Positions 1-52,425 of a stretch of 52,425 nt of DNA are shown in pieces. The stretch comes from Bacteroidota bacterium. GTDB lineage: Bacteria > Bacteroidota > Ignavibacteria > UBA10030 > BY39. Location of the stretch: assembly GCA_030017895.1 (NCBI GenBank), contig JASEGV010000011.1:1-52425 (forward strand), written 5' to 3'. A program made the translations under genes and the position numbers. Under the pieces are notes generated by a model. That model ran no database searches and was not told where the DNA came from. It saw only the letters and a program-made list of their open reading frames with translations. Positions within the stretch are counted from its first letter, which is position 1. The number at the start of each line of letters is the position of its first letter.

Positions 1-498
1 CTCGTTGTATCCAATTTCTTTGGATATAACCCTGACAACGGTCGATACGAAACAACCGACACTATTTTTTCTGGTATTGGCTATTGGGTGAAAGTAAATC
101 AAGCCGGCAGATTGATCTTAGAAGCCGGAAGCCAAAAACTTTCAAAAGCCAATATTATCATTAAACCTGATTCTGATTTGCCTCCTCCGCCGCCATTACC
201 ATTAAAAGGCGAGGAAGAGACAAAAGCCTTACCCGAAGATTTCGCCCTATACCAAAACTATCCGAATCCATTTAATCCAACAACAGAGATTATGTATGAT
301 ATCGCCTCAAGAAGTTTTGTTTCTTTAAAGATCATTAATACGCTTGGTCAGGTAATTGCAACGCTTGTGAATGAAGTAAAGCAACCGGGGCGGTATTCAG
401 CAATTTTTAATGCGACCGGTTTGAGTAGTGGTATATATTTATGTAAGATACAAACGGAAAGCTATACTGAAACAAAAAAAATTATTTTAATAAAATAG
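1..498 (+). CDS. C-terminal part of a secreted protein with T9SS sorting domain (5' end outside window)
   Basis: The reading frame is open from base 1, so the gene begins upstream of the window and about 165 residues are visible. A GYWVKV segment near residue 27 is of the kind that precedes a type A T9SS sorting domain in Ignavibacteria exoproteins. A Pro-rich linker (PPPPPLP) leads into NYPNPFNPTTEI and a beta-sandwich ending in ETKKIILIK. The sorting domain routes proteins through the outer membrane and is then removed or anchored. The catalytic or binding part of this protein cannot be seen, so its job is unknown. A hairpin terminator follows at 535. Confidence 0.85.
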   Translation, partial: LVVSNFFGYNPDNGRYETTDTIFSGIGYWVKVNQAGRLILEAGSQKLSKANIIIKPDSDLPPPPPLPLKGEEETKALPEDFALYQNYPNPFNPTTEIMYDIASRSFVSLKIINTLGQVIATLVNEVKQPGRYSAIFNATGLSSGIYLCKIQTESYTETKKIILIK

Positions 499-534
499 CA
501 ACATCATTTTTATAAAATGAGAGTTTTTAAAATC

Positions 535-570
535 AAAGCCTTGAGCCGTAACAGTTCAGGGCTTTTTATT
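535..570 (+). terminator. Rho-independent terminator after the T9SS cargo gene
   Basis: AAAGCCTTGA (535-544) pairs with TCAGGGCTTT (556-565) through nine Watson-Crick pairs and one G-U pair. The second arm runs into TTTTTATTT. It lies 37 bases after the stop codon of the preceding gene. Confidence 0.75.
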
Positions 571-636
571 TAAATCCGTTGATAATGAATCTAAGAATAA
601 TTACTTAAGTATCACATTTTTGTACTATTCTGTTCA

Positions 637-828
637 TTATCTCCACTTAATCGTACACCCAATCGAAAAAGTCTCAGGAGTTTTAACAACTTTGCTAGTT
701 AGTATCGCATCTACCGCATCCTGCAAATACTTATCTTTTACAGCAGTCGGGTTTTGCCAGTTATCGTCCATTTTGCCGTGGTAACAAAAACCTCTCTTCG
801 CACTGCATCTAAAAGCAATCCTGAACAA
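637..828 (-). pseudogene. Remnant of a thioredoxin/AhpC-TSA family redoxin, C-terminal end only
   Basis: The last ~50 residues read YHGKMDDNWQNP ... KYLQDAVDAILTSK ... IGCTIKWR. That is the usual C-terminus of a secreted or cytoplasmic thioredoxin-family protein (ResA/AhpC-TSA type), in which the active-site CxxC lies well upstream. Here the N-terminal part, including any catalytic cysteines, is missing, and residues before YHGK are not recognisable. No start or ribosome-binding site is evident. I read it as a truncated relic rather than a 63-residue gene. The rest of 571-922 holds nothing else I can recognise. Confidence 0.6.
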
Positions 829-860
829 TCTAAAAAAGACATTAAATGAGTGATATGAGG

Positions 861-896
861 CGAATTTGCGATTCGCAATTTGCGAATTACGAATTT
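861..896. repeat. Short self-complementary AT-rich repeat
   Basis: Three overlapping copies of a GCGAATT/AATTCGC-like word (cgaatttgcg, attcgcaatttgcg, gaattacgaattt) form a small palindromic patch upstream of the winged-helix gene. It may be an intergenic palindromic repeat or an operator for the gene pair; the sequence alone does not decide. Confidence 0.35.
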
Positions 897-922
897 ATTC
901 TATATCTTTGAATAAAAACATC

Positions 923-1435
923 ATGAAAAAACACAGCGGAATGCGCCCACTCGACGTAGTAGTGCTTTTGAAAATTGCTGCCAAAAGTAATAAAACATGG
1001 CTAATGAAAGAATTGTCTGCAGAATTGAATATCAGTGCTAGTGAGATAAGCGAAAGCTTACATCGTTCTTCGCTTGCAGGTTTAATTGTGGGTAATAAAA
1101 AAAAAATAATGATAACGGCTTTATTGGAATTTTTGCAGTATGGATTAAGGTATGTTTATCCTCAACATCCGGGGGCGTTGGTACGAGGAGTACCTACTGC
1201 TTATTCAGCGCCTCCATTGTCGGAAAAAATAGCAAGTAACGAAGCGGTTGTTTGGCCGCATCCCGATGGAGCCGTCAGAGGGCAAGCTATTGAACCTTTA
1301 CATCCATCTGTTCCATCTGCATGTTTGCAAGACCCGGAGTTGTATGCCCTACTCGCCCTGGCCGATGCGCTACGAATTGGCAGAGCCAGAGAAAAGAACC
1401 TTGCAATGGAAGAGTTAAAGAAAAGGTTATGCTAA
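923..1435 (+). CDS. Winged helix-turn-helix protein, putative antitoxin-like partner of the downstream nucleotidyltransferase
   Basis: I chose the ATG at 923 (MKKHSGMRPLDVVVLL) over the in-frame ATG at 866. The extra N-terminus is encoded by the palindromic patch and looks non-coding, and the conserved-looking text begins with MRPLD. Residues ~7-60 form a winged-helix fold of MarR/Rrf2 character (LMKELSAELNISASEISESLHR is the HTH). The C-terminal half (~residues 75-170) is a second domain rich in Pro and His, with ELYALLALADALR near its end. The stop overlaps the start of the next gene by 7 bases, so the two are translationally coupled. DNA-binding regulator plus AbiEii-like nucleotidyltransferase is the architecture of type IV toxin-antitoxin pairs. 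The family here is not AbiEi proper, so the antitoxin role is inference. Confidence 0.7.
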   Translation: MKKHSGMRPLDVVVLLKIAAKSNKTWLMKELSAELNISASEISESLHRSSLAGLIVGNKKKIMITALLEFLQYGLRYVYPQHPGALVRGVPTAYSAPPLSEKIASNEAVVWPHPDGAVRGQAIEPLHPSVPSACLQDPELYALLALADALRIGRAREKNLAMEELKKRLC

Positions 1436-2127
1436 AAAACATACTCATCAATAGGGAAGCAATAAAACAAATTGCCGCCGCATTGGATAATCTCAGCGAC
1501 CAGGTAATTTATGTCGGTGGTGCAGTAGTGAGTTTATACATCAATGACCCCTCTGCAGAAGATGTCCGCCCTACAAAAGATGTGGATATTAGTCTATCCA
1601 TTGCTTCCCTTGGTGAATTGGAGAACCTGCGTCAACAATTAATAAAAAAAGGATTTATACAAACTGCCGAAGAGAAAGTAATGTGTCGGTTTGAATACGC
1701 CGGTATTAAGGTAGATGTAATGAGTACAAAAGCTGTAGGTTGGGCGCCCGCCAATTCTTGGTTTGAGCCGGGCTTTCGTTTTAAGCAAGTAGTTGATGTG
1801 GATGATCAGAAAATTCAAATACTCCCGTTATCTTATTACTTAGCGTCGAAGTTTGAGGCGTTTGATGACAGGGGATCTAAAGATCCAAGAACAAGTCAGG
1901 ACTTTGAGGATATTGTGTACATACTTGATAACAGAAAAGACCTTACGGAGGAGATATTTAAATATTCTGACGATGAAGTAAGGAAATATTTACGAAGGGA
2001 ATTCATCGGCATGCAAAAAGATAAACTAAAACAAGAAGCAATTTTATGTAATCTCTCTTATGAAATTCGGGACATACGTTTTCAACAAATCATTGACAAT
2101 CTTAAATTAATTACCGATGTCCTCTAA
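1429..2127 (+). CDS. Nucleotidyltransferase-fold protein (AbiEii-like), putative toxin
   Basis: The start is the ATG at 1429 (MLKNILINREAI). An in-frame extension back to 1321 would lie wholly inside the preceding gene. Residues ~23-60 carry the nucleotidyltransferase signature: YVGGAVVSLY followed by TKDVDISL, giving the GG motif and the D-x-D metal pair. A third acidic residue probably lies in VDVMS, with a helical C-terminal domain containing SQDFEDIVYILDNR. This layout matches AbiEii/MenT-type and related DNA-polymerase-beta-fold proteins that modify RNA or proteins in toxin-antitoxin and abortive infection systems. It sits immediately behind an HTH gene with a 7-base overlap. Target and toxicity are not shown by the sequence. 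Confidence 0.75.
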   Translation: MLKNILINREAIKQIAAALDNLSDQVIYVGGAVVSLYINDPSAEDVRPTKDVDISLSIASLGELENLRQQLIKKGFIQTAEEKVMCRFEYAGIKVDVMSTKAVGWAPANSWFEPGFRFKQVVDVDDQKIQILPLSYYLASKFEAFDDRGSKDPRTSQDFEDIVYILDNRKDLTEEIFKYSDDEVRKYLRREFIGMQKDKLKQEAILCNLSYEIRDIRFQQIIDNLKLITDVL

Positions 2128-2156
2128 CGAACTCAACAACATAGACCCTTTCATTC

Positions 2157-2572
2157 TCACCCATTTTCACCAGATTCGTTAAGGTATCCTCTGCACTCAG
2201 CTGAACCACAGAGACAGACAACCAATTCGCTTTCGGCATCATAATCATAATCAATCGTTAATTCTTCACCCTGCTGAATATCGCGCGCAGCATAGAATAA
2301 AATTTTGTTGCCGGCAATTTCATAATAACAAGTAGGATCGCACGAATGGTTAAAATATTTTGTGTGATTTCCCCTGTCGTAACCATCAATAGCATTTTCA
2401 TCGTTCAGCCAAAAAGTATAAATTCCTGAACGATTCAAATCTTCTTCTCTTCTCATAGCTTCTTCAGCAGAAATTAATTCACCTTCGTATTCAGCAATAA
2501 GATGATCTTTGGAAATAAATTTATTGGTAAAACAACCAAAACGGTTAATTGCGGATTCTTTAATAAGGGCAT
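2157..2572 (-). pseudogene. SET-domain protein lysine methyltransferase, frameshifted near the start
   Basis: The minus-strand frame from ~2567 down to 2157 encodes an almost complete small SET protein: ESAINRFGCFTNKF, IAEYEGELISAEEAMRREE, the catalytic NHSCDPTC, GEELTIDYDYD, and a post-SET zinc-type motif CLCGSAECRG. No start codon exists in that frame before an upstream TAA. An ATG at 2572-2570 lies one base out of frame. Adding one C to the CCC run just after it would give MPLIKESAINRF and a 138-residue ORF of normal size for bacterial SET proteins. So this is either a recent single-base frameshift or a sequencing error. A start at the internal ATG at 2456 would delete half the cofactor pocket and is unlikely to be functional. 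Bacterial SET proteins methylate lysines, with targets mostly unknown. Confidence 0.75.
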
Positions 2573-2717
2573 CTCTAAAATCTTAGTTTGGCAATAAAGA
2601 TCAACGTGATTGTAAACGCAGTCACTAACTGGGGTTGCCTGAGCACTAATTCCGTGTTTAGTACTCTTCACATTTTTTCCATTTTTCGCTCTCCTTTTGT
2701 TCTGGAGACACTCTTTC

Positions 2718-2966
2718 TACGCGGCAGTATATCCGAGTTGAATCGCTCGAAACATATTGTAGGTTAAATTCATCAGTCCCACGACAGTTGTGGCTCGCTT
2801 AATACCAATAGTTCGGATAAAAGAGCCATTCATACTCTGTTGCCTTCTTGTTGTTCTTCGGTAAGCGGTTTATTTCTGTATCCTTTTTCGTGAATCTGAT
2901 TAATCATTTTTTTGTGTTCTACCACTAGAGATACCGACTCACCACTGTACGCACTGTCTGCGTGCG
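2718..2966 (-). mobile_element. Decayed IS5-family transposase, C-terminal remnant
   Basis: Reading the minus strand from 2966 gives ADSAYSGE, then QIHEKGYRNKPLTEEQQ and NRV, followed after a frame change by NGSFIRTIGIKRATTVVGL and MNLTYNMFRAIQLG. These are the usual blocks of IS5-type DDE transposases (the DSAY block, the KGxRNKPLTxxQ block, and the C-terminal IG..RA...GL.NLTYN block). The usual RVEHVFG segment between NRV and NGS is missing, so there is an internal deletion as well as a frameshift. No intact inverted repeats could be assigned. It explains most of the otherwise gene-free stretch 2573-3047. Confidence 0.75.
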
Positions 2967-3047
2967 TTGAGATATTCATAAAAAAGTCCGAATAGTTTTT
3001 CTATCGCACTTGCTTTGGTGAGCCTGTCGAACCAAACGTTTACTCTT

Positions 3048-3072
3048 TAGGTCGGATTGCAAATCCGACCTA
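3048..3072. repeat. Short perfect hairpin repeat
   Basis: TAGGTCGGATT and AATCCGACCTA are perfect inverted arms around a GCA loop. Its form (11-bp arms, 3-nt loop, outer TAGGTCG/CGACCTA) resembles palindromes at 11766-11786 and 52403-52419. Just upstream, 3019-3041 reads TTTGGTGAGCCTGTCGAACCAAA, another palindromic dispersed-repeat-like word. Confidence 0.7.
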
Positions 3073-3086
3073 CTATCTTGAACAAG

Positions 3087-3118
3087 TTTGAGCCTCATTC
3101 TCATTTTTATTATATTGT
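3087..3118 (+). promoter_or_regulatory. Bacteroidetes-type promoter of the glucan-hydrolase operon
   Basis: TTTG (3087-3090) is followed after exactly 20 bases by TATATTGT (3111-3118), close to the -33 TTTG / -7 TAnnTTTG consensus. The start codon is at 3145, preceded by an AAGGAAAC Shine-Dalgarno-like site. Confidence 0.55.
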
Positions 3119-3144
3119 TTCCAATATTATAAGGAAACAAAACA

Positions 3145-4620
3145 ATGAAAAGCACACCCACTCAAAAAGTAAGTATCTTGTTTTTTGCTGCTATAATTTT
3201 TCTTACTCAACTTTCATATACGCAACAAATTAACATTCCCGATTGGACAGCTGATGCAATCTATTATCAAATTTTCCCGGAACGCTTTTACAATGCCGAT
3301 ACTACAAACGATCCCCCAAACACACAGCCGTGGGGCGCCATTCCCAAATACAATAACTACTTCGGCGGCGACCTAAACGGAGTTATCGAGAAACTCGATT
3401 ACATTCAGGACCTGGGAGTTAATGCTATATATTTCAATCCTGTTTTCGAATCTAACTCTAATCATAAATATCACACAACCGACTATTTTAAGATTGATGA
3501 TAATTTTGGAGACGACAAAATCTTCAAGCAACTTTTAGATGAATGCCATAAGCGAGGTATTCGTGTCGTTATCGACGGTGTGTTCAACCATACCGGCATC
3601 GAGTTCTTCGCTTTCAAAGATATTGTCGAGAAGGAAAAAAACTCGAAGTATTTAAATTGGTTTAAAGTACACAGTTTTCCGGTTCAGCTTCCGCCTGCAA
3701 AACCAAACTATGAAGCTTGGTGGGGAATTGGCGACCTGCCTAAACTAATGGCAGAAGAACCCGATGTTAAAAAGCATCTTTTCGATGCGACTCAAAAGTG
3801 GACTGCTATGGGAATCGACGGCTGGCGGCTCGATGTGCCGAACGAAATGTCGCACGACTTCTGGATCGAATGGCGAAAGCTTGTTAAGTCGATCAATCCC
3901 GATTGCTACATCGTGGGCGAAATCTGGGAAGATGCAACTCCGTGGTTAAAGGGCGACCAGTTCGATGCGGTTATGAATTATCTCTTTCGCGATGCAGTAA
4001 ACCTGTATTTTGTTTTTAATAAATTAAATGTAAAACAGTTCGATTCGTTACTCGCAATTCCTCGAAAATATCCAAAAGAAGTTCAGTATGCACTGCAAAA
4101 TTTAGTAGGCAGCCACGATACTGAAAGGTTTTTTACATTAACAAAAGGCAACACTGAGAAAGCCAAATTAGCTGCTTTATTCCAAATGACTTACATCGGA
4201 GCGCCGATGGTTTATTACGGCGATGAAATCGGTATGATGGGCGGACGCGACCCCGACTGCCGCCGGACTATGGTTTGGGATTCGTTACATTGGAACATCG
4301 ACCTCCGGAATTTCTACAAAAAACTTATTGACCTGCGAAAACAAAATAAAGTTTTTAGCAGAGGAAGTTATAAAACAATTCTTACCGACGGCAAACGCAA
4401 CCTTTTTGGTTTTTTACGCGAGCTCGAAAACGAAAAAGCAATCGTAATTTTAAATAACTCGAATAAATGCCAGACTGTTGAGTTACAGTCTCCTAATAAA
4501 AACGTAAAAAAATGGGTTGACCTGATAAACGATGTTACTATCAGGCAAAATGACAAATCAAAAATATCAATTCAAAATATTCCACCGATGAGCGGTGCAA
4601 TTTTAATTTCGAGGAAGTGA
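3145..4620 (+). CDS. Secreted alpha-amylase family (GH13) neopullulanase/cyclomaltodextrinase-like enzyme
   Basis: The 491-residue protein starts at an ATG behind AAGGAAAC and has a signal peptide of about 26 residues ending near SYTQQ. The GH13 barrel begins at once with DAIYYQIFPERF. The regions are NPVFES with HKYHTTDYF; DGVFNHTG (D144); GWRLDVPNE with the nucleophile D230; GEIWEDA with acid/base E259; and SHDTERF with D325. All three catalytic residues are present. The YFGGDL and HKYHTTDY text is typical of the GH13_20 neopullulanase group, which hydrolyses alpha-1,4 and sometimes alpha-1,6 bonds of pullulan, cyclodextrins and starch. The usual N-terminal N-domain of that group is absent, so the enzyme is a short form. 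A C-terminal beta domain ends the protein. It precedes a second GH13 gene by 2 bases. Confidence 0.9.
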   Translation: MKSTPTQKVSILFFAAIIFLTQLSYTQQINIPDWTADAIYYQIFPERFYNADTTNDPPNTQPWGAIPKYNNYFGGDLNGVIEKLDYIQDLGVNAIYFNPVFESNSNHKYHTTDYFKIDDNFGDDKIFKQLLDECHKRGIRVVIDGVFNHTGIEFFAFKDIVEKEKNSKYLNWFKVHSFPVQLPPAKPNYEAWWGIGDLPKLMAEEPDVKKHLFDATQKWTAMGIDGWRLDVPNEMSHDFWIEWRKLVKSINPDCYIVGEIWEDATPWLKGDQFDAVMNYLFRDAVNLYFVFNKLNVKQFDSLLAIPRKYPKEVQYALQNLVGSHDTERFFTLTKGNTEKAKLAALFQMTYIGAPMVYYGDEIGMMGGRDPDCRRTMVWDSLHWNIDLRNFYKKLIDLRKQNKVFSRGSYKTILTDGKRNLFGFLRELENEKAIVILNNSNKCQTVELQSPNKNVKKWVDLINDVTIRQNDKSKISIQNIPPMSGAILISRK

Positions 4621-4622
4621 AT

Positions 4623-7397
4623 ATGAAAAAAATATCTTTATTTCTGTTTCTATTTACCTTAACCGGCAATTTTTTATTCTCCAATCCTGCCGACAGCGTA
4701 ACAATTACTTTTCGCACATATCAACCGACTTCACCTGCTTTATATTTGCCCGGGGAATTTAACGGTTGGGTAAACAATGCGCCTATCTCTTTGATGAGTT
4801 ATGATAATACATTAGCAAGTTGGACTAAAACATACACATTCAAAATTAAGGATCCGTTGGATACACGAAGACGTATGGGCGATTCGGTGTGGCAATATAA
4901 ATTTTACAGCACAGCGGCGGGATGGTACGGCGATCCCCTCAATCCCGAACAAAATCCAGCCGACTACAACAATTCGGTCCTACGGCTTACAAAATTTTTC
5001 TGGTTTCAATTTTATACTTTTGAAGTATCGCAGCAAATTTCACGAGTTTCAGCTTCATTGGTACACGCTAACAGTGATTCTATTACATCTGTTTACCTCG
5101 CCATTGCTCAAACCGAATCCTCGCCACGCACAATTACAGATGTGACTCAATTTTTCAACCGTGCGACACGAATAGTTGATTATACACTTCCTTTACCCAT
5201 TCCAAAATCTTATTTTGTTCGTTTAGTCGGGTACAACGATCAAGGCGACTCGGTTGTGTATAAACGTGGCGGTTATATAATTGCCACTTTGCCGATGCCG
5301 GCTTATGTGAAGCACGGTGTTACACTACCGAGTACTGCATCGAACGACTCAACTTCTTTTAGAATTCACGTGCCTGGAAAAGATTATGTTCTTCTGCGTA
5401 TCGCACCCCTTGGACAAAATCCTGTTACTGCCTCCCCAATAGTAATGAGGCGTGCAACACTCAACAACGAATGGTGGATGAACGTAAAACTTGCGAAAGG
5501 AACTTACGAATATCTTTATGAAATTGAAAATAACAAAATGATTTACGATCCATGGGGAAAATGGAACGGCACTAACGGAAGCCGGTTCGCCACAGACTCG
5601 ACAGGTTTAACTGCCGACGATTATGTTTGGCAAAATACTAATTTCCAGCGTCCGCCAATGGATAAATTAGTTATATACGAACTCAATGTTGCCGAATTTG
5701 CCGGCGGTAAGTTAGGACTTCCTGCAGGTGAAGTTACATTCCGCCATTTCATCGAAACAATTCCATATCTCGATTCGCTCGGTGTGAATGCTATTGAATT
5801 AATGCCCATCAACGATTATGGATTGATCGGAAAATCGGGTTTCTCGTGGGGTTACGATCTTAATTCTTATTTGGCATTAGAACCCGGTTATGGTTCTCCA
5901 GCCGATTTTAAAGCTCTCGTCGATTCCGCACATGGAAGAGGTATTGCTGTAATCGTTGATGTCGTTTTCAATCACCTCAACGAAACGAGTGCCCTCTGGC
6001 AAATGGCACAGAACGAAGATATCAATCCTTATTTTAAAAGATGCAGCGACCTTCGATATAACGAAGATCAACTTTGTTTCTTTAAAGATATGGACCATTG
6101 GACTAATGAAACACAGGAGTTAATTTATAATACATTGAAAATGTGGATTGATGATTACAAAGTAGATGGTTTCAGATATGATTTGACACAAGGAATCGGT
6201 TGGAGAATAACCGAGCCAACGAAAGGAATTTTAGGATGGGCTAATAAAATTCATTCGGAATATGGCGGCGCAATTTATCAGATTGTTGAACATTTACCCG
6301 AAAGTCCCGCGCTGATTTTCAACAGCGGCATAACAAGCGGTTGGCACGACAGCTTCAGAGATGAAGTTTTCAAATGCTTAATACCGTCGCAACATCCAAC
6401 ATTGGCAACGATTGAAGATAGGGTGCTCGACCTCGGTGCATATCCAAGTGGCGATACTCCTTCAACTCCCGACCGCTACGCAAACCGAAAAGAACCTGTG
6501 AATGCAACAGTAAACCACGATGAGCTATCTTTGATTTACGAGATGATAACCTGGCAGGGCGTACCATTGGAACAGGCGATTCAACGAGATAAGCTTTACG
6601 CAACACTTATGTTTACCTCGCTCGGTATTCCTATGCTATGGCAGGGGATGGAGTTTGCTGAACCGCGCGGCTTTCAGAGTGACGGTGAAAAACTTTCGTA
6701 TCGCCCTGTACAGTTTAACCGTCTTTCAACAGCGACAGGTCAAGTGCACTATAATTATTACAGCAGATTAATTTTCCAACGACTAAACAACCCGGCGCTT
6801 CACAACGGAGAGTTACGCAAACTATTCCGATACAATACTGAACGCGTGTTAGTTTGGGGGTTTGAAGATACAAATACCGATGCAAAAATTATGTGCGTTG
6901 CAAATTTGAGTAATAGTCAGCAAACGGTGAGTAATGTTCCCTGGCTTGCTTCGGGAACTTGGTTCGATGCTATCGACCAAACCGAGTTCATTGCATCCGG
7001 AACAACGTTAAGTAGCTTTACGATTCCGGCTTTCACAGCAAAAGTTTATTCAAACAAACCGGACAGTATTTTACTTTCTGTTGAGAATATCATAACAGAA
7101 TTTCCAACTGAATTTCGGTTAGAGCAAAATTACCCAAACCCATTCAACCCATCAACGTTAATACGATATGATATTCCGCAAGAAGGATTAGTAATTTTGA
7201 AGATTTATGATCTATTAGGTAGAGAAGTAGCAACACTCGTAAATGAATTCAAGAAAGCTGGAAATTATGAGGCGGTGTGGAATGCAGTAGGATTGCCGAG
7301 TGGAGTTTACTTCTATCGTATGCAAGCCCACCCAATAAATGGCGGGCAAGTTGGAAGCAACTTCACAGAAACTAAAAAACTTTTATTACTCAAATAA
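4623..7397 (+). CDS. Secreted GH13 alpha-glucan-active enzyme with CBM48-like domain and T9SS sorting domain
   Basis: I place the start at ATG 4623, eight bases after GAGG; a GTG at 4617 is the alternative. A signal peptide (~22 residues) is followed by a starch-binding/CBM48-like domain (LYLPGEFNGW), a second Ig-like E-set domain, and a GH13 barrel beginning MDKLVIYELNVAEF. Catalytic residues are visible: D520 in DGFRYD, E556 in IVEHLPES, and D633 in VNHDE. The branching-enzyme-like order of domains (E-sets, then WGYDLNSYLALEPGYG) suggests a glucan branching or debranching type activity. Residues ~835-924 form the type A sorting domain (NYPNPFNPSTLIRYD ... ETKKLLLLK), so the enzyme is exported by T9SS and probably surface-displayed. 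It works beside the upstream GH13 enzyme on extracellular alpha-glucan. Confidence 0.9.
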   Translation: MKKISLFLFLFTLTGNFLFSNPADSVTITFRTYQPTSPALYLPGEFNGWVNNAPISLMSYDNTLASWTKTYTFKIKDPLDTRRRMGDSVWQYKFYSTAAGWYGDPLNPEQNPADYNNSVLRLTKFFWFQFYTFEVSQQISRVSASLVHANSDSITSVYLAIAQTESSPRTITDVTQFFNRATRIVDYTLPLPIPKSYFVRLVGYNDQGDSVVYKRGGYIIATLPMPAYVKHGVTLPSTASNDSTSFRIHVPGKDYVLLRIAPLGQNPVTASPIVMRRATLNNEWWMNVKLAKGTYEYLYEIENNKMIYDPWGKWNGTNGSRFATDSTGLTADDYVWQNTNFQRPPMDKLVIYELNVAEFAGGKLGLPAGEVTFRHFIETIPYLDSLGVNAIELMPINDYGLIGKSGFSWGYDLNSYLALEPGYGSPADFKALVDSAHGRGIAVIVDVVFNHLNETSALWQMAQNEDINPYFKRCSDLRYNEDQLCFFKDMDHWTNETQELIYNTLKMWIDDYKVDGFRYDLTQGIGWRITEPTKGILGWANKIHSEYGGAIYQIVEHLPESPALIFNSGITSGWHDSFRDEVFKCLIPSQHPTLATIEDRVLDLGAYPSGDTPSTPDRYANRKEPVNATVNHDELSLIYEMITWQGVPLEQAIQRDKLYATLMFTSLGIPMLWQGMEFAEPRGFQSDGEKLSYRPVQFNRLSTATGQVHYNYYSRLIFQRLNNPALHNGELRKLFRYNTERVLVWGFEDTNTDAKIMCVANLSNSQQTVSNVPWLASGTWFDAIDQTEFIASGTTLSSFTIPAFTAKVYSNKPDSILLSVENIITEFPTEFRLEQNYPNPFNPSTLIRYDIPQEGLVILKIYDLLGREVATLVNEFKKAGNYEAVWNAVGLPSGVYFYRMQAHPINGGQVGSNFTETKKLLLLK

Positions 7398-7400
7398 TTT

Positions 7401-8189
7401 ATGCTAAACATTGCAATCGAAGCCGCCAAAGAAGCGGGCAAATTTTTAAAACATAACTTGGGAAAAGTTAGAGAGATCAATCTTAAAAGCGGACAGGAAA
7501 AAAACCTCGTTACTGAGATTGATAAAAAATCGGAAGAGATGATTGTGGGAATTATCAGAAAACATTTTCCAAATCACGATATACTCGCCGAGGAAAGCGG
7601 TAGCGAGCACGGTAAAAAATCGGACTTTCGCTGGATAATAGACCCGTTAGACGGAACAACGAACTTTACACACGGTCTGCCGATATTTTGTGTGTCCATC
7701 GGACTTGAACGCAAAGGTGAATTAATTGCCGGTGTAATCTACGACCCGAATTTGAATGAGCTTTTTTCGGCAGAAAAAGGGCGCGGCGCTTTTTTAAACG
7801 GCAGACGCCTGCGTGTTTCTCAGACAGCATCTCTCAAACAAAGCTTACTCGTAACAGGATTCCCTTATAACGTAAATGAAAATCCCGACAACTGCATCGA
7901 ACATTTTGTAAATTTCCTCTTTGAAGGTCAAGCAGTCAGAAGAATGGGATCAGCAGCAATCGATATGGCTTATGTTGCCGCTGGTCGTTATGATGGATTC
8001 TGGGAAGTTAATTTGAATGCCTGGGATATGGCAGCGGGAGTTTTGTTGATTCGCGAAGCCGGCGGAAAAGTTACTGGTTTTAAAGGAGAAGAAATAAATA
8101 TTTATGGAAAACAAATCGTCGCAAGCAATGGATTAATACACGATGAGATGGTGGGATTGATAAGTAGAAAGCCGACTTTACTCAAATAA
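7401..8189 (+). CDS. suhB: Inositol monophosphatase family protein (SuhB type)
   Basis: This 262-residue protein has all the Mg2+-dependent inositol-monophosphatase motifs: LAEESGSE (E64, E65), DPLDGTTNF (from D81) and the C-terminal WDMAAGVLLIREAGG (D209). The length matches the family. It hydrolyses inositol-1-phosphate or related sugar phosphates; in E. coli SuhB also helps rRNA antitermination. It starts three bases after the GH13 gene and shares its direction, so it may be co-transcribed. A link to sugar metabolism is inference. Confidence 0.92.
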   Translation: MLNIAIEAAKEAGKFLKHNLGKVREINLKSGQEKNLVTEIDKKSEEMIVGIIRKHFPNHDILAEESGSEHGKKSDFRWIIDPLDGTTNFTHGLPIFCVSIGLERKGELIAGVIYDPNLNELFSAEKGRGAFLNGRRLRVSQTASLKQSLLVTGFPYNVNENPDNCIEHFVNFLFEGQAVRRMGSAAIDMAYVAAGRYDGFWEVNLNAWDMAAGVLLIREAGGKVTGFKGEEINIYGKQIVASNGLIHDEMVGLISRKPTLLK

Positions 8190-8328
8190 TTTTGAATTAA
8201 GTATTATTCTTATTACTTTATACAAAAAGTTTTGTACTAATTAGACTTGTTACAATAACTCATTATAATGAAACCATTTATTCGGTTCCACTATTTGGTC
8301 TACTTTGATTTTATTTCATTCAATAATC

Positions 8329-8360
8329 CATTATGTTCATTATTTGCAATTAACATAATG
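8329..8360. promoter_or_regulatory. Inverted repeat upstream of the small-ORF/serine-proteinase pair
   Basis: CATTATGTT (8329-8337) and AACATAATG (8352-8360) are perfect arms around a 14-nt spacer, 45 bases before the start at 8405. The position suits an operator or a weak hairpin in the leader. A possible TATAAT-like box lies upstream near 8263. Nothing else is seen in the 215-base gap. Confidence 0.35.
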
Positions 8361-8404
8361 AATTTGTAATTTTAATTAACAAACGATAGAAAACGGATAA
8401 TAAT

Positions 8405-8608
8405 ATGATAAATCAGGATAATCAAAAAGAAATTCTTGAAATATATGCCGAATTAGAAAAAAAAGCTAAAGAGATTTATCCGGATATTGAAAAAAATATT
8501 GAGACCTTCAACTCGATTAGAGTTGAGCAAGAAAGTTATTTAAATTATATTTCTTTATTAAATGAGCAATCCCTCTCAAAGGCTTCCAATCAAACTTGTT
8601 TAGAATAA
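8405..8608 (+). CDS. Small hypothetical helical protein preceding the SDH proteinase
   Basis: A 67-residue ORF whose stop lies one base before the next start codon. The composition is strongly helical and acidic (KKAKEIYPDIEKNIETF, YLNYISLLNEQ), with no signal peptide or membrane segment and no family I recognise. The tight spacing to the ClpP-fold proteinase gene suggests a shared transcript and possibly an adaptor, substrate or inhibitor role. That role is inference from position only. Confidence 0.6.
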   Translation: MINQDNQKEILEIYAELEKKAKEIYPDIEKNIETFNSIRVEQESYLNYISLLNEQSLSKASNQTCLE

Positions 8609-8609
8609 G

Positions 8610-9539
8610 ATGCCAACTTGGGGGCAAATATTAGCTGAAATTCAAACTGCAATTAAAAACAATGATCCTGCAGCTTTTGATACTGTACGTAATAAATATT
8701 TAAAAGAATTATCAGATAAAACAAAAAGAAACACTATAATTTACGCTAGCCGGTGGACAAGTGGAGACATACCAGCAAACATAATATCTATTACTGATGA
8801 AGATTTACAAGCTTTTATGGAAGCAATCCACGGACTAAGTGGTGATAAATTAGATTTAATATTACACACTGGTGGCGGGTCTGCCGAAGCTACTGATGCT
8901 ATTGTAACTTATTTAAGGCAGAAGTTTAATGAAATAAGAGTATTTATACCTCAAGCAGCAATGTCTGCCGGGACGATGTTCGCTTTGTCAGCAGATGAAA
9001 TAGTAATGGGAAAGCATTCCTTTATTGGACCAATCGATCCTCAATTTATTTTAAATACTGGTGTAGGAGTTCAAGCGGTACCAGCACAAGCAATAATTGA
9101 ACAATTCAAAAAAGCACAAAAAGATTGTGCGGACAATCCCAAGAATTTAAATTCTTGGCTGCCAATGTTAAGCCAATACGGACCGGCATTACTCGTTCAG
9201 TGTCAAAATCAAATTGATTTTGGCATGGACTTAGTAAAAAACTGGCTGGGCAATTATATGTTTAAAGGAGATGATGGAAATAAAGCAGCAAAAATTGCTG
9301 AGTTTTTATCAAATCACGATAATTTTAAAACTCACGGAAAACATATTAACATTGAAAAAGCTAAAGAAATAGGTTTGAAGATAATGGATTTAGAAAATGA
9401 TCAAGATTTACAAGAAAAAGTTCTTTCTGTTTTTCACGCCACTATGCATACACTAAATACTACTGCGGTTAAGGTGGTATGCAATCAAAATGGTAATGCC
9501 TTTATCAAGCAATTTCAGGTGCAGGTACAAAGAAGATAA
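8610..9539 (+). CDS. SDH-family ClpP-fold serine proteinase
   Basis: The 309-residue protein matches the serine dehydrogenase proteinase (SDH) family, which shares the ClpP/SppA crotonase-like fold. The oxyanion region is LHTGGGSAEATDAI (about residues 86-99) and the nucleophile is S119 in QAAMSAGTMFALSADEIVM, followed by GKHSFIGPIDPQF. No signal peptide or transmembrane helix is visible, so it appears cytosolic or peripherally membrane-bound. Members occur scattered near defence and mobile genes; here the defence island begins just downstream on the opposite strand. The substrate is unknown. Confidence 0.85.
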   Translation: MPTWGQILAEIQTAIKNNDPAAFDTVRNKYLKELSDKTKRNTIIYASRWTSGDIPANIISITDEDLQAFMEAIHGLSGDKLDLILHTGGGSAEATDAIVTYLRQKFNEIRVFIPQAAMSAGTMFALSADEIVMGKHSFIGPIDPQFILNTGVGVQAVPAQAIIEQFKKAQKDCADNPKNLNSWLPMLSQYGPALLVQCQNQIDFGMDLVKNWLGNYMFKGDDGNKAAKIAEFLSNHDNFKTHGKHINIEKAKEIGLKIMDLENDQDLQEKVLSVFHATMHTLNTTAVKVVCNQNGNAFIKQFQVQVQRR

Positions 9540-9557
9540 AATTTTTATTTAAACAAC

Positions 9558-9776
9558 TCACACACTCCTCGCCTTCTTCAACCGGTTCTGCACCAGGTCG
9601 CATACTGCCCAGTAAACTTCTTTCCGCTCTGCTTCTGTTAAACCGATTGCATCTCCGCCAGAGGCGGATGCACCTTTGGTGCAAAACACAACTTCATCCA
9701 ACGCTTCTTGTCCTGAGCGAAGGCGAAGGATGCGGTCGGGCAAAGGATTGGGCTGCTGGGAAATTGTCTGAACCAA
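9558..9776 (-). pseudogene. Decayed duplicate of the C-terminal tail of the Eco57I-type methylase
   Basis: The minus strand encodes SQQPNPLPDR, EALDEVVF and GLTEAERKEVYWAVCDLVQNRL. This is almost the same as the last ~50 residues of the methylase at 10089 (SQQPNPLPDRKALDDVVF, GLTEAERKEVYWAVCELVQNRL). Two extra segments interrupt it: ILRLRSGQ, from a CTTGTCCTGAGCGAAGG-like repeat at ~9707-9730, and CTKGASASGGDA, from adjacent hairpin repeats TCCGCC-AGA-GGCGGA (9654-9668) and GCACC-TTT-GGTGC (9670-9682). No upstream part of a methylase exists, so it is a relic of a second methylase gene or of a segmental duplication. Confidence 0.75.
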
Positions 9777-9800
9777 GATTTACTTGATTAGAAGATTACC
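9768..9800. repeat. Direct repeat copy A flanking the GxxExxY remnant
   Basis: The words ctgaacca, gatt, acttgatta and gattacc occur here and again in the same order and orientation at 10035-10067. The two copies bracket the GxxExxY remnant and lie at the junctions with the two methylase tails, which points to repeat-mediated duplication or insertion. Confidence 0.6.
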
Positions 9801-9827
9801 ACGATTGATATAATCCCGGTAATCCTA

Positions 9828-10019
9828 TTAATCGTGGTACTTTTTATTATGAAGCCCCTTGAAATGTAAACTTTTACTTCCAAAGTTTATCAATAAACCA
9901 ACTTCCATCTCGATCTCTAAGGCACGCTGATAAATAACTTCTTAAAAACCATTTCCCAACGTCGAATGCACCTTCATTGCACAGCCGATAATTTTCTCTG
10001 TTATATCTTCGTATTTCAT
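9828..10019 (-). pseudogene. GxxExxY protein remnant (internal stop and internal deletion)
   Basis: From ATG 10019 the minus strand reads MKYEDITEKIIGCAMKVHST, then LGNGF, a TAA, and EVIYQRALEIEM. It then jumps to EVGLLINFGSKSLHFKGLHN with no intervening core. Intact GxxExxY proteins are about 125 residues, with G-x2-E-x2-Y at the stop-containing site (here G-F-stop-E-V-I-Y) and a central VELK-type nuclease-like motif. That core, roughly 60 codons, is deleted. Family members are found in defence and mobile contexts. The gene is clearly dead. With the flanking repeats it accounts for 9777-10088. Confidence 0.8.
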
Positions 10020-10034
10020 TGCTTTCTCCTTTGC

Positions 10035-10067
10035 CTGAACCATGATTCACTTGATTATGGGATTACC
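10035..10067. repeat. Direct repeat copy B flanking the GxxExxY remnant
   Basis: Second copy of the word order seen at 9768-9800, located between the stop codon of the intact methylase (10089) and the 5' end of the GxxExxY remnant. Confidence 0.6.
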
Positions 10068-10088
10068 TTGATAAAATATAATCACGGT

Positions 10089-13000
10089 TCAGACTGATTT
10101 CGCTTTTCTCAACCTATTCTGCACAAGCTCGCACACCGCCCAGTACACTTCTTTTCGTTCAGCTTCGGTGAGACCGAGCGCATCGAAGACAACATCATCC
10201 AACGCTTTGCGGTCGGGCAAGGGATTGGGCTGCTGAGAACGGATTTCTTTATCACCTTTTAATCCGCATTCTTCATAAAAAGTTTTGACTGGACGATTCT
10301 TTATTTGATCAAAAGCTTTCAGAAAATTTTTTTGATTGGCGATTCCTGTTTTATCTAATAGTAAAAACTTTGGGATCTCTGGACCGTATGTTGTCAACAG
10401 ACCATCTCCCAAATTTACTCTTCCAAAAAGTTCAGTTGAAAATATATGTAATGTCGAATTAAGTAAGGCTAAATTAATCTCTAAATCATTTTCATCTAGA
10501 ACTTTCCCAACAAACATAATATCACCAACATAAATTTTAACTGGAAGAACTGGAGTCCAATTTCTCTTATCTCGAAATCGTAGCATAACAAAATGGTGTT
10601 GGTCTTGTTTTCCCAAATCATACCATCTCTGTCTTCCACTACAACTTGGTCTTTCATTGAATCCCTGTTCCTCACCCCACTCAATATACTTCAGGGCTTT
10701 TGTGCCTTTCAGTTCTTTCTTCTCTTCGTGGCACATGAAGATTTTGTACTTCAGTTGTTTCGGGTCAATCAAAATACTCTTACATTCCCTTGGGCTTTTT
10801 ATCACCGGCTTCAAAAACTCTTTCTCAATCTGCCACTCGGCAATCTTTGCGTCGTCAAGGTAGAAGAACTCGTTGGCGCCAGTTGTGAATCCACGCCGCA
10901 CTTCTGCAATATCGCCCAGCCGCACAAGTTTACCTTTGCCTTTCTCCAATATCGTGAAGAAAATGTCCGGTGCGCGGAGGTACTTGCCACCCCATTTATC
11001 GCCAGTGTATTCGGCTATAACGTCATTGCGAATCCCGCTTTGGCGGGATGAAGCAATCTGACCTTTCGAGGATGAATCGGATTGCTTCGTCGTCCCTTCG
11101 GGACTCCTCGCAATGACAGTTTCCTCTTTTGTTTCAATCCCTGCCTTCCACAAATCTTTCTGCTTAATCGGATAAACGCGGTAATCATCTGTCGAAGTAA
11201 TTGCAGTTGCACGCTCAATCTGCTGCAGTGTATCGCTTATCGCCGCAAGCTCAAACGGCTTCCGGAAATTTACAAACCGCACTACATTCTCCGATGATAC
11301 TTCTACTTTCGAGCCAGCCGTTGTGGATATTACAGTTTTCTTTTCAACTGTAGAATCTTTCACAAAAACATTTATCGTTGTATTCACATCGGCTTTTTCG
11401 AACGAGCGTTTGGCGCTGTTATCATAAACTGCTTTGATGCGACTATTGCGCAGTAAAAACTCCTGAAGCTTGGCTCCATACCCAACATCGAGCCACGAGT
11501 TGGAACAGATGAAACAAAGCACGCCTTTTTCTTTCAATAAATTTATTCCACGCAAGTAAAAGTAAACATACAGATCGCTTTTTTTATTAATCTTTAAATT
11601 TTGATTTTTATAAAGCGCCTCATACGTTTCAACTAAATCGTCTTTGGTTAAACCGATGTTAAACGTATTGAAAAGCTCATTAATCTTTTCCTGCCGAAGG
11701 TAAGGTGGATTCGCAATACAAATATCAAAACCGTATCTGTAGGACGACTCGCCAAGTAGTCCTGAGGTCGAGTCAGCGACTCGACCTACATCATAAATTT
11801 CCGCAAAATGAATTTGCCAAAGTATATGCGGCAGTGTATCGATATTCTCTACTTTTACAAAACCTAATGCTTGCGATATTTCATTCTCCTTCTCTGCTAT
11901 CCTATGTCTCAATTCTTCTTTAGAAATAGAAACAAGAGCAGCGTCATTTTTTCTTAATTCTTCGAAGTTGAAAAACTTTTCTTTCAGTTTTATAAGCTCG
12001 GGAATTTTATCAGCCACAAACAAATCGGGCGCGTGGTCGCTTAACCTGATGTCAAGGTTGAATGCTTGTCCTTTTTCTTTTAATCCTTTCTTACCAACGC
12101 CAGCCGAAGCAACCAGACTATCGCCTACACGGAGTTTGAAATCTAAATTCGGAAGAGCCGGAATTAATTTAAGCTCTTCAGGAGATTTGATATCTTCTTC
12201 TTTCCCATCTCCTCTGCGATAATCAACTACGAGCGAGAGCCAGAAACGGAGCTTGGCAATTTCAACCGCAAATTGGTCGATATCCACTCCGTATAAATTG
12301 TTTTGAATGATATTTAGTTTTAACTCGAATATGCTTCGCGGGTTTGCAAGTTTGTTCTCAAAGATATAACGGAGCTGTCCTTCGTTTAATTTGCTTGCAA
12401 GGGCTTTGTATATTTGCACTAACTCTTGCATCATACGAACAGGATAGGCGCCTGAACCGACAGCAGGATCAAGTATTTTGATATTGTGTATAAGGCGGTA
12501 GATAGCGAAAGCTTGTTCTTCCGAGAGATTTTTTGCGTTCCATCCATCAACCAGGTCTGCGATAGATGAATGCAGAACTTGTGTATGTTCTTCTAAGAAT
12601 GTTTTCAGCGACTCACGACACATCAAGCCGACTTCTGTGGGATGTGTATAGAATGCACCTTGTCCGTGTCGTTCGGCGATGAGTTCCTCATAAGCGTAAC
12701 CGAGTAAATCGGGGTTGAGAGCTACTTCAATATCTATAGGAGTATTTTCTTGTATTGTGAAATTATATCTATCGAGAAGTTTATCGAAAATCATATCGAA
12801 AGCTTCATTCTCAACTTTGACTTTCTCGTCGTCCCACTCGTGCGACCTTTCGAAAAGTCCTCCATTCAGATAAGGCACTCTGCCAATTATTTTTCTGATA
12901 GCATCCGTCTCTTCAACTGTTCCTACAGAACCTTTCATCCAAGGACGATTGAGTCCGTGAAAGAATAAATACTTGAAGAAATACTGCCACTGATTTTGCT

Positions 13001-13793
13001 GGCCTAATTTTTCCCTTTGACGTGCGAGATATGACCGACGAAGCTCTAATGAATCGGAATCTTCTACAAACAGCCATCCTTTTTTCTCTAAGAATTTCAG
13101 GAATAGCAATCGATTCAAAAGCAGTTGAGCAAAAGAACGTTTATTTTCTTCAGAAAGATTGGTTATGTATGATTGTATATCCCTGAAAGTATCGCGAAGT
13201 TCTTGGAAGAATTTATCAGTTACACTCTTTACATCGAAAGCTTTCGACCATTCATCAAGCCAAAGTTTTGGTGAAATGCTAAACATATCTACCTCAGGCA
13301 TTTGCAGCGCTTTAAGATTGAACTCGCATAGTGTTCGAATGTAACTTGACTGATACTCCCAACCGAAAGTGCTAAGTTTTGCTTTCTCTGGTTTACCGTC
13401 TTCAAAATGCGCAAACGTATAATTCTTCCAATCGGGTGTGCAAATGAAAAGGAGATTATGCGGATTCCACGTTGGATAATCTTTGTGCTTTCGTTTCATC
13501 GGCGCAAGCGCACGGATTAGTTTCCTCAACTGCGTTACATACACTTGCGGTTTAGCAAGATGGATAAAGAAGATACCCCAAGGTTGATCGTGCGTAAACG
13601 GACGAAGCTGAGAAATTCTTGAGCCGCGCAGGTCATCGCTCTTTAAATCCATTTCTTCCGGCGACCAGCCGTAGGTAAGTTCGTCAAATGAAATATCATC
13701 CTGAATTTTCCATCCGAGATGATCTTTGAAAAATTGGAAGAATGAATTTTGGTTGTGTATGTTCTGAACTGCTTCTGATGGTATGTGCTTCAA
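10089..13793 (-). CDS. Eco57I/TaqI-type adenine-specific DNA methyltransferase, defence-island modification enzyme
   Basis: A 1234-residue protein with N6-adenine methylase motif I LDPAVGSGAYP (~residue 441), NNLYGVDIDQFAVEIAKLR, and catalytic NPPY at 695-698. A C-terminal TaqI-like target-recognition region follows (RGFTTGANEFFYL, GRVNLGDGLLTTYG). The N-terminal ~350 residues precede a helical domain and show no clear PD-(D/E)XK motif, so I do not call it a self-sufficient type IIG enzyme. Translation starts at TTG 13793, whose TTGA overlaps the stop of the ORF6N gene, indicating coupling. Two segments are repeat-derived: residues ~668-685 (DNA 11738-11790) and ~892-924 (DNA 11022-11117), both in frame. 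Activity with these insertions is uncertain; both lie between recognisable blocks. Confidence 0.88.
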   Translation of the reverse strand: MKHIPSEAVQNIHNQNSFFQFFKDHLGWKIQDDISFDELTYGWSPEEMDLKSDDLRGSRISQLRPFTHDQPWGIFFIHLAKPQVYVTQLRKLIRALAPMKRKHKDYPTWNPHNLLFICTPDWKNYTFAHFEDGKPEKAKLSTFGWEYQSSYIRTLCEFNLKALQMPEVDMFSISPKLWLDEWSKAFDVKSVTDKFFQELRDTFRDIQSYITNLSEENKRSFAQLLLNRLLFLKFLEKKGWLFVEDSDSLELRRSYLARQREKLGQQNQWQYFFKYLFFHGLNRPWMKGSVGTVEETDAIRKIIGRVPYLNGGLFERSHEWDDEKVKVENEAFDMIFDKLLDRYNFTIQENTPIDIEVALNPDLLGYAYEELIAERHGQGAFYTHPTEVGLMCRESLKTFLEEHTQVLHSSIADLVDGWNAKNLSEEQAFAIYRLIHNIKILDPAVGSGAYPVRMMQELVQIYKALASKLNEGQLRYIFENKLANPRSIFELKLNIIQNNLYGVDIDQFAVEIAKLRFWLSLVVDYRRGDGKEEDIKSPEELKLIPALPNLDFKLRVGDSLVASAGVGKKGLKEKGQAFNLDIRLSDHAPDLFVADKIPELIKLKEKFFNFEELRKNDAALVSISKEELRHRIAEKENEISQALGFVKVENIDTLPHILWQIHFAEIYDVGRVADSTSGLLGESSYRYGFDICIANPPYLRQEKINELFNTFNIGLTKDDLVETYEALYKNQNLKINKKSDLYVYFYLRGINLLKEKGVLCFICSNSWLDVGYGAKLQEFLLRNSRIKAVYDNSAKRSFEKADVNTTINVFVKDSTVEKKTVISTTAGSKVEVSSENVVRFVNFRKPFELAAISDTLQQIERATAITSTDDYRVYPIKQKDLWKAGIETKEETVIARSPEGTTKQSDSSSKGQIASSRQSGIRNDVIAEYTGDKWGGKYLRAPDIFFTILEKGKGKLVRLGDIAEVRRGFTTGANEFFYLDDAKIAEWQIEKEFLKPVIKSPRECKSILIDPKQLKYKIFMCHEEKKELKGTKALKYIEWGEEQGFNERPSCSGRQRWYDLGKQDQHHFVMLRFRDKRNWTPVLPVKIYVGDIMFVGKVLDENDLEINLALLNSTLHIFSTELFGRVNLGDGLLTTYGPEIPKFLLLDKTGIANQKNFLKAFDQIKNRPVKTFYEECGLKGDKEIRSQQPNPLPDRKALDDVVFDALGLTEAERKEVYWAVCELVQNRLRKAKSV
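11022..11117. repeat. MITE-like 96-bp element inserted in frame in the methylase gene
   Basis: The element begins GTCATTGCGA and ends TCGCAATGAC, perfect 10-bp terminal inverted repeats, with internal inverted pieces (AAGCAATC / GATTGCTTC, and CCCGCTTTGGCGGG). Its length is 96 bp, a multiple of three, with no stop codon in the methylase frame. It adds a Ser/Arg-rich stretch (ARSPEGTTKQSDSSSKG, IASSRQSGIRN) between KEETV and AEYTGDKWGGKYL. The terminal word resembles a dispersed repeat common in environmental genomes. Confidence 0.8.
11738..11790. repeat. Double-hairpin palindromic repeat inserted in frame just before the methylase catalytic block
   Basis: TGTAGG (11738) and CCTACA (11785-11790) bound two hairpins: AGGACGACT/AGTAGTCCT (imperfect) and GGTCGAGTC-AGC-GACTCGACC (11766-11786, perfect). 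In the protein it gives VGRVADSTSGLLGESSYR, directly upstream of YGFDICIANPPY. It has the shape of the short palindromes at 3048 and 52403. Confidence 0.75.
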
Positions 13794-14344
13794 CGTTTTC
13801 TCCTTACTGAATATTTTTGCTTCGGCTCTTCAACTCTAAATCCGATCTGCCGTTTTGGTTTTTCGGGAGGAGTCATTAGCTGTCGTATTGCTTCAAAAAT
13901 ATTTCTAATTTGGTTATCATGAGACTTTATTTTTTGTTCTAATTCAAAGAGTTTTTGTTCAATATCTTTATGTGCCAATAATACTTGCCTGATTTTTACA
14001 AATGCTCGCATAATGATAATGTTGACTTGAATTGCTTGTTTGCTGCGTAGAACACTGGAAAGCATTGCGATTCCTTGTTCTGTAAAAGCAAATGGAAGTT
14101 TTCTTGTGCCTCCTTTTTTTGATGTTCCAAAATGGAACATCAAATTCTGAAATTCTTCCTCCGATAATTGAAACATAAAATCGGAGGGGAAGCGGTCAAT
14201 ATTTCGCTTGACTGCTTTGTTCAAATCTCGTGTTTGAACACCATAGAGATAGGCAATATCTTTATCGAACATTACTCTGTTTCCACGGATAAGAAAAATT
14301 CGCTGCTCTATAATTTCAATTGGAATCAATGTTTTGGTATTCAT
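13790..14344 (-). CDS. ORF6N domain DNA-binding protein
   Basis: A 184-residue protein whose first ~95 residues are a typical ORF6N domain: EIIEQRIFLIRGNRVMFDKD, LYGVQTRDLNKAVKRN, RFPSDFMFQLSEEE and FAFTEQGIAMLSSVLRS. The rest is a coiled coil (about residues 115-155, IEQKLFELEQKIKSHDNQIR) and a basic tail ending SVRRKR. ORF6N proteins derive from phage anti-repressor/KilA-N type modules and are frequent passengers of restriction-modification operons, where they may regulate or bind DNA. An AAGGAG site lies just upstream. The stop overlaps the methylase TTG start by 4 bases. Confidence 0.85.
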   Translation of the reverse strand: MNTKTLIPIEIIEQRIFLIRGNRVMFDKDIAYLYGVQTRDLNKAVKRNIDRFPSDFMFQLSEEEFQNLMFHFGTSKKGGTRKLPFAFTEQGIAMLSSVLRSKQAIQVNIIIMRAFVKIRQVLLAHKDIEQKLFELEQKIKSHDNQIRNIFEAIRQLMTPPEKPKRQIGFRVEEPKQKYSVRRKR

Positions 14345-14345
14345 C

Positions 14346-14526
14346 TTATTTTCTCCTTCGTAAACGATATTTTACTTTTGCTGCCATCAACGCACCATGC
14401 TCGGTAAAAACGTACGGTAAAAATCGGGGGTCGCGATGTTTCTGTGAACCGGTAACAAATTGTGACCGGTTGGTATTGCGCTTTACTGCTTGATTTAAAG
14501 CTTTTGTGGTTACACCATATTTGTTA
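14346..14526 (-). pseudogene. Second, degenerate ORF6N gene fragment
   Basis: Between the two nuclease-operon genes the minus strand encodes NKYGVTTKALNQAVKRN, then SQFVTGSQKHRDPRFLPY and VFTEHGALMAAKVKYRLRRRK. These are the middle and end of an ORF6N domain (LYGVxTKALNQAVKRN and FTEHGALMA) with the intervening RFPxDFMFQL segment deleted and no N-terminus. The last bases supply the AAGGAG ribosome-binding site of the intact ORF6N gene. It is a relic of a paralogue. Confidence 0.7.
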
Positions 14527-15558
14527 TTGTGATAAGGGTTTTAAACTACGTCGGGTAAGTTGTTCCCGTGCTGCTATGATTGCCTGATGCAACTTCTTTT
14601 CTAACACTTTTCGCGGGGGCAATTCAGTCATATATTCTGCCACACGAATGCCTGTTTTGTGAAGCTGCAGAAGTTCAACTTGTTCGTGTTTTTCCAACCA
14701 ACGGAGATACAGCTCCATTTGCCCTTTATCCGCAGCTTTAAACTTTTCAAGCTTCAAATCTATGGCAACCAATCGTTTTAGTGTACGGTGATAGAAGAGG
14801 AGATCGATGTAATAATCCTCACCATCGACAGTTATGCGTTTCTGCCGTTCAACAAAGCTGAAACCGACGCCTAATTCCAAAATGAACGATTTTATTTCTC
14901 TGAGGATTGCAGACTCAATGCCTTTTTCGCTGTATGTATCTTTCAATCCGAGGAAGTTGAGTAAGTAAGGATCACGAAAGACGAGGTCGGGTGTAAGTTT
15001 ATCTTCGTCACGAAGGGATTTCAATTCTTGCTTGATAAGTTTGACAGGTTTCTTAGAGATGGCGGTGCGTTCGTAGAGCATACCAGAAATTTTTTCGCGT
15101 AACATTCTAACACTCCACCGTTCAATGCGGCACATCTCTGCATAGAAGTCACGTTTGAGTGGTTCTTCAAATACAAGAATCTCCACAAAGTGTGACCATG
15201 ATAATTGTGCAGACAGTGTCTGCACAATTTTGACGTTAGGAAATATCTCAGCAAAGCGAATCATGTTAAATAAATTACGTCTGCTGAAACCATTACCATA
15301 CTCATTGACCAATTGTTTCGACAGTGTCGAGACAATTTGTTGCCCATACTCAGCCCGCTCTTCGCCGAGAACATTTGTTCGGATCATCTTCCCAATCTGC
15401 CAATACAGCAACACGAGACTGGAATTAACCGCCTGCGCTACTTGCCCGCGAGTAGTTTCTATCAGTGAACGTATCTCGGTGAACAGGTGTCGTGCCACTT
15501 GCTGTGTTTTCGCAGATTGGGCTTTGACCAAGCTTGTATCGCGTTGTGGCTTTTTCAT
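14524..15558 (-). CDS. DUF1016/YhcG-type PD-(D/E)XK nuclease
   Basis: I choose the ATG at 15558 (MKKPQRDTSL), which shares its A with the stop of the helicase gene (TGATG) and has GGAGG seven bases upstream. Two ATGs further upstream (15564, 15579) are less well spaced. The N-terminal ~170 residues are the DUF1016 helical domain (LLYWQIGKMI, NEYGNGFSRRNLFNMIRFAE, LSWSHFVEIL). The C-terminal half is the YhcG nuclease domain with VDGEDYYIDLLFYHR, VAIDLKLEKF and GQMELYL, giving the D ... D-x-K ... Q pattern of a PD-(D/E)XK active site. Such genes are common next to restriction-modification loci, and this one could be the effector of the operon. The C-terminus overlaps the ORF6N relic. Confidence 0.88.
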   Translation of the reverse strand: MKKPQRDTSLVKAQSAKTQQVARHLFTEIRSLIETTRGQVAQAVNSSLVLLYWQIGKMIRTNVLGEERAEYGQQIVSTLSKQLVNEYGNGFSRRNLFNMIRFAEIFPNVKIVQTLSAQLSWSHFVEILVFEEPLKRDFYAEMCRIERWSVRMLREKISGMLYERTAISKKPVKLIKQELKSLRDEDKLTPDLVFRDPYLLNFLGLKDTYSEKGIESAILREIKSFILELGVGFSFVERQKRITVDGEDYYIDLLFYHRTLKRLVAIDLKLEKFKAADKGQMELYLRWLEKHEQVELLQLHKTGIRVAEYMTELPPRKVLEKKLHQAIIAAREQLTRRSLKPLSQ

Positions 15559-18500
15559 CAGCATACCTCCATCCAGCAAACTAAAATTGCTTTTTCTCCT
15601 ATCACCACCTGCATGTTTCGCAGCTCGGTATTAACTTTTTTCTGTTCGATCAACTTGATACTTTTTCTTAACTCTTCCATTGGTTTTTCAACTACTCTTG
15701 GTGTTTCAGGTGAGGATTCAATAATAGCATGTATCGCTTCTATATCTTCGAGGATATCATCGTTGCCAAATCTATGGTAATACCATCTGCACTCACCCGG
15801 CACGGATAGCTCATTCCCTCTCTCATCTTTCACAACTCGTGATGGAAAACGATAAGCGGCAAAAACACCCTGCGGTTGGTTCGATTGATGTTGCTTTCCA
15901 GAGAATAAACGCTTAGGCAATTTGGGCAATATATCTGCTAAATTTGGATGTTTTTTCAAGATATCATCGAATATTAGTCGTATCTTTTCTTCGTATGAGA
16001 TGATTCCATTGTAGGTAGCATTGAAATTACGTAGCGCATCATATTCTTCTTCGGGAGTAAGTATATATTTACCTTCGATACCTAATGTTTTTGAAATCCG
16101 TAACAACTTACCTGAAACACGCTGATAGAGATCTAACAACTCATCAAGCTCATCAGGTGGTAGGAAATTCCAGAAACGCACAACACAATTTTCGCGACCA
16201 AGCATCTTCTCAATTTTCGGATCAAGCCTTCTGTCAACACGACCGATGCGCTGCATGAGACGGACAGGATTCCAATGTAAATCGTAATTTATAAGAAGAT
16301 TGGCATCTTGTAAGTTTAGTCCTTCCGAAAGAATATCTGTAGAAATCAAAATTCTAATCGGTTGATTAAGATATTTTTGAACTTCTTCTTCAGAGCAATT
16401 ATAATAGGGTGAGAATCGTTTTATTACAATCTCTCTATCTTTTTTTGATGTGCTGTCTAATTCTTCAATATCATCTAATCCTTTTGCTTTCAGTTGCTTA
16501 TAGAGATAACGAGCAGTATCCCTGTATTGCGTGAATATAATTACCTTTTTCGTTTTTAGTTCTTTATCATCATTCAATAGATTGATGAGTCGTTTCAGCT
16601 TGTCGTCCGATTGTTCTGTGATATTGGAATGAATAAACTGCAGAAAATCGGCTAACTCATCCATATCGCGCTTCACACTTACAATAATATCTTCGATGAA
16701 GAAATCTTCTTTAATTAATTGTTTATTTGGTTCGGGTAGAATATCGTCTTCTTCAACTTCCGATTCTTCATCTTCATCAACAAAACGGTCGCGCCAATGT
16801 CCCTCAACCATTTTCCAAAAATCGTCGTGTTTTTCTTTCCACTTCTCCCACTCTTCTTTCTCATAATAACGAAGGAATCGAGCTAACGAACGCAATAAAT
16901 CTTCACAGGAAGCTTCGAATGCCTTGTATGAGGATTCCATACGTTTTAAAAGTGTTGCTCGAATTAAAGAAATAACTTGGCGTTCTCTATTCTCAATTTT
17001 TCTATCGATTTGGGATTTATCTTTTCTAAAATTCTCAGGATTATAAAGGGCTAATTCAACAAATGGAGAATCTTTATTGAATGATTTCTTGATGCTTTCA
17101 AATAGTTCTCCATAGATTCTTGCAAGTTGATAATCTGCAACAACAGGTTTTTCGCGTTCAGGAAAATAAAACTGGTTATTTCCGATTTGTTTGAAATACT
17201 GTTTTGCGTAATCACGACTTCTCTGAATTACGACAGTACGGAAAAGAATATCATCCCGCAGTATTTTTTCTGCTTCAATAACATCGAATTCTGGAAATAA
17301 ATTTTCTTCACCTTCAACTTTCGATTCTACTCCCATCTTTGCTTCGATTGCTTTTTCTTTCTTAACAAAATATGATCTTGTATCACTTATACCAAGTTTC
17401 TGAAAATACTCTCTCTTCTTTCTTGTAAAATATTCCATTAAGTGTAATATATCGAATAAAGAATTATTAACCGGTGTAGCAGTTAGCATGAAGATTTTTT
17501 TCTTCCTGCCGTTAAACTCTACAATGTCGAAAAGTTTCTCGCTTCTCTGCGCATTCGGAGTTCTAAAGTGGTGGGCTTCATCAATAATTATTACATCTGC
17601 TCTTTCACGAATACTGGCTAAATGATCTTTTAGTTTTTCTCTATGGAGGTCGGTGTGATTGATAACTTCTATCAAATCACCGCTAAATGAACCACCATAG
17701 TACTTCGACAAATATTCTTTTATCCTTCGTTCCCAAACACTTACTCTAGCTGATTTAGGAACGATTAAAGCCACACGCTTTCTTTCGTGGAGAAATCTTT
17801 CAATAAGCATTAAACCGATATAAGTTTTACCAAATCCAACACCATCACAAATCAAGGCACCTCCCCATTGTTCTGCAATCCACAATGCTTGCCGGTAGCC
17901 AATTCGCTGCAGGTCATCGAGTATGGGATAAATTTTTGACTCCCGTTCTTCCCAGGCTGTGGTTGGAATTTCTTTTCCATGAAAATATTCATAAAGAGCT
18001 TTTACATAAACTTCAAAGGGTGAATAAAGTTTAATATGCGGCTCAATCACTTTGAGCAATTCTTCTCTCACTTCCTCCGACTCTTGCCATGCTTTGTCGA
18101 ACCATTCTTGCAATGCTTTAAGCTGGAGCTGATCAGTAGTAAACAGATTTAACTCAAGATTTCTCGTTAGCCCTGGTTCAGTAAAATTACTTGATCCAAC
18201 TATACCGAAGTTCACCGGGCTTGGGGGTTTTGTTTGCATCAAATAAGCTTTAGCATGAAATTTTGCTTGTCGGTAAATTTTAGGTTCGATTTGTTTTTTC
18301 AGTAACGCTTCCCTAATAGCAAGGAGCCCGGTTAAGCTGTCGTCTTTTTCCTTTTCTCTCTCAATACTTTCTTCGCTTGCTTCGGTTAAGGCATTAATTA
18401 GCTCATTACGGGTTCGCTTGGTGGTTTCATCTCCCATTACAATCCGAACTTTTTCCAATTGATTCCAAAACGAATCTAGAGCGAGAAAAGACCCAATCTC

Positions 18501-18611
18501 AAAATATCCTGTTGCGATATCTAAATGTTTAGATTCAGGTAGTAATCTTTTGAGCGCATCCAAGACAGTGTTTGCATCACGATTATCAATGATAGAATTT
18601 AATGCTTTCAT
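15558..18611 (-). CDS. SNF2-family helicase fused to an N-terminal phospholipase D-like nuclease domain
   Basis: This 1017-residue protein has three parts. Residues ~1-190 form a PLD-like domain with a single HKD-type site (FHAKAYLM ... GSSNFTEPGL). Residues ~250-470 hold helicase lobe 1: Walker A CDGVGFGKTYIGL, IIIDEAHHFR and LTATPVNNS. After a long charged insert, lobe 2 (~690-860) has VIIFTQYRDTARYLY, ILISTDILSEGLNLQ and LMQRIGRVDRR. Single-HKD PLD domains act as dimers. PLD plus SNF2 with an Eco57I-like methylase is a recurring defence association, and the domains recall DISARM components (DrmC, DrmD), but DrmA and DrmB are not here. It is the first gene of the operon, with a promoter at 18643-18671. 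Confidence 0.9.
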   Translation of the reverse strand: MKALNSIIDNRDANTVLDALKRLLPESKHLDIATGYFEIGSFLALDSFWNQLEKVRIVMGDETTKRTRNELINALTEASEESIEREKEKDDSLTGLLAIREALLKKQIEPKIYRQAKFHAKAYLMQTKPPSPVNFGIVGSSNFTEPGLTRNLELNLFTTDQLQLKALQEWFDKAWQESEEVREELLKVIEPHIKLYSPFEVYVKALYEYFHGKEIPTTAWEERESKIYPILDDLQRIGYRQALWIAEQWGGALICDGVGFGKTYIGLMLIERFLHERKRVALIVPKSARVSVWERRIKEYLSKYYGGSFSGDLIEVINHTDLHREKLKDHLASIRERADVIIIDEAHHFRTPNAQRSEKLFDIVEFNGRKKKIFMLTATPVNNSLFDILHLMEYFTRKKREYFQKLGISDTRSYFVKKEKAIEAKMGVESKVEGEENLFPEFDVIEAEKILRDDILFRTVVIQRSRDYAKQYFKQIGNNQFYFPEREKPVVADYQLARIYGELFESIKKSFNKDSPFVELALYNPENFRKDKSQIDRKIENRERQVISLIRATLLKRMESSYKAFEASCEDLLRSLARFLRYYEKEEWEKWKEKHDDFWKMVEGHWRDRFVDEDEESEVEEDDILPEPNKQLIKEDFFIEDIIVSVKRDMDELADFLQFIHSNITEQSDDKLKRLINLLNDDKELKTKKVIIFTQYRDTARYLYKQLKAKGLDDIEELDSTSKKDREIVIKRFSPYYNCSEEEVQKYLNQPIRILISTDILSEGLNLQDANLLINYDLHWNPVRLMQRIGRVDRRLDPKIEKMLGRENCVVRFWNFLPPDELDELLDLYQRVSGKLLRISKTLGIEGKYILTPEEEYDALRNFNATYNGIISYEEKIRLIFDDILKKHPNLADILPKLPKRLFSGKQHQSNQPQGVFAAYRFPSRVVKDERGNELSVPGECRWYYHRFGNDDILEDIEAIHAIIESSPETPRVVEKPMEELRKSIKLIEQKKVNTELRNMQVVIGEKAILVCWMEVC

Positions 18612-18642
18612 AATACGTTACCTTTTACACTAAAAGTTAAAA

Positions 18643-18671
18643 AATATAATCAACAATTACTAAAGGTTCAA
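18643..18671 (-). promoter_or_regulatory. Promoter of the defence operon
   Basis: On the minus strand TTGAAC (18671-18666) and TATATT (18648-18643) are separated by 17 bases. The same site reads as TTG-N20-TATATTTT, the Bacteroidetes form. The start codon of the helicase follows about 30 bases later. Confidence 0.6.
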
Positions 18672-18678
18672 AATCTTT

Positions 18679-20427
18679 TCACTCAGCCACTTTCTCCCAG
18701 CCCATTTTCGAGATATGGTTGATCAAAATTCCACCTGCTACCGCTGCAACTGCGAGAAATATGGCAGCGTGAATATATTCTCCGAGTATAAACTTTCCGA
18801 AACCAAAGAGCATCGAATAAACTAAAACAACGCCGGCAAGCCAGTCGAATGCGAGGAATGCCAGACCTGAATCCTGTTGAACATCGGGAAGTGTTTCGGC
18901 AACCGGTTGCCAGAATCCACCAGGATGTATTCGTCTGAAGAAGTTTTTTAAAGTTTCAGCATCCGTTGGTTTTGTAAGAAATGTAATTACTATCCAAACA
19001 ACCGTAGTGAAACCTACAATAATAAAAAGCGACTCGGGAAATTTTATATCTGTGAAAAACTTAACATAACCGAAAGCAATAAACGGAGCTATCATTGCAG
19101 AAATTTCAGACCATGCATTTATCCTCCACCAATACCAGCGCAGAATTAAAACGAGTCCGAGCCCGGCGCCGGCTTCTATTATAAAAGCCCACGCACCGGA
19201 AATTGTATTTATAACGAGTGTAAGTAAAACCGACACAATCATTAAAGCGATTGTTGCGAACCGCGAAATTTGCACGTAATGTTTTTCGGTAGAATTTTTC
19301 TTCACAAATCTCCTGTAAAAATCGTTGATGATGTATGATGTTCCCCAGTTGAGATGAGTCGCAATCGTTGACATATAAGCCGCAAAGAAAGCGGCGACTA
19401 ATAGACCGAGCAAACCTGTTGGTAAGTGGTCGCGCATCGCGTAAACATAACCCAACTTTTTGTCAGTCAAATCGGGATAAAGCACAAGCGTTGCAAGTCC
19501 CACCAAAATCCAGGGCCAGGGACGCAAACAATAGTGAGCAATTGTAAACCAGAGAGTTGCAAGGAGTGAGTGCTTCTCGTTTTTTGCCGACATCATACGT
19601 TGAGCAGCGTAACCACCGCCGCCCGGTTCTGCACCCGGATACCACGAAGCCCACCACTGAATACCGATGAAAGCAAGAAACGCCGAGAGTGATAGCGCCA
19701 GCGCCCCGCTGATTCCCATTTCATCCACCGATTCAATCGATGGAAAAAATTGGAATGTCCATTCCGGTAATTTCTCTTTTAAACCAGCCACGCCACCGAC
19801 TTCAGGTAATGAAAGCACAACAACAGCAAGAATTATTGTTCCAGCCATCGCGATTATAAATTGAAACACATCGGTAACAGCAACCCCCTATAAGCCCGAA
19901 AGTGCTGAATAGATCGCAACGATGATCATACTTCCGGCTACGTAAAGAATTACTTGTGATTCAGGAATTCCGAAAAGTCCGTGAAGAATTGTGCCCATCG
20001 CAACGTTCACCCATCCCATAATTATACAATTGATGAAAAGTCCGAGGTAGATTGCACGAAACCCGCGTAAAAAAGCGGCTGGCTTGCCCGAGTATCGTAT
20101 CTCAGCGAATTCTACATCGGTCAAAATTCCGGCACGCCGCCATAACCGTGCAAAGAAAAACACAGTTAACATTCCACCGAAGACGAAGTTCCACCAAAGC
20201 CAGTTACCGGCAATTCCGTTTTGAGCCACAAGCTCTGTAACTGCAAGCGGAGTATCTGCGGCAAAAGTAGTTGCAACCATCGAAGTTCCGGCAAGCCACC
20301 AGGGAAGGTTTCTGCCCGACAGGAAAAACTCAGATGTATTTTTGCCTGCCCGCTTTGAGTAGTAAACTCCGATGATGATTGAGATTATGAAGTAAAGTAC
20401 GATTAAAAGCCAGTCGAGTAATAGCAT
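18679..20427 (-). pseudogene. Sodium:solute symporter (SSS family) with an in-frame TAG
   Basis: Two ORFs (20427-19888 and 19869-18679) lie in the same frame and join into one 582-codon SSS transporter. The upstream part ends YSALSGL, then TAG, then GVAVTDVFQF. SSS transporters usually have a Trp here (SGLWGV.VTD), so a TGG to TAG change is the simplest reading. Both halves show the expected helices (TVFFFARLWRRAGILTDVEF; TSYIINDFYRRFV). The downstream half has no plausible start of its own. The gene is either freshly inactivated, read through, or carries a sequence error. It lies next to an intact paralogue. The substrate cannot be inferred; SSS members carry sugars, amino acids and others with Na+. 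Confidence 0.85.
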
Positions 20428-20435
20428 AGGATAAT

Positions 20436-20480
20436 TTTTGATTTTTGATTTATGATTTATGATTTATGATTTGTGATTTT
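20436..20480. repeat. ATTT-rich repeat, left flank of the four-helix-bundle gene
   Basis: Several copies of TGATTTA/TGATTTT in tandem. The reverse complement of this pattern (AAATCATAAATCA) occurs at 20855-20890 on the other side of the four-helix gene, so the gene sits between inverted repeats. Confidence 0.65.
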
Positions 20481-20828
20481 TTTCTTTTTTAAAGATATTA
20501 TTGCTGAAGCAAAGATTGCAATCAGTTCATTCGCTTCTTGCATAAGATTTTTCACTTTATCAATCGGCATTAGATTAGATTCGACAATCAATTCCATCCA
20601 ATAAAACGACTCATCAGCTTCTTCTTCAACTAAACCGAGCTTGTATTCAAAATCGACTTGAGAACGTGCACGCAATGCAGAACGATAATTCGCACCAACG
20701 GATGTTCCAGACCTAAGAAGTTGATTACCAACTATTTTACCGATTTGTGTTTTTGGCAAATTGTTTACCAATTTGATTACTCGTAATGCAAATTCCTTTG
20801 TTCTATTCTTTAATTCTTCTTTATTCAT
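20457..20828 (-). CDS. Four-helix-bundle protein (23S rRNA intervening-sequence protein family)
   Basis: A 123-residue helical protein with the family pattern: ELKNRTKEFALRVIKLVNNL, GNQLLRSGTSVGANYRSALRA, FEYKLGLVEEEADESFYWMEL and ANELIAIFASAI. Members were first seen inside 23S rRNA intervening sequences but mostly occur as free-standing single genes scattered in genomes. Function is unknown; they form pentameric bundles. The gene separates two symporter genes of the same orientation and is flanked by inverted TGATTTATGATTT-type repeats, which is consistent with insertion as a cassette. Its 3' end runs into the left repeat. Confidence 0.9.
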   Translation of the reverse strand: MNKEELKNRTKEFALRVIKLVNNLPKTQIGKIVGNQLLRSGTSVGANYRSALRARSQVDFEYKLGLVEEEADESFYWMELIVESNLMPIDKVKNLMQEANELIAIFASAIISLKKKKITNHKS

Positions 20829-20854
20829 ACCATCGTTCCTTCATATTTTATTTT

Positions 20855-20890
20855 AAATTCATAAATCAGGAATCATAAATCATAAATTTA
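20855..20890. repeat. ATTT-rich repeat, right flank of the four-helix-bundle gene
   Basis: Contains aaattcataaatcagg and aatcataaatcataaattt, the inverted counterpart of the left flank at 20436-20480. It also covers the stop codon of the intact symporter. Confidence 0.65.
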
Positions 20891-22330
20891 CACCTCGGTT
20901 TTTCTCATCTTGCTCACCATAACTCCCACCGCTACTGTAGTTACACTTCCAATCACCGTGTACCAAGTCCAGGCAATGCTTGTAAAATAAATTACACCTA
21001 TCATTACAATAACCCCTGTCGCGAAAGCAATTAAAGCATCGCGCTGTCTGGTTTTCTTAAATAAAACACCTAACAAGAAAGTTCCCAATAAGCCGCCATA
21101 AGTGAACGAAGCTATACTCAGCGCCAGTTCAACAACTGTTTTCGGAGTGTTCATAAAAATAAATGCCGAACCAATCAGCAAACAGCACCATAGTGCAGTG
21201 ATGATTCGAGAGATTCTTAACTCGCTATCGGGCGTGTTTGTTTTACTAAACAATGGTTTATAAAAATCGAACATCACAGCCGAGGCGAGTGAGTTCATCG
21301 AACCGGAAAGTGTGGACATTGCCGCAGCCAAAAGTCCTGCGATAATTAACCCCGCGATACCCGATGGGATATGATTGATTATGTATTGAGGGAAAACTTC
21401 GTTCGGATCCATCTTGGCGCCGTTGTAAAAAACGTAGAGTAAAATTCCGATGAATAAAAACAAAGCGAACTGAAACATCACGATGAAGCCGCTTGTTATA
21501 ATTGCTTTCTTACTGCTTGATAGCGAATCGGTTGAGAGCAATCGCTGCACTATTAGCTGGTCGGTTCCGTGCGATGCCATAGATAAAAACATCCCGCCTA
21601 AAACGCTTCCCCAAAAAGTATATGGAGTTGAGAAGAAAGTTTTTAAATCTAAATTAAATCCGAAATTAAAGAGAGAAAATTTTTCTGAAATGTTCCGAAC
21701 TGCGAATATAGATGCGATGCTTTCGGGAATTTGTGAGCTCAAAACCCAAATTGCCGCAACAGCGCCTCCCAAATAAATAAACATCTGAACAACATCCATC
21801 CATATTACGGCACGTATTCCACCGATGTAAGTATAGACAAGTGTTACAACGGCAGTTAACATAATTGCAGTCGGATAATCGACACCTGTGATTAATTTAA
21901 TTGGGATTGCAGTAGCGTAAAGACGGACTCCGTCGGCAAAGAGGCGCGTTATCATAAAAACAAGCGATGCGGTTTTACGTGTTGTAGTGCCGAAACGGTT
22001 TCCCAGAAAAGTGTAAGCGGTCTCGATGTTACCGCTGAAATATGCAGGTAAAAATATAAAAGCGATTAAAACCCTGCCGACGATGTAACCGATTGTAAGC
22101 TGTAGAAAATTTAAGTTAGCAACGTATGCAACTCCCGGAATGCTTATGAATGTGAGAGTGCTTGTTTCGGTTGCAACGATAGCAAAACATACAGCCCACC
22201 AGGGAATTTTGCGGCTGCCTAAGAAATAATCGTGTGTAGATTTTTGTTTACCCCCGGATATAATTCCAAATATTGCTACACCCAAAAGATAAACTGCGAT
22301 GATTAAATAATCGAGAGAAGAAAAACCCAT
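20888..22330 (-). CDS. Sodium:solute symporter (SSS family)
   Basis: An intact 480-residue SSS transporter with about 13 hydrophobic segments. Characteristic text includes TSTLTFISIPGVAY, FLPAYFSGNIETAYTFLGNRFG, YTYIGGIRAVIWMDVVQMF, GTDQLIVQRLLST, and the helix-8 region AGLLAAAMSTLSGSMNSLASA, which holds the Na2-site Ser residues. It imports an unidentified solute together with Na+ across the inner membrane. The STAS gene lies 12 bases upstream and could share its transcript. It is a diverged paralogue of the broken transporter at 18679-20427. Confidence 0.92.
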   Translation of the reverse strand: MGFSSLDYLIIAVYLLGVAIFGIISGGKQKSTHDYFLGSRKIPWWAVCFAIVATETSTLTFISIPGVAYVANLNFLQLTIGYIVGRVLIAFIFLPAYFSGNIETAYTFLGNRFGTTTRKTASLVFMITRLFADGVRLYATAIPIKLITGVDYPTAIMLTAVVTLVYTYIGGIRAVIWMDVVQMFIYLGGAVAAIWVLSSQIPESIASIFAVRNISEKFSLFNFGFNLDLKTFFSTPYTFWGSVLGGMFLSMASHGTDQLIVQRLLSTDSLSSSKKAIITSGFIVMFQFALFLFIGILLYVFYNGAKMDPNEVFPQYIINHIPSGIAGLIIAGLLAAAMSTLSGSMNSLASAVMFDFYKPLFSKTNTPDSELRISRIITALWCCLLIGSAFIFMNTPKTVVELALSIASFTYGGLLGTFLLGVLFKKTRQRDALIAFATGVIVMIGVIYFTSIAWTWYTVIGSVTTVAVGVMVSKMRKTEV

Positions 22331-22342
22331 TGTCGGTTGGGT

Positions 22343-22678
22343 TTAACCTTTTATGGCTTGTTTAACTGTCTTGAAGATTTGAAAAATCCGGTCGAGTTGT
22401 GAAATTTTCAGTAAACTCGCAATCGAATTGTTTACGTTAGCAAATCTAACTTCTCCATCGTGCTCGTGCATTGTACGATGAGCAATCAGCAAGGCACCCA
22501 ATCCGCTGCTATCGCAGAACTGTACATCTTTCAAATCTACTACAAGCACCGACGCTTTTTTAGGTTTGCATAGTAGTAAAAACTCGGCTTTAAGCTGAGA
22601 GGAGATAGAGGTATCGAGTTTCTTTTCATTTAATTTGAAAATTGTAACATTATCTTCTTTTCTAACATCAAATTTCAT
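22343..22678 (-). CDS. STAS-domain anti-sigma factor antagonist
   Basis: A 111-residue single STAS domain of SpoIIAA/RsbV type. The switch region VDLKDVQFCDSSGLGALLIAHR contains the serine normally phosphorylated by an HPK-like anti-sigma kinase (the DSSGLG serine). Dephosphorylated antagonists bind the anti-sigma factor and free the sigma factor or other partner. No kinase, phosphatase or sigma gene is visible nearby, so its partner is elsewhere. It lies 13 bases after the preceding gene and 12 before the symporter, in a likely operon. Confidence 0.9.
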   Translation of the reverse strand: MKFDVRKEDNVTIFKLNEKKLDTSISSQLKAEFLLLCKPKKASVLVVDLKDVQFCDSSGLGALLIAHRTMHEHDGEVRFANVNNSIASLLKISQLDRIFQIFKTVKQAIKG

Positions 22679-22691
22679 TCATTAACTCCGA

Positions 22692-23231
22692 TTAAAACAT
22701 TTTTAGGTACTGTACAAATTGTTGATAAATATTACTTGCCGGTTGCGCCTTGTTAAAGTTAAACTGAACATTATAAAAAGTATCGGCGGCACGATCCGCC
22801 AAACCGATACGGTATTTTGCACCGGTTGCTTTGCAAATATAAGCAGTGTATAAGACGAAATCAAGGTTTAAATTAATTATTACATCATAACTTGTTTCGC
22901 GGAGTCTATCAAGAAAGTTTTGTCGTGGTAGAAAAAATTTGTTTATGTGGCTGGCGCTCATTCGTATCACTTTGCTTCTCGGTAATTCGCTCAAAGAAGT
23001 CGAACGTATCCCTTCCGTAACGATAGTGATTTCTTTATTCTCAAGTTTATCGCGTATTGTCCGAAACGCAATACCGGCAGCTTGAGCATCTTCGTAATCG
23101 ACAGGAAGCACTATAAGAATTGTCCGTGCGTGAGATATGAAATCTGTTAATTCTTGCTGAGTATCCTTTTCTTTCCTGTACAAAAACTTTGTGTATTGAA
23201 GCCCTATGTATTCAAGCGTGTGTTCGAACAT
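22692..23231 (-). CDS. Conserved hypothetical protein with glycosyltransferase-9-like N-terminal fold
   Basis: A 179-residue protein with an alternating hydrophobic-strand pattern (TILIVLPVDYEDAQAAGIAF, ITIVTEG, YDVIINLNLDFVLYTAYICK and TGAKYRIGLADRAADTFYNV). The DVIINLN ... TGAKYRIG text resembles the first Rossmann half of ADP-heptose:LPS heptosyltransferases (GT9), and also short Bacteroidetes proteins of the DUF6913 kind. The donor-binding second half is absent, so transferase activity is doubtful. It is the first gene of a likely operon with the STAS and symporter genes. Confidence 0.65.
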   Translation of the reverse strand: MFEHTLEYIGLQYTKFLYRKEKDTQQELTDFISHARTILIVLPVDYEDAQAAGIAFRTIRDKLENKEITIVTEGIRSTSLSELPRSKVIRMSASHINKFFLPRQNFLDRLRETSYDVIINLNLDFVLYTAYICKATGAKYRIGLADRAADTFYNVQFNFNKAQPASNIYQQFVQYLKMF

Positions 23232-23551
23232 TTTTATGAATGAGTTTGTTAAATTTTAAATAAATATAAGCAAATTAGGAATTAATAGAAACTTTATATA
23301 TCTTATTCCCGCAATCAACAGTACACCGTTGTTTTCCGAAAGGAAGGATGTGGCGACCGCAAGGAAGCAAAATCTTGCTTTACGATCGAACTGATGTGAA
23401 ACGTTAGCCCACTAGAGGTAAAAAGTAATTTCAGCGTTCAATATCGTGTTTTCAAGCAACAAACCAGGGGTACCTCAACTCCCAGAGGATCGGGAGATTC
23501 AACATTTATCTGCCAAATGTTATTAAGGCGGAAAAAGAAAGGATACGTTCC
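23232..23551 (+). promoter_or_regulatory. Long structured leader of the cold-shock gene
   Basis: The 320 bases between divergent genes contain no ORF that I accept. Within it are hairpins AAGCAA-AATC-TTGCTT (23365-23380), CTCCC-N8-GGGAG (23479-23496) and AACATTT-N7-AAATGTT (23501-23521), the last ending 30 bases before the cold-shock start codon. A GAAAGGA ribosome-binding site lies at ~23538. Long folded 5' leaders are the known means by which cspA-type mRNAs sense temperature. The extent of the transcript here is not known, and the first ~60 bases must hold both divergent promoters. Confidence 0.5.
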
Positions 23552-23752
23552 ATGGAAAAAGGAACTGTAAAGTGGTTTAATGGAGCCAAAGGTTTTGGTT
23601 TTATTACACGTCCAAGCGGCGAAGATGTCTTTGTTCATTTCAAAGCAATCGTTGGCGACGGGTATAAAAATCTGAACGAAGGCGACCGCGTCGAATTTGA
23701 AGTCGAACGCGGGCCTAAGGGTCTCCAAGCTACAAACGTTTCAAAGGTCTAA
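23552..23752 (+). CDS. Cold-shock protein (CspA family)
   Basis: A 66-residue cold-shock domain of normal length starting [17 protein letters not shown], with RNP1 (KGFGFI) and RNP2 (VFVHF) and the final GLQATNV. It binds single-stranded RNA and DNA and melts mRNA structure in the cytoplasm. It is a single-gene transcript with a long leader upstream and a strong terminator 42 bases downstream. Confidence 0.97.
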
Positions 23753-23753
23753 T

Positions 23754-23769
23754 CTACGAATAGTCGTAG
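23754..23769. repeat. Small hairpin after the cold-shock stop codon
   Basis: CTACGA-ATAG-TCGTAG begins two bases after the stop codon. It has no T-tract and so is not the terminator; it may protect the mRNA 3' end. Confidence 0.45.
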
Positions 23770-23794
23770 ACCACGGTCGATGAACTTAAATTAT

Positions 23795-23830
23795 AACCCC
23801 GCATCTTGCATCAGTGAGATCGGGGTTTTT
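23795..23830 (+). terminator. Terminator of the cold-shock gene
   Basis: AACCCCG (23795-23801) and CGGGGTT (23821-23827) form a GC-rich stem with a 19-nt loop followed by a T-run. It abuts the stop codon of the convergent marC-type gene, so it may serve both directions. Confidence 0.8.
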
Positions 23831-24417
23831 TATTTAAGTATTTCAGTAATACCGACGCGTATCATCATAACCGCGATTGCAGCCAAAAACAACGAGGCAA
23901 CTTTAGCAATCGCACGCGAACCGGCTTTCCCCATTATTTTTAAAACCTGATCAGCATACCAAAAAACAATCCACACTATTATTAAATTAAGGGAGATGGA
24001 GGTTATCGTCCACAAGTAACCGTACGAGTCAACTATCATGAGGATGGTGGTTAAAGCGGCGGGTCCCATAATCAGAGGAATTCCAATCGGAACTACACCT
24101 ACAGCCGATTCAGGATTTTTACGAGCTGTATCGCTTGAAAAAAGTAAATCGTTAATAGCAAGAACCAGTAAAACAAGTCCGCCGGCAATTCTGAAATCGT
24201 TTTCGGTAATCCCTAAAAATGCGAATAAAAGTTTTCCCGTTCCAAGAAAGACGATAGAAATTACAAGAGCCGTTAGCGTTGCCTCGATTATTAGTCGCTT
24301 ACGACGCTTCTCTGTAATTCCCTCCGTCAAACCTAAGAATAACGGAAGCGTTCCGAGAACATCCATTGCAACGAACAGCGGGATGAATGCAAGCAGAAAT
24401 GTTTCGAAGGGCGACAT
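23830..24417 (-). CDS. MarC family integral membrane protein
   Basis: A 195-residue protein with six hydrophobic segments. It carries family text FIPLFVAMDVLGTLPLFLGL, AGGLVLLVLAIN, and the hallmark PIGIPLIMGPAALTTILM. The length is standard for MarC/UPF0056. Despite the name, the family is not part of multiple antibiotic resistance, and its transport function is unsettled. It lies six bases after the small gene at 24424, suggesting one transcript. Confidence 0.92.
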   Translation of the reverse strand: MSPFETFLLAFIPLFVAMDVLGTLPLFLGLTEGITEKRRKRLIIEATLTALVISIVFLGTGKLLFAFLGITENDFRIAGGLVLLVLAINDLLFSSDTARKNPESAVGVVPIGIPLIMGPAALTTILMIVDSYGYLWTITSISLNLIIVWIVFWYADQVLKIMGKAGSRAIAKVASLFLAAIAVMMIRVGITEILK

Positions 24418-24423
24418 TGTGGC

Positions 24424-24690
24424 TTATTCTACAGTTATTCCTTTTGCTTCCAAAGCTGATTTGATAATTTTAATTGCTTCCTGCCTTGGAATTAGCAAAC
24501 GTGCTTCAGCCTCTGCAACCGCATTGGCAAGCCTTCCCCTTTTGTCTCTTAAAAATAAAAATATGTGATACCCGAGTCGGTTGATGTCATTCGGTTCGAC
24601 TGCAGAGATATCTCGCACGGCATTGTATGCAATTTTTTCTAACGATTCTTCTGAAAACTCTTTTACTTTAGGTGGATTTTTTGTTGTCAT
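24424..24690 (-). CDS. Small conserved-looking hypothetical protein
   Basis: An 88-residue soluble protein, mostly helical (EESLEKIAYNAVRDISAVEP, NAVAEAEARLLIPRQEAIKI), with no membrane segment or signal. I do not recognise the family. It is followed after six bases by the MarC gene and preceded 30 bases away by the ZIP transporter gene, all on the same strand. Confidence 0.65.
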   Translation of the reverse strand: MTTKNPPKVKEFSEESLEKIAYNAVRDISAVEPNDINRLGYHIFLFLRDKRGRLANAVAEAEARLLIPRQEAIKIIKSALEAKGITVE

Positions 24691-24720
24691 ATTATTTGGC
24701 TCTTTATTGTTTGAAATATT

Positions 24721-25467
24721 TTAGTGTCCGGCTATTTGTTCAATCATTAATTTGCTTAGATAGAAAAGGAGCATACCGGCAAATACAATGATAGGTGTTA
24801 TACGGTTCTCTGACCTGTTAATCTCAGGAATTAAATCGCTAGCTCCGACATAGGTTGCTATGCCTGCGGAAATAGCGAATACAATTCCGATAATCGTAGG
24901 GTCAATTTCAGCTAAGAAAAAAACTGCAATAATTCCTGCCATAGTAGCCATTCCTATAGCAACTGTTGCCCAAAAAGCATTTTTACGTGTCTGATTTGAT
25001 GCTAACATAATTGTTGCAACCGTGAGTCCTTCTGGTAATTTGTGAAGCAACACTGCGATAAAGAGCATCAAACCGATATAGAAGTCGAAATGGAAAGCTG
25101 CTGAAATTGCAAGTCCATCGAAAAAAGCATGAATTAAAAGTCCGCTAAGCGCTGAATAGCTTGCAGTCTTCGATAGCATTATATCGGTGTGTGTTTCTTC
25201 TCCGAAGTGGAGGTGTCCGACTATCGTATGTTCAAAAAAATGTATTAGCGCAAAGCCCAACAGCATAAACAGAGGAGCAGAGTGCCCTAAGTGTTCTATA
25301 CTTTCGGGAATTAATTCTAAAAAAACGAGAGCGAGAATAAAACCGGCGCCGAGAGCAATTAGATATTCCTGTACTTTTTTGGGCCAATCTTTTTTTAAAA
25401 TAACAAGGCAGCCGCCTAAAATCTCAGCAGCAGCCGCAAATAACCCGAATAATATTATTGTAAACAT
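24721..25467 (-). CDS. ZIP family divalent metal transporter
   Basis: A 248-residue protein with eight hydrophobic segments and the ZIP metal-site helices IV and V: HAFFDGLAISAAFHFD and LLHKLPEGLTVATI. A His-containing loop (HFFEHTIVGHLHFGEETHTD) lies between helices III and IV. It imports Zn2+ or related divalent ions through the inner membrane. It starts at the base next to the stop of the upstream TPR gene, so the two are coupled. Confidence 0.93.
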   Translation of the reverse strand: MFTIILFGLFAAAAEILGGCLVILKKDWPKKVQEYLIALGAGFILALVFLELIPESIEHLGHSAPLFMLLGFALIHFFEHTIVGHLHFGEETHTDIMLSKTASYSALSGLLIHAFFDGLAISAAFHFDFYIGLMLFIAVLLHKLPEGLTVATIMLASNQTRKNAFWATVAIGMATMAGIIAVFFLAEIDPTIIGIVFAISAGIATYVGASDLIPEINRSENRITPIIVFAGMLLFYLSKLMIEQIAGH

Positions 25468-26619
25468 CTAATTACTCCCGTATGATTTTTTGATATACTG
25501 TTTTGCCTGTTCGCGTGAACCGTCGTATGTAGTCATTTTTAAAACTTTATTGTATTGCTTTAATGCCAAATCGCGTTTCGACTGTAAATCGTAAATCATA
25601 CCGATTTTTAAATTAGTCATTACCATAAAACCCGATTGATTATCTGTATCGAGCGACCGCGATTGTTCGTCGCATTTGTAAAAATGATTAAGCGCTGAAT
25701 CATAATTCCCAACATTAAAATGATAAATCCCTAAATAATATTGTGCTTCGCGAACTGCCGATTCGTTATAACCTAAATAATTTTTTGAATTGTTATCGAG
25801 AACTTCCAAAAAAATATTTTTCATCTCATTCCACTTACCTAACGAACCGTACAACCTGCCTACATATCTATGAAAAATAGGGTTGTTGGGAAATTTAATA
25901 TAGAGTTTTAAAGCAAGCGGAAGTGCCTGACTGTATTTTTTTTCATAATTAAAAAGTATTTGGATAAGAAAATAAGTTGCTTCATAATTTGCATAGCGTG
26001 CTTTTTCGGCTGCTTGCTTTAGTTGTTGAACGCCAAGCATCTTATCGCCTTTTGGAAATAATATTACAAAAGGTTTTACAATCGGATATTCTTCGGGTAT
26101 TACATCCCTGTAATAATTATAGATACCCATTCCAAGCAGCACATCAGTATTGGTCGGCTCAAGATTATATGCTTGATGAACAATTGGGATTGCAAGTCTT
26201 CCGTCGTTCGCCGCATACAACCATTGTTCACGATGAACCCGGAGTCGTCCTCGGAATCCAATTGCACCTCCTTTAAAAAACAAAGCGGTCAGATCAGTCG
26301 TATTTGATTCGAGTTTCTTATCGCATAAAAAAATTACCTTTTCGAGCAGCGAGTAAAAATAATTGTCGTTTGAGGTGTTTTCAGGATTGACGATTATTCT
26401 CCACCATTCAATCATAGCAAGAAAAAAATGTCCCGATGGGTGGTCGGGATTTTGTTTGATAACTTTTTGAAATTCAATCTTGGCGTTGTCGAATTGTAAA
26501 CTGTAAATTAATTCAACTCCCCGCTGTGTTAAAGCATCGGCGGTGCTGTCTGGAATCCATTGAGAAAATGAATTCCCAAAACAGATGAATAGCAAGGTAA
26601 TCGATATTAGTAATTTCAT
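25468..26619 (-). CDS. Secreted tetratricopeptide-repeat protein
   Basis: A 383-residue protein with a signal peptide (LLISITLLFICFGNSFSQ) followed by TPR-like helices: GVELIYSLQFDNAKIEFQKV, PDHPSGHFFLAMIEW, and near the C-terminus YYLGIYHFNVGNYDSALNHF and MIYDLQSKRDLALKQYNKVL. It probably acts as a periplasmic protein-interaction scaffold; no partner can be named. Its ATG lies just downstream of a terminator at 26628-26661, so it is likely to have its own promoter or depend on read-through. Confidence 0.85.
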   Translation of the reverse strand: MKLLISITLLFICFGNSFSQWIPDSTADALTQRGVELIYSLQFDNAKIEFQKVIKQNPDHPSGHFFLAMIEWWRIIVNPENTSNDNYFYSLLEKVIFLCDKKLESNTTDLTALFFKGGAIGFRGRLRVHREQWLYAANDGRLAIPIVHQAYNLEPTNTDVLLGMGIYNYYRDVIPEEYPIVKPFVILFPKGDKMLGVQQLKQAAEKARYANYEATYFLIQILFNYEKKYSQALPLALKLYIKFPNNPIFHRYVGRLYGSLGKWNEMKNIFLEVLDNNSKNYLGYNESAVREAQYYLGIYHFNVGNYDSALNHFYKCDEQSRSLDTDNQSGFMVMTNLKIGMIYDLQSKRDLALKQYNKVLKMTTYDGSREQAKQYIKKSYGSN

Positions 26620-26627
26620 ATAATAAA

Positions 26628-26661
26628 GGGGTTATCCGAATTTTATTATTCGAATAACCCC
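26628..26661 (-). terminator. Terminator of the 26681-27061 gene
   Basis: On the minus strand GGGGTTATTCGAAT and ATTCGGATAACCCC form a 14-bp arm pair (one G-T wobble) around AATAAA, followed by TTTATTA. It ends eight bases before the ATG of the TPR gene. Confidence 0.75.
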
Positions 26662-26680
26662 GCATTTAAGTGTAATATTT

Positions 26681-27061
26681 TTACTTTAAATATTTTCCGA
26701 TATCTTCAACCGTTATTAATCTGACGCCTCCTTTTTTGTAAACAGCACCCTTGATGAATACTGTTATTCCGAGGTAAGGCTTCAGTTGGTCTTCGATTTT
26801 TATATCGGTTAAACCGCCGGTTAAAAAAACAAGTTTTCCGGTTCCTTTTTCAAACAATACAAATGTTCCGCCCTTCTTGAAATTATCGAGTGTAATTTCA
26901 GTACCAGCCGGAGTTGTAGGTTTGATGTTGTCTTTGACGAATGTTGTCAACTCAACGATTTCGCCATAAACAGTAGCTTTTTTCTGTGCGAATGTTGAAT
27001 TATTGAATAGGAATAATCCTAAAATTAGAATTAATCCATAAAATAAAAATTTTGTTTTCAT
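26681..27061 (-). CDS. Small secreted hypothetical protein
   Basis: A 126-residue protein with a clear signal peptide (LILGLFLFNNSTFAQ), leaving a ~100-residue beta-rich domain (ATVYGEIVELTTFVK, GGTFVLFEKGTGKLVFLTGG, ITVFIKGAVYKKGGVRLITV). The strand pattern recalls an OB-type fold, but I recognise no named family. It lies 15 bases after the FnIII lipoprotein gene and is followed by a strong terminator, so it ends that operon. Probably periplasmic. Confidence 0.75.
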   Translation of the reverse strand: MKTKFLFYGLILILGLFLFNNSTFAQKKATVYGEIVELTTFVKDNIKPTTPAGTEITLDNFKKGGTFVLFEKGTGKLVFLTGGLTDIKIEDQLKPYLGITVFIKGAVYKKGGVRLITVEDIGKYLK

Positions 27062-27076
27062 CTTCCGCTCCTAAAA

Positions 27077-27991
27077 TTATTTTGAAGTTTTTGAATATGG
27101 ATTATAAGCGACGCTTTGATAGGAAATTCTTACGTGGAGATATTGATCGAGAGAAGAACCATATATTAAAGTTCCATTAGCGAGATTTCGCTCGATTAAA
27201 ATTCTTCCGTAATTTCCATTAACACCTTTGTAATAAATAATTTTAGATGTAGTGGCGGCAACGGAATCAACAGGAATTTCATAAAGTGTATAAGTTGTCG
27301 TATCGGGCGGAGTAATTTGAGGATCGTTTAAGGTATTAGAACTAATCGAGACGGTCGAGAATCGTGTAATTCTTCTGTTTGCCCTATACAGATGAGAGCT
27401 ACTCAGCGCCACATTGCTTCCTGTTTTTGTATCTACAAAAACATCGATTTGTGAACTATCAGCGTTTAAAAGTGAGATAGTTTTCGGCAAGCTTGTTTGC
27501 GAGTAGTAAAAAATTAAACCGCTTGCAAAACCGGTTCCGCTTGTTCGCTCGTAAACTTGAATTGGGATAGTCCCTTCAGTATCAAACCGCCAAGCCGGCG
27601 ACCATTTGATGGTAACCGAATCGCTGTTGATGTAACCCTCGGATGTGGCAGCAGCTTGTGATGTAATTTCGAATCTGTATATCATCCCGTTGTTCAAGCT
27701 CGCTATTACTACACTACTATCGGCACCCTTTGGTACCGATGTAGTTCTAACAGTGTTATTGTCCAAAGTTTTTACTTTGATAATATAGTTTACTAAGTCA
27801 GCTAAATTTTCGTTTGTTGATTTTGTCCACTTCAAAACGACACTAGTATTACTTGCTGAATATGCTTTCAAGTTAGTTACTGGTTGCAGTTTAACTTTGC
27901 CTGGTCCTGTTGTAGAATCCTGGCAGCCTGCCCAGAGTAATGTAATTACCGCTATAAAAACAAGCGGTAACAACTTTGCTTTATAATTCAT
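27077..27991 (-). CDS. Lipoprotein with one fibronectin type III domain
   Basis: A 304-residue protein with a lipoprotein-like leader (LLWAGCQDSTTGPG, lipid-bearing Cys about residue 23). One FnIII domain follows (~residues 38-130: VTNLKAYSASNTSVVLKWTK ... NGMIYRFEITSQA). The unknown C-terminal domain begins AWRFDTEGTIPIQVYE and ends YHVR-like ISYQSVAYNPYSKTSK. It is a paralogue of the next gene, sharing the C-terminal domain almost throughout. Likely outer-membrane or surface anchored; the ligand is unknown. Confidence 0.82.
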   Translation of the reverse strand: MNYKAKLLPLVFIAVITLLWAGCQDSTTGPGKVKLQPVTNLKAYSASNTSVVLKWTKSTNENLADLVNYIIKVKTLDNNTVRTTSVPKGADSSVVIASLNNGMIYRFEITSQAAATSEGYINSDSVTIKWSPAWRFDTEGTIPIQVYERTSGTGFASGLIFYYSQTSLPKTISLLNADSSQIDVFVDTKTGSNVALSSSHLYRANRRITRFSTVSISSNTLNDPQITPPDTTTYTLYEIPVDSVAATTSKIIYYKGVNGNYGRILIERNLANGTLIYGSSLDQYLHVRISYQSVAYNPYSKTSK

Positions 27992-28008
27992 TGTATCCTC
28001 CTAAAATA

Positions 28009-29238
28009 TTATTTATTAGTTTTTGAATAAATATTTTCAGGCACCGTTTGATATGAAACCTGGAAACGCAAATATTGTGATGGAGAAGTTCCCCAGAGTA
28101 ATGTCCCATTTTCGGGATTGCGCATAATTAGTAAACGCCCGTAATCTTTTCCACCTCTTGCTCTAAAATAATGTATCCTGGAAGTTGGCGTAGCAAGTGA
28201 ATCAACTCTGAATTCAAACAACGAATAGGTTGCTGTATCGGGAGGTGCAACTTGTGGATTGTTAAGTGTTTCAGAATTATAAGACACAGTCGAAATGCGT
28301 AATATCCTTCTGTTTTTCCTGAATAAGTGTGAACTTCGCACTGCTAAACGGTTTATTCTTTCAAGTGTGTCGGGAACAGTATGAACATAAAGATCAATAA
28401 GCACACTATCGATACCTAATAATTTTTCAGTCTTAGTTTGTTTGGTTACTGGATCGTATAATATTAACCCGCTGGCAGAATCCGGTGAGCTTGAAGTTTC
28501 ATACACGTTAATAGGGTTTGTATTAATTGCATCAAATCTCCAGGCTGGCGCCCATTTTATTTTAACAACATCACTCGCCGTAAACACTAATGATGTCGGT
28601 GAAGCGTAGGCAGTTATCTCAGAAGAATAAATAACTCCGTTTTCAAGTCCTGTAACTATTATACTATCCGTGCTTTTGGGTACGGTAATTTCTTTTACAA
28701 TTGCCTTGTTTGGTTTTGCAACTTTTATAACGTAATTCATAAAATCAGTATGGGTTTCGTTTGCCGATTTTGTCCATTTAAAACCAATAGAAGTGTTCGA
28801 AACGGAGAACGACATTAAATTGGTTATAGGTTGTAATCTCACCCAACCCGGACACCAGTTAACAGCAACCGGATCGCTATCGATACCATTTTGCGACAAA
28901 GTAGAAACCTTAGTAACAACTTTAAATGTATAAATAAGATTTTTCTGAAGATTCGTTATCATAACACTATCTTCTCCCTTTGCAGCATTAACGGTTTTTT
29001 CAATGTTTCCGTCAGGTTTAATTGCGCTGATTAAATAGCTAGCAAAATCGCCTCTAGCTTCATCTACCGATCTGTTCCAAGTTAAACCGGCTGTTGTAGA
29101 ATCGACCACGAATCCTGTTAAATTGGTAACCGGTTGAAACTTAACCTTATACTTATTTGCATCTGTTGAATCCTGACATGCGAAGAATACTAATAGCAGA
29201 CTGGACATAAGAATAAATAAAAATACTTTTTGTTTCAT
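28009..29238 (-). CDS. Lipoprotein with two fibronectin type III domains, paralogue of the next gene
   Basis: A 409-residue protein with a lipoprotein leader (LLLVFFACQDST) and two FnIII domains (~30-128 and ~132-228). It has the same C-terminal domain as its neighbour (AWRFDAINTNPINVYE ... SSHLFRKNRRILRISTV ... QYLRFQVSYQTV). The first FnIII of this protein and the single one of its neighbour each start shortly after the Cys with PVTNL, so domain number changed after a tandem gene duplication. The genes are 17 bases apart. The upstream gene is glyQS, 27 bases away. Confidence 0.82.
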   Translation of the reverse strand: MKQKVFLFILMSSLLLVFFACQDSTDANKYKVKFQPVTNLTGFVVDSTTAGLTWNRSVDEARGDFASYLISAIKPDGNIEKTVNAAKGEDSVMITNLQKNLIYTFKVVTKVSTLSQNGIDSDPVAVNWCPGWVRLQPITNLMSFSVSNTSIGFKWTKSANETHTDFMNYVIKVAKPNKAIVKEITVPKSTDSIIVTGLENGVIYSSEITAYASPTSLVFTASDVVKIKWAPAWRFDAINTNPINVYETSSSPDSASGLILYDPVTKQTKTEKLLGIDSVLIDLYVHTVPDTLERINRLAVRSSHLFRKNRRILRISTVSYNSETLNNPQVAPPDTATYSLFEFRVDSLATPTSRIHYFRARGGKDYGRLLIMRNPENGTLLWGTSPSQYLRFQVSYQTVPENIYSKTNK

Positions 29239-29265
29239 ACTACTCTCCTTAATTAAAGGTTATAC

Positions 29266-30714
29266 TTATTTTGTTAATTTTTTTTGTATATAATTTAATA
29301 AATTTTCAATAGAAATTCGTTCCTGTAACATTGTATCTCTATCTCTTACTGTAACTGATTGGTCTTGAAGAGTTTGCGAATCGACTGTTATGCAGAATGG
29401 TGTTCCAACTTCATCTTGCCGGCGGTAGCGTCTGCCTACAGCGCCCGAATCGTCGTAAAACACACGCATGTGTTGCCGCATTTCGTTCGCGATTTTCTTG
29501 GCTATTTCAGGCATTCCGTCCCGGTTTACGAGTGGGAAAATCGCTACTTTTATCGGAGCCAATCTGTTGTGAAGTTTTAACACAACACGCATTTCAGTTT
29601 TTCCATCTGCTGTGGGCGCTTCTTCTTCCGCATAAGCATCTACCAAGAATGCCATGAACGAACGGCTGGCACCTGCCGATGTTTCGATGATGTAAGGAGT
29701 GAATTTCTCTTTTGATTCGTCATCGAAGTATTTCATATTTTTACCTGAATATTCTTCGTGTCGCGAAAGGTCGTAGTTGGTGCGGTTGTGTATTCCTTCT
29801 ATTTCGCCCCAGCCAAACGGAAACTGGTATTCAACATCATAAGCATCCTTTGCATAGTGAGCTAATGCGTGAGGCTCGTGTTGATGCCATTGCAGTTTTT
29901 CCTTCCGCATTCCTAAGTCGATGAACCATTGCATGCGTTGCTGGCGCCAATATTCGAACCAATCTGTATCGGTGCCGGGCTTTACAAAATATTGCATCTC
30001 CATCTGTTCGAACTCGCGTGTTCTGAACAGAAAGTTTTTCGTGTTAATTTCGTTCCGGAATGCTTTTCCAATTTGAGCAATTCCGAATGGAAGTTTTTGC
30101 CGTGTAGCATTTTGGACATTCAAGAAGTTTACAAAAATTCCTTGAGCTGTTTCGGGGCGCATAAACACTACGGCGCTGGAATCCTCCATCGGTCCTACAA
30201 AAGTTTTAAACATTAAATTGAACTTGCGTGCCTCGGTAAATGAACCTTGGTTTCCGCAATTCGGACATGGAACCATATTTTGGAGAATGTTAGAGACAAC
30301 ATCGCCGATTACTCTGTTTTTAAACTCTTCAATTACTTTTTCGTCTTCTAATCGCCCCTCAAAAGTTGCAGGGTCAAGACTACGTAAAATTTCTTTTTTC
30401 TTTTTTATTGATAATTCATCGATTAAGTTATCAAGCCGGTATCGGGATTTGCAGCTTTTACAATCGACCATCGGATCGGTAAAGTTTTCAACGTGTCCTG
30501 ATGCTTCCCAAACTCTCGGATGCATCAAAATAGCAGCATCAACGCCTTCAATGTCTTCTCGAAATGTCATTGTTCGCCACCACTCTTCTTTCAGGTTACG
30601 AAACATCTCAACACCGAGAGGTCCGAAATCCCAGCAGCCGTTTAAGCCACCGTAAATTTCACTCGATTGAAATACAAAACCTCTTCGTTTTGCGAGCGAT
30701 ACAATTTTTTCCAT
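29266..30714 (-). CDS. glyQS: Glycyl-tRNA synthetase, dimeric alpha2 type
   Basis: A 482-residue class II synthetase of the eukaryote/archaeon-like single-chain type. It starts MEKIVSLAKRRGFVFQSSEI and carries GGLNGCWDFGPLG, a zinc-type pair of Cys sites (DCKSCKSRY and CPNCGNQG), motif 2 with FRNEINTKNFLFRTREFEQ, and motif 3 TSAGASRSFMAFL. The C-terminal anticodon-binding domain ends GTPFCITVDSQTLQDQSVTV. It charges tRNA-Gly in the cytoplasm. It is in line with the lipoprotein genes downstream. Confidence 0.96.
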   Translation of the reverse strand: MEKIVSLAKRRGFVFQSSEIYGGLNGCWDFGPLGVEMFRNLKEEWWRTMTFREDIEGVDAAILMHPRVWEASGHVENFTDPMVDCKSCKSRYRLDNLIDELSIKKKKEILRSLDPATFEGRLEDEKVIEEFKNRVIGDVVSNILQNMVPCPNCGNQGSFTEARKFNLMFKTFVGPMEDSSAVVFMRPETAQGIFVNFLNVQNATRQKLPFGIAQIGKAFRNEINTKNFLFRTREFEQMEMQYFVKPGTDTDWFEYWRQQRMQWFIDLGMRKEKLQWHQHEPHALAHYAKDAYDVEYQFPFGWGEIEGIHNRTNYDLSRHEEYSGKNMKYFDDESKEKFTPYIIETSAGASRSFMAFLVDAYAEEEAPTADGKTEMRVVLKLHNRLAPIKVAIFPLVNRDGMPEIAKKIANEMRQHMRVFYDDSGAVGRRYRRQDEVGTPFCITVDSQTLQDQSVTVRDRDTMLQERISIENLLNYIQKKLTK

Positions 30715-30759
30715 TGTGTCCGACTTATTAGAAGCGATAAAAACTTCTCCTTTCTTAAT

Positions 30760-31188
30760 TTATTTTTTTGATTTAAAACCTATTGATTGAAGAATCGTTC
30801 CTTTATCAATTATATAAAGTGTTGTAATCTTCTCTTTTAAATTTTCGGTGCCCGATACTTTCAGTCCATAATCATCCATCATTTGTTTCAATTCAAGATT
30901 TATTAGAAGTGAAAGCGAATCGTTGAGGACGTTAATTCTTTTTTCTATTCGTACGAAATCAGCAAAACGAATCTCGTTCCTTTTCATTTGATTTTTTGAA
31001 ATATGGAACTTCGATAAAACTTTATCAACAGCACTATCGACGTCGGTTGATGAGTATTTCAGCGACTCGATTTGATAATACTTGAAATTTTGCTTGATAT
31101 CGATGTTCTCATTCAACAGAAAGTTAAAAAAAACAACTAAAGACAATAAAATCACTACAAATATACGAATGATGATACCATTTTCCAA
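30760..31188 (-). CDS. Hypothetical membrane-anchored protein
   Basis: A 142-residue protein with an N-terminal membrane segment (IIRIFVVILLSLVVFFNFLL) and a soluble helical rest facing the periplasm (SAVDKVLSKFHISKNQMKRN, LLINLELKQMMDDYGLK). A short strand pair closes it. I recognise no family. It lies four bases after the enoyl-CoA hydratase stop and upstream of glyQS, within a probable operon. Confidence 0.7.
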   Translation of the reverse strand: MENGIIIRIFVVILLSLVVFFNFLLNENIDIKQNFKYYQIESLKYSSTDVDSAVDKVLSKFHISKNQMKRNEIRFADFVRIEKRINVLNDSLSLLINLELKQMMDDYGLKVSGTENLKEKITTLYIIDKGTILQSIGFKSKK

Positions 31189-31191
31189 GTG

Positions 31192-31974
31192 TTATTTGCC
31201 TTTGAATTGAGGTTTACGTTTTTCTAAAAATGCATTCGTCCCTTCTTTGAAATCTTCAGTTTTGAAACAATCGCTGAAAAGTTGAGTTTCTAATTTCAAT
31301 CCGTTAGCAAGAGGTAATTCTAAATTCGAATTCAGGGCTTGGATGGCATACGTTATTGCTGGAGGAGCTTTCGTAAGAATTATTTTTGCCATTTCTTCTG
31401 CTGCATTTTTTAAATTGGCGAACGGGACCACCTTGTTGACTAAGCCAATTCTGTGTGCTTCGTTTGCATCAATAGTGTTGCCGGTCAGTGTCATTTCCAT
31501 AGCTTTGCCGATACCGACGATTCGGGCAAGCCGTTGTGTTCCGCCGTGTCCCGGAATTAAACCAAGGTTTACTTCGGGCTGTCCGAATTTTGCATTCTCC
31601 GAAGCGATGCGGATATGGCAAGCCATTGCAAACTCGCAACCGCTGCCTAGTGCAAATCCATTTACTGCGACAATTACCGGTTTTGGAAAATTTTGTATTC
31701 GACTCAGGAAAGTATTCCCGACTTCGGAATAGTTTTTTGCTTGTTCGGGAGAATATCCGGCAAGCGCGCTAATATCTGACCCGGCAACAAATGCTTTCTC
31801 GCCGGCACCGGTGAGAATAATTACACCGATATTTTCTTCGCTTTCGAATGAGTCGAAAGCTGTTTTAAGTTCAGCAATTACTTCCAAATTAATCGCATTC
31901 AACTTATCAGGACGATTAATTGTTACAAAAGCTATTCTGTCTCGGATTTCAACAATTATAGTTTTAAATTCCAT
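31192..31974 (-). CDS. Enoyl-CoA hydratase/isomerase (crotonase family)
   Basis: A 260-residue crotonase with the oxyanion-hole segments GEKAFVAGSDISALAGYS and VNGFALGSGCEFAMACHIRI. The catalytic loop NAKFGQPEVNLGLIPGHGGT contains both acidic residues used by hydratases (E in QPEVNLG and its partner near the GCEF block). It adds water to trans-2-enoyl-CoA in fatty-acid oxidation or 3-hydroxybutyryl-CoA metabolism. No other beta-oxidation gene is near. Confidence 0.93.
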   Translation of the reverse strand: MEFKTIIVEIRDRIAFVTINRPDKLNAINLEVIAELKTAFDSFESEENIGVIILTGAGEKAFVAGSDISALAGYSPEQAKNYSEVGNTFLSRIQNFPKPVIVAVNGFALGSGCEFAMACHIRIASENAKFGQPEVNLGLIPGHGGTQRLARIVGIGKAMEMTLTGNTIDANEAHRIGLVNKVVPFANLKNAAEEMAKIILTKAPPAITYAIQALNSNLELPLANGLKLETQLFSDCFKTEDFKEGTNAFLEKRKPQFKGK

Positions 31975-32033
31975 TTTTTTTTCCTTTTGGTTTCACTTTT
32001 TTCTACCTACTACCTACTACTTACTACCAGACT

Positions 32034-33104
32034 CTACCATGCAACTTCAACCCTGCTTTGGTCGCCAATCATAAAACGGTGAACGTGTGGTTTACTATTA
32101 GCTTCTACTATTTCGACATCGTTACCGAGCAAACTACCTTCGATACGGATTTTTACAGAAATTATTTTGCAATCGCGCAGCACTATGCTGTACTCAACTT
32201 CGCTATTTCTAACAACCGTTCTATCTCCAATAGATGTGAAAGGACCTATGTAACTGTTTTCGATGATGCAATCTCTTCCAATAATTGCCGGACCGCGGAC
32301 GACGCTGTTTATTACTTTAGCACCTTTTTCAAGTACAACTTTTCCCGCAACCACCGATTGAGAATCAACTTCGCCATCGAGGCGTAGCTCCTGATTATCG
32401 AGAATCAGACGGTTTGCTTCGAGTAGATCGGCCGGTTTTCCGGTATCTTTCCACCAACCTGTAATTTCGCTGTAACCGACTTTGTATTTGTGGTCAATCA
32501 GCCATTGGTGCGCATCCGAAATTTCAAGTTCGCCACGTCCGCTCGGTTTTATATTATCGCATGCTTTGAATATGTTCGAATCGTAAATATAAATACCAGA
32601 AACAGCATAATTGCTTTTTGGTTTCTTTGGTTTTTCTTCAACTCCAACAATCCTACCTCGGCTATTTATGTCAGGAACACCAAAACGCTCGGGGTCTTTC
32701 ACTTTTGCTAAAGTTAGCCAGCAATTGTATTTGCTGTTTTGAAATTCCTTAATAAATCGTTTCACGCCACCGACAACCATATTGTCGCCCAAGTAAAAAA
32801 TAAAATCGTCTTTACCAATAAATGGTTCGGAAATTTTTACAACATGAGCTAACCCAAGAGGTGCATCTTGTGGAATGTAAGTAATTTTTATACCCCATCT
32901 GCTTCCGTCTCCGATAGCCCTTTGAACTTCGTCGTTGTCGGCGTTTACGACAATTCCAATTTGTTTTATACCTGCTTGAACAACACCTTCAATTGCATAG
33001 TGTAAAATCGGTTTGTTTGCAATCGGAATTAAATGTTTGTTTTGCGTATGAGTTATGGGCCGAAGCCGGGTTCCACGACCACCGCTTGCAATTAATGCTT
33101 TCAC
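32034..33104 (-). CDS. Glucose-1-phosphate thymidylyltransferase, long form (RmlA-like)
   Basis: A 356-residue protein. The N-terminal nucleotidyltransferase domain starts MKALIASGGRGTRLRPITH with the PP-loop and lysine NKHLIPIANKPILHY, then YLGDNMVVGG for metal and sugar binding. Residues ~245-350 form a left-handed beta-helix (GPAIIGRDCIIENSYIGPFT), which is the long-form arrangement seen in antibiotic-sugar and archaeal-type enzymes. It makes dTDP-glucose for surface polysaccharide. It starts 12 bases after the DUF2520 gene stop. Confidence 0.92.
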   Translation of the reverse strand: MKALIASGGRGTRLRPITHTQNKHLIPIANKPILHYAIEGVVQAGIKQIGIVVNADNDEVQRAIGDGSRWGIKITYIPQDAPLGLAHVVKISEPFIGKDDFIFYLGDNMVVGGVKRFIKEFQNSKYNCWLTLAKVKDPERFGVPDINSRGRIVGVEEKPKKPKSNYAVSGIYIYDSNIFKACDNIKPSGRGELEISDAHQWLIDHKYKVGYSEITGWWKDTGKPADLLEANRLILDNQELRLDGEVDSQSVVAGKVVLEKGAKVINSVVRGPAIIGRDCIIENSYIGPFTSIGDRTVVRNSEVEYSIVLRDCKIISVKIRIEGSLLGNDVEIVEANSKPHVHRFMIGDQSRVEVAW

Positions 33105-33116
33105 AAAAAATTTCCT

Positions 33117-34022
33117 TCACTTATTTTTTAAAAATGACTTGAATAAATTTATTAACTCTAAAAAATGTTCGTTTGTAATTGTTCTTTTCTGTCGGGCTAA
33201 CCGTGCTGTCTCGATGCCCATGCCTATATAATATGTAATCAAATGTGGCGCTATTGCTGCTAAACTCTTTAAATGCAATTCAATTGTTTTGATATCGCCC
33301 CTCTCGATTGGTCCTGTTAAAGCGACTAAAGGCGATGTCGTAAATACATTCTTCATTGACGTATTTATAATAGGGGTGAAAACATCGATCCAACCAGATT
33401 TAAACTTGAATTTTTCAACTGCTTCCGAAAGAGCATTCAAAGCAGTTACAATATAATTGGAAGCAAACACACAAGCAAGATGATACAACGGTTTATCTTT
33501 TTTAGATATGAAAACCGACTTGCCTCGGAAAGTTTTTACCAATTCTTGTGATATATGATGGATTTTCTTGTTTCCCTCGACTCCAAAATAGATACCCTTT
33601 AAACTTTTTTTTAAATCCCGAATCGATTGGTTTGCCGGAAATGATTGTATAGGATGAAATGAAAATACCGAAGCCCCCTTTTTTGCTAATGGGCTCAATA
33701 TTTCGGAAGTATATACACCAGAAGTGTGAATAACTGTAAGCTTCTTAAAATTTAAATTTTTAACCGAAGAAATTTTTTGGGCAGTGATCGCTATCTGGTC
33801 GTCGGGAATCGTGATAAAAATTATCTGCGTCTTGGGGTCGATATCAGAAACATCTGTAGAAACCTGTTTGCAATTTACTGAATTAGCAAGTTTTCGAGCA
33901 GCTTTTTTATTTACATCTACAATCGATAGTACAGTAGAACCTTTTTCAAAAAGGAGAGACGACATAGCTGAGCCAACTCTGCCAGCTCCGACAATTGATA
34001 TGTTAAATTTAGTGGATGGCAT
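33117..34022 (-). CDS. Rossmann-like/DUF2520 domain protein
   Basis: A 301-residue protein with an N-terminal NAD(P)-binding fold (ISIVGAGRVGSAMSSLLFEKG), IFITIPDDQIAITAQ, and VIHTSGVYTSEILSPLAKKG leading to FSFHPIQSF. A helical C-terminal DUF2520 domain contains LACVFASNYIVTAL and GPIERGDIKTIELHLKSL. The family resembles ketopantoate/F420-dependent reductases but its substrate is unknown. Its first base is shared with the last base of the MEMO-family gene. Confidence 0.9.
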   Translation of the reverse strand: MPSTKFNISIVGAGRVGSAMSSLLFEKGSTVLSIVDVNKKAARKLANSVNCKQVSTDVSDIDPKTQIIFITIPDDQIAITAQKISSVKNLNFKKLTVIHTSGVYTSEILSPLAKKGASVFSFHPIQSFPANQSIRDLKKSLKGIYFGVEGNKKIHHISQELVKTFRGKSVFISKKDKPLYHLACVFASNYIVTALNALSEAVEKFKFKSGWIDVFTPIINTSMKNVFTTSPLVALTGPIERGDIKTIELHLKSLAAIAPHLITYYIGMGIETARLARQKRTITNEHFLELINLFKSFLKNK

Positions 34023-34870
34023 TAATCGACAGATTTATAAATTACTGCCGAAAGATAACCAACTACTTCACGTTTCTCTCCGGTTACATCACCCGAATTA
34101 CAACTGAACAATTTTTCAACTTTGTTGGCGCCCAATCCTTTTGCTGCAATCATTGCTGCTGCTGTCGGACCTCCTCCGCATGCTTCGGTAGTCTGGTTAT
34201 AGAGTTCATTTAATAATTGTATGTGATCAAAATTTTCTATCGCATCGATAGCTCTCTGATCGAGTTGCTGAGCCGTTTCGTATGGGTGGAAATGCGATAA
34301 ATCGGTGCTGGCAACAATGAGTATTTTCTTTCTCTTTGCGGCGGACTTCAAAACTTTTGCCAATGCCTGACCAAGCCGGATGCAATATTCCGGAGTTTGG
34401 TCGCCCATTACAAGCGGAACGAGTTTAAATTTTTCTAAAGTCATTTGTAGAAAAGGGAGATGAACCTCGAGAGCATGTTCGTCGTGGTGACCTGACATAG
34501 AAAGAAACACTAATTTTTCCTCGGCAATAATTTCGTTACTAAGCTCCATGTCAATTGGCACATCACCAAGTGGAGTTTTGTAGCAGTTTCCGGGAAAAAT
34601 TGAAACTCCTTTGAAATATTCTCGGTGACTTGGCGAAATAATTACAACAGTGTCGTATTTTTTATTCTCTAATAATTTATAGCCGTAGGCAGCAGTTAGC
34701 CCTGAATATGTATAACCGGCATGCGGCGAAATAAGAGCTTTTAATTCGCCTTTAATTTTTTTTGGTTTGGCGCGTTCCAATAATTCAGTAACCTGTCGAA
34801 TCAACGTTCTTGCATCAACAGGATAAAATAATCCTGCTACAGCAGGCTGGCGTACATTTAATTTATCCAT
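34022..34870 (-). CDS. amrB: AmmeMemoRadiSam system protein B (MEMO1 family)
   Basis: A 282-residue MEMO-family protein: RQPAVAGLFYPVD at the start, SPHAGYTYSGLTAAYGY, the metal-site-like SMSGHHDEHALEVHLPFLQ, VASTDLSHFHPY and ACGGGPTAAAMIAAK. Human MEMO1 binds copper or iron through the equivalent His/Asp/Cys residues. In bacteria it occurs with AMMECR1 and a radical-SAM protein; the chemistry of that set is still unclear. The AMMECR1 gene overlaps its start by one base. No radical SAM gene is in this window. Confidence 0.95.
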   Translation of the reverse strand: MDKLNVRQPAVAGLFYPVDARTLIRQVTELLERAKPKKIKGELKALISPHAGYTYSGLTAAYGYKLLENKKYDTVVIISPSHREYFKGVSIFPGNCYKTPLGDVPIDMELSNEIIAEEKLVFLSMSGHHDEHALEVHLPFLQMTLEKFKLVPLVMGDQTPEYCIRLGQALAKVLKSAAKRKKILIVASTDLSHFHPYETAQQLDQRAIDAIENFDHIQLLNELYNQTTEACGGGPTAAAMIAAKGLGANKVEKLFSCNSGDVTGEKREVVGYLSAVIYKSVD

Positions 34871-35418
34871 TATAAATTCGATTCGTTAAAAATTTCCGCT
34901 GTAAAGATTGAAATTTTTGTGTTGCCTTTTTTCCAGGCATCGTAAGGTAGCCCCGCTTTACGAGCAGTTTGACTCAGAAAAGTATCTCTGTTCCAATTAT
35001 ATTCCGCCGGAACTTGAGGTAGTAGCAAGCCGCGGTTGGATCCTTGTTCCATCACAATACCATGTGTGCCTACTTCTATTTCGTTTACATCGGTGATTTC
35101 CTTTAAGGGAGATAATATTGAAATCTCCAACTCCAAATCTTCCAACTCATCGATTGATACAGGCATAAACCTCGGATCATTCATCGCAGCATGCGATGCT
35201 GTTTCAACTACAGTGTCGATTAATGGTCTTGTTGCCTCTATATATCCGATACACCCTCGAAGTTCACCGAATTTATGAATTGTTACAAATGCACCCGAGA
35301 GTTTTCGAAACACTTCCGGATATTCAAGCGGAACCTGATGTGCCTTTTCATTTACAGCGAACTCTATCGACTGCTTTGCAATATTTAGTAAATATTTTCT
35401 TTCCTCTTGTGTTAACAC
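34870..35418 (-). CDS. amrA: AmmeMemoRadiSam system protein A (AMMECR1 domain)
   Basis: A 182-residue AMMECR1 domain protein starting at GTG 35418. Motifs include FVTIHKFGELRGCIGYIEA (the LRGCIG signature), DPRFMPVSIDELEDLELEIS, and LLLPQVPAEYNWNRDTFLSQ with the final KISIFTAEIF. It overlaps the MEMO-family gene by one base. It is divergent from atpD, whose promoter lies in the shared 185-base gap. The biochemical role is unknown. Confidence 0.95.
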   Translation of the reverse strand: MLTQEERKYLLNIAKQSIEFAVNEKAHQVPLEYPEVFRKLSGAFVTIHKFGELRGCIGYIEATRPLIDTVVETASHAAMNDPRFMPVSIDELEDLELEISILSPLKEITDVNEIEVGTHGIVMEQGSNRGLLLPQVPAEYNWNRDTFLSQTARKAGLPYDAWKKGNTKISIFTAEIFNESNL

Positions 35419-35477
35419 TTCTTTTTCTAATTTTCTTTGTGAAAATTAATTAAAAGATAGGGAAAAAACAAACTTAA

Positions 35478-37007
<1,530 letters not shown>

Positions 37008-37014
37008 TAAATAG

Positions 37015-37422
37015 ATGTTCGACAAACCATACAAATTAGAAATAGTAACACCTCGAAAAATTATTTTCAGCGGCGAGGTATTAAGTTTTGCCGCTCCCGG
37101 TGTAACAGGCGGGTTTCAAGTTTTATTCGACCACGCACCACTTCTTTCGGAAACAGGCATAGGGGTTATCAAACTTACTGCAAAAGATGGACAGGAAATC
37201 CGGTACGCTACGAGCGGCGGATTTGTTGAAGTGAAAGACAATTCCGTGACTATGATTGCTGAAACAATTGAGATTGTAGAAGAAATAGATGTTGCACGAG
37301 CCGAAGCTGCACGTGAACGAGCGATGAAGCGGATAAAAGAAAGAAAACCGGGAACCGATTTGATACGTGCCGAAGCAGCGCTGCAACGCGCGTTGAACAG
37401 GATTCGTAACTCTAATAAGTAA
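37015..37422 (+). CDS. atpC: F1Fo ATP synthase subunit epsilon
   Basis: A 135-residue protein, full length, with the N-terminal beta-sandwich (KLEIVTPRKIIFSGEVLSFA, GGFQVLFDHAPLLS, YATSGGFVEVKDNSVTMIAE) and the C-terminal helical hairpin (DVARAEAARERAMKRIKERK). It forms part of the rotor stalk and can inhibit ATP hydrolysis. It begins seven bases after atpD. Confidence 0.95.
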   Translation: MFDKPYKLEIVTPRKIIFSGEVLSFAAPGVTGGFQVLFDHAPLLSETGIGVIKLTAKDGQEIRYATSGGFVEVKDNSVTMIAETIEIVEEIDVARAEAARERAMKRIKERKPGTDLIRAEAALQRALNRIRNSNK

Positions 37423-37473
37423 ACGATTTAGTTTAAACTTTAGGGGAGAAACAATTTTAAAATTAATTTTACT

Positions 37474-38583
37474 ATGCGACCTACACGTGCCGAAATATCT
37501 CTTAAAGCTATTCAACACAATTTAGAAGCTGTCAGAAAAAAAGTCGGTCAATCTGTAAAGGTAATGGGCATCGTAAAAGCGAATGCTTACGGACACGGTT
37601 TGGTCGAAACTTCAAAAGCTTTTGTAAAATTCGGCATTGACTATTTAGGGGTTGGATTTTTAGAAGAAGGAATAATTCTACGGCAAAACGGTATTAACTG
37701 TCCGATACTTGTACTTGGCGGAGTTTTAGGCGATCAGGTTCAACATTTTCTTGCAAACGATCTCGACATCACTGTTTCGTCTGTCGAACTTGCCGAACGT
37801 ATCGAGCGGGAAGTTGATCATCATAGTTCGAAGAAAGCAAAAGTGCATCTTAAAATAGATACCGGTATGGAACGCATCGGTGTTCATTCAGATAATGCAC
37901 TTCAGTTTGCACAAAAAGTTGCCGCATTACAACATATTGAAATTGTAGGTATTTACAGCCATTTCGCTACAGCCGAAGCGCGCGACAAGAGTTTTGCTTA
38001 CTCACAACTCGACCGCTTCAGTTCAGCTTTGAACCAAATTAAATCGGCTGGGATCGAAATTCCGTTGCAGCACATTGCTAATAGCGGCGGCGTTCTCGAT
38101 TTACCGGAATCGTATTTCACGATGGTGCGTCCGGGAATTGTTTTATACGGGTCGTATCCTTCTGATGAAACAACCGAAAGCATCACGATTGAAACTGTGC
38201 TCTCATTAAAATCGAAAGTTGTTTTCATAAAAACAGTTGAAGCTAACACTAGCATAAGTTACGGTCGGAAATATTTTACATCGTTACGAACAAAAATTGC
38301 CACAATCCCAATCGGTTATGGCGATGGTTACAACAGAAGATTAACTAATCAAACAAATGTGATAATAAAAAGTCAACAATATCCTGTAGTTGGTGCAATT
38401 TGTATGGATCAAATAATGGTAGATATCGGAGATTCAGATATTCACATCGGCGACGATGTTACATTAATTGGAAAAGATAAAAACGCAGCTATCGGAATTT
38501 GGGAATTAGCAAACAAAGTGGGAACTAATGCCTACGAATTAATGTGCGGTATCTCGGCACGCGTTCCAAGAATTTATTTATAA
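37474..38583 (+). CDS. alr: Alanine racemase
   Basis: A 369-residue PLP enzyme with cofactor lysine K35 in GIVKANAYGHG, LKIDTGMERIGV, HIANSGGVL, the catalytic tyrosine region SISYGRKY, the GYGDGYNR phosphate-binding loop and the final CMDQIMVDIGD. It converts L-alanine to D-alanine for peptidoglycan in the cytoplasm. It begins 51 bases after atpC and ends nine bases before the guanylyltransferase gene, so it may be co-transcribed with both. Confidence 0.96.
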   Translation: MRPTRAEISLKAIQHNLEAVRKKVGQSVKVMGIVKANAYGHGLVETSKAFVKFGIDYLGVGFLEEGIILRQNGINCPILVLGGVLGDQVQHFLANDLDITVSSVELAERIEREVDHHSSKKAKVHLKIDTGMERIGVHSDNALQFAQKVAALQHIEIVGIYSHFATAEARDKSFAYSQLDRFSSALNQIKSAGIEIPLQHIANSGGVLDLPESYFTMVRPGIVLYGSYPSDETTESITIETVLSLKSKVVFIKTVEANTSISYGRKYFTSLRTKIATIPIGYGDGYNRRLTNQTNVIIKSQQYPVVGAICMDQIMVDIGDSDIHIGDDVTLIGKDKNAAIGIWELANKVGTNAYELMCGISARVPRIYL

Positions 38584-38592
38584 GGAGAAATT

Positions 38593-39681
38593 ATGCCAAA
38601 TGTATATGCAGTAATTATGGCTGGTGGGGTAGGAGCTCGGTTCTGGCCCCGAAGTCGTGAAAAATCGCCGAAGCAGTTGTTAGAAATTTTCGGCAAGAAT
38701 TCAATGATTGTTAATACGGTTAAAAGATTAGACAGGATAATCGAACCGAAAAACATTTTAATCGTTACAAATAAAATTCAGAAGCCGTTAATTATTAAAC
38801 AGCTTCCTAATATTCCGGCAGATAATATTATTGTCGAACCGTTTGGCAGAAACACCGCACCGTGTATCGGGCTTGCGGCTTTATTTTTACGCCGGCACGA
38901 TCCCGATGCTGTTATGGTTACGCTGCCTGCCGACCATATAATTGAGGATGTTGAAGAATTCCATAGGGTTCTTCGATTGGCAATTTGGGTTGCTTATGAA
39001 TCGGGGAAGTTGATTACTGTGGGAATTCAACCTACGCGCCCCGAAACCGGGTACGGGTATATTCAAATCAACGATGTAAGCGATGAATCAAATCCTTATT
39101 TCACGCGTGGAATATACAAGGTGAAAACCTTTGCCGAAAAACCGAACGAAGAGACTGCAAAAATGTTCATCGAAACAGGCGAGTTTCTGTGGAATAGCGG
39201 TATGTTCATTTGGCGTGTGGATACAATTTTAAACGAAATCCAGAAATCGCTCCCCGAAATGTACCAAGAACTTATGAACATCGACGCTACCGTAGGCACG
39301 AGTAAATACGATTCCACACTTGAACTGTCGTATAAAATGATTCGGGGGATTTCTATTGATTACGGTGTTATGGAAAAAGCCAAAGAGGTTTTTGTTATTA
39401 AAGGAATTTTCGGCTGGAGCGATGTCGGTTCATGGGACGAAGTTTACCGCCTCTCAGGTAAAGATGAAACCGGAAACAGCATCACCGGCAAGGTTATGTT
39501 GAATAACACTAAAAATGCATTAATTCATTCCCCCGATAAGTTTACAGCTGTTATCGGAATGGAAGATATAATCATAATCAATACTGACGATGCACTATTA
39601 GTATGTAAGTTAGGTAAATCGCAGGACGTTAAAGAGGTTGTCGATTATCTTAAACGCAAACAAATTGATCAATATTTATAA
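38593..39681 (+). CDS. manC: Mannose-1-phosphate guanylyltransferase
   Basis: A 362-residue protein with the nucleotidyl-binding GGVGARFWPRSREKSPKQLL, VEPFGRNTAPCIGLAALFL, the LPADHIIED metal-site block, FAEKPNEETA and GMFIWRVDTIL. It has the single-domain form without the C-terminal isomerase cupin. It makes GDP-mannose for glycans. GAGAAATT precedes the ATG by a short distance, and the gene is followed by the RpiB-like gene one base later. Confidence 0.95.
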   Translation: MPNVYAVIMAGGVGARFWPRSREKSPKQLLEIFGKNSMIVNTVKRLDRIIEPKNILIVTNKIQKPLIIKQLPNIPADNIIVEPFGRNTAPCIGLAALFLRRHDPDAVMVTLPADHIIEDVEEFHRVLRLAIWVAYESGKLITVGIQPTRPETGYGYIQINDVSDESNPYFTRGIYKVKTFAEKPNEETAKMFIETGEFLWNSGMFIWRVDTILNEIQKSLPEMYQELMNIDATVGTSKYDSTLELSYKMIRGISIDYGVMEKAKEVFVIKGIFGWSDVGSWDEVYRLSGKDETGNSITGKVMLNNTKNALIHSPDKFTAVIGMEDIIIINTDDALLVCKLGKSQDVKEVVDYLKRKQIDQYL

Positions 39682-39682
39682 T

Positions 39683-40333
39683 ATGGATAAAAAATTAATT
39701 TCTGACTTAACAGTAAAAGAAGCAACTAAAAGAGGACAGAAGCAAATTATAGTTTCACCGGGAACAATTGTAACCTCGGCAGCCCGTGATGTTGCCAAAA
39801 GTGTAGGGATGGAATTCATTGAAGCTAATGATGTTTTACAGAAAGTTGCCGACAAAACCCCGCCCAAAAAAGTTTATAAAGGTATCATAGCGATAGGAAG
39901 TGATCATGGCGGTTTTAGCATGAAAGAACAATTAAAACCGTTCATCGCTGATATGGGATACACAATAAAAGACATGGGAACAACTTCCGAAGAAGCCTGC
40001 GATTATCCTGATTATGCATTTGCCGTAGCAAAATTAGTTTCATCGGGGGATGCCGATAGGGGAATAATGATAGATGCTGTTGGAGTTGCTTCGGCTATGG
40101 TTGCCAATAAACTGCCGGGTGTTCGAGCGGCTGCTTGTCAGAACGAATTTGCCGCACGAAGTAGTCGCGAGCACAACGATGCGAACCTGTTGACTCTCGG
40201 TGGACGCATCATAGGAATAGAATTAGCTAAAACTATCGTGAAGGCTTGGCTCGTTACAGAATTTGCCGGCGGTAGACACCAAAAAAGAGTAGATAAAATT
40301 TCTGATATCGACTTGAAGTATCGAAAAGGTTAA
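39683..40333 (+). CDS. RpiB/LacA/LacB-like protein with N-terminal extension and no catalytic Cys
   Basis: The start is ATG 39683, two bases after the guanylyltransferase stop; a longer in-frame start lies inside that gene. Residues ~1-62 form an extra domain (KEATKRGQKQIIVSPGTIVT, SAARDVAKSVGMEFIEA) resembling N-terminal pieces of microcompartment-associated proteins. Residues ~67-216 are the RpiB fold: GSDHGGFSMKEQLKPFI, SSREHNDANLLTLGGRIIG. In classic RpiB the proton-transfer Cys lies in a C-G-T-G loop; here the loop reads IMIDAVGVASAMVANK with Asp131 at that place. Some mycobacterial RpiB use a Glu instead, so isomerase activity is possible but unproved. Confidence 0.85.
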   Translation: MDKKLISDLTVKEATKRGQKQIIVSPGTIVTSAARDVAKSVGMEFIEANDVLQKVADKTPPKKVYKGIIAIGSDHGGFSMKEQLKPFIADMGYTIKDMGTTSEEACDYPDYAFAVAKLVSSGDADRGIMIDAVGVASAMVANKLPGVRAAACQNEFAARSSREHNDANLLTLGGRIIGIELAKTIVKAWLVTEFAGGRHQKRVDKISDIDLKYRKG

Positions 40334-40376
40334 AAAAAAACAGATTGCTGAATATCACACAGATCTTTTCCCTTTC

Positions 40377-40405
40377 TTGACTTTAAAGAGAATAAACAGT
40401 ATATT
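40377..40405 (+). promoter_or_regulatory. Promoter of the lytic transglycosylase gene
   Basis: TTGACT (40377-40382), 17 bases, TATATT (40400-40405). This also reads as TTG-N20-TATATTTA, the same spacing as the other promoters of the window. The gene starts at 40464. Confidence 0.6.
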
Positions 40406-40463
40406 TATAGTGAACTTTAAGCATACCTCGCTAATACATTGAAAAATATCAAGTTAGATTGAT

Positions 40464-41162
40464 TTGAAAATCGTTTTTAAAATATCTTTAGTTTTGTTAC
40501 TGACATTTCTTTTACAAGGGAAGATTTTCCATTTCTCGAAATGGAATTTTGGAGATGCTTTTGCAGACGAAAGCAGCGTTCATCAAACAGTAGCAAAAAG
40601 CACGACTGGTAACAAACCATCATCAAAATTACACGAATACCGGAAGATTGTTGATGAAAGAGCTAAAGCTAATGATCTTGATTCAAAGCTTATACTTGCT
40701 ATCATAAAGCAAGAATCGCAGTTCAACGAAAATGCTGTTAGCGAAAGAGGGGCACAGGGGTTAATGCAATTAATGCCCAAAACTCAATTTGAATTATCGG
40801 ACGACTCACTCGATTCGTTCCACCCCGAGAAGAATATTAAACTTGGAGTTAGCTATTTTTCAAAATTGTATAAATTATTTGAAAACGCTCCGGAAGAAGA
40901 CAGAATTTGTTTGGCTTTGGCTGCATACAATGCCGGACCGAGCCGTATTTATGATGCACAAGATTTAGCTGCTTATTTAGGTGAAGACCCGCTATCATGG
41001 CGGTCGATCCAAAACGCACTGCCGCTGCTATCGAAACGCTACTACACGCTGCACCAGCCAGTCTGGGATGGTGGGAAACCCAGAAATGGCTACTTCGGTA
41101 GCTGGCGGCAGACTATTTTGTATGTTCAAAATGTTTTAAAATTTCATAAAGATATTCAATAA
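40464..41162 (+). CDS. Secreted lytic transglycosylase (Slt/LT domain)
   Basis: A 232-residue protein beginning at TTG 40464, the only start that keeps the whole hydrophobic leader (VFKISLVLLLTFLLQG). The catalytic domain shows IIKQESQFNENAVS with the acid E84, GAQGLMQLMPKT, and LAAYNAGPSRIYD. It cleaves peptidoglycan between MurNAc and GlcNAc in the periplasm, forming an anhydro end. The C-terminus ends soon after the domain (LYVQNVLKFH), typical of a small housekeeping enzyme. Confidence 0.93.
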   Translation: MKIVFKISLVLLLTFLLQGKIFHFSKWNFGDAFADESSVHQTVAKSTTGNKPSSKLHEYRKIVDERAKANDLDSKLILAIIKQESQFNENAVSERGAQGLMQLMPKTQFELSDDSLDSFHPEKNIKLGVSYFSKLYKLFENAPEEDRICLALAAYNAGPSRIYDAQDLAAYLGEDPLSWRSIQNALPLLSKRYYTLHQPVWDGGKPRNGYFGSWRQTILYVQNVLKFHKDIQ

Positions 41163-41820
41163 CATTTAGTTTCCAGTTTATTCACGAGACCATCACCAGA
41201 GCGGCGACTCTGGGGCTTGAAGTTGATGTTACTCACCTGCTCGAAAATTCTTTTAAATACACTCCACATCTTGAATTAAGCCAACCCTCTTTCACAAAAC
41301 ATGATTTAATTAACTCTCAAAAAATTCCCCACTCGAAATAATTATCATTTCAGAAAAATTGAATACGGAAATAAAAAAATAACTTATTGATAAATAAAGA
41401 GTTATAGATACGTTAATAGTAAAATGGGTGCTAAATTGGGGAGAACGAGGGTTCAGAATCCGATCCGGGCGTTGAGCGTGTCGAAACGCCATTACTGGTG
41501 AGATCAGAAAACGGTTGCCTTTACGAGCTCATCAAGCACGAAAGAGTAGGATGAAAGATTACCAAATTGCCTCATCTTGCAAGCCCAGCAAGTAAACAGT
41601 GTGCAAACTAAAAGATGTCTTTCGATTCAACATACCCTTTTCCTTTTTTTCCTTATACATAAAAATTTTAAAAAGAGTTGCAAAAACGACATTAGAAAAA
41701 TGGGTTATACATTTTGGAGAACAGCAGCTTAGTTGAAAATTTTTTATTATTTTGGGAAAGCAATAGATTTTAAAGGCGGGACTAACCTATGTATAACGCG
41801 CAAGTCCAAAAAGTAAAAAT
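41163..41820. other. Long gene-poor stretch with a possible coding relic and one dispersed hairpin
   Basis: No convincing gene is present. From 41168 to 41341 the plus strand is open and protein-like (HETITRAATLGLEVDVTHLL ... stop), a possible C-terminal relic without a start; I cannot name the family. At 41468-41490 GGCGTT and AACGCC arms surround GAGCGTGTCGA, a dispersed-repeat-like word. The last ~180 bases are AT-rich and end in the operator-promoter at 41821. The minus-strand ORF at 41310-41492 is made from these pieces and I do not accept it. Confidence 0.5.
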
Positions 41821-41867
41821 AATACCTCAATTGAGGTATTGACATCTGAGCTTCTATGCCTTATATT
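41821..41867 (+). promoter_or_regulatory. Operator-promoter 1 of the Cys-rich module
   Basis: A perfect 20-bp palindrome AATACCTCAATTGAGGTATT (41821-41840) overlaps the -35 TTGACA (41839-41844). TATATT (41862-41867) lies 17 bases on. The overlap of an uninterrupted palindrome with the -35 box suggests control by a dimeric repressor. The same arrangement occurs at 43238 and 44658. Confidence 0.8.
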
Positions 41868-41900
41868 TAACCAAAATAAGTAGCCAAAGAAAAAAATAAA

Positions 41901-42281
41901 ATGAAGAATAATTATTTCATAATTTTTGGAATATTTTTTGGTTTCCTTAGCAGCTACATATTAACGTCATGTGATGGCACAAATGAAATAATCGGTGAAA
42001 GTTGTTGTGACAAAATTACTATGTCTAAACCGATAGGCCCTGTAGATGACGTTTGTGGAAGAAATGCTTGTGATGTTATTTTTACGAATTGTAATACGTG
42101 CTGCTTAGAAACGATTTGGACAAAGGTTTGTATGTTCCATCGGTATGATGGGTCGTGCGGAGGAAACGGAAGTGGATATTGTGGAACTCATAGATGTAAT
42201 GCCTGTTTCGGTGACAGGTGCAAATGTGTGGTAAGCTTATGTTATTGTCGTAGTGATGTACTACCGCCGCCGCTATATTAA
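41901..42281 (+). CDS. Small Cys-rich predicted lipoprotein, module copy 1
   Basis: A 126-residue protein with a hydrophobic leader and lipobox-like ILTSC (Cys24). The mature part has about 16 further cysteines in ~100 residues, including ESCCDK, CNTCC and the C-terminal signature C-x4-C-x2-C-x4-C-x-C-x4-C-x-C (YCGTHRCNACFGDRCKC then VVSLCYC). Such density means disulphides or metal binding outside the cytoplasm. I recognise no family. The second copy at 43306 keeps the C-terminal Cys pattern but little else. The leader RNA carries AGCCAAAG just before the start, also found in the other copies. The TPR-like gene follows after 29 bases with its own AAGGAG site. Confidence 0.8.
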   Translation: MKNNYFIIFGIFFGFLSSYILTSCDGTNEIIGESCCDKITMSKPIGPVDDVCGRNACDVIFTNCNTCCLETIWTKVCMFHRYDGSCGGNGSGYCGTHRCNACFGDRCKCVVSLCYCRSDVLPPPLY

Positions 42282-42310
42282 AAATTTTATTTTAGAAGGA
42301 GAAAAAAGTT

Positions 42311-43111
42311 ATGACTAAGTATATTTTATTTATTTTTATAATAAATATTTTCATTATTAGCAACATTGGCTTTTCTCAAACGCTCGATGAAATAATAGAA
42401 AAATTTACCGCATCACAAGAGGTTGATTCACTGCTTAGGTATTATCGACTTCCCGATCCAAGGCTTGACTTTTCAAAAGAAGAACAGAAAGATAAAAATA
42501 AAATTATGGAAATTGAGGACAGATATATTGCGCGTGCTGATGAAATGTTGAAAAAGGGACAGTTACCGAATAATAATGAGTTTCAAACTTATTTTTATGG
42601 CAAATTAGGAGTTTCTTATTTACATAAGAAGGAATACGACAAGTCAATTTATTATTTTAATGAAGCAAACGAAAAAGCAAAAACTATGCAACCTGATTTA
42701 CAAAAAGCTTACATTGCCGGTATCGAAATGTTTCTAATAGGTGCCTATTCTGCTACAAATAAATATATAAATTCTTTGCAACTTGCGAAGAAAGCTATTG
42801 TACTATATCAAGACATAGGAAAAGGCAAATTAAAAAATTCACTTGCGGTTTCCAGTGTGAGTGAGTATGTTGATGCTGCAAAAGGTTTAGGTTGGAGTGT
42901 TAGGTCGATTGAAGATTCTTTACAAGAAATAAGCAATGCCTATATGAACGAAGTTGGTTGTGCTGCGGATTTTCAATTATTACTCTTAGCGCAAGAACAA
43001 AAAAATAAAACTCGGGTTGAAGCACTGAAAAATAGAATTTTGACTCGTTACCCAAAAACGTGGGAATATACAATTATTTATGAAAGTTATTTTGATGCTG
43101 TCCTAAAATAA
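42311..43111 (+). CDS. Secreted TPR-like helical protein, module copy 1
   Basis: A 266-residue protein with a signal peptide (ILFIFIINIFIISNIGFSQ) and helical-repeat text of TPR type (GKLGVSYLHKKEYDKSIYYF, AGIEMFLIGAYSATNKYINSL, ALKNRILTRYPKTWEYTIIY). It pairs with the Cys-rich gene in both copies of the module. Its last 50 residues differ from copy 2 at only three positions, whereas the rest is diverged. A scaffold, chaperone or receptor role for the Cys-rich partner is a guess from context. AAGGAG (42296-42301) precedes the ATG. Confidence 0.8.
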   Translation: MTKYILFIFIINIFIISNIGFSQTLDEIIEKFTASQEVDSLLRYYRLPDPRLDFSKEEQKDKNKIMEIEDRYIARADEMLKKGQLPNNNEFQTYFYGKLGVSYLHKKEYDKSIYYFNEANEKAKTMQPDLQKAYIAGIEMFLIGAYSATNKYINSLQLAKKAIVLYQDIGKGKLKNSLAVSSVSEYVDAAKGLGWSVRSIEDSLQEISNAYMNEVGCAADFQLLLLAQEQKNKTRVEALKNRILTRYPKTWEYTIIYESYFDAVLK

Positions 43112-43285
43112 CAATATTTTAATAGTTGAACTTGTGATAAATATATCAATAAAATCAAGGGATGACAAGGTTTTATTTAATGACCGACAAAAACGGGCGA
43201 AACAAAAAACTAACTTTTTAATGCGTATAAATTAAAAAATACCTCAAATGAGGTATTGACTTCTGAACTTTTCTGACTTATATTT
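43112..43285. repeat. Intergenic direct repeat of the module, copy A
   Basis: From the stop codon through the promoter this region matches 44514-44705 with small indels. Shared blocks include aacaatattttaatagttga, atcaataaaatcaaggga, ggttttatttaatgaccgac, and aaaactaactttttaatgcg. It marks a tandem duplication unit of about 1.4 kb. Confidence 0.85.
43238..43284 (+). promoter_or_regulatory. Operator-promoter 2 of the Cys-rich module
   Basis: Near-perfect palindrome AATACCTCA-AA-TGAGGTATT (43238-43257) overlaps TTGACT (43256-43261). TATATT (43279-43284) follows after 17 bases, also reading as TATATTTG. Confidence 0.8.
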
Positions 43286-43305
43286 GAGCAAATTTAGGAG
43301 CCAAA

Positions 43306-43695
43306 GTGTTTAAAAATTGTATGGTAATGGCAATCGTAACCATAACAGTATTTTTAATATTCGGTTATTCTTTATCGTGTCGAGATGATAAACATTTGTT
43401 AGATACAAATCAAGACCCTGTAAAACAGAAACCCGCACCACCACCTGGTGGTGATTGTTGTTCAGCATCCATGTGTGGAGTTTCTTATTTAAATTGTGGA
43501 CCATTAAAATGTGACAATCCAGATAGTTGGGTAGGATGGATATGTCAATGGCAACAACCTTTTACGTGTAGGGGGGATGGTAATCCTTTTCATTTTTGCA
43601 GCCATCAATGTTTGGGTTGTATAGGAATAGGTTGCCGATGTTTTTTGTCCGCTTGTTATTGCGGTAGGAGTAATCCACTTTTTAAAGAAATTTAA
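43306..43695 (+). CDS. Small Cys-rich secreted protein, module copy 2
   Basis: A 129-residue protein. I take GTG 43306, which has AGGAG five bases upstream; ATG 43321 is the alternative. The leader ends at a lipobox-like YSLSC (Cys25), less canonical than in copy 1. A Pro-rich spacer (KQKPAPPPGG) precedes about 14 cysteines, ending C-x3-C-x2-C-x4-C-x-C-x4-C-x-C (FCSHQCLGCIGIGCRC then FLSACYC). The C-terminal Cys spacing is almost that of copy 1, the clearest sign of homology. Its TPR-like partner follows after 20 bases. No family recognised. Confidence 0.78.
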   Translation: MFKNCMVMAIVTITVFLIFGYSLSCRDDKHLLDTNQDPVKQKPAPPPGGDCCSASMCGVSYLNCGPLKCDNPDSWVGWICQWQQPFTCRGDGNPFHFCSHQCLGCIGIGCRCFLSACYCGRSNPLFKEI

Positions 43696-43715
43696 AAGAA
43701 GAAAGGAATTAATTA

Positions 43716-44513
43716 ATGAGAATTAATTTAGTTATTCAAATTATCTTCCTATTGATATTTATATTATCAACCGGATTCTCCCAGCCAGGTGAGTCAGATA
43801 AGACTATTGATTTACAGGTTTCAGAAAAAGTAGATTCTATAATAAGGGCATTAAAAATTCCGGATATACGACTTGAACTTTCATTTGAAAATAAAAAAAA
43901 TAAAGATATAATTGATGAATATCGCAATAAGTTTATAATCCGTGCGGAGGAAATTATAAGCCAAAACAAAGTACCCAATAATTTTGAATTCCAAGCCTAT
44001 TTTTACGGAATTTTGGGAGCATATTATATTCCCAAGGATATATTAAAATCGTTCATTTACATGAATAAGGCATTGGAAACTACAGAATTAATTACTGATA
44101 ATAGAATTCTTTATCAAGCTCAGATAGAAACATATTTGTTAACAGCTTTTTTAATGGCAGAAAAATTTAAAGATGCATTACAACTATCCGAGAAATTCAT
44201 TGAAAAATACCCAGGGTTAGGAAGTGGTGCATTAAAGAATGCGGTGGCTACGTACGGTGTTAATTCTTACGCTGAATCCTCAAAAAAATCTGGTGTAACG
44301 TATGAAAAAATGAAGAAATATTTAAATACGCTAAGTGAAAAATACTCAAACGAGATAGCGTGTGCTGCGGATTTTCAATTATTACTCTTAGCACAAGAAC
44401 AAAAAAATAATACTCGGGTTGAAACACTGAAAAATAGAATTTTGACTCGTTATCCAAAAACGTGGGAATACACAATTATTTATGAAAGCTACTTTGATAC
44501 TGTCCTAAAATAA
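43716..44513 (+). CDS. Secreted TPR-like helical protein, module copy 2
   Basis: A 265-residue paralogue of the 42311 gene with a signal peptide (IIFLLIFILSTGFSQ). Copy-specific N-terminal and middle parts keep the landmarks (VDSIIRALKIPDIRLELSFE, NEFQAYFYG-like NNFEFQAYFYGILGAYY). The C-terminal 50 residues, from CAADFQLLLLAQEQ onward, are almost identical to copy 1 in protein and DNA. The match continues past the stop codon into the intergenic repeat. That sharp contrast points to gene conversion or a recombinational junction there. Confidence 0.8.
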   Translation: MRINLVIQIIFLLIFILSTGFSQPGESDKTIDLQVSEKVDSIIRALKIPDIRLELSFENKKNKDIIDEYRNKFIIRAEEIISQNKVPNNFEFQAYFYGILGAYYIPKDILKSFIYMNKALETTELITDNRILYQAQIETYLLTAFLMAEKFKDALQLSEKFIEKYPGLGSGALKNAVATYGVNSYAESSKKSGVTYEKMKKYLNTLSEKYSNEIACAADFQLLLLAQEQKNNTRVETLKNRILTRYPKTWEYTIIYESYFDTVLK

Positions 44514-44705
44514 CAATATTTTAATAGTTGAACCTGTGCTAAATATACGAAACAACAAAAAAAATATCAATAAAATCAAGGGATACAAGGTTTTATTTAA
44601 TGACCGACAAAAACGGGTGGAACGAAAAACTAACTTTTTAATGCGTATAAATCAAAAAATACCTCAAATGAGGTATTGACTTTTGAACTTTTCTGACTTA
44701 TATTA
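44514..44705. repeat. Intergenic direct repeat of the module, copy B
   Basis: Second copy of the region at 43112-43285, with an extra ~18 bases (gaaacaacaaaaaaaat) in its first third. It ends in the third operator-promoter, but no Cys-rich gene follows. Confidence 0.85.
44658..44704 (+). promoter_or_regulatory. Operator-promoter 3 (orphan)
   Basis: The palindrome at 44658-44677 is identical to that of promoter 2, with TTGACT (44676-44681), 17 bases, TATATT (44699-44704). Downstream there is no protein gene on this strand, only a hairpin region. Confidence 0.75.
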
Positions 44706-44710
44706 ACACA

Positions 44711-44800
44711 AAATTTAAAGCCAAAGAGTTAAAAAAATGGTGTGATCGCTCGGGAGGCGGAAAATACCAGGAACTTATAAAAAAACTCTTTGGCTTTTGT
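44711..44800 (+). ncRNA. Possible small RNA or abortive transcript from the orphan promoter
   Basis: Predicted to start about seven bases after the third -10 box. AAAGCCAAAGAGTT (44717-44730) pairs with AACTCTTTGGCTTT (44784-44797) through 14 bp, closing a 53-nt loop that ends near TTTTGTATTTT. The first arm contains the AGCCAAAG leader word shared by the two gene-bearing units. An ATG inside is followed two codons later by TGA. The stem also works on the minus strand, as a terminator for the arginine decarboxylase gene. Transcription from the orphan promoter is not proven. Confidence 0.4.
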
Positions 44801-44817
44801 ATTTTATTAGGCGATAG

Positions 44818-45363
44818 TTACGGAAGGAGAATAGCACAGGATATCACTGTAGTCCATAAACCATTTTTATCACCTTCAGCCGATTGGGTGATATTAAAAG
44901 TTTTAACTATTTTACCACTCATTTTGTATGTTTTTTCGCGTTCATCCCATGCGTCATCAGGATTAAATTCGAGACCTAAGGTGGAAGCAAGCATAGTAGC
45001 TGCTAAATCTTCAGCATATTCACCTGCCTTCTCGTCAGTCTCTCCAAACGGATGATGCTCTGACAGGTAACCGTATTGAGTTGCATCTGCCGGAGTTGCT
45101 ACACCAATCGAAGCCGCAATCAAGCGGTTCGGTTCATTTGTGGAGTTTCGAGCCATTACACAAAATGTAATTTCGCCCGGTTGCAATAATTTTGAACCCT
45201 CATCAACTGTTACTCTTTTACAACCGGGGGGAAAAATGCTCGATACAGTTACTAAATTACTTTTCTCGATCTTAGCATCGCGTAATGCAATTTCGAAAGA
45301 TTGAAGGTAGTCTTTATGTTTACCTACTCCTTTTGTAAAAAATATTTTTGCGGGAACATACAA
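44818..45363 (-). CDS. pdaD: Pyruvoyl-dependent arginine decarboxylase
   Basis: A 181-residue proenzyme: [20 protein letters not shown], then [14 protein letters not shown] with the self-cleavage Ser-Ser (S41-S42), which yields a pyruvoyl group on the new beta-chain terminus. [27 protein letters not shown] and [14 protein letters not shown] follow, together with the C-terminal Glu region. It makes agmatine from arginine, the first step of polyamine synthesis. This archaeal-type enzyme is known in Chlorobi, Bacteroidetes and Chlamydiae. It lies 24 bases after tyrS in the same direction. Confidence 0.95.
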
Positions 45364-45387
45364 TTTATCATCTCCATTTATTATTGA

Positions 45388-46605
45388 TTATTTATTTTTT
45401 TCAGTTACTATTTTTAAAAATCTTCTTTTACCAATTTTTACAATAAAATTACTTACAAGCGGTATCATCTGGTTTACATCTGTTATCCGGTTTCCATCGA
45501 TACTTACACCCCCCTGCTCAACAAGCCGGCGTGCATCTGATTTTGATGTAGCAAGTTTTGTATCAGTTAATATCTGTATTACATTCATTTCTTTTTCATT
45601 TGTTTCGAGTATGAATTCATCGATGGTATCCGGAATTTCTTTCTGCACAAATATTCTATCAAATTCTTCTTCAGCTTTTCGTGCCTCATCATCCGACCAA
45701 TAAAGTGAAACAAGTGATCGAGCTAAAAACCTTTTCGTTTCGCGCGGATTGGTTGTAACCCGTTCTTTGATTTTATTTAAATCATCAGTCTCTATATCTG
45801 TAGTCAACAAAAAGTAATCGTAAATAAGCTTATCGGGTATCGAAAGGGTTTTTCCGTAAATTTCTTTTGGCGATTCGGCTACACCAATATAATTATCCAG
45901 CGATTTGCTCATCTTTTCGACGCCATCGGTTCCGGTAAGTATCGGAAGCATAATTGCTACTTGAGGGTCGAGTCCGAATTCTCTTTGAATATCTCTACCG
46001 ACTAATAGATTAAATTTTTGATCTGTGCCGCCTAATTCAACATCGGCTTTAATTGCCACCGAATCCATCGCCTGTGCTAGTGGGTACAAAAATTCGTGAA
46101 CGCTGATCGGCTCACCATCCCGGTACCGTTTTTCAAAATCGTCTCTTTCCAACATTCTTGCAACGGTATATTTACTGGCAAGCGCAATTACGTCAGCAAA
46201 GGTCATACTTGCCAACCATTCTGAGTTATAAAGCATTTTGATATTTTTTGTTGAAAGAATTTTTGTCGCTTGTTCAAAATAACTTTGTCCGTTTTTGCGT
46301 GTCTCGTCCAGTGTCAGTGATGGGCGTGTTTTACTTTTGCCCGACGGGTCGCCAATCATTCCGGTAAAGTCGCCTACTATCAATATTGCCTCGTGTCCTA
46401 AATCCTGGAAGTGGCGAAGTTTACGGAGAACTACGGAATGCCCCAAATGTAAATCGGGACGGCTCGGGTCGCAGCCGAGTTTAATTTTTAATGGCGTTTG
46501 AGTTTTAATGGACTTCTCGATTTTGGCAACTAAAGTATCTTCGGGAATTATCTCGAAGACTCCCCGCTTAATGAGGTCCATCTGTTCGTTTAAGGTAGGA
46601 AACAA
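45388..46605 (-). CDS. tyrS: Tyrosyl-tRNA synthetase
   Basis: A 405-residue class I synthetase with HLGHSVVLRKLRHFQDLGH (the HIGH-type site), GDFTGMIGDPSGKS, GGTDQKFNLLVGRD and KMSKSLDNYIG. The C-terminal S4 RNA-binding domain (DARRLVEQGGVSIDG) completes it. The ~400-residue length, HLGH site and S4 domain fit the TyrRZ-like bacterial branch. It charges tRNA-Tyr in the cytoplasm. It may be co-transcribed with smpB upstream, 34 bases away. Confidence 0.96.
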   Translation of the reverse strand: MFPTLNEQMDLIKRGVFEIIPEDTLVAKIEKSIKTQTPLKIKLGCDPSRPDLHLGHSVVLRKLRHFQDLGHEAILIVGDFTGMIGDPSGKSKTRPSLTLDETRKNGQSYFEQATKILSTKNIKMLYNSEWLASMTFADVIALASKYTVARMLERDDFEKRYRDGEPISVHEFLYPLAQAMDSVAIKADVELGGTDQKFNLLVGRDIQREFGLDPQVAIMLPILTGTDGVEKMSKSLDNYIGVAESPKEIYGKTLSIPDKLIYDYFLLTTDIETDDLNKIKERVTTNPRETKRFLARSLVSLYWSDDEARKAEEEFDRIFVQKEIPDTIDEFILETNEKEMNVIQILTDTKLATSKSDARRLVEQGGVSIDGNRITDVNQMIPLVSNFIVKIGKRRFLKIVTEKNK

Positions 46606-46639
46606 TTCTTAATTTATTCTCTTGATTATTTTATAAAAT

Positions 46640-47101
46640 TTAAATACCGTATTTTCTTCTTACTTCGCGTTCGGTTTCACGTTTGGCTATGGCTTCCCGT
46701 TTGTCGAACATCTTTTTTCCGCGGGCAAGGGCTAACTCAACTTTTATTCTGTTGTTTTTTAGATAAACTTGAGTCGGAACTAAAGTAGTTCCTTCTTCCT
46801 GAAGTTTGCCGATGAGGCGTCTAATTTCACGTTTATTGAGCAAAAGCTTCCGATCGCGTTTAGGGTCGTGGTTGTTACGACTTGCTTGGTCAAACGGGCT
46901 AATATGCATGTTTTCAAGCCATACTTCGCCACCTCTTATCTTGGCAAAACTGTCTAACAAATTTGCATTTCCAAGACGCAGCGATTTTACTTCAGTTCCT
47001 TTGAGCACTATTCCAACCTCATAAGTTTCTATTATGTAGAAATCGTGCCGCGCTTTTCTATTGTGAATTAGAACTTTTTCTTCGCTTGTTTCAGATGCCA
47101 T
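46640..47101 (-). CDS. smpB: SsrA-binding protein
   Basis: I start at ATG 47101 (MASETSEEKVLIHNRKARHD); a TTG three codons upstream is possible but less likely. The 153-residue protein has the SmpB core: NRKARHDFYIIETYEVGIVL, GTEVKSLRLGNANLLDSFA, GEVWLENMHISPF, DPKRDRKLLLNKREI and the basic tail MFDKREAIAKRETEREVRRK. It brings tmRNA to stalled ribosomes. No SD-like site is evident. The tmRNA gene itself is not in the window. Confidence 0.96.
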   Translation of the reverse strand: MASETSEEKVLIHNRKARHDFYIIETYEVGIVLKGTEVKSLRLGNANLLDSFAKIRGGEVWLENMHISPFDQASRNNHDPKRDRKLLLNKREIRRLIGKLQEEGTTLVPTQVYLKNNRIKVELALARGKKMFDKREAIAKRETEREVRRKYGI

Positions 47102-47123
47102 TTTGTTCAATTTTTACGATGCA

Positions 47124-47152
47124 ATTATAATAAATTTGTGAGGTAAATGCAA
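47124..47152 (-). promoter_or_regulatory. Promoter of smpB
   Basis: On the minus strand TTGCAT (47152-47147), 17 bases, TATAAT (47129-47124). The start codon at 47101 follows after about 23 bases, so the leader is very short. Confidence 0.55.
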
Positions 47153-47233
47153 TGATATTTTTTTTAATTCAGCTTTATTTTTTATATATTAAACACAAAC
47201 AATTTTATAAATAATTTTAGAGAGGATGTAATA

Positions 47234-48289
47234 ATGACTATAAAAGATATTGAAAAACTGTTAGGTAACGAAGCCGAAAGCTTACTCGCACATAAATGTA
47301 CTGGGATTCCAAAAGAGATGCTTCATCTCCCATCGCCCAATTTTGTTGATAAAATATTTGCCGATTCCGACCGTTCGATTGCAACACTACGAAGTTTGCA
47401 AACATTGTTCAGTAACGGAAGATTGGCTGGCACCGGCTTTCTTTCTATTCTACCTGTTGATCAGGGAATTGAACACACAGCCGGGGCCTCGTTTGCACCC
47501 AACCCGATTTATTTCGACCCTGAAAACATAGTTAAACTTGCCATCGAAGGGGGCTGTAATGCGGTTGCTTCGACATTGGGTGTTTTAGGAATTGTCGCTC
47601 GGAAATACGCACACAAAATTCCCTTCATCTTAAAATTCAATCATAACGAACTGCTCACTTATCCAACCAAACACGACCAAATCATCTTCGCCAATATCAG
47701 ACAAGCTTACCATATGGGTGCGGTTGCCGTAGGTGCAACTATTTACTTCGGTTCGCCTGAATCAACAAGACAAATTCAAGAAGTCTCCGAAATGTTCCAT
47801 CAAGCTCACGAGATGGGAATGGCAACAATACTCTGGTGCTATTTACGCAATCCAGCTTTCCAAACCAGCGATAAGGATTATCATTTAGCTGCCGACTTAA
47901 CAGGTCAAGCCGACCATTTAGGAGCCACAATCGAAGCTGATATCATCAAGCAAAAGATGCCCGAGAACAACGGCGGATTTACAGCTCTTAAATTCTCAAA
48001 GTCGCACAAAAAAATGTACACCGAATTATGCTCAGACCACCCTATCGATTTAACAAGGTATCAGGTTGCTAACGGTTATATGGGAAGAATCGGTTTGATA
48101 AATTCAGGTGGCGCATCGGGCGAAAACGATTTTGCAGAAGCTGTTCGTACTGCTGTTATCAATAAACGCGCTGGCGGTATGGGCTTGATCTCAGGTAGGA
48201 AAGCTTTCCAAAGACCTATGAACGAAGGGGCAAAAATTCTAAATGCGATTCAAGATGTATATCTATCTAAAGATGTTACTGTAGCATAA
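47234..48289 (+). CDS. fbaB: Class I fructose-bisphosphate aldolase (DhnA/FbaB type)
   Basis: A 351-residue protein. It shows [78 protein letters not shown] and [20 protein letters not shown]. The text is typical of the bacterial/archaeal class I enzymes, which use a Schiff-base Lys (probably in a strand near TALKFSKS). It cleaves fructose-1,6-bisphosphate in glycolysis and gluconeogenesis. GAGAGGATG precedes the start. The penicillin acylase gene begins at the base after its stop. Confidence 0.94.
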
Positions 48290-50743
48290 ATGACGAAGCC
48301 GCTAAAAATCACTTTAGGGATTTTAGGCAGTGCAATTATTATACTAATCGCTTTAATCTTTTTCCTAAAATATTTAGTTACTAAATCGTTTCCCGAATAC
48401 GAGGGTAAAATAAATGTAGAAGGAATAAACGGCGCGGTTACTATCTACCGCGATGAGTTCGGTGTACCGCATATATTTGCTGACAACGAACACGACTTGA
48501 TGTTTACAGCAGGATATGTCCAAGCTCAAGACCGTTTATGGCAGATGGATATTTCGAGACGAGCCGGCGAAGGACGCTTAGCTGAAGTTTTAGGAAGTTC
48601 TGCAGCCGGTTTCGACAGGCTTTTTCGAACTTTGAACCTGACTGAAATTGTCTCGAAAATAGAAGCCGAGTTGCCGCCCGAAGTCAACTCAGCTTTAAGA
48701 GCTTATTCCGACGGTGTAAATGCTTTCATTCGGGAAAATCAGGGGAATTTTCCCATCGAGTTTGATATGTTAGGATACGAACCTGAATTATGGAAAGTCG
48801 AGCACAGCCTGCTTCTCTCACGCCTAATGGCTTGGGATTTAAATTTGGCTTGGTGGGTCGATTTGACGATGGGGGCGCTGACGGATAAATTCGGATACGA
48901 AAAAGCGAAGGAATTACTTCCGGTTTATCCCGCAGAAGCACCGACGATAGTTGGGGGAAAGTTGCAGGAAAAAAAAGTTGTACGGAATACCACGCACAAC
49001 CTACTCGACACTCCGGATATTTCAGGTTTTAAACATCTCGTACAACAGTATCGAAATTATTTTGGCATTAATGGTTCGGCAACAGGAAGTAATGCCTGGG
49101 TAATTTCTTCTGCAAAATCGGCAAGCGGCAAACCGATATTGGCTAACGATCCGCATCTCGGTTTACCTGCACCGTCAAAGTGGTACGAGATGCATCTCTC
49201 GGCGCCCGGTTGGAATGTAGCCGGCTGTGCTATTCCCGGAACTCCCTTTATCGTCATTGGCAGCAATGATCGAATCGCCTGGGGTTTGACTAATGCTATG
49301 ATTGATGAAACCGATTTCTATATTGTAACAACCGACACTACTAATCCAAACTTGTATAATTACGAAAAAAAATTGATCCCGATTAAGAACCGTGAGGAAG
49401 TAATATATATTGGAAAAGAGGATAGTTTAGAATTTACGATTCGCGAAACTCATCACGGGCCGATAATCAGCGACCTCCATCCAGCCCTGATGACAAAAGC
49501 AAATCCCCAAAATAAATTAGTTGCGATGCGTTGGTGCGGATTTGAAGTCAGCCAGGAACCTTATGCTTTTTACCTGATCAACAAAGCAAGTAATAAAGAA
49601 GAGTTTGAAAATGGCCTGAAACATTTTGCTGTTCCGGGGCAAAATTTTATTTATGCAGATATAGAGGGAAATATCGGTCATTGGACAGCAGCAAAAATTC
49701 CGCTGCGTGGAAATTTCAATCCCACATTTCCGCTTCCCGGATGGTCGAAAGAGTATGAGTGGAAGGGCTTTGTCAGCTACGAACAATTACCAAAACTTTG
49801 GAATCCGCCTGAACAATTTATAGCAACTGCAAATAATAAAATTGCCGATAATACTTCTTACTTTATTTCAAATCTCTTTATGCCCCCTTCGCGCATCGAA
49901 AGAATAAACGAACTTCTAAACGAAGCACCTTTATTTTCTGTAGAAGATTTTAAAAGAATGCAGTTGGATTACATCTCACCACATGCCCGCAATCTTACAA
50001 GGTTAATTACAAATACATTCAGCGAATATCCTGTAACAGATTCAGATATAAAGTCGACTCTCGAATATTTGAACAATTGGGATTTCAAACACTCGCCAAC
50101 CGATGTCGCTTCAACGATTTTTAATATGTTCTTCGTAAAACTAATTCATAACACTTTCGAAGATGAGATGGGGAAAGAAATTTTGAATGATTACATGTTT
50201 TTTTCTGCTGTGCCAATTATAGTTGTTGATAAAATATTTTCTGCTGATTCATCAGGTTGGTTCGACAATGTTAACACGGAACGGGTAGAAACAAAGTCGG
50301 ATATAATCAAAAAAAGTTTTTCCGATGCCCTTGCACAGCTTCGAACTGATATAAATCCGGAATTAAAAAATTGGCAGTGGGGTGTTTTGCATTCGGTTAC
50401 TTTTGAACACCTGTTCGGCAAACGAAAACCTCTCGATAAAGTTTTTAATATAGGACCTTTTCCGGTTGGTGGTTCGACAAACACAATAAACAACGGCGAG
50501 TACAATTTCAGTCGTCCGTTCAAAAACGTTGTGGGTCCCTCAACCCGCCAGATAGTCGATTTAGCAAGACCTTTGAGCAGGTTTAGTGTCCTAACCACGG
50601 GACAATCGGGACAGCCGCTTAATAAGCATTATTCCGACCAAACATTGTTGTGGTTAAACGGCGATTATAAAATCGTTTCAATGAATCGAAATGAGATTGA
50701 AAATTCAGGTTGGAATAAATTGGTATTAGCTCCGCAAAAATAA
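48290..50743 (+). CDS. Penicillin acylase family protein (N-terminal nucleophile hydrolase)
   Basis: An 817-residue protein with a membrane segment at residues ~7-28, then the alpha-chain region (VTIYRDEFGVPHIFADNEHD, GYVQAQDRLWQMDISRRAGEGRL). The autocatalytic site GSATGSNAWV has nucleophile S267, which becomes the beta-chain N-terminus after processing. PILANDPHLGL, IAWGLTNAMIDETDFYI and the C-terminal VGGSTNTINN complete the Ntn fold. Relatives cleave amides such as penicillins, acyl-homoserine lactones or lipid amides; the substrate is unknown. Probably anchored in the inner membrane facing the periplasm. It directly follows the aldolase stop. Confidence 0.93.
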   Translation: MTKPLKITLGILGSAIIILIALIFFLKYLVTKSFPEYEGKINVEGINGAVTIYRDEFGVPHIFADNEHDLMFTAGYVQAQDRLWQMDISRRAGEGRLAEVLGSSAAGFDRLFRTLNLTEIVSKIEAELPPEVNSALRAYSDGVNAFIRENQGNFPIEFDMLGYEPELWKVEHSLLLSRLMAWDLNLAWWVDLTMGALTDKFGYEKAKELLPVYPAEAPTIVGGKLQEKKVVRNTTHNLLDTPDISGFKHLVQQYRNYFGINGSATGSNAWVISSAKSASGKPILANDPHLGLPAPSKWYEMHLSAPGWNVAGCAIPGTPFIVIGSNDRIAWGLTNAMIDETDFYIVTTDTTNPNLYNYEKKLIPIKNREEVIYIGKEDSLEFTIRETHHGPIISDLHPALMTKANPQNKLVAMRWCGFEVSQEPYAFYLINKASNKEEFENGLKHFAVPGQNFIYADIEGNIGHWTAAKIPLRGNFNPTFPLPGWSKEYEWKGFVSYEQLPKLWNPPEQFIATANNKIADNTSYFISNLFMPPSRIERINELLNEAPLFSVEDFKRMQLDYISPHARNLTRLITNTFSEYPVTDSDIKSTLEYLNNWDFKHSPTDVASTIFNMFFVKLIHNTFEDEMGKEILNDYMFFSAVPIIVVDKIFSADSSGWFDNVNTERVETKSDIIKKSFSDALAQLRTDINPELKNWQWGVLHSVTFEHLFGKRKPLDKVFNIGPFPVGGSTNTINNGEYNFSRPFKNVVGPSTRQIVDLARPLSRFSVLTTGQSGQPLNKHYSDQTLLWLNGDYKIVSMNRNEIENSGWNKLVLAPQK

Positions 50744-50753
50744 TGAGGCCTAA

Positions 50754-51491
50754 ATGTTTTCAGAAAAATTAATTCAAAAATTAAAAGCAGCTGAATCGGT
50801 CGTGTTTTTTACAGGAGCCGGAATATCAGCAGAAAGCGGAGTGCCGACTTTCCGCGGTGATGAGGGGCTTTGGAAAAAATTTAAACCTGAAGAGCTTGCC
50901 AACTTCGATGCTTTTTTAAGAAATACTGAACTTGTTTGGGAGTGGTACAAATACCGGAAGCAAATTATTGCAAACGTTCAGCCAAACCCGGGTCATTATG
51001 CAATTGTAGAGTTTGAAAAATTATATAAAAACTTTGCAATCATCACGCAAAACGTGGACAATTTACATCGGCGGGCAGGGAGTAAAAATATATTCGAGTT
51101 GCACGGAAACATACAACTCAACTATTGTATAAAATGCAGGAAAGATTTTTCGGATGAATTGATTTTATCAAATGCTGAAATCCCAAAGTGCGATGTCTGC
51201 GCCGGATTAATCCGTCCGGGGGTTGTATGGTTCGGAGAAATGCTGCCCGAAGACCAGTGGAACGGAGCTGAAAGGGCTGCACTTTCAGCAGATTTGTTTT
51301 TCTCTGTCGGAACTTCGGGTATTGTTTATCCGGCGGCTTCGTTACCATATTTAGCAAAGCGGAACGGAGCTTATATTGTAGAAGTCAATCCCGACCCCAC
51401 ACCTATTACGGAAATTGCCGATGAATTTTTATGCGGAAAGTCGGGCGAGATTTTACCTCAAATTGTTAAAATAATTTCCAATGAAAAATAA
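50754..51491 (+). CDS. cobB: NAD-dependent protein deacylase (sirtuin)
   Basis: A 245-residue sirtuin with the NAD site FFTGAGISAESGVPTFRG, ITQNVDNLHRRAG, and catalytic H117 in ELHGN. A four-Cys zinc site (NYCIKCRKDF and PKCDVCAG), GVVWFGEMLP and the SVGTSGIVYPAASLP loop follow. The E-W-Y-K-Y-R (EWYKYRK) stretch is typical of class III/U bacterial types acting on acetyl- or succinyl-lysine. It starts ten bases after the acylase gene and overlaps the prephenate dehydratase start by 11 bases. Confidence 0.95.
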   Translation: MFSEKLIQKLKAAESVVFFTGAGISAESGVPTFRGDEGLWKKFKPEELANFDAFLRNTELVWEWYKYRKQIIANVQPNPGHYAIVEFEKLYKNFAIITQNVDNLHRRAGSKNIFELHGNIQLNYCIKCRKDFSDELILSNAEIPKCDVCAGLIRPGVVWFGEMLPEDQWNGAERAALSADLFFSVGTSGIVYPAASLPYLAKRNGAYIVEVNPDPTPITEIADEFLCGKSGEILPQIVKIISNEK

Positions 51492-52326
51492 ACAAGAAAG
51501 AAATACTAACCGCATAGTTGCGTTTCAAGGAGAAGATGGCGCATATTCACAGGAAGCTATTTTTAAGATTTTCGGACCATATACGCATACGTTACCTTGT
51601 CGTACTTTCGAGGATATTTTTAAGTCGGTTGAAAACGAAAAAGCTGAATTAGGTTTACTTCCCATCGAAAATTCTACAGCAGGTGCTATAAACCAATCGT
51701 ACGATCTGCTTTTAGATCACGATCTTAAAATATCTGGCGAGATAATTTTTCGGGTTCGCCACGCCCTGCTTGCTGCGAATGGGACCACACTTGAAAATAT
51801 TAGAAGGGTGTATTCACATCCGCAGGCGCTTGCCCAGTGCGAACAGTTTATAGCATCGCACAGTTGGGAAGCGGTATCGGTTTACGACACTGCAGGTGCA
51901 GCACGGCAACTCGCGGTATCGGGCGAACCTGACGCAGCAGCAATCGCAAGCGAAACTGCTGCACGGTTATACGGTCTGCAAATTCTTGCCACCGGCGTTG
52001 AAGATTTATCAAATAACTTTACACGTTTTTTTGTGATTGGAAATTCTGAGTTGCCGCGGACAGAAAAATCGAAAACCTCAATTGTGTTTACAACAGAGAA
52101 TGTTCCCGGCGCTTTGTACGATTGTCTTGGTTATCTTGCATTGCGTAGAATTAATTTAACCAAACTCGAATCGCGTCCTGACCGCCGGAACCCTTGGCAT
52201 TATGTGTTCTATCTTGATTTTGAAGGACACCGCGAAGACCAACTCTGTCGCGATATGTTAAACGATTTACAAAATAAATCATCGTTTCTCAAAGTGTTAG
52301 GTTCTTATCCTGCTACAGACATTTGA
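51481..52326 (+). CDS. pheA: Prephenate dehydratase
   Basis: A 281-residue monofunctional enzyme without a chorismate mutase domain. The catalytic part shows VAFQGEDGAYSQEAIFKIFG, ELGLLPIENSTAGAINQSYD, VYSHPQALAQCEQFI, and the TRF motif in LSNNFTRFFVIG. A C-terminal ACT domain (TTENVPGALYDCLGYLALR, then NLTKLESRP) senses phenylalanine. It converts prephenate to phenylpyruvate for phenylalanine synthesis. Its ATG overlaps the sirtuin stop, so translation is coupled. Confidence 0.96.
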   Translation: MKNKQERNTNRIVAFQGEDGAYSQEAIFKIFGPYTHTLPCRTFEDIFKSVENEKAELGLLPIENSTAGAINQSYDLLLDHDLKISGEIIFRVRHALLAANGTTLENIRRVYSHPQALAQCEQFIASHSWEAVSVYDTAGAARQLAVSGEPDAAAIASETAARLYGLQILATGVEDLSNNFTRFFVIGNSELPRTEKSKTSIVFTTENVPGALYDCLGYLALRRINLTKLESRPDRRNPWHYVFYLDFEGHREDQLCRDMLNDLQNKSSFLKVLGSYPATDI

Positions 52327-52352
52327 CCACTACGTGATCATTTAAAAATAAA

Positions 52353-52419
52353 CGACTTCAGAGAAGTCGAATGTCTGTATAATCAAAGAACAAAAGAAAT
52401 ATCGACCCCGTAGGGGTCG
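52353..52419. repeat. Two short perfect hairpin repeats after pheA
   Basis: CGACTTC-AGA-GAAGTCG (52353-52369) and CGACCCC-GTA-GGGGTCG (52403-52419). Each has 7-bp arms and a 3-nt loop, like the palindromes at 3048 and 11766. Neither is followed by a T-tract, so they are unlikely to be simple terminators. Confidence 0.7.
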
Positions 52420-52425
52420 TATGTT

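What the first reader, a model, noticed from the sequence alone, without database searches (positions are those of the whole stretch)
41821..44800. Duplicated module of a Cys-rich predicted lipoprotein plus a secreted TPR-like protein under a palindromic operator
Two consecutive units each contain operator-promoter, a ~127-residue exported protein with 14-16 cysteines, and a ~265-residue exported TPR-like protein, with a third promoter after them. The Cys proteins share only the C-terminal spacing C-x3/4-C-x2-C-x4-C-x-C-x4-C-x-C. I recognise neither partner as a named family. A fast-diverging Cys-rich product, a more conserved partner and tight regulation are what one expects of a secreted effector, surface adhesin or metal-binding system. 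That functional reading is inference.
Basis: partly seen in the sequence, partly recalled or inferred. Interest (0 to 1): 0.75.

Follow-up and report, generated by a model that had tools for sequence, protein, structure and literature searches.

The report
Cys-protein cassettes and a small RNA
Three copies of one switchable promoter sit in a row in this bacterium: two drive pairs of exported proteins (a cysteine-rich one and a helical-repeat one) that duplicate, diverge and decay quickly, and the third drives an uncatalogued small RNA, which is the most conserved part.

Summary
In detail: two units (palindrome, promoter, Cys-rich exported protein, TPR-like exported protein) plus a third promoter, and these are the only three such palindromes in the 3.2-Mb genome. 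Four findings change its meaning. (1) The palindrome has the 7-2-7 layout of NarL-family response-regulator sites, centred at -43.5. Related boxes in other genomes often adjoin NarL-type regulator genes. The sister species has one directly upstream; the window keeps only a truncated remnant. (2) The third promoter leads into a structured ~80-nt RNA, absent from Rfam, that is conserved in another genus with its own box but without the proteins. (3) Unit 2 lies between ~370-bp direct repeats (TPR 3' end plus promoter) that are 90-92% identical, while the payload between them has diverged to 30-40% amino-acid identity. It looks like a recombining cassette. (4) The Cys/TPR pair is rare (3 of 391 genomes of the class) but recurs, again tandem and partly broken, in another family of the order. 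A model supports the TPR fold. Biochemical function is unproven; I favour a disulfide-rich envelope product with a dedicated TPR partner.

The parts
41180..41335 (+). Remnant (52 codons) of a NarL/LuxR-type regulator gene, intact in sister species G004 (P0007)
   Evidence: 60% identity to P0007 residues 1-52; DNA alignment with L012
41350..41780 (.). Sequence that replaces the middle of the regulator gene; includes a dispersed repeat
   Evidence: Does not align with G004 until ~41770; 78% copy at G000:C2:46360-46481
41821..41867 (+). Box 1 (7-2-7 TACCTCA-AT-TGAGGTA) and promoter TTGACA-17-TATATT; predicted start 41874
41882..41889 (+). Leader octamer AGCCAAAG, kept in all six units compared
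41901..42281 (+). Cys1: Cys-rich predicted lipoprotein, 126 aa
42311..43111 (+). TPR1: exported TPR-like solenoid, 266 aa
   Evidence: Weak Pfam TPR; AF2 pLDDT 77; Foldseek TPR matches
42959..43319 (+). Direct repeat, copy 1: TPR1 3' end, intergenic, box 2, promoter, leader
   Evidence: 90-92% identical to copy 2
43238..43284 (+). Box 2 and promoter TTGACT-17-TATATT; predicted start 43291
43306..43695 (+). Cys2: Cys-rich exported protein, 129 aa (ATG 43321 alternative start)
43716..44513 (+). TPR2: exported TPR-like protein, 265 aa
44361..44739 (+). Direct repeat, copy 2: TPR2 3' end, intergenic, box 3, promoter, leader
44658..44704 (+). Box 3 and promoter TTGACT-17-TATATT; predicted start 44711
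44718..44798 (+). Structured small RNA: 13-bp stem (44718-44730 with 44784-44796), inner hairpin, U-rich tail
   Evidence: z = -4.05; core identical in G004; homologue in another genus; not in Rfam

Best explanation
A patch of a regulon controlled by a NarL/FixJ-family regulator. The regulator binds a 7-2-7 palindrome touching the -35 element (centre -43.5) and switches on three adjacent transcripts: two cassettes, each encoding a disulfide-rich exported (lipo)protein and its exported TPR-solenoid partner, and one stand-alone ~80-nt structured RNA. Shown by sequence: boxes, promoters, RNA and its conservation, the regulator next to the box in the sister species, the repeats around unit 2, and the recurrence of Cys+TPR in another family. 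Inferred: that this regulator class binds and activates; that unit 2 arose or is exchanged by recombination between the repeats; that TPR scaffolds or receives its cognate Cys protein in the envelope; that the pair is a fast-turnover envelope product (competition, recognition or adhesion). The RNA is probably the constant output, like GacA-driven Rsm RNAs in logic but not in sequence.
For: Box layout equals NarL 7-2-7 sites; the engineered NarL site is TACCCCTAAAGGGGTA (PMC4549865) and relatives carry TACCCCTAATGGGGTA. A single site at -44.5 suffices for NarL-dependent induction in ogt derivatives (PMC9314961); here -43.5. 32 relaxed boxes in 98 genomes against 1 for the reversed pattern. NarL-type genes sit in 9 of 21 distinct box loci against 1 of 26 other loci (Fisher p = 0.001 computed with 9 of 20). 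In G004 and G007 the regulator gene directly precedes the box. RNA conserved with its own box in another genus. Repeats 90-92% identical around a payload at 30-40% aa identity. Cys+TPR pair, tandem and repeat-flanked, in G011. TPR fold.
Against: No binding, expression or interaction data. The regulator gene is broken in the window genome; another paralogue would have to act. P0007 has a degenerate receiver, so classical phospho-control is unlikely. The box could also work as a minus-strand terminator hairpin. Covariation in the RNA is not significant with three sequences. In G004 the Cys and TPR genes both look broken, so the pair may be dispensable. Box-regulator counts are not from fully independent genera and the control loci are not a random sample.
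Confidence: 0.5

Rival explanations
1. The Cys/TPR units are decaying tandem duplicates of a lineage-specific envelope protein pair with no cassette exchange; ordinary gene conversion homogenised the repeats and the pair is under weak selection.
For: dN/dS about 0.42-0.44 for both genes against G004; broken copies in G004 and G011; patchy distribution.
Against: 17 of 18 Cys columns are kept between the species although overall identity is 81%; both window copies are intact; pairing is kept across families.
Confidence: 0.3
2. The Cys proteins are extracytoplasmic metal-binding (metallothionein-like) proteins and TPR is a docking partner.
For: CxC-x4-CxC clusters; 14-16 Cys in the mature protein.
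Against: No metallothionein or other Pfam match; no metal transporter or metal regulator gene within the module; exported location favours disulfides.
Confidence: 0.15
3. The RNA is only a terminator or a leftover 5' end of a third Cys/TPR unit, not a functional RNA.
For: It lies between convergent genes; its leader and start-codon position resemble those of the Cys genes (ATGGTGTGA).
Against: Conserved at another genomic site in another genus with its own box and promoter and no Cys or TPR gene in the 3 kb read; the 40-nt core is identical in G004 while the flanks changed; the short reading frame is not conserved.
Confidence: 0.12
4. The palindromes are repressor operators or minus-strand terminators rather than activator boxes.
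For: Position touching -35 could also block RNA polymerase; a T-run follows the hairpin on the minus strand; promoter hexamers are near consensus and might not need an activator.
Against: Fixed -43.5 position in all three promoters; the 7-2-7 sequence and linkage to NarL-type genes; no minus-strand gene runs into boxes 1 and 2.
Confidence: 0.2

Closest known systems
E. coli NarL/NarP 7-2-7 promoters (ogt1052 derivative, yeaR, napF)
   Same: Inverted heptamers TACYYMT-like separated by 2 bp, single site near -44, NarL-family regulator
   Different: Other phylum; nitrate control not implied; linked regulator P0007 lacks the phospho-acceptor; targets are exported proteins and an RNA
GacA-RsmY/RsmZ small RNAs of Pseudomonas
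   Same: NarL/FixJ-family regulator with a palindromic upstream element driving a small structured RNA
   Different: GacA element TGTAAG-N6-CTTACA lies far upstream (PMC4950607); no series of GGA hairpin loops shown here; no sequence relation
Sister-genus operon: Cys peptide + 6-bladed propeller (DUF5128) + ABC transporter (G002 L100, G001 L099)
   Same: Same box class; exported Cys peptide followed by an exported repeat protein; duplicated and partly broken
   Different: Unrelated sequences; propeller instead of TPR; transporter genes present; far shorter Cys peptide
TPR solenoids (KLC1, Rap/NprR, LapB)
   Same: Predicted fold
   Different: Low global TM-scores (about 0.34-0.55); exported; no sequence relation

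Membership tests
NarL/FixJ-type 7-2-7 regulatory site | Two inverted heptamers TACYYMT separated by 2 bp | tested here: met
   TACCTCA-AT-TGAGGTA (6 of 7 per heptamer); relatives TACCCCT-AA-TGGGGTA
NarL/FixJ-type 7-2-7 regulatory site | Position compatible with activation | tested here: met
   Centre -43.5 from predicted starts; E. coli ogt1052 -44.5
NarL/FixJ-type 7-2-7 regulatory site | Linked NarL-family regulator | tested here: met
   Intact in G004, G007, G022, G055-57, G068-70; in the window only a remnant
NarL/FixJ-type 7-2-7 regulatory site | Regulator binds the site | not testable with these tools
   Needs gel shift or DAP-seq
Classical phospho-responsive response regulator (for P0007) | Receiver acidic pair, acceptor Asp, conserved Lys | tested here: not met
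   All replaced in alignment with relatives; HTH kept
TPR protein | Pfam TPR above gathering score | tested here: not met
   Best hits below cut-off
TPR protein | Stacked helix-turn-helix solenoid | tested here: met
   AF2 pLDDT 77, pTM 0.74; best Foldseek hit E 5e-4, prob 1.0, TPR
GacA-Rsm small RNAs | GacA element TGTAAG-N6-CTTACA | tested here: not met
   Box sequence differs
GacA-Rsm small RNAs | Several exposed GGA hairpin loops that bind RsmA/CsrA | tested here: inconclusive
   One hairpin loop CGGGA only; CsrA presence not searched
Metallothionein or other known Cys-rich family | Match to a curated family | tested here: not met
   None in Pfam, NCBIfam, PHROGs, PADLOC; PDB hits chance-level
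Known Rfam RNA family | Score above gathering threshold | tested here: not met
Recombining cassette / effector-partner array | Variable payload between conserved repeats, differing among strains | tested here: inconclusive
   Repeat-payload contrast present in the window and in G011, but too few genomes to see exchange

The most novel reading that the evidence does not exclude
A response-regulator-driven system of uncharacterised Bacteroidota in which one box class switches on an unknown family of small structured RNA together with exchangeable cassettes of a disulfide-rich exported protein and its dedicated exported repeat-protein partner (TPR here, beta-propeller in the sister genus), with the RNA tuning the cassettes through the leader octamer AGCCAAAG that they share.
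Probability: 0.2. Interest if true: 0.75.

Novelty: new variant of a known kind. Interest (0 to 1): 0.5.

Why it matters
It gives a concrete regulator class to a palindromic promoter found across an order of mostly uncultured Bacteroidota, adds an RNA family not in Rfam, and shows a recurring pairing of exported Cys-rich proteins with exported repeat proteins that duplicate and decay fast, as expected of envelope proteins in competition or recognition. It turns hypothetical proteins into a testable regulon.

Tried and rejected
Known families for either protein: none above cut-off in Pfam, NCBIfam, PHROGs or PADLOC; PDB profile hits of the Cys family are chance-level. Weak Cys hits in G016, G135, G212, G225, G276 and others are off-frame or full of stops and were rejected. 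A weak RNA-model hit in G298 is an ordinary terminator-like hairpin. Partial matches to the RNA query in G013 and G003 are chance. Viral contigs and plasmids gave nothing. RNA-leader antisense pairing: duplex energies beat shuffles (0 of 200) but cofolding gains only about 2 kcal/mol over the separate strands, so it stays a weak idea. The AF2 model of the Cys protein failed (pLDDT 37). Literature on the pair: nothing relevant.
Full report
OBSERVATION. The palindrome AATACCTCAAWTGAGGTATT occurs three times in the 3.2-Mb genome with up to two mismatches, all here, and the operator-promoter string is never found in shuffled windows. Each palindrome runs into a sigma70-like promoter, TTGAC(A/T)-17-TATATT.

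PROTEINS. Cys1 and Cys2 are homologous over most of the mature part (29% identity, 0 of 1000 shuffles as good). TPR1 and TPR2 are 49% identical overall, but this splits into 78/205 identical columns before and 50/56 inside a direct repeat. Neither protein matches a curated family above cut-off. The TPR reading is supported by an AlphaFold model (pLDDT 77, pTM 0.74) whose best Foldseek match is a TPR domain (E 5e-4); global TM-scores are modest. The Cys protein could not be modelled.

CASSETTE LAYOUT. A segment made of the TPR 3' end, intergenic DNA, box, promoter and leader is present twice (42959-43319 and 44361-44739; the two ungapped blocks are 92% and 90% identical). It brackets Cys2 plus most of TPR2, which have diverged to 30-40% amino-acid identity from unit 1. 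So recombination or conversion has kept the flanks alike while the payload differs. In G011, from another family of the order, the same kind of locus recurs: a Cys gene with an in-frame TAG before its last CxC-x4-CxC, followed by a TPR lipoprotein gene, next to a second TPR lipoprotein gene preceded by a Cys remnant; 107-nt repeats (95%), unrelated to those of the window, separate the units. The two G011 TPR proteins have stronger Pfam TPR scores but are not alignable to the window's TPR proteins with confidence, so only the Cys member is shown to be homologous. In the window Cys carries the lipobox and TPR does not; in G011 it is the reverse (sequence reading, not tested).

DISTRIBUTION. Profiles find the Cys family only in G000 (the window genome), G004 (same genus) and G011 among 391 genomes of the class, and only in G000 in a 396-genome sample of the phylum. 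All copies adjoin a TPR gene. In G004 the single unit looks broken: a 1-nt shift in the Cys signal peptide, a 121-bp element with terminal inverted repeats flanked by a duplicated TTATTATC in the TPR signal peptide, and one mismatch in the operator. The two G004 contig ends share 141 identical bases through that element, so I treat them as one locus. A MAG assembly error cannot be excluded for the frameshift.

REGULATOR. Directly upstream of the unit, G004 encodes P0007, a LuxR/NarL-family protein (GerE E = 3.5e-11; closest to two-component regulators of the NarL/FimZ/VraR kind) whose last codons overlap the box. Its receiver has lost the acceptor aspartate, the acidic pair and the conserved lysine when aligned with relatives, while the helix-turn-helix is kept. 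In the window the gene is cut to 52 codons and its middle is replaced by sequence that includes a dispersed repeat. The box has the 7-2-7 layout of NarL sites; the engineered NarL site is TACCCCTAAAGGGGTA (PMC4549865) and relatives carry TACCCCTAATGGGGTA. A single such site at -44.5 is enough for NarL-dependent induction of an E. coli ogt derivative (PMC9314961); here the centre is -43.5 in all three promoters. A relaxed box joined to the start of the -35 occurs 32 times in 98 genomes of the order against once for the reversed control. A NarL-type gene lies in 9 of 21 distinct box loci and in 1 of 26 other loci (Fisher p = 0.001 was computed with 9 of 20; genera are not all independent and controls are not random). 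In G022 and G055-G057 the box lies about 30 nt before the regulator gene; in G004, G007 and G068-G070 it follows the regulator gene. In G007 a histidine kinase gene precedes the regulator and exported-protein genes follow the boxes.

SMALL RNA. The third promoter leads into AAGCCAAAGAGTT...AACTCTTTGGCTT, a 13-bp stem around an inner hairpin, followed by a U-rich tail (fold z = -4.05). The 40-nt core is identical in G004 although the flanks carry changes. A homologue in another genus (G001; L017 and L047, minus strand) keeps the core, the stem (one pair changed on both sides), its own box ATACCGCAAATGGGGTAT and a TTGACA-TATATT promoter, with no Cys or TPR gene in the 3 kb read and no Cys motif in 15 kb. 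There is no Rfam match. A short frame is open in G001 but reads ATG-GTG-TGA in the window, so it is not a conserved peptide. With three sequences, covariation is not significant.

SISTER GENUS. In G002 the box precedes a Cys-peptide remnant (C-x6-C-x3-C-x13-C-x3-C-x6-C), an exported propeller-like protein, ABC transporter genes, an intact exported Cys peptide with the same spacing, and a DUF5128 propeller; G001 has the propeller and ABC genes with a decayed peptide. This suggests, but does not prove, a common theme: the box drives exported Cys-rich small proteins paired with exported repeat proteins.

MECHANISM. Best reading: a NarL-type regulator activates three adjacent transcripts; the RNA is the constant output, and the cassettes are a fast-turnover envelope product made of a disulfide-rich protein and its TPR partner. 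Box and promoter geometry, regulator linkage in relatives, RNA conservation and recurring pairing are shown. Binding, activation, partner interaction, cassette exchange and any role in competition or recognition are inferred. All six units compared share the leader octamer AGCCAAAG, complementary to the 3' arm of the RNA; pairing in trans is possible but the RNA's own stem competes.

VERDICT. Observation confirmed; interpretation partly supported. The most surprising element is the conserved RNA behind the third promoter, and the most testable is the NarL-type box.

Noticed in passing
L006:21-141 and L012 tail (G004): 121-bp element with terminal inverted repeats CTGAAGTTACGCA/TGCGTAACTTCAG and a duplicated TTATTATC inserted in the signal-peptide region of the TPR gene; it also broke the assembly.
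   Followed up: partly
window 41412-41535: Dispersed repeat with a 78% copy at G000:C2:46360-46481 sits inside the former regulator gene; 41396-41446 and 41672-41722 are 75% alike.
   Followed up: partly
L046:1615-1721, 2689-2795, 1-50 (G011): Repeats between the Cys/TPR units look like fragments of a UVR-motif coding region (read by eye).
   Followed up: partly
L100:3914-9341 (G002), L099:1597-6120 (G001): Box-driven operon with exported Cys peptides, DUF5128-type propellers and ABC transporter genes; the peptide family is unnamed and looks like an export or peptide-product cluster.
   Followed up: partly
L101:23-4606 (G007); L078, L079: Histidine kinase + NarL-type regulator directly next to two boxes; several boxes in other families precede exported proteins with apparent C-terminal sorting domains, suggesting an order-wide regulon of surface proteins.
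   Followed up: partly
window 44818-45363 (-): Gene resembling pyruvoyl-dependent arginine decarboxylase (by eye), convergent with the small RNA; same neighbour in G004.
   Followed up: no
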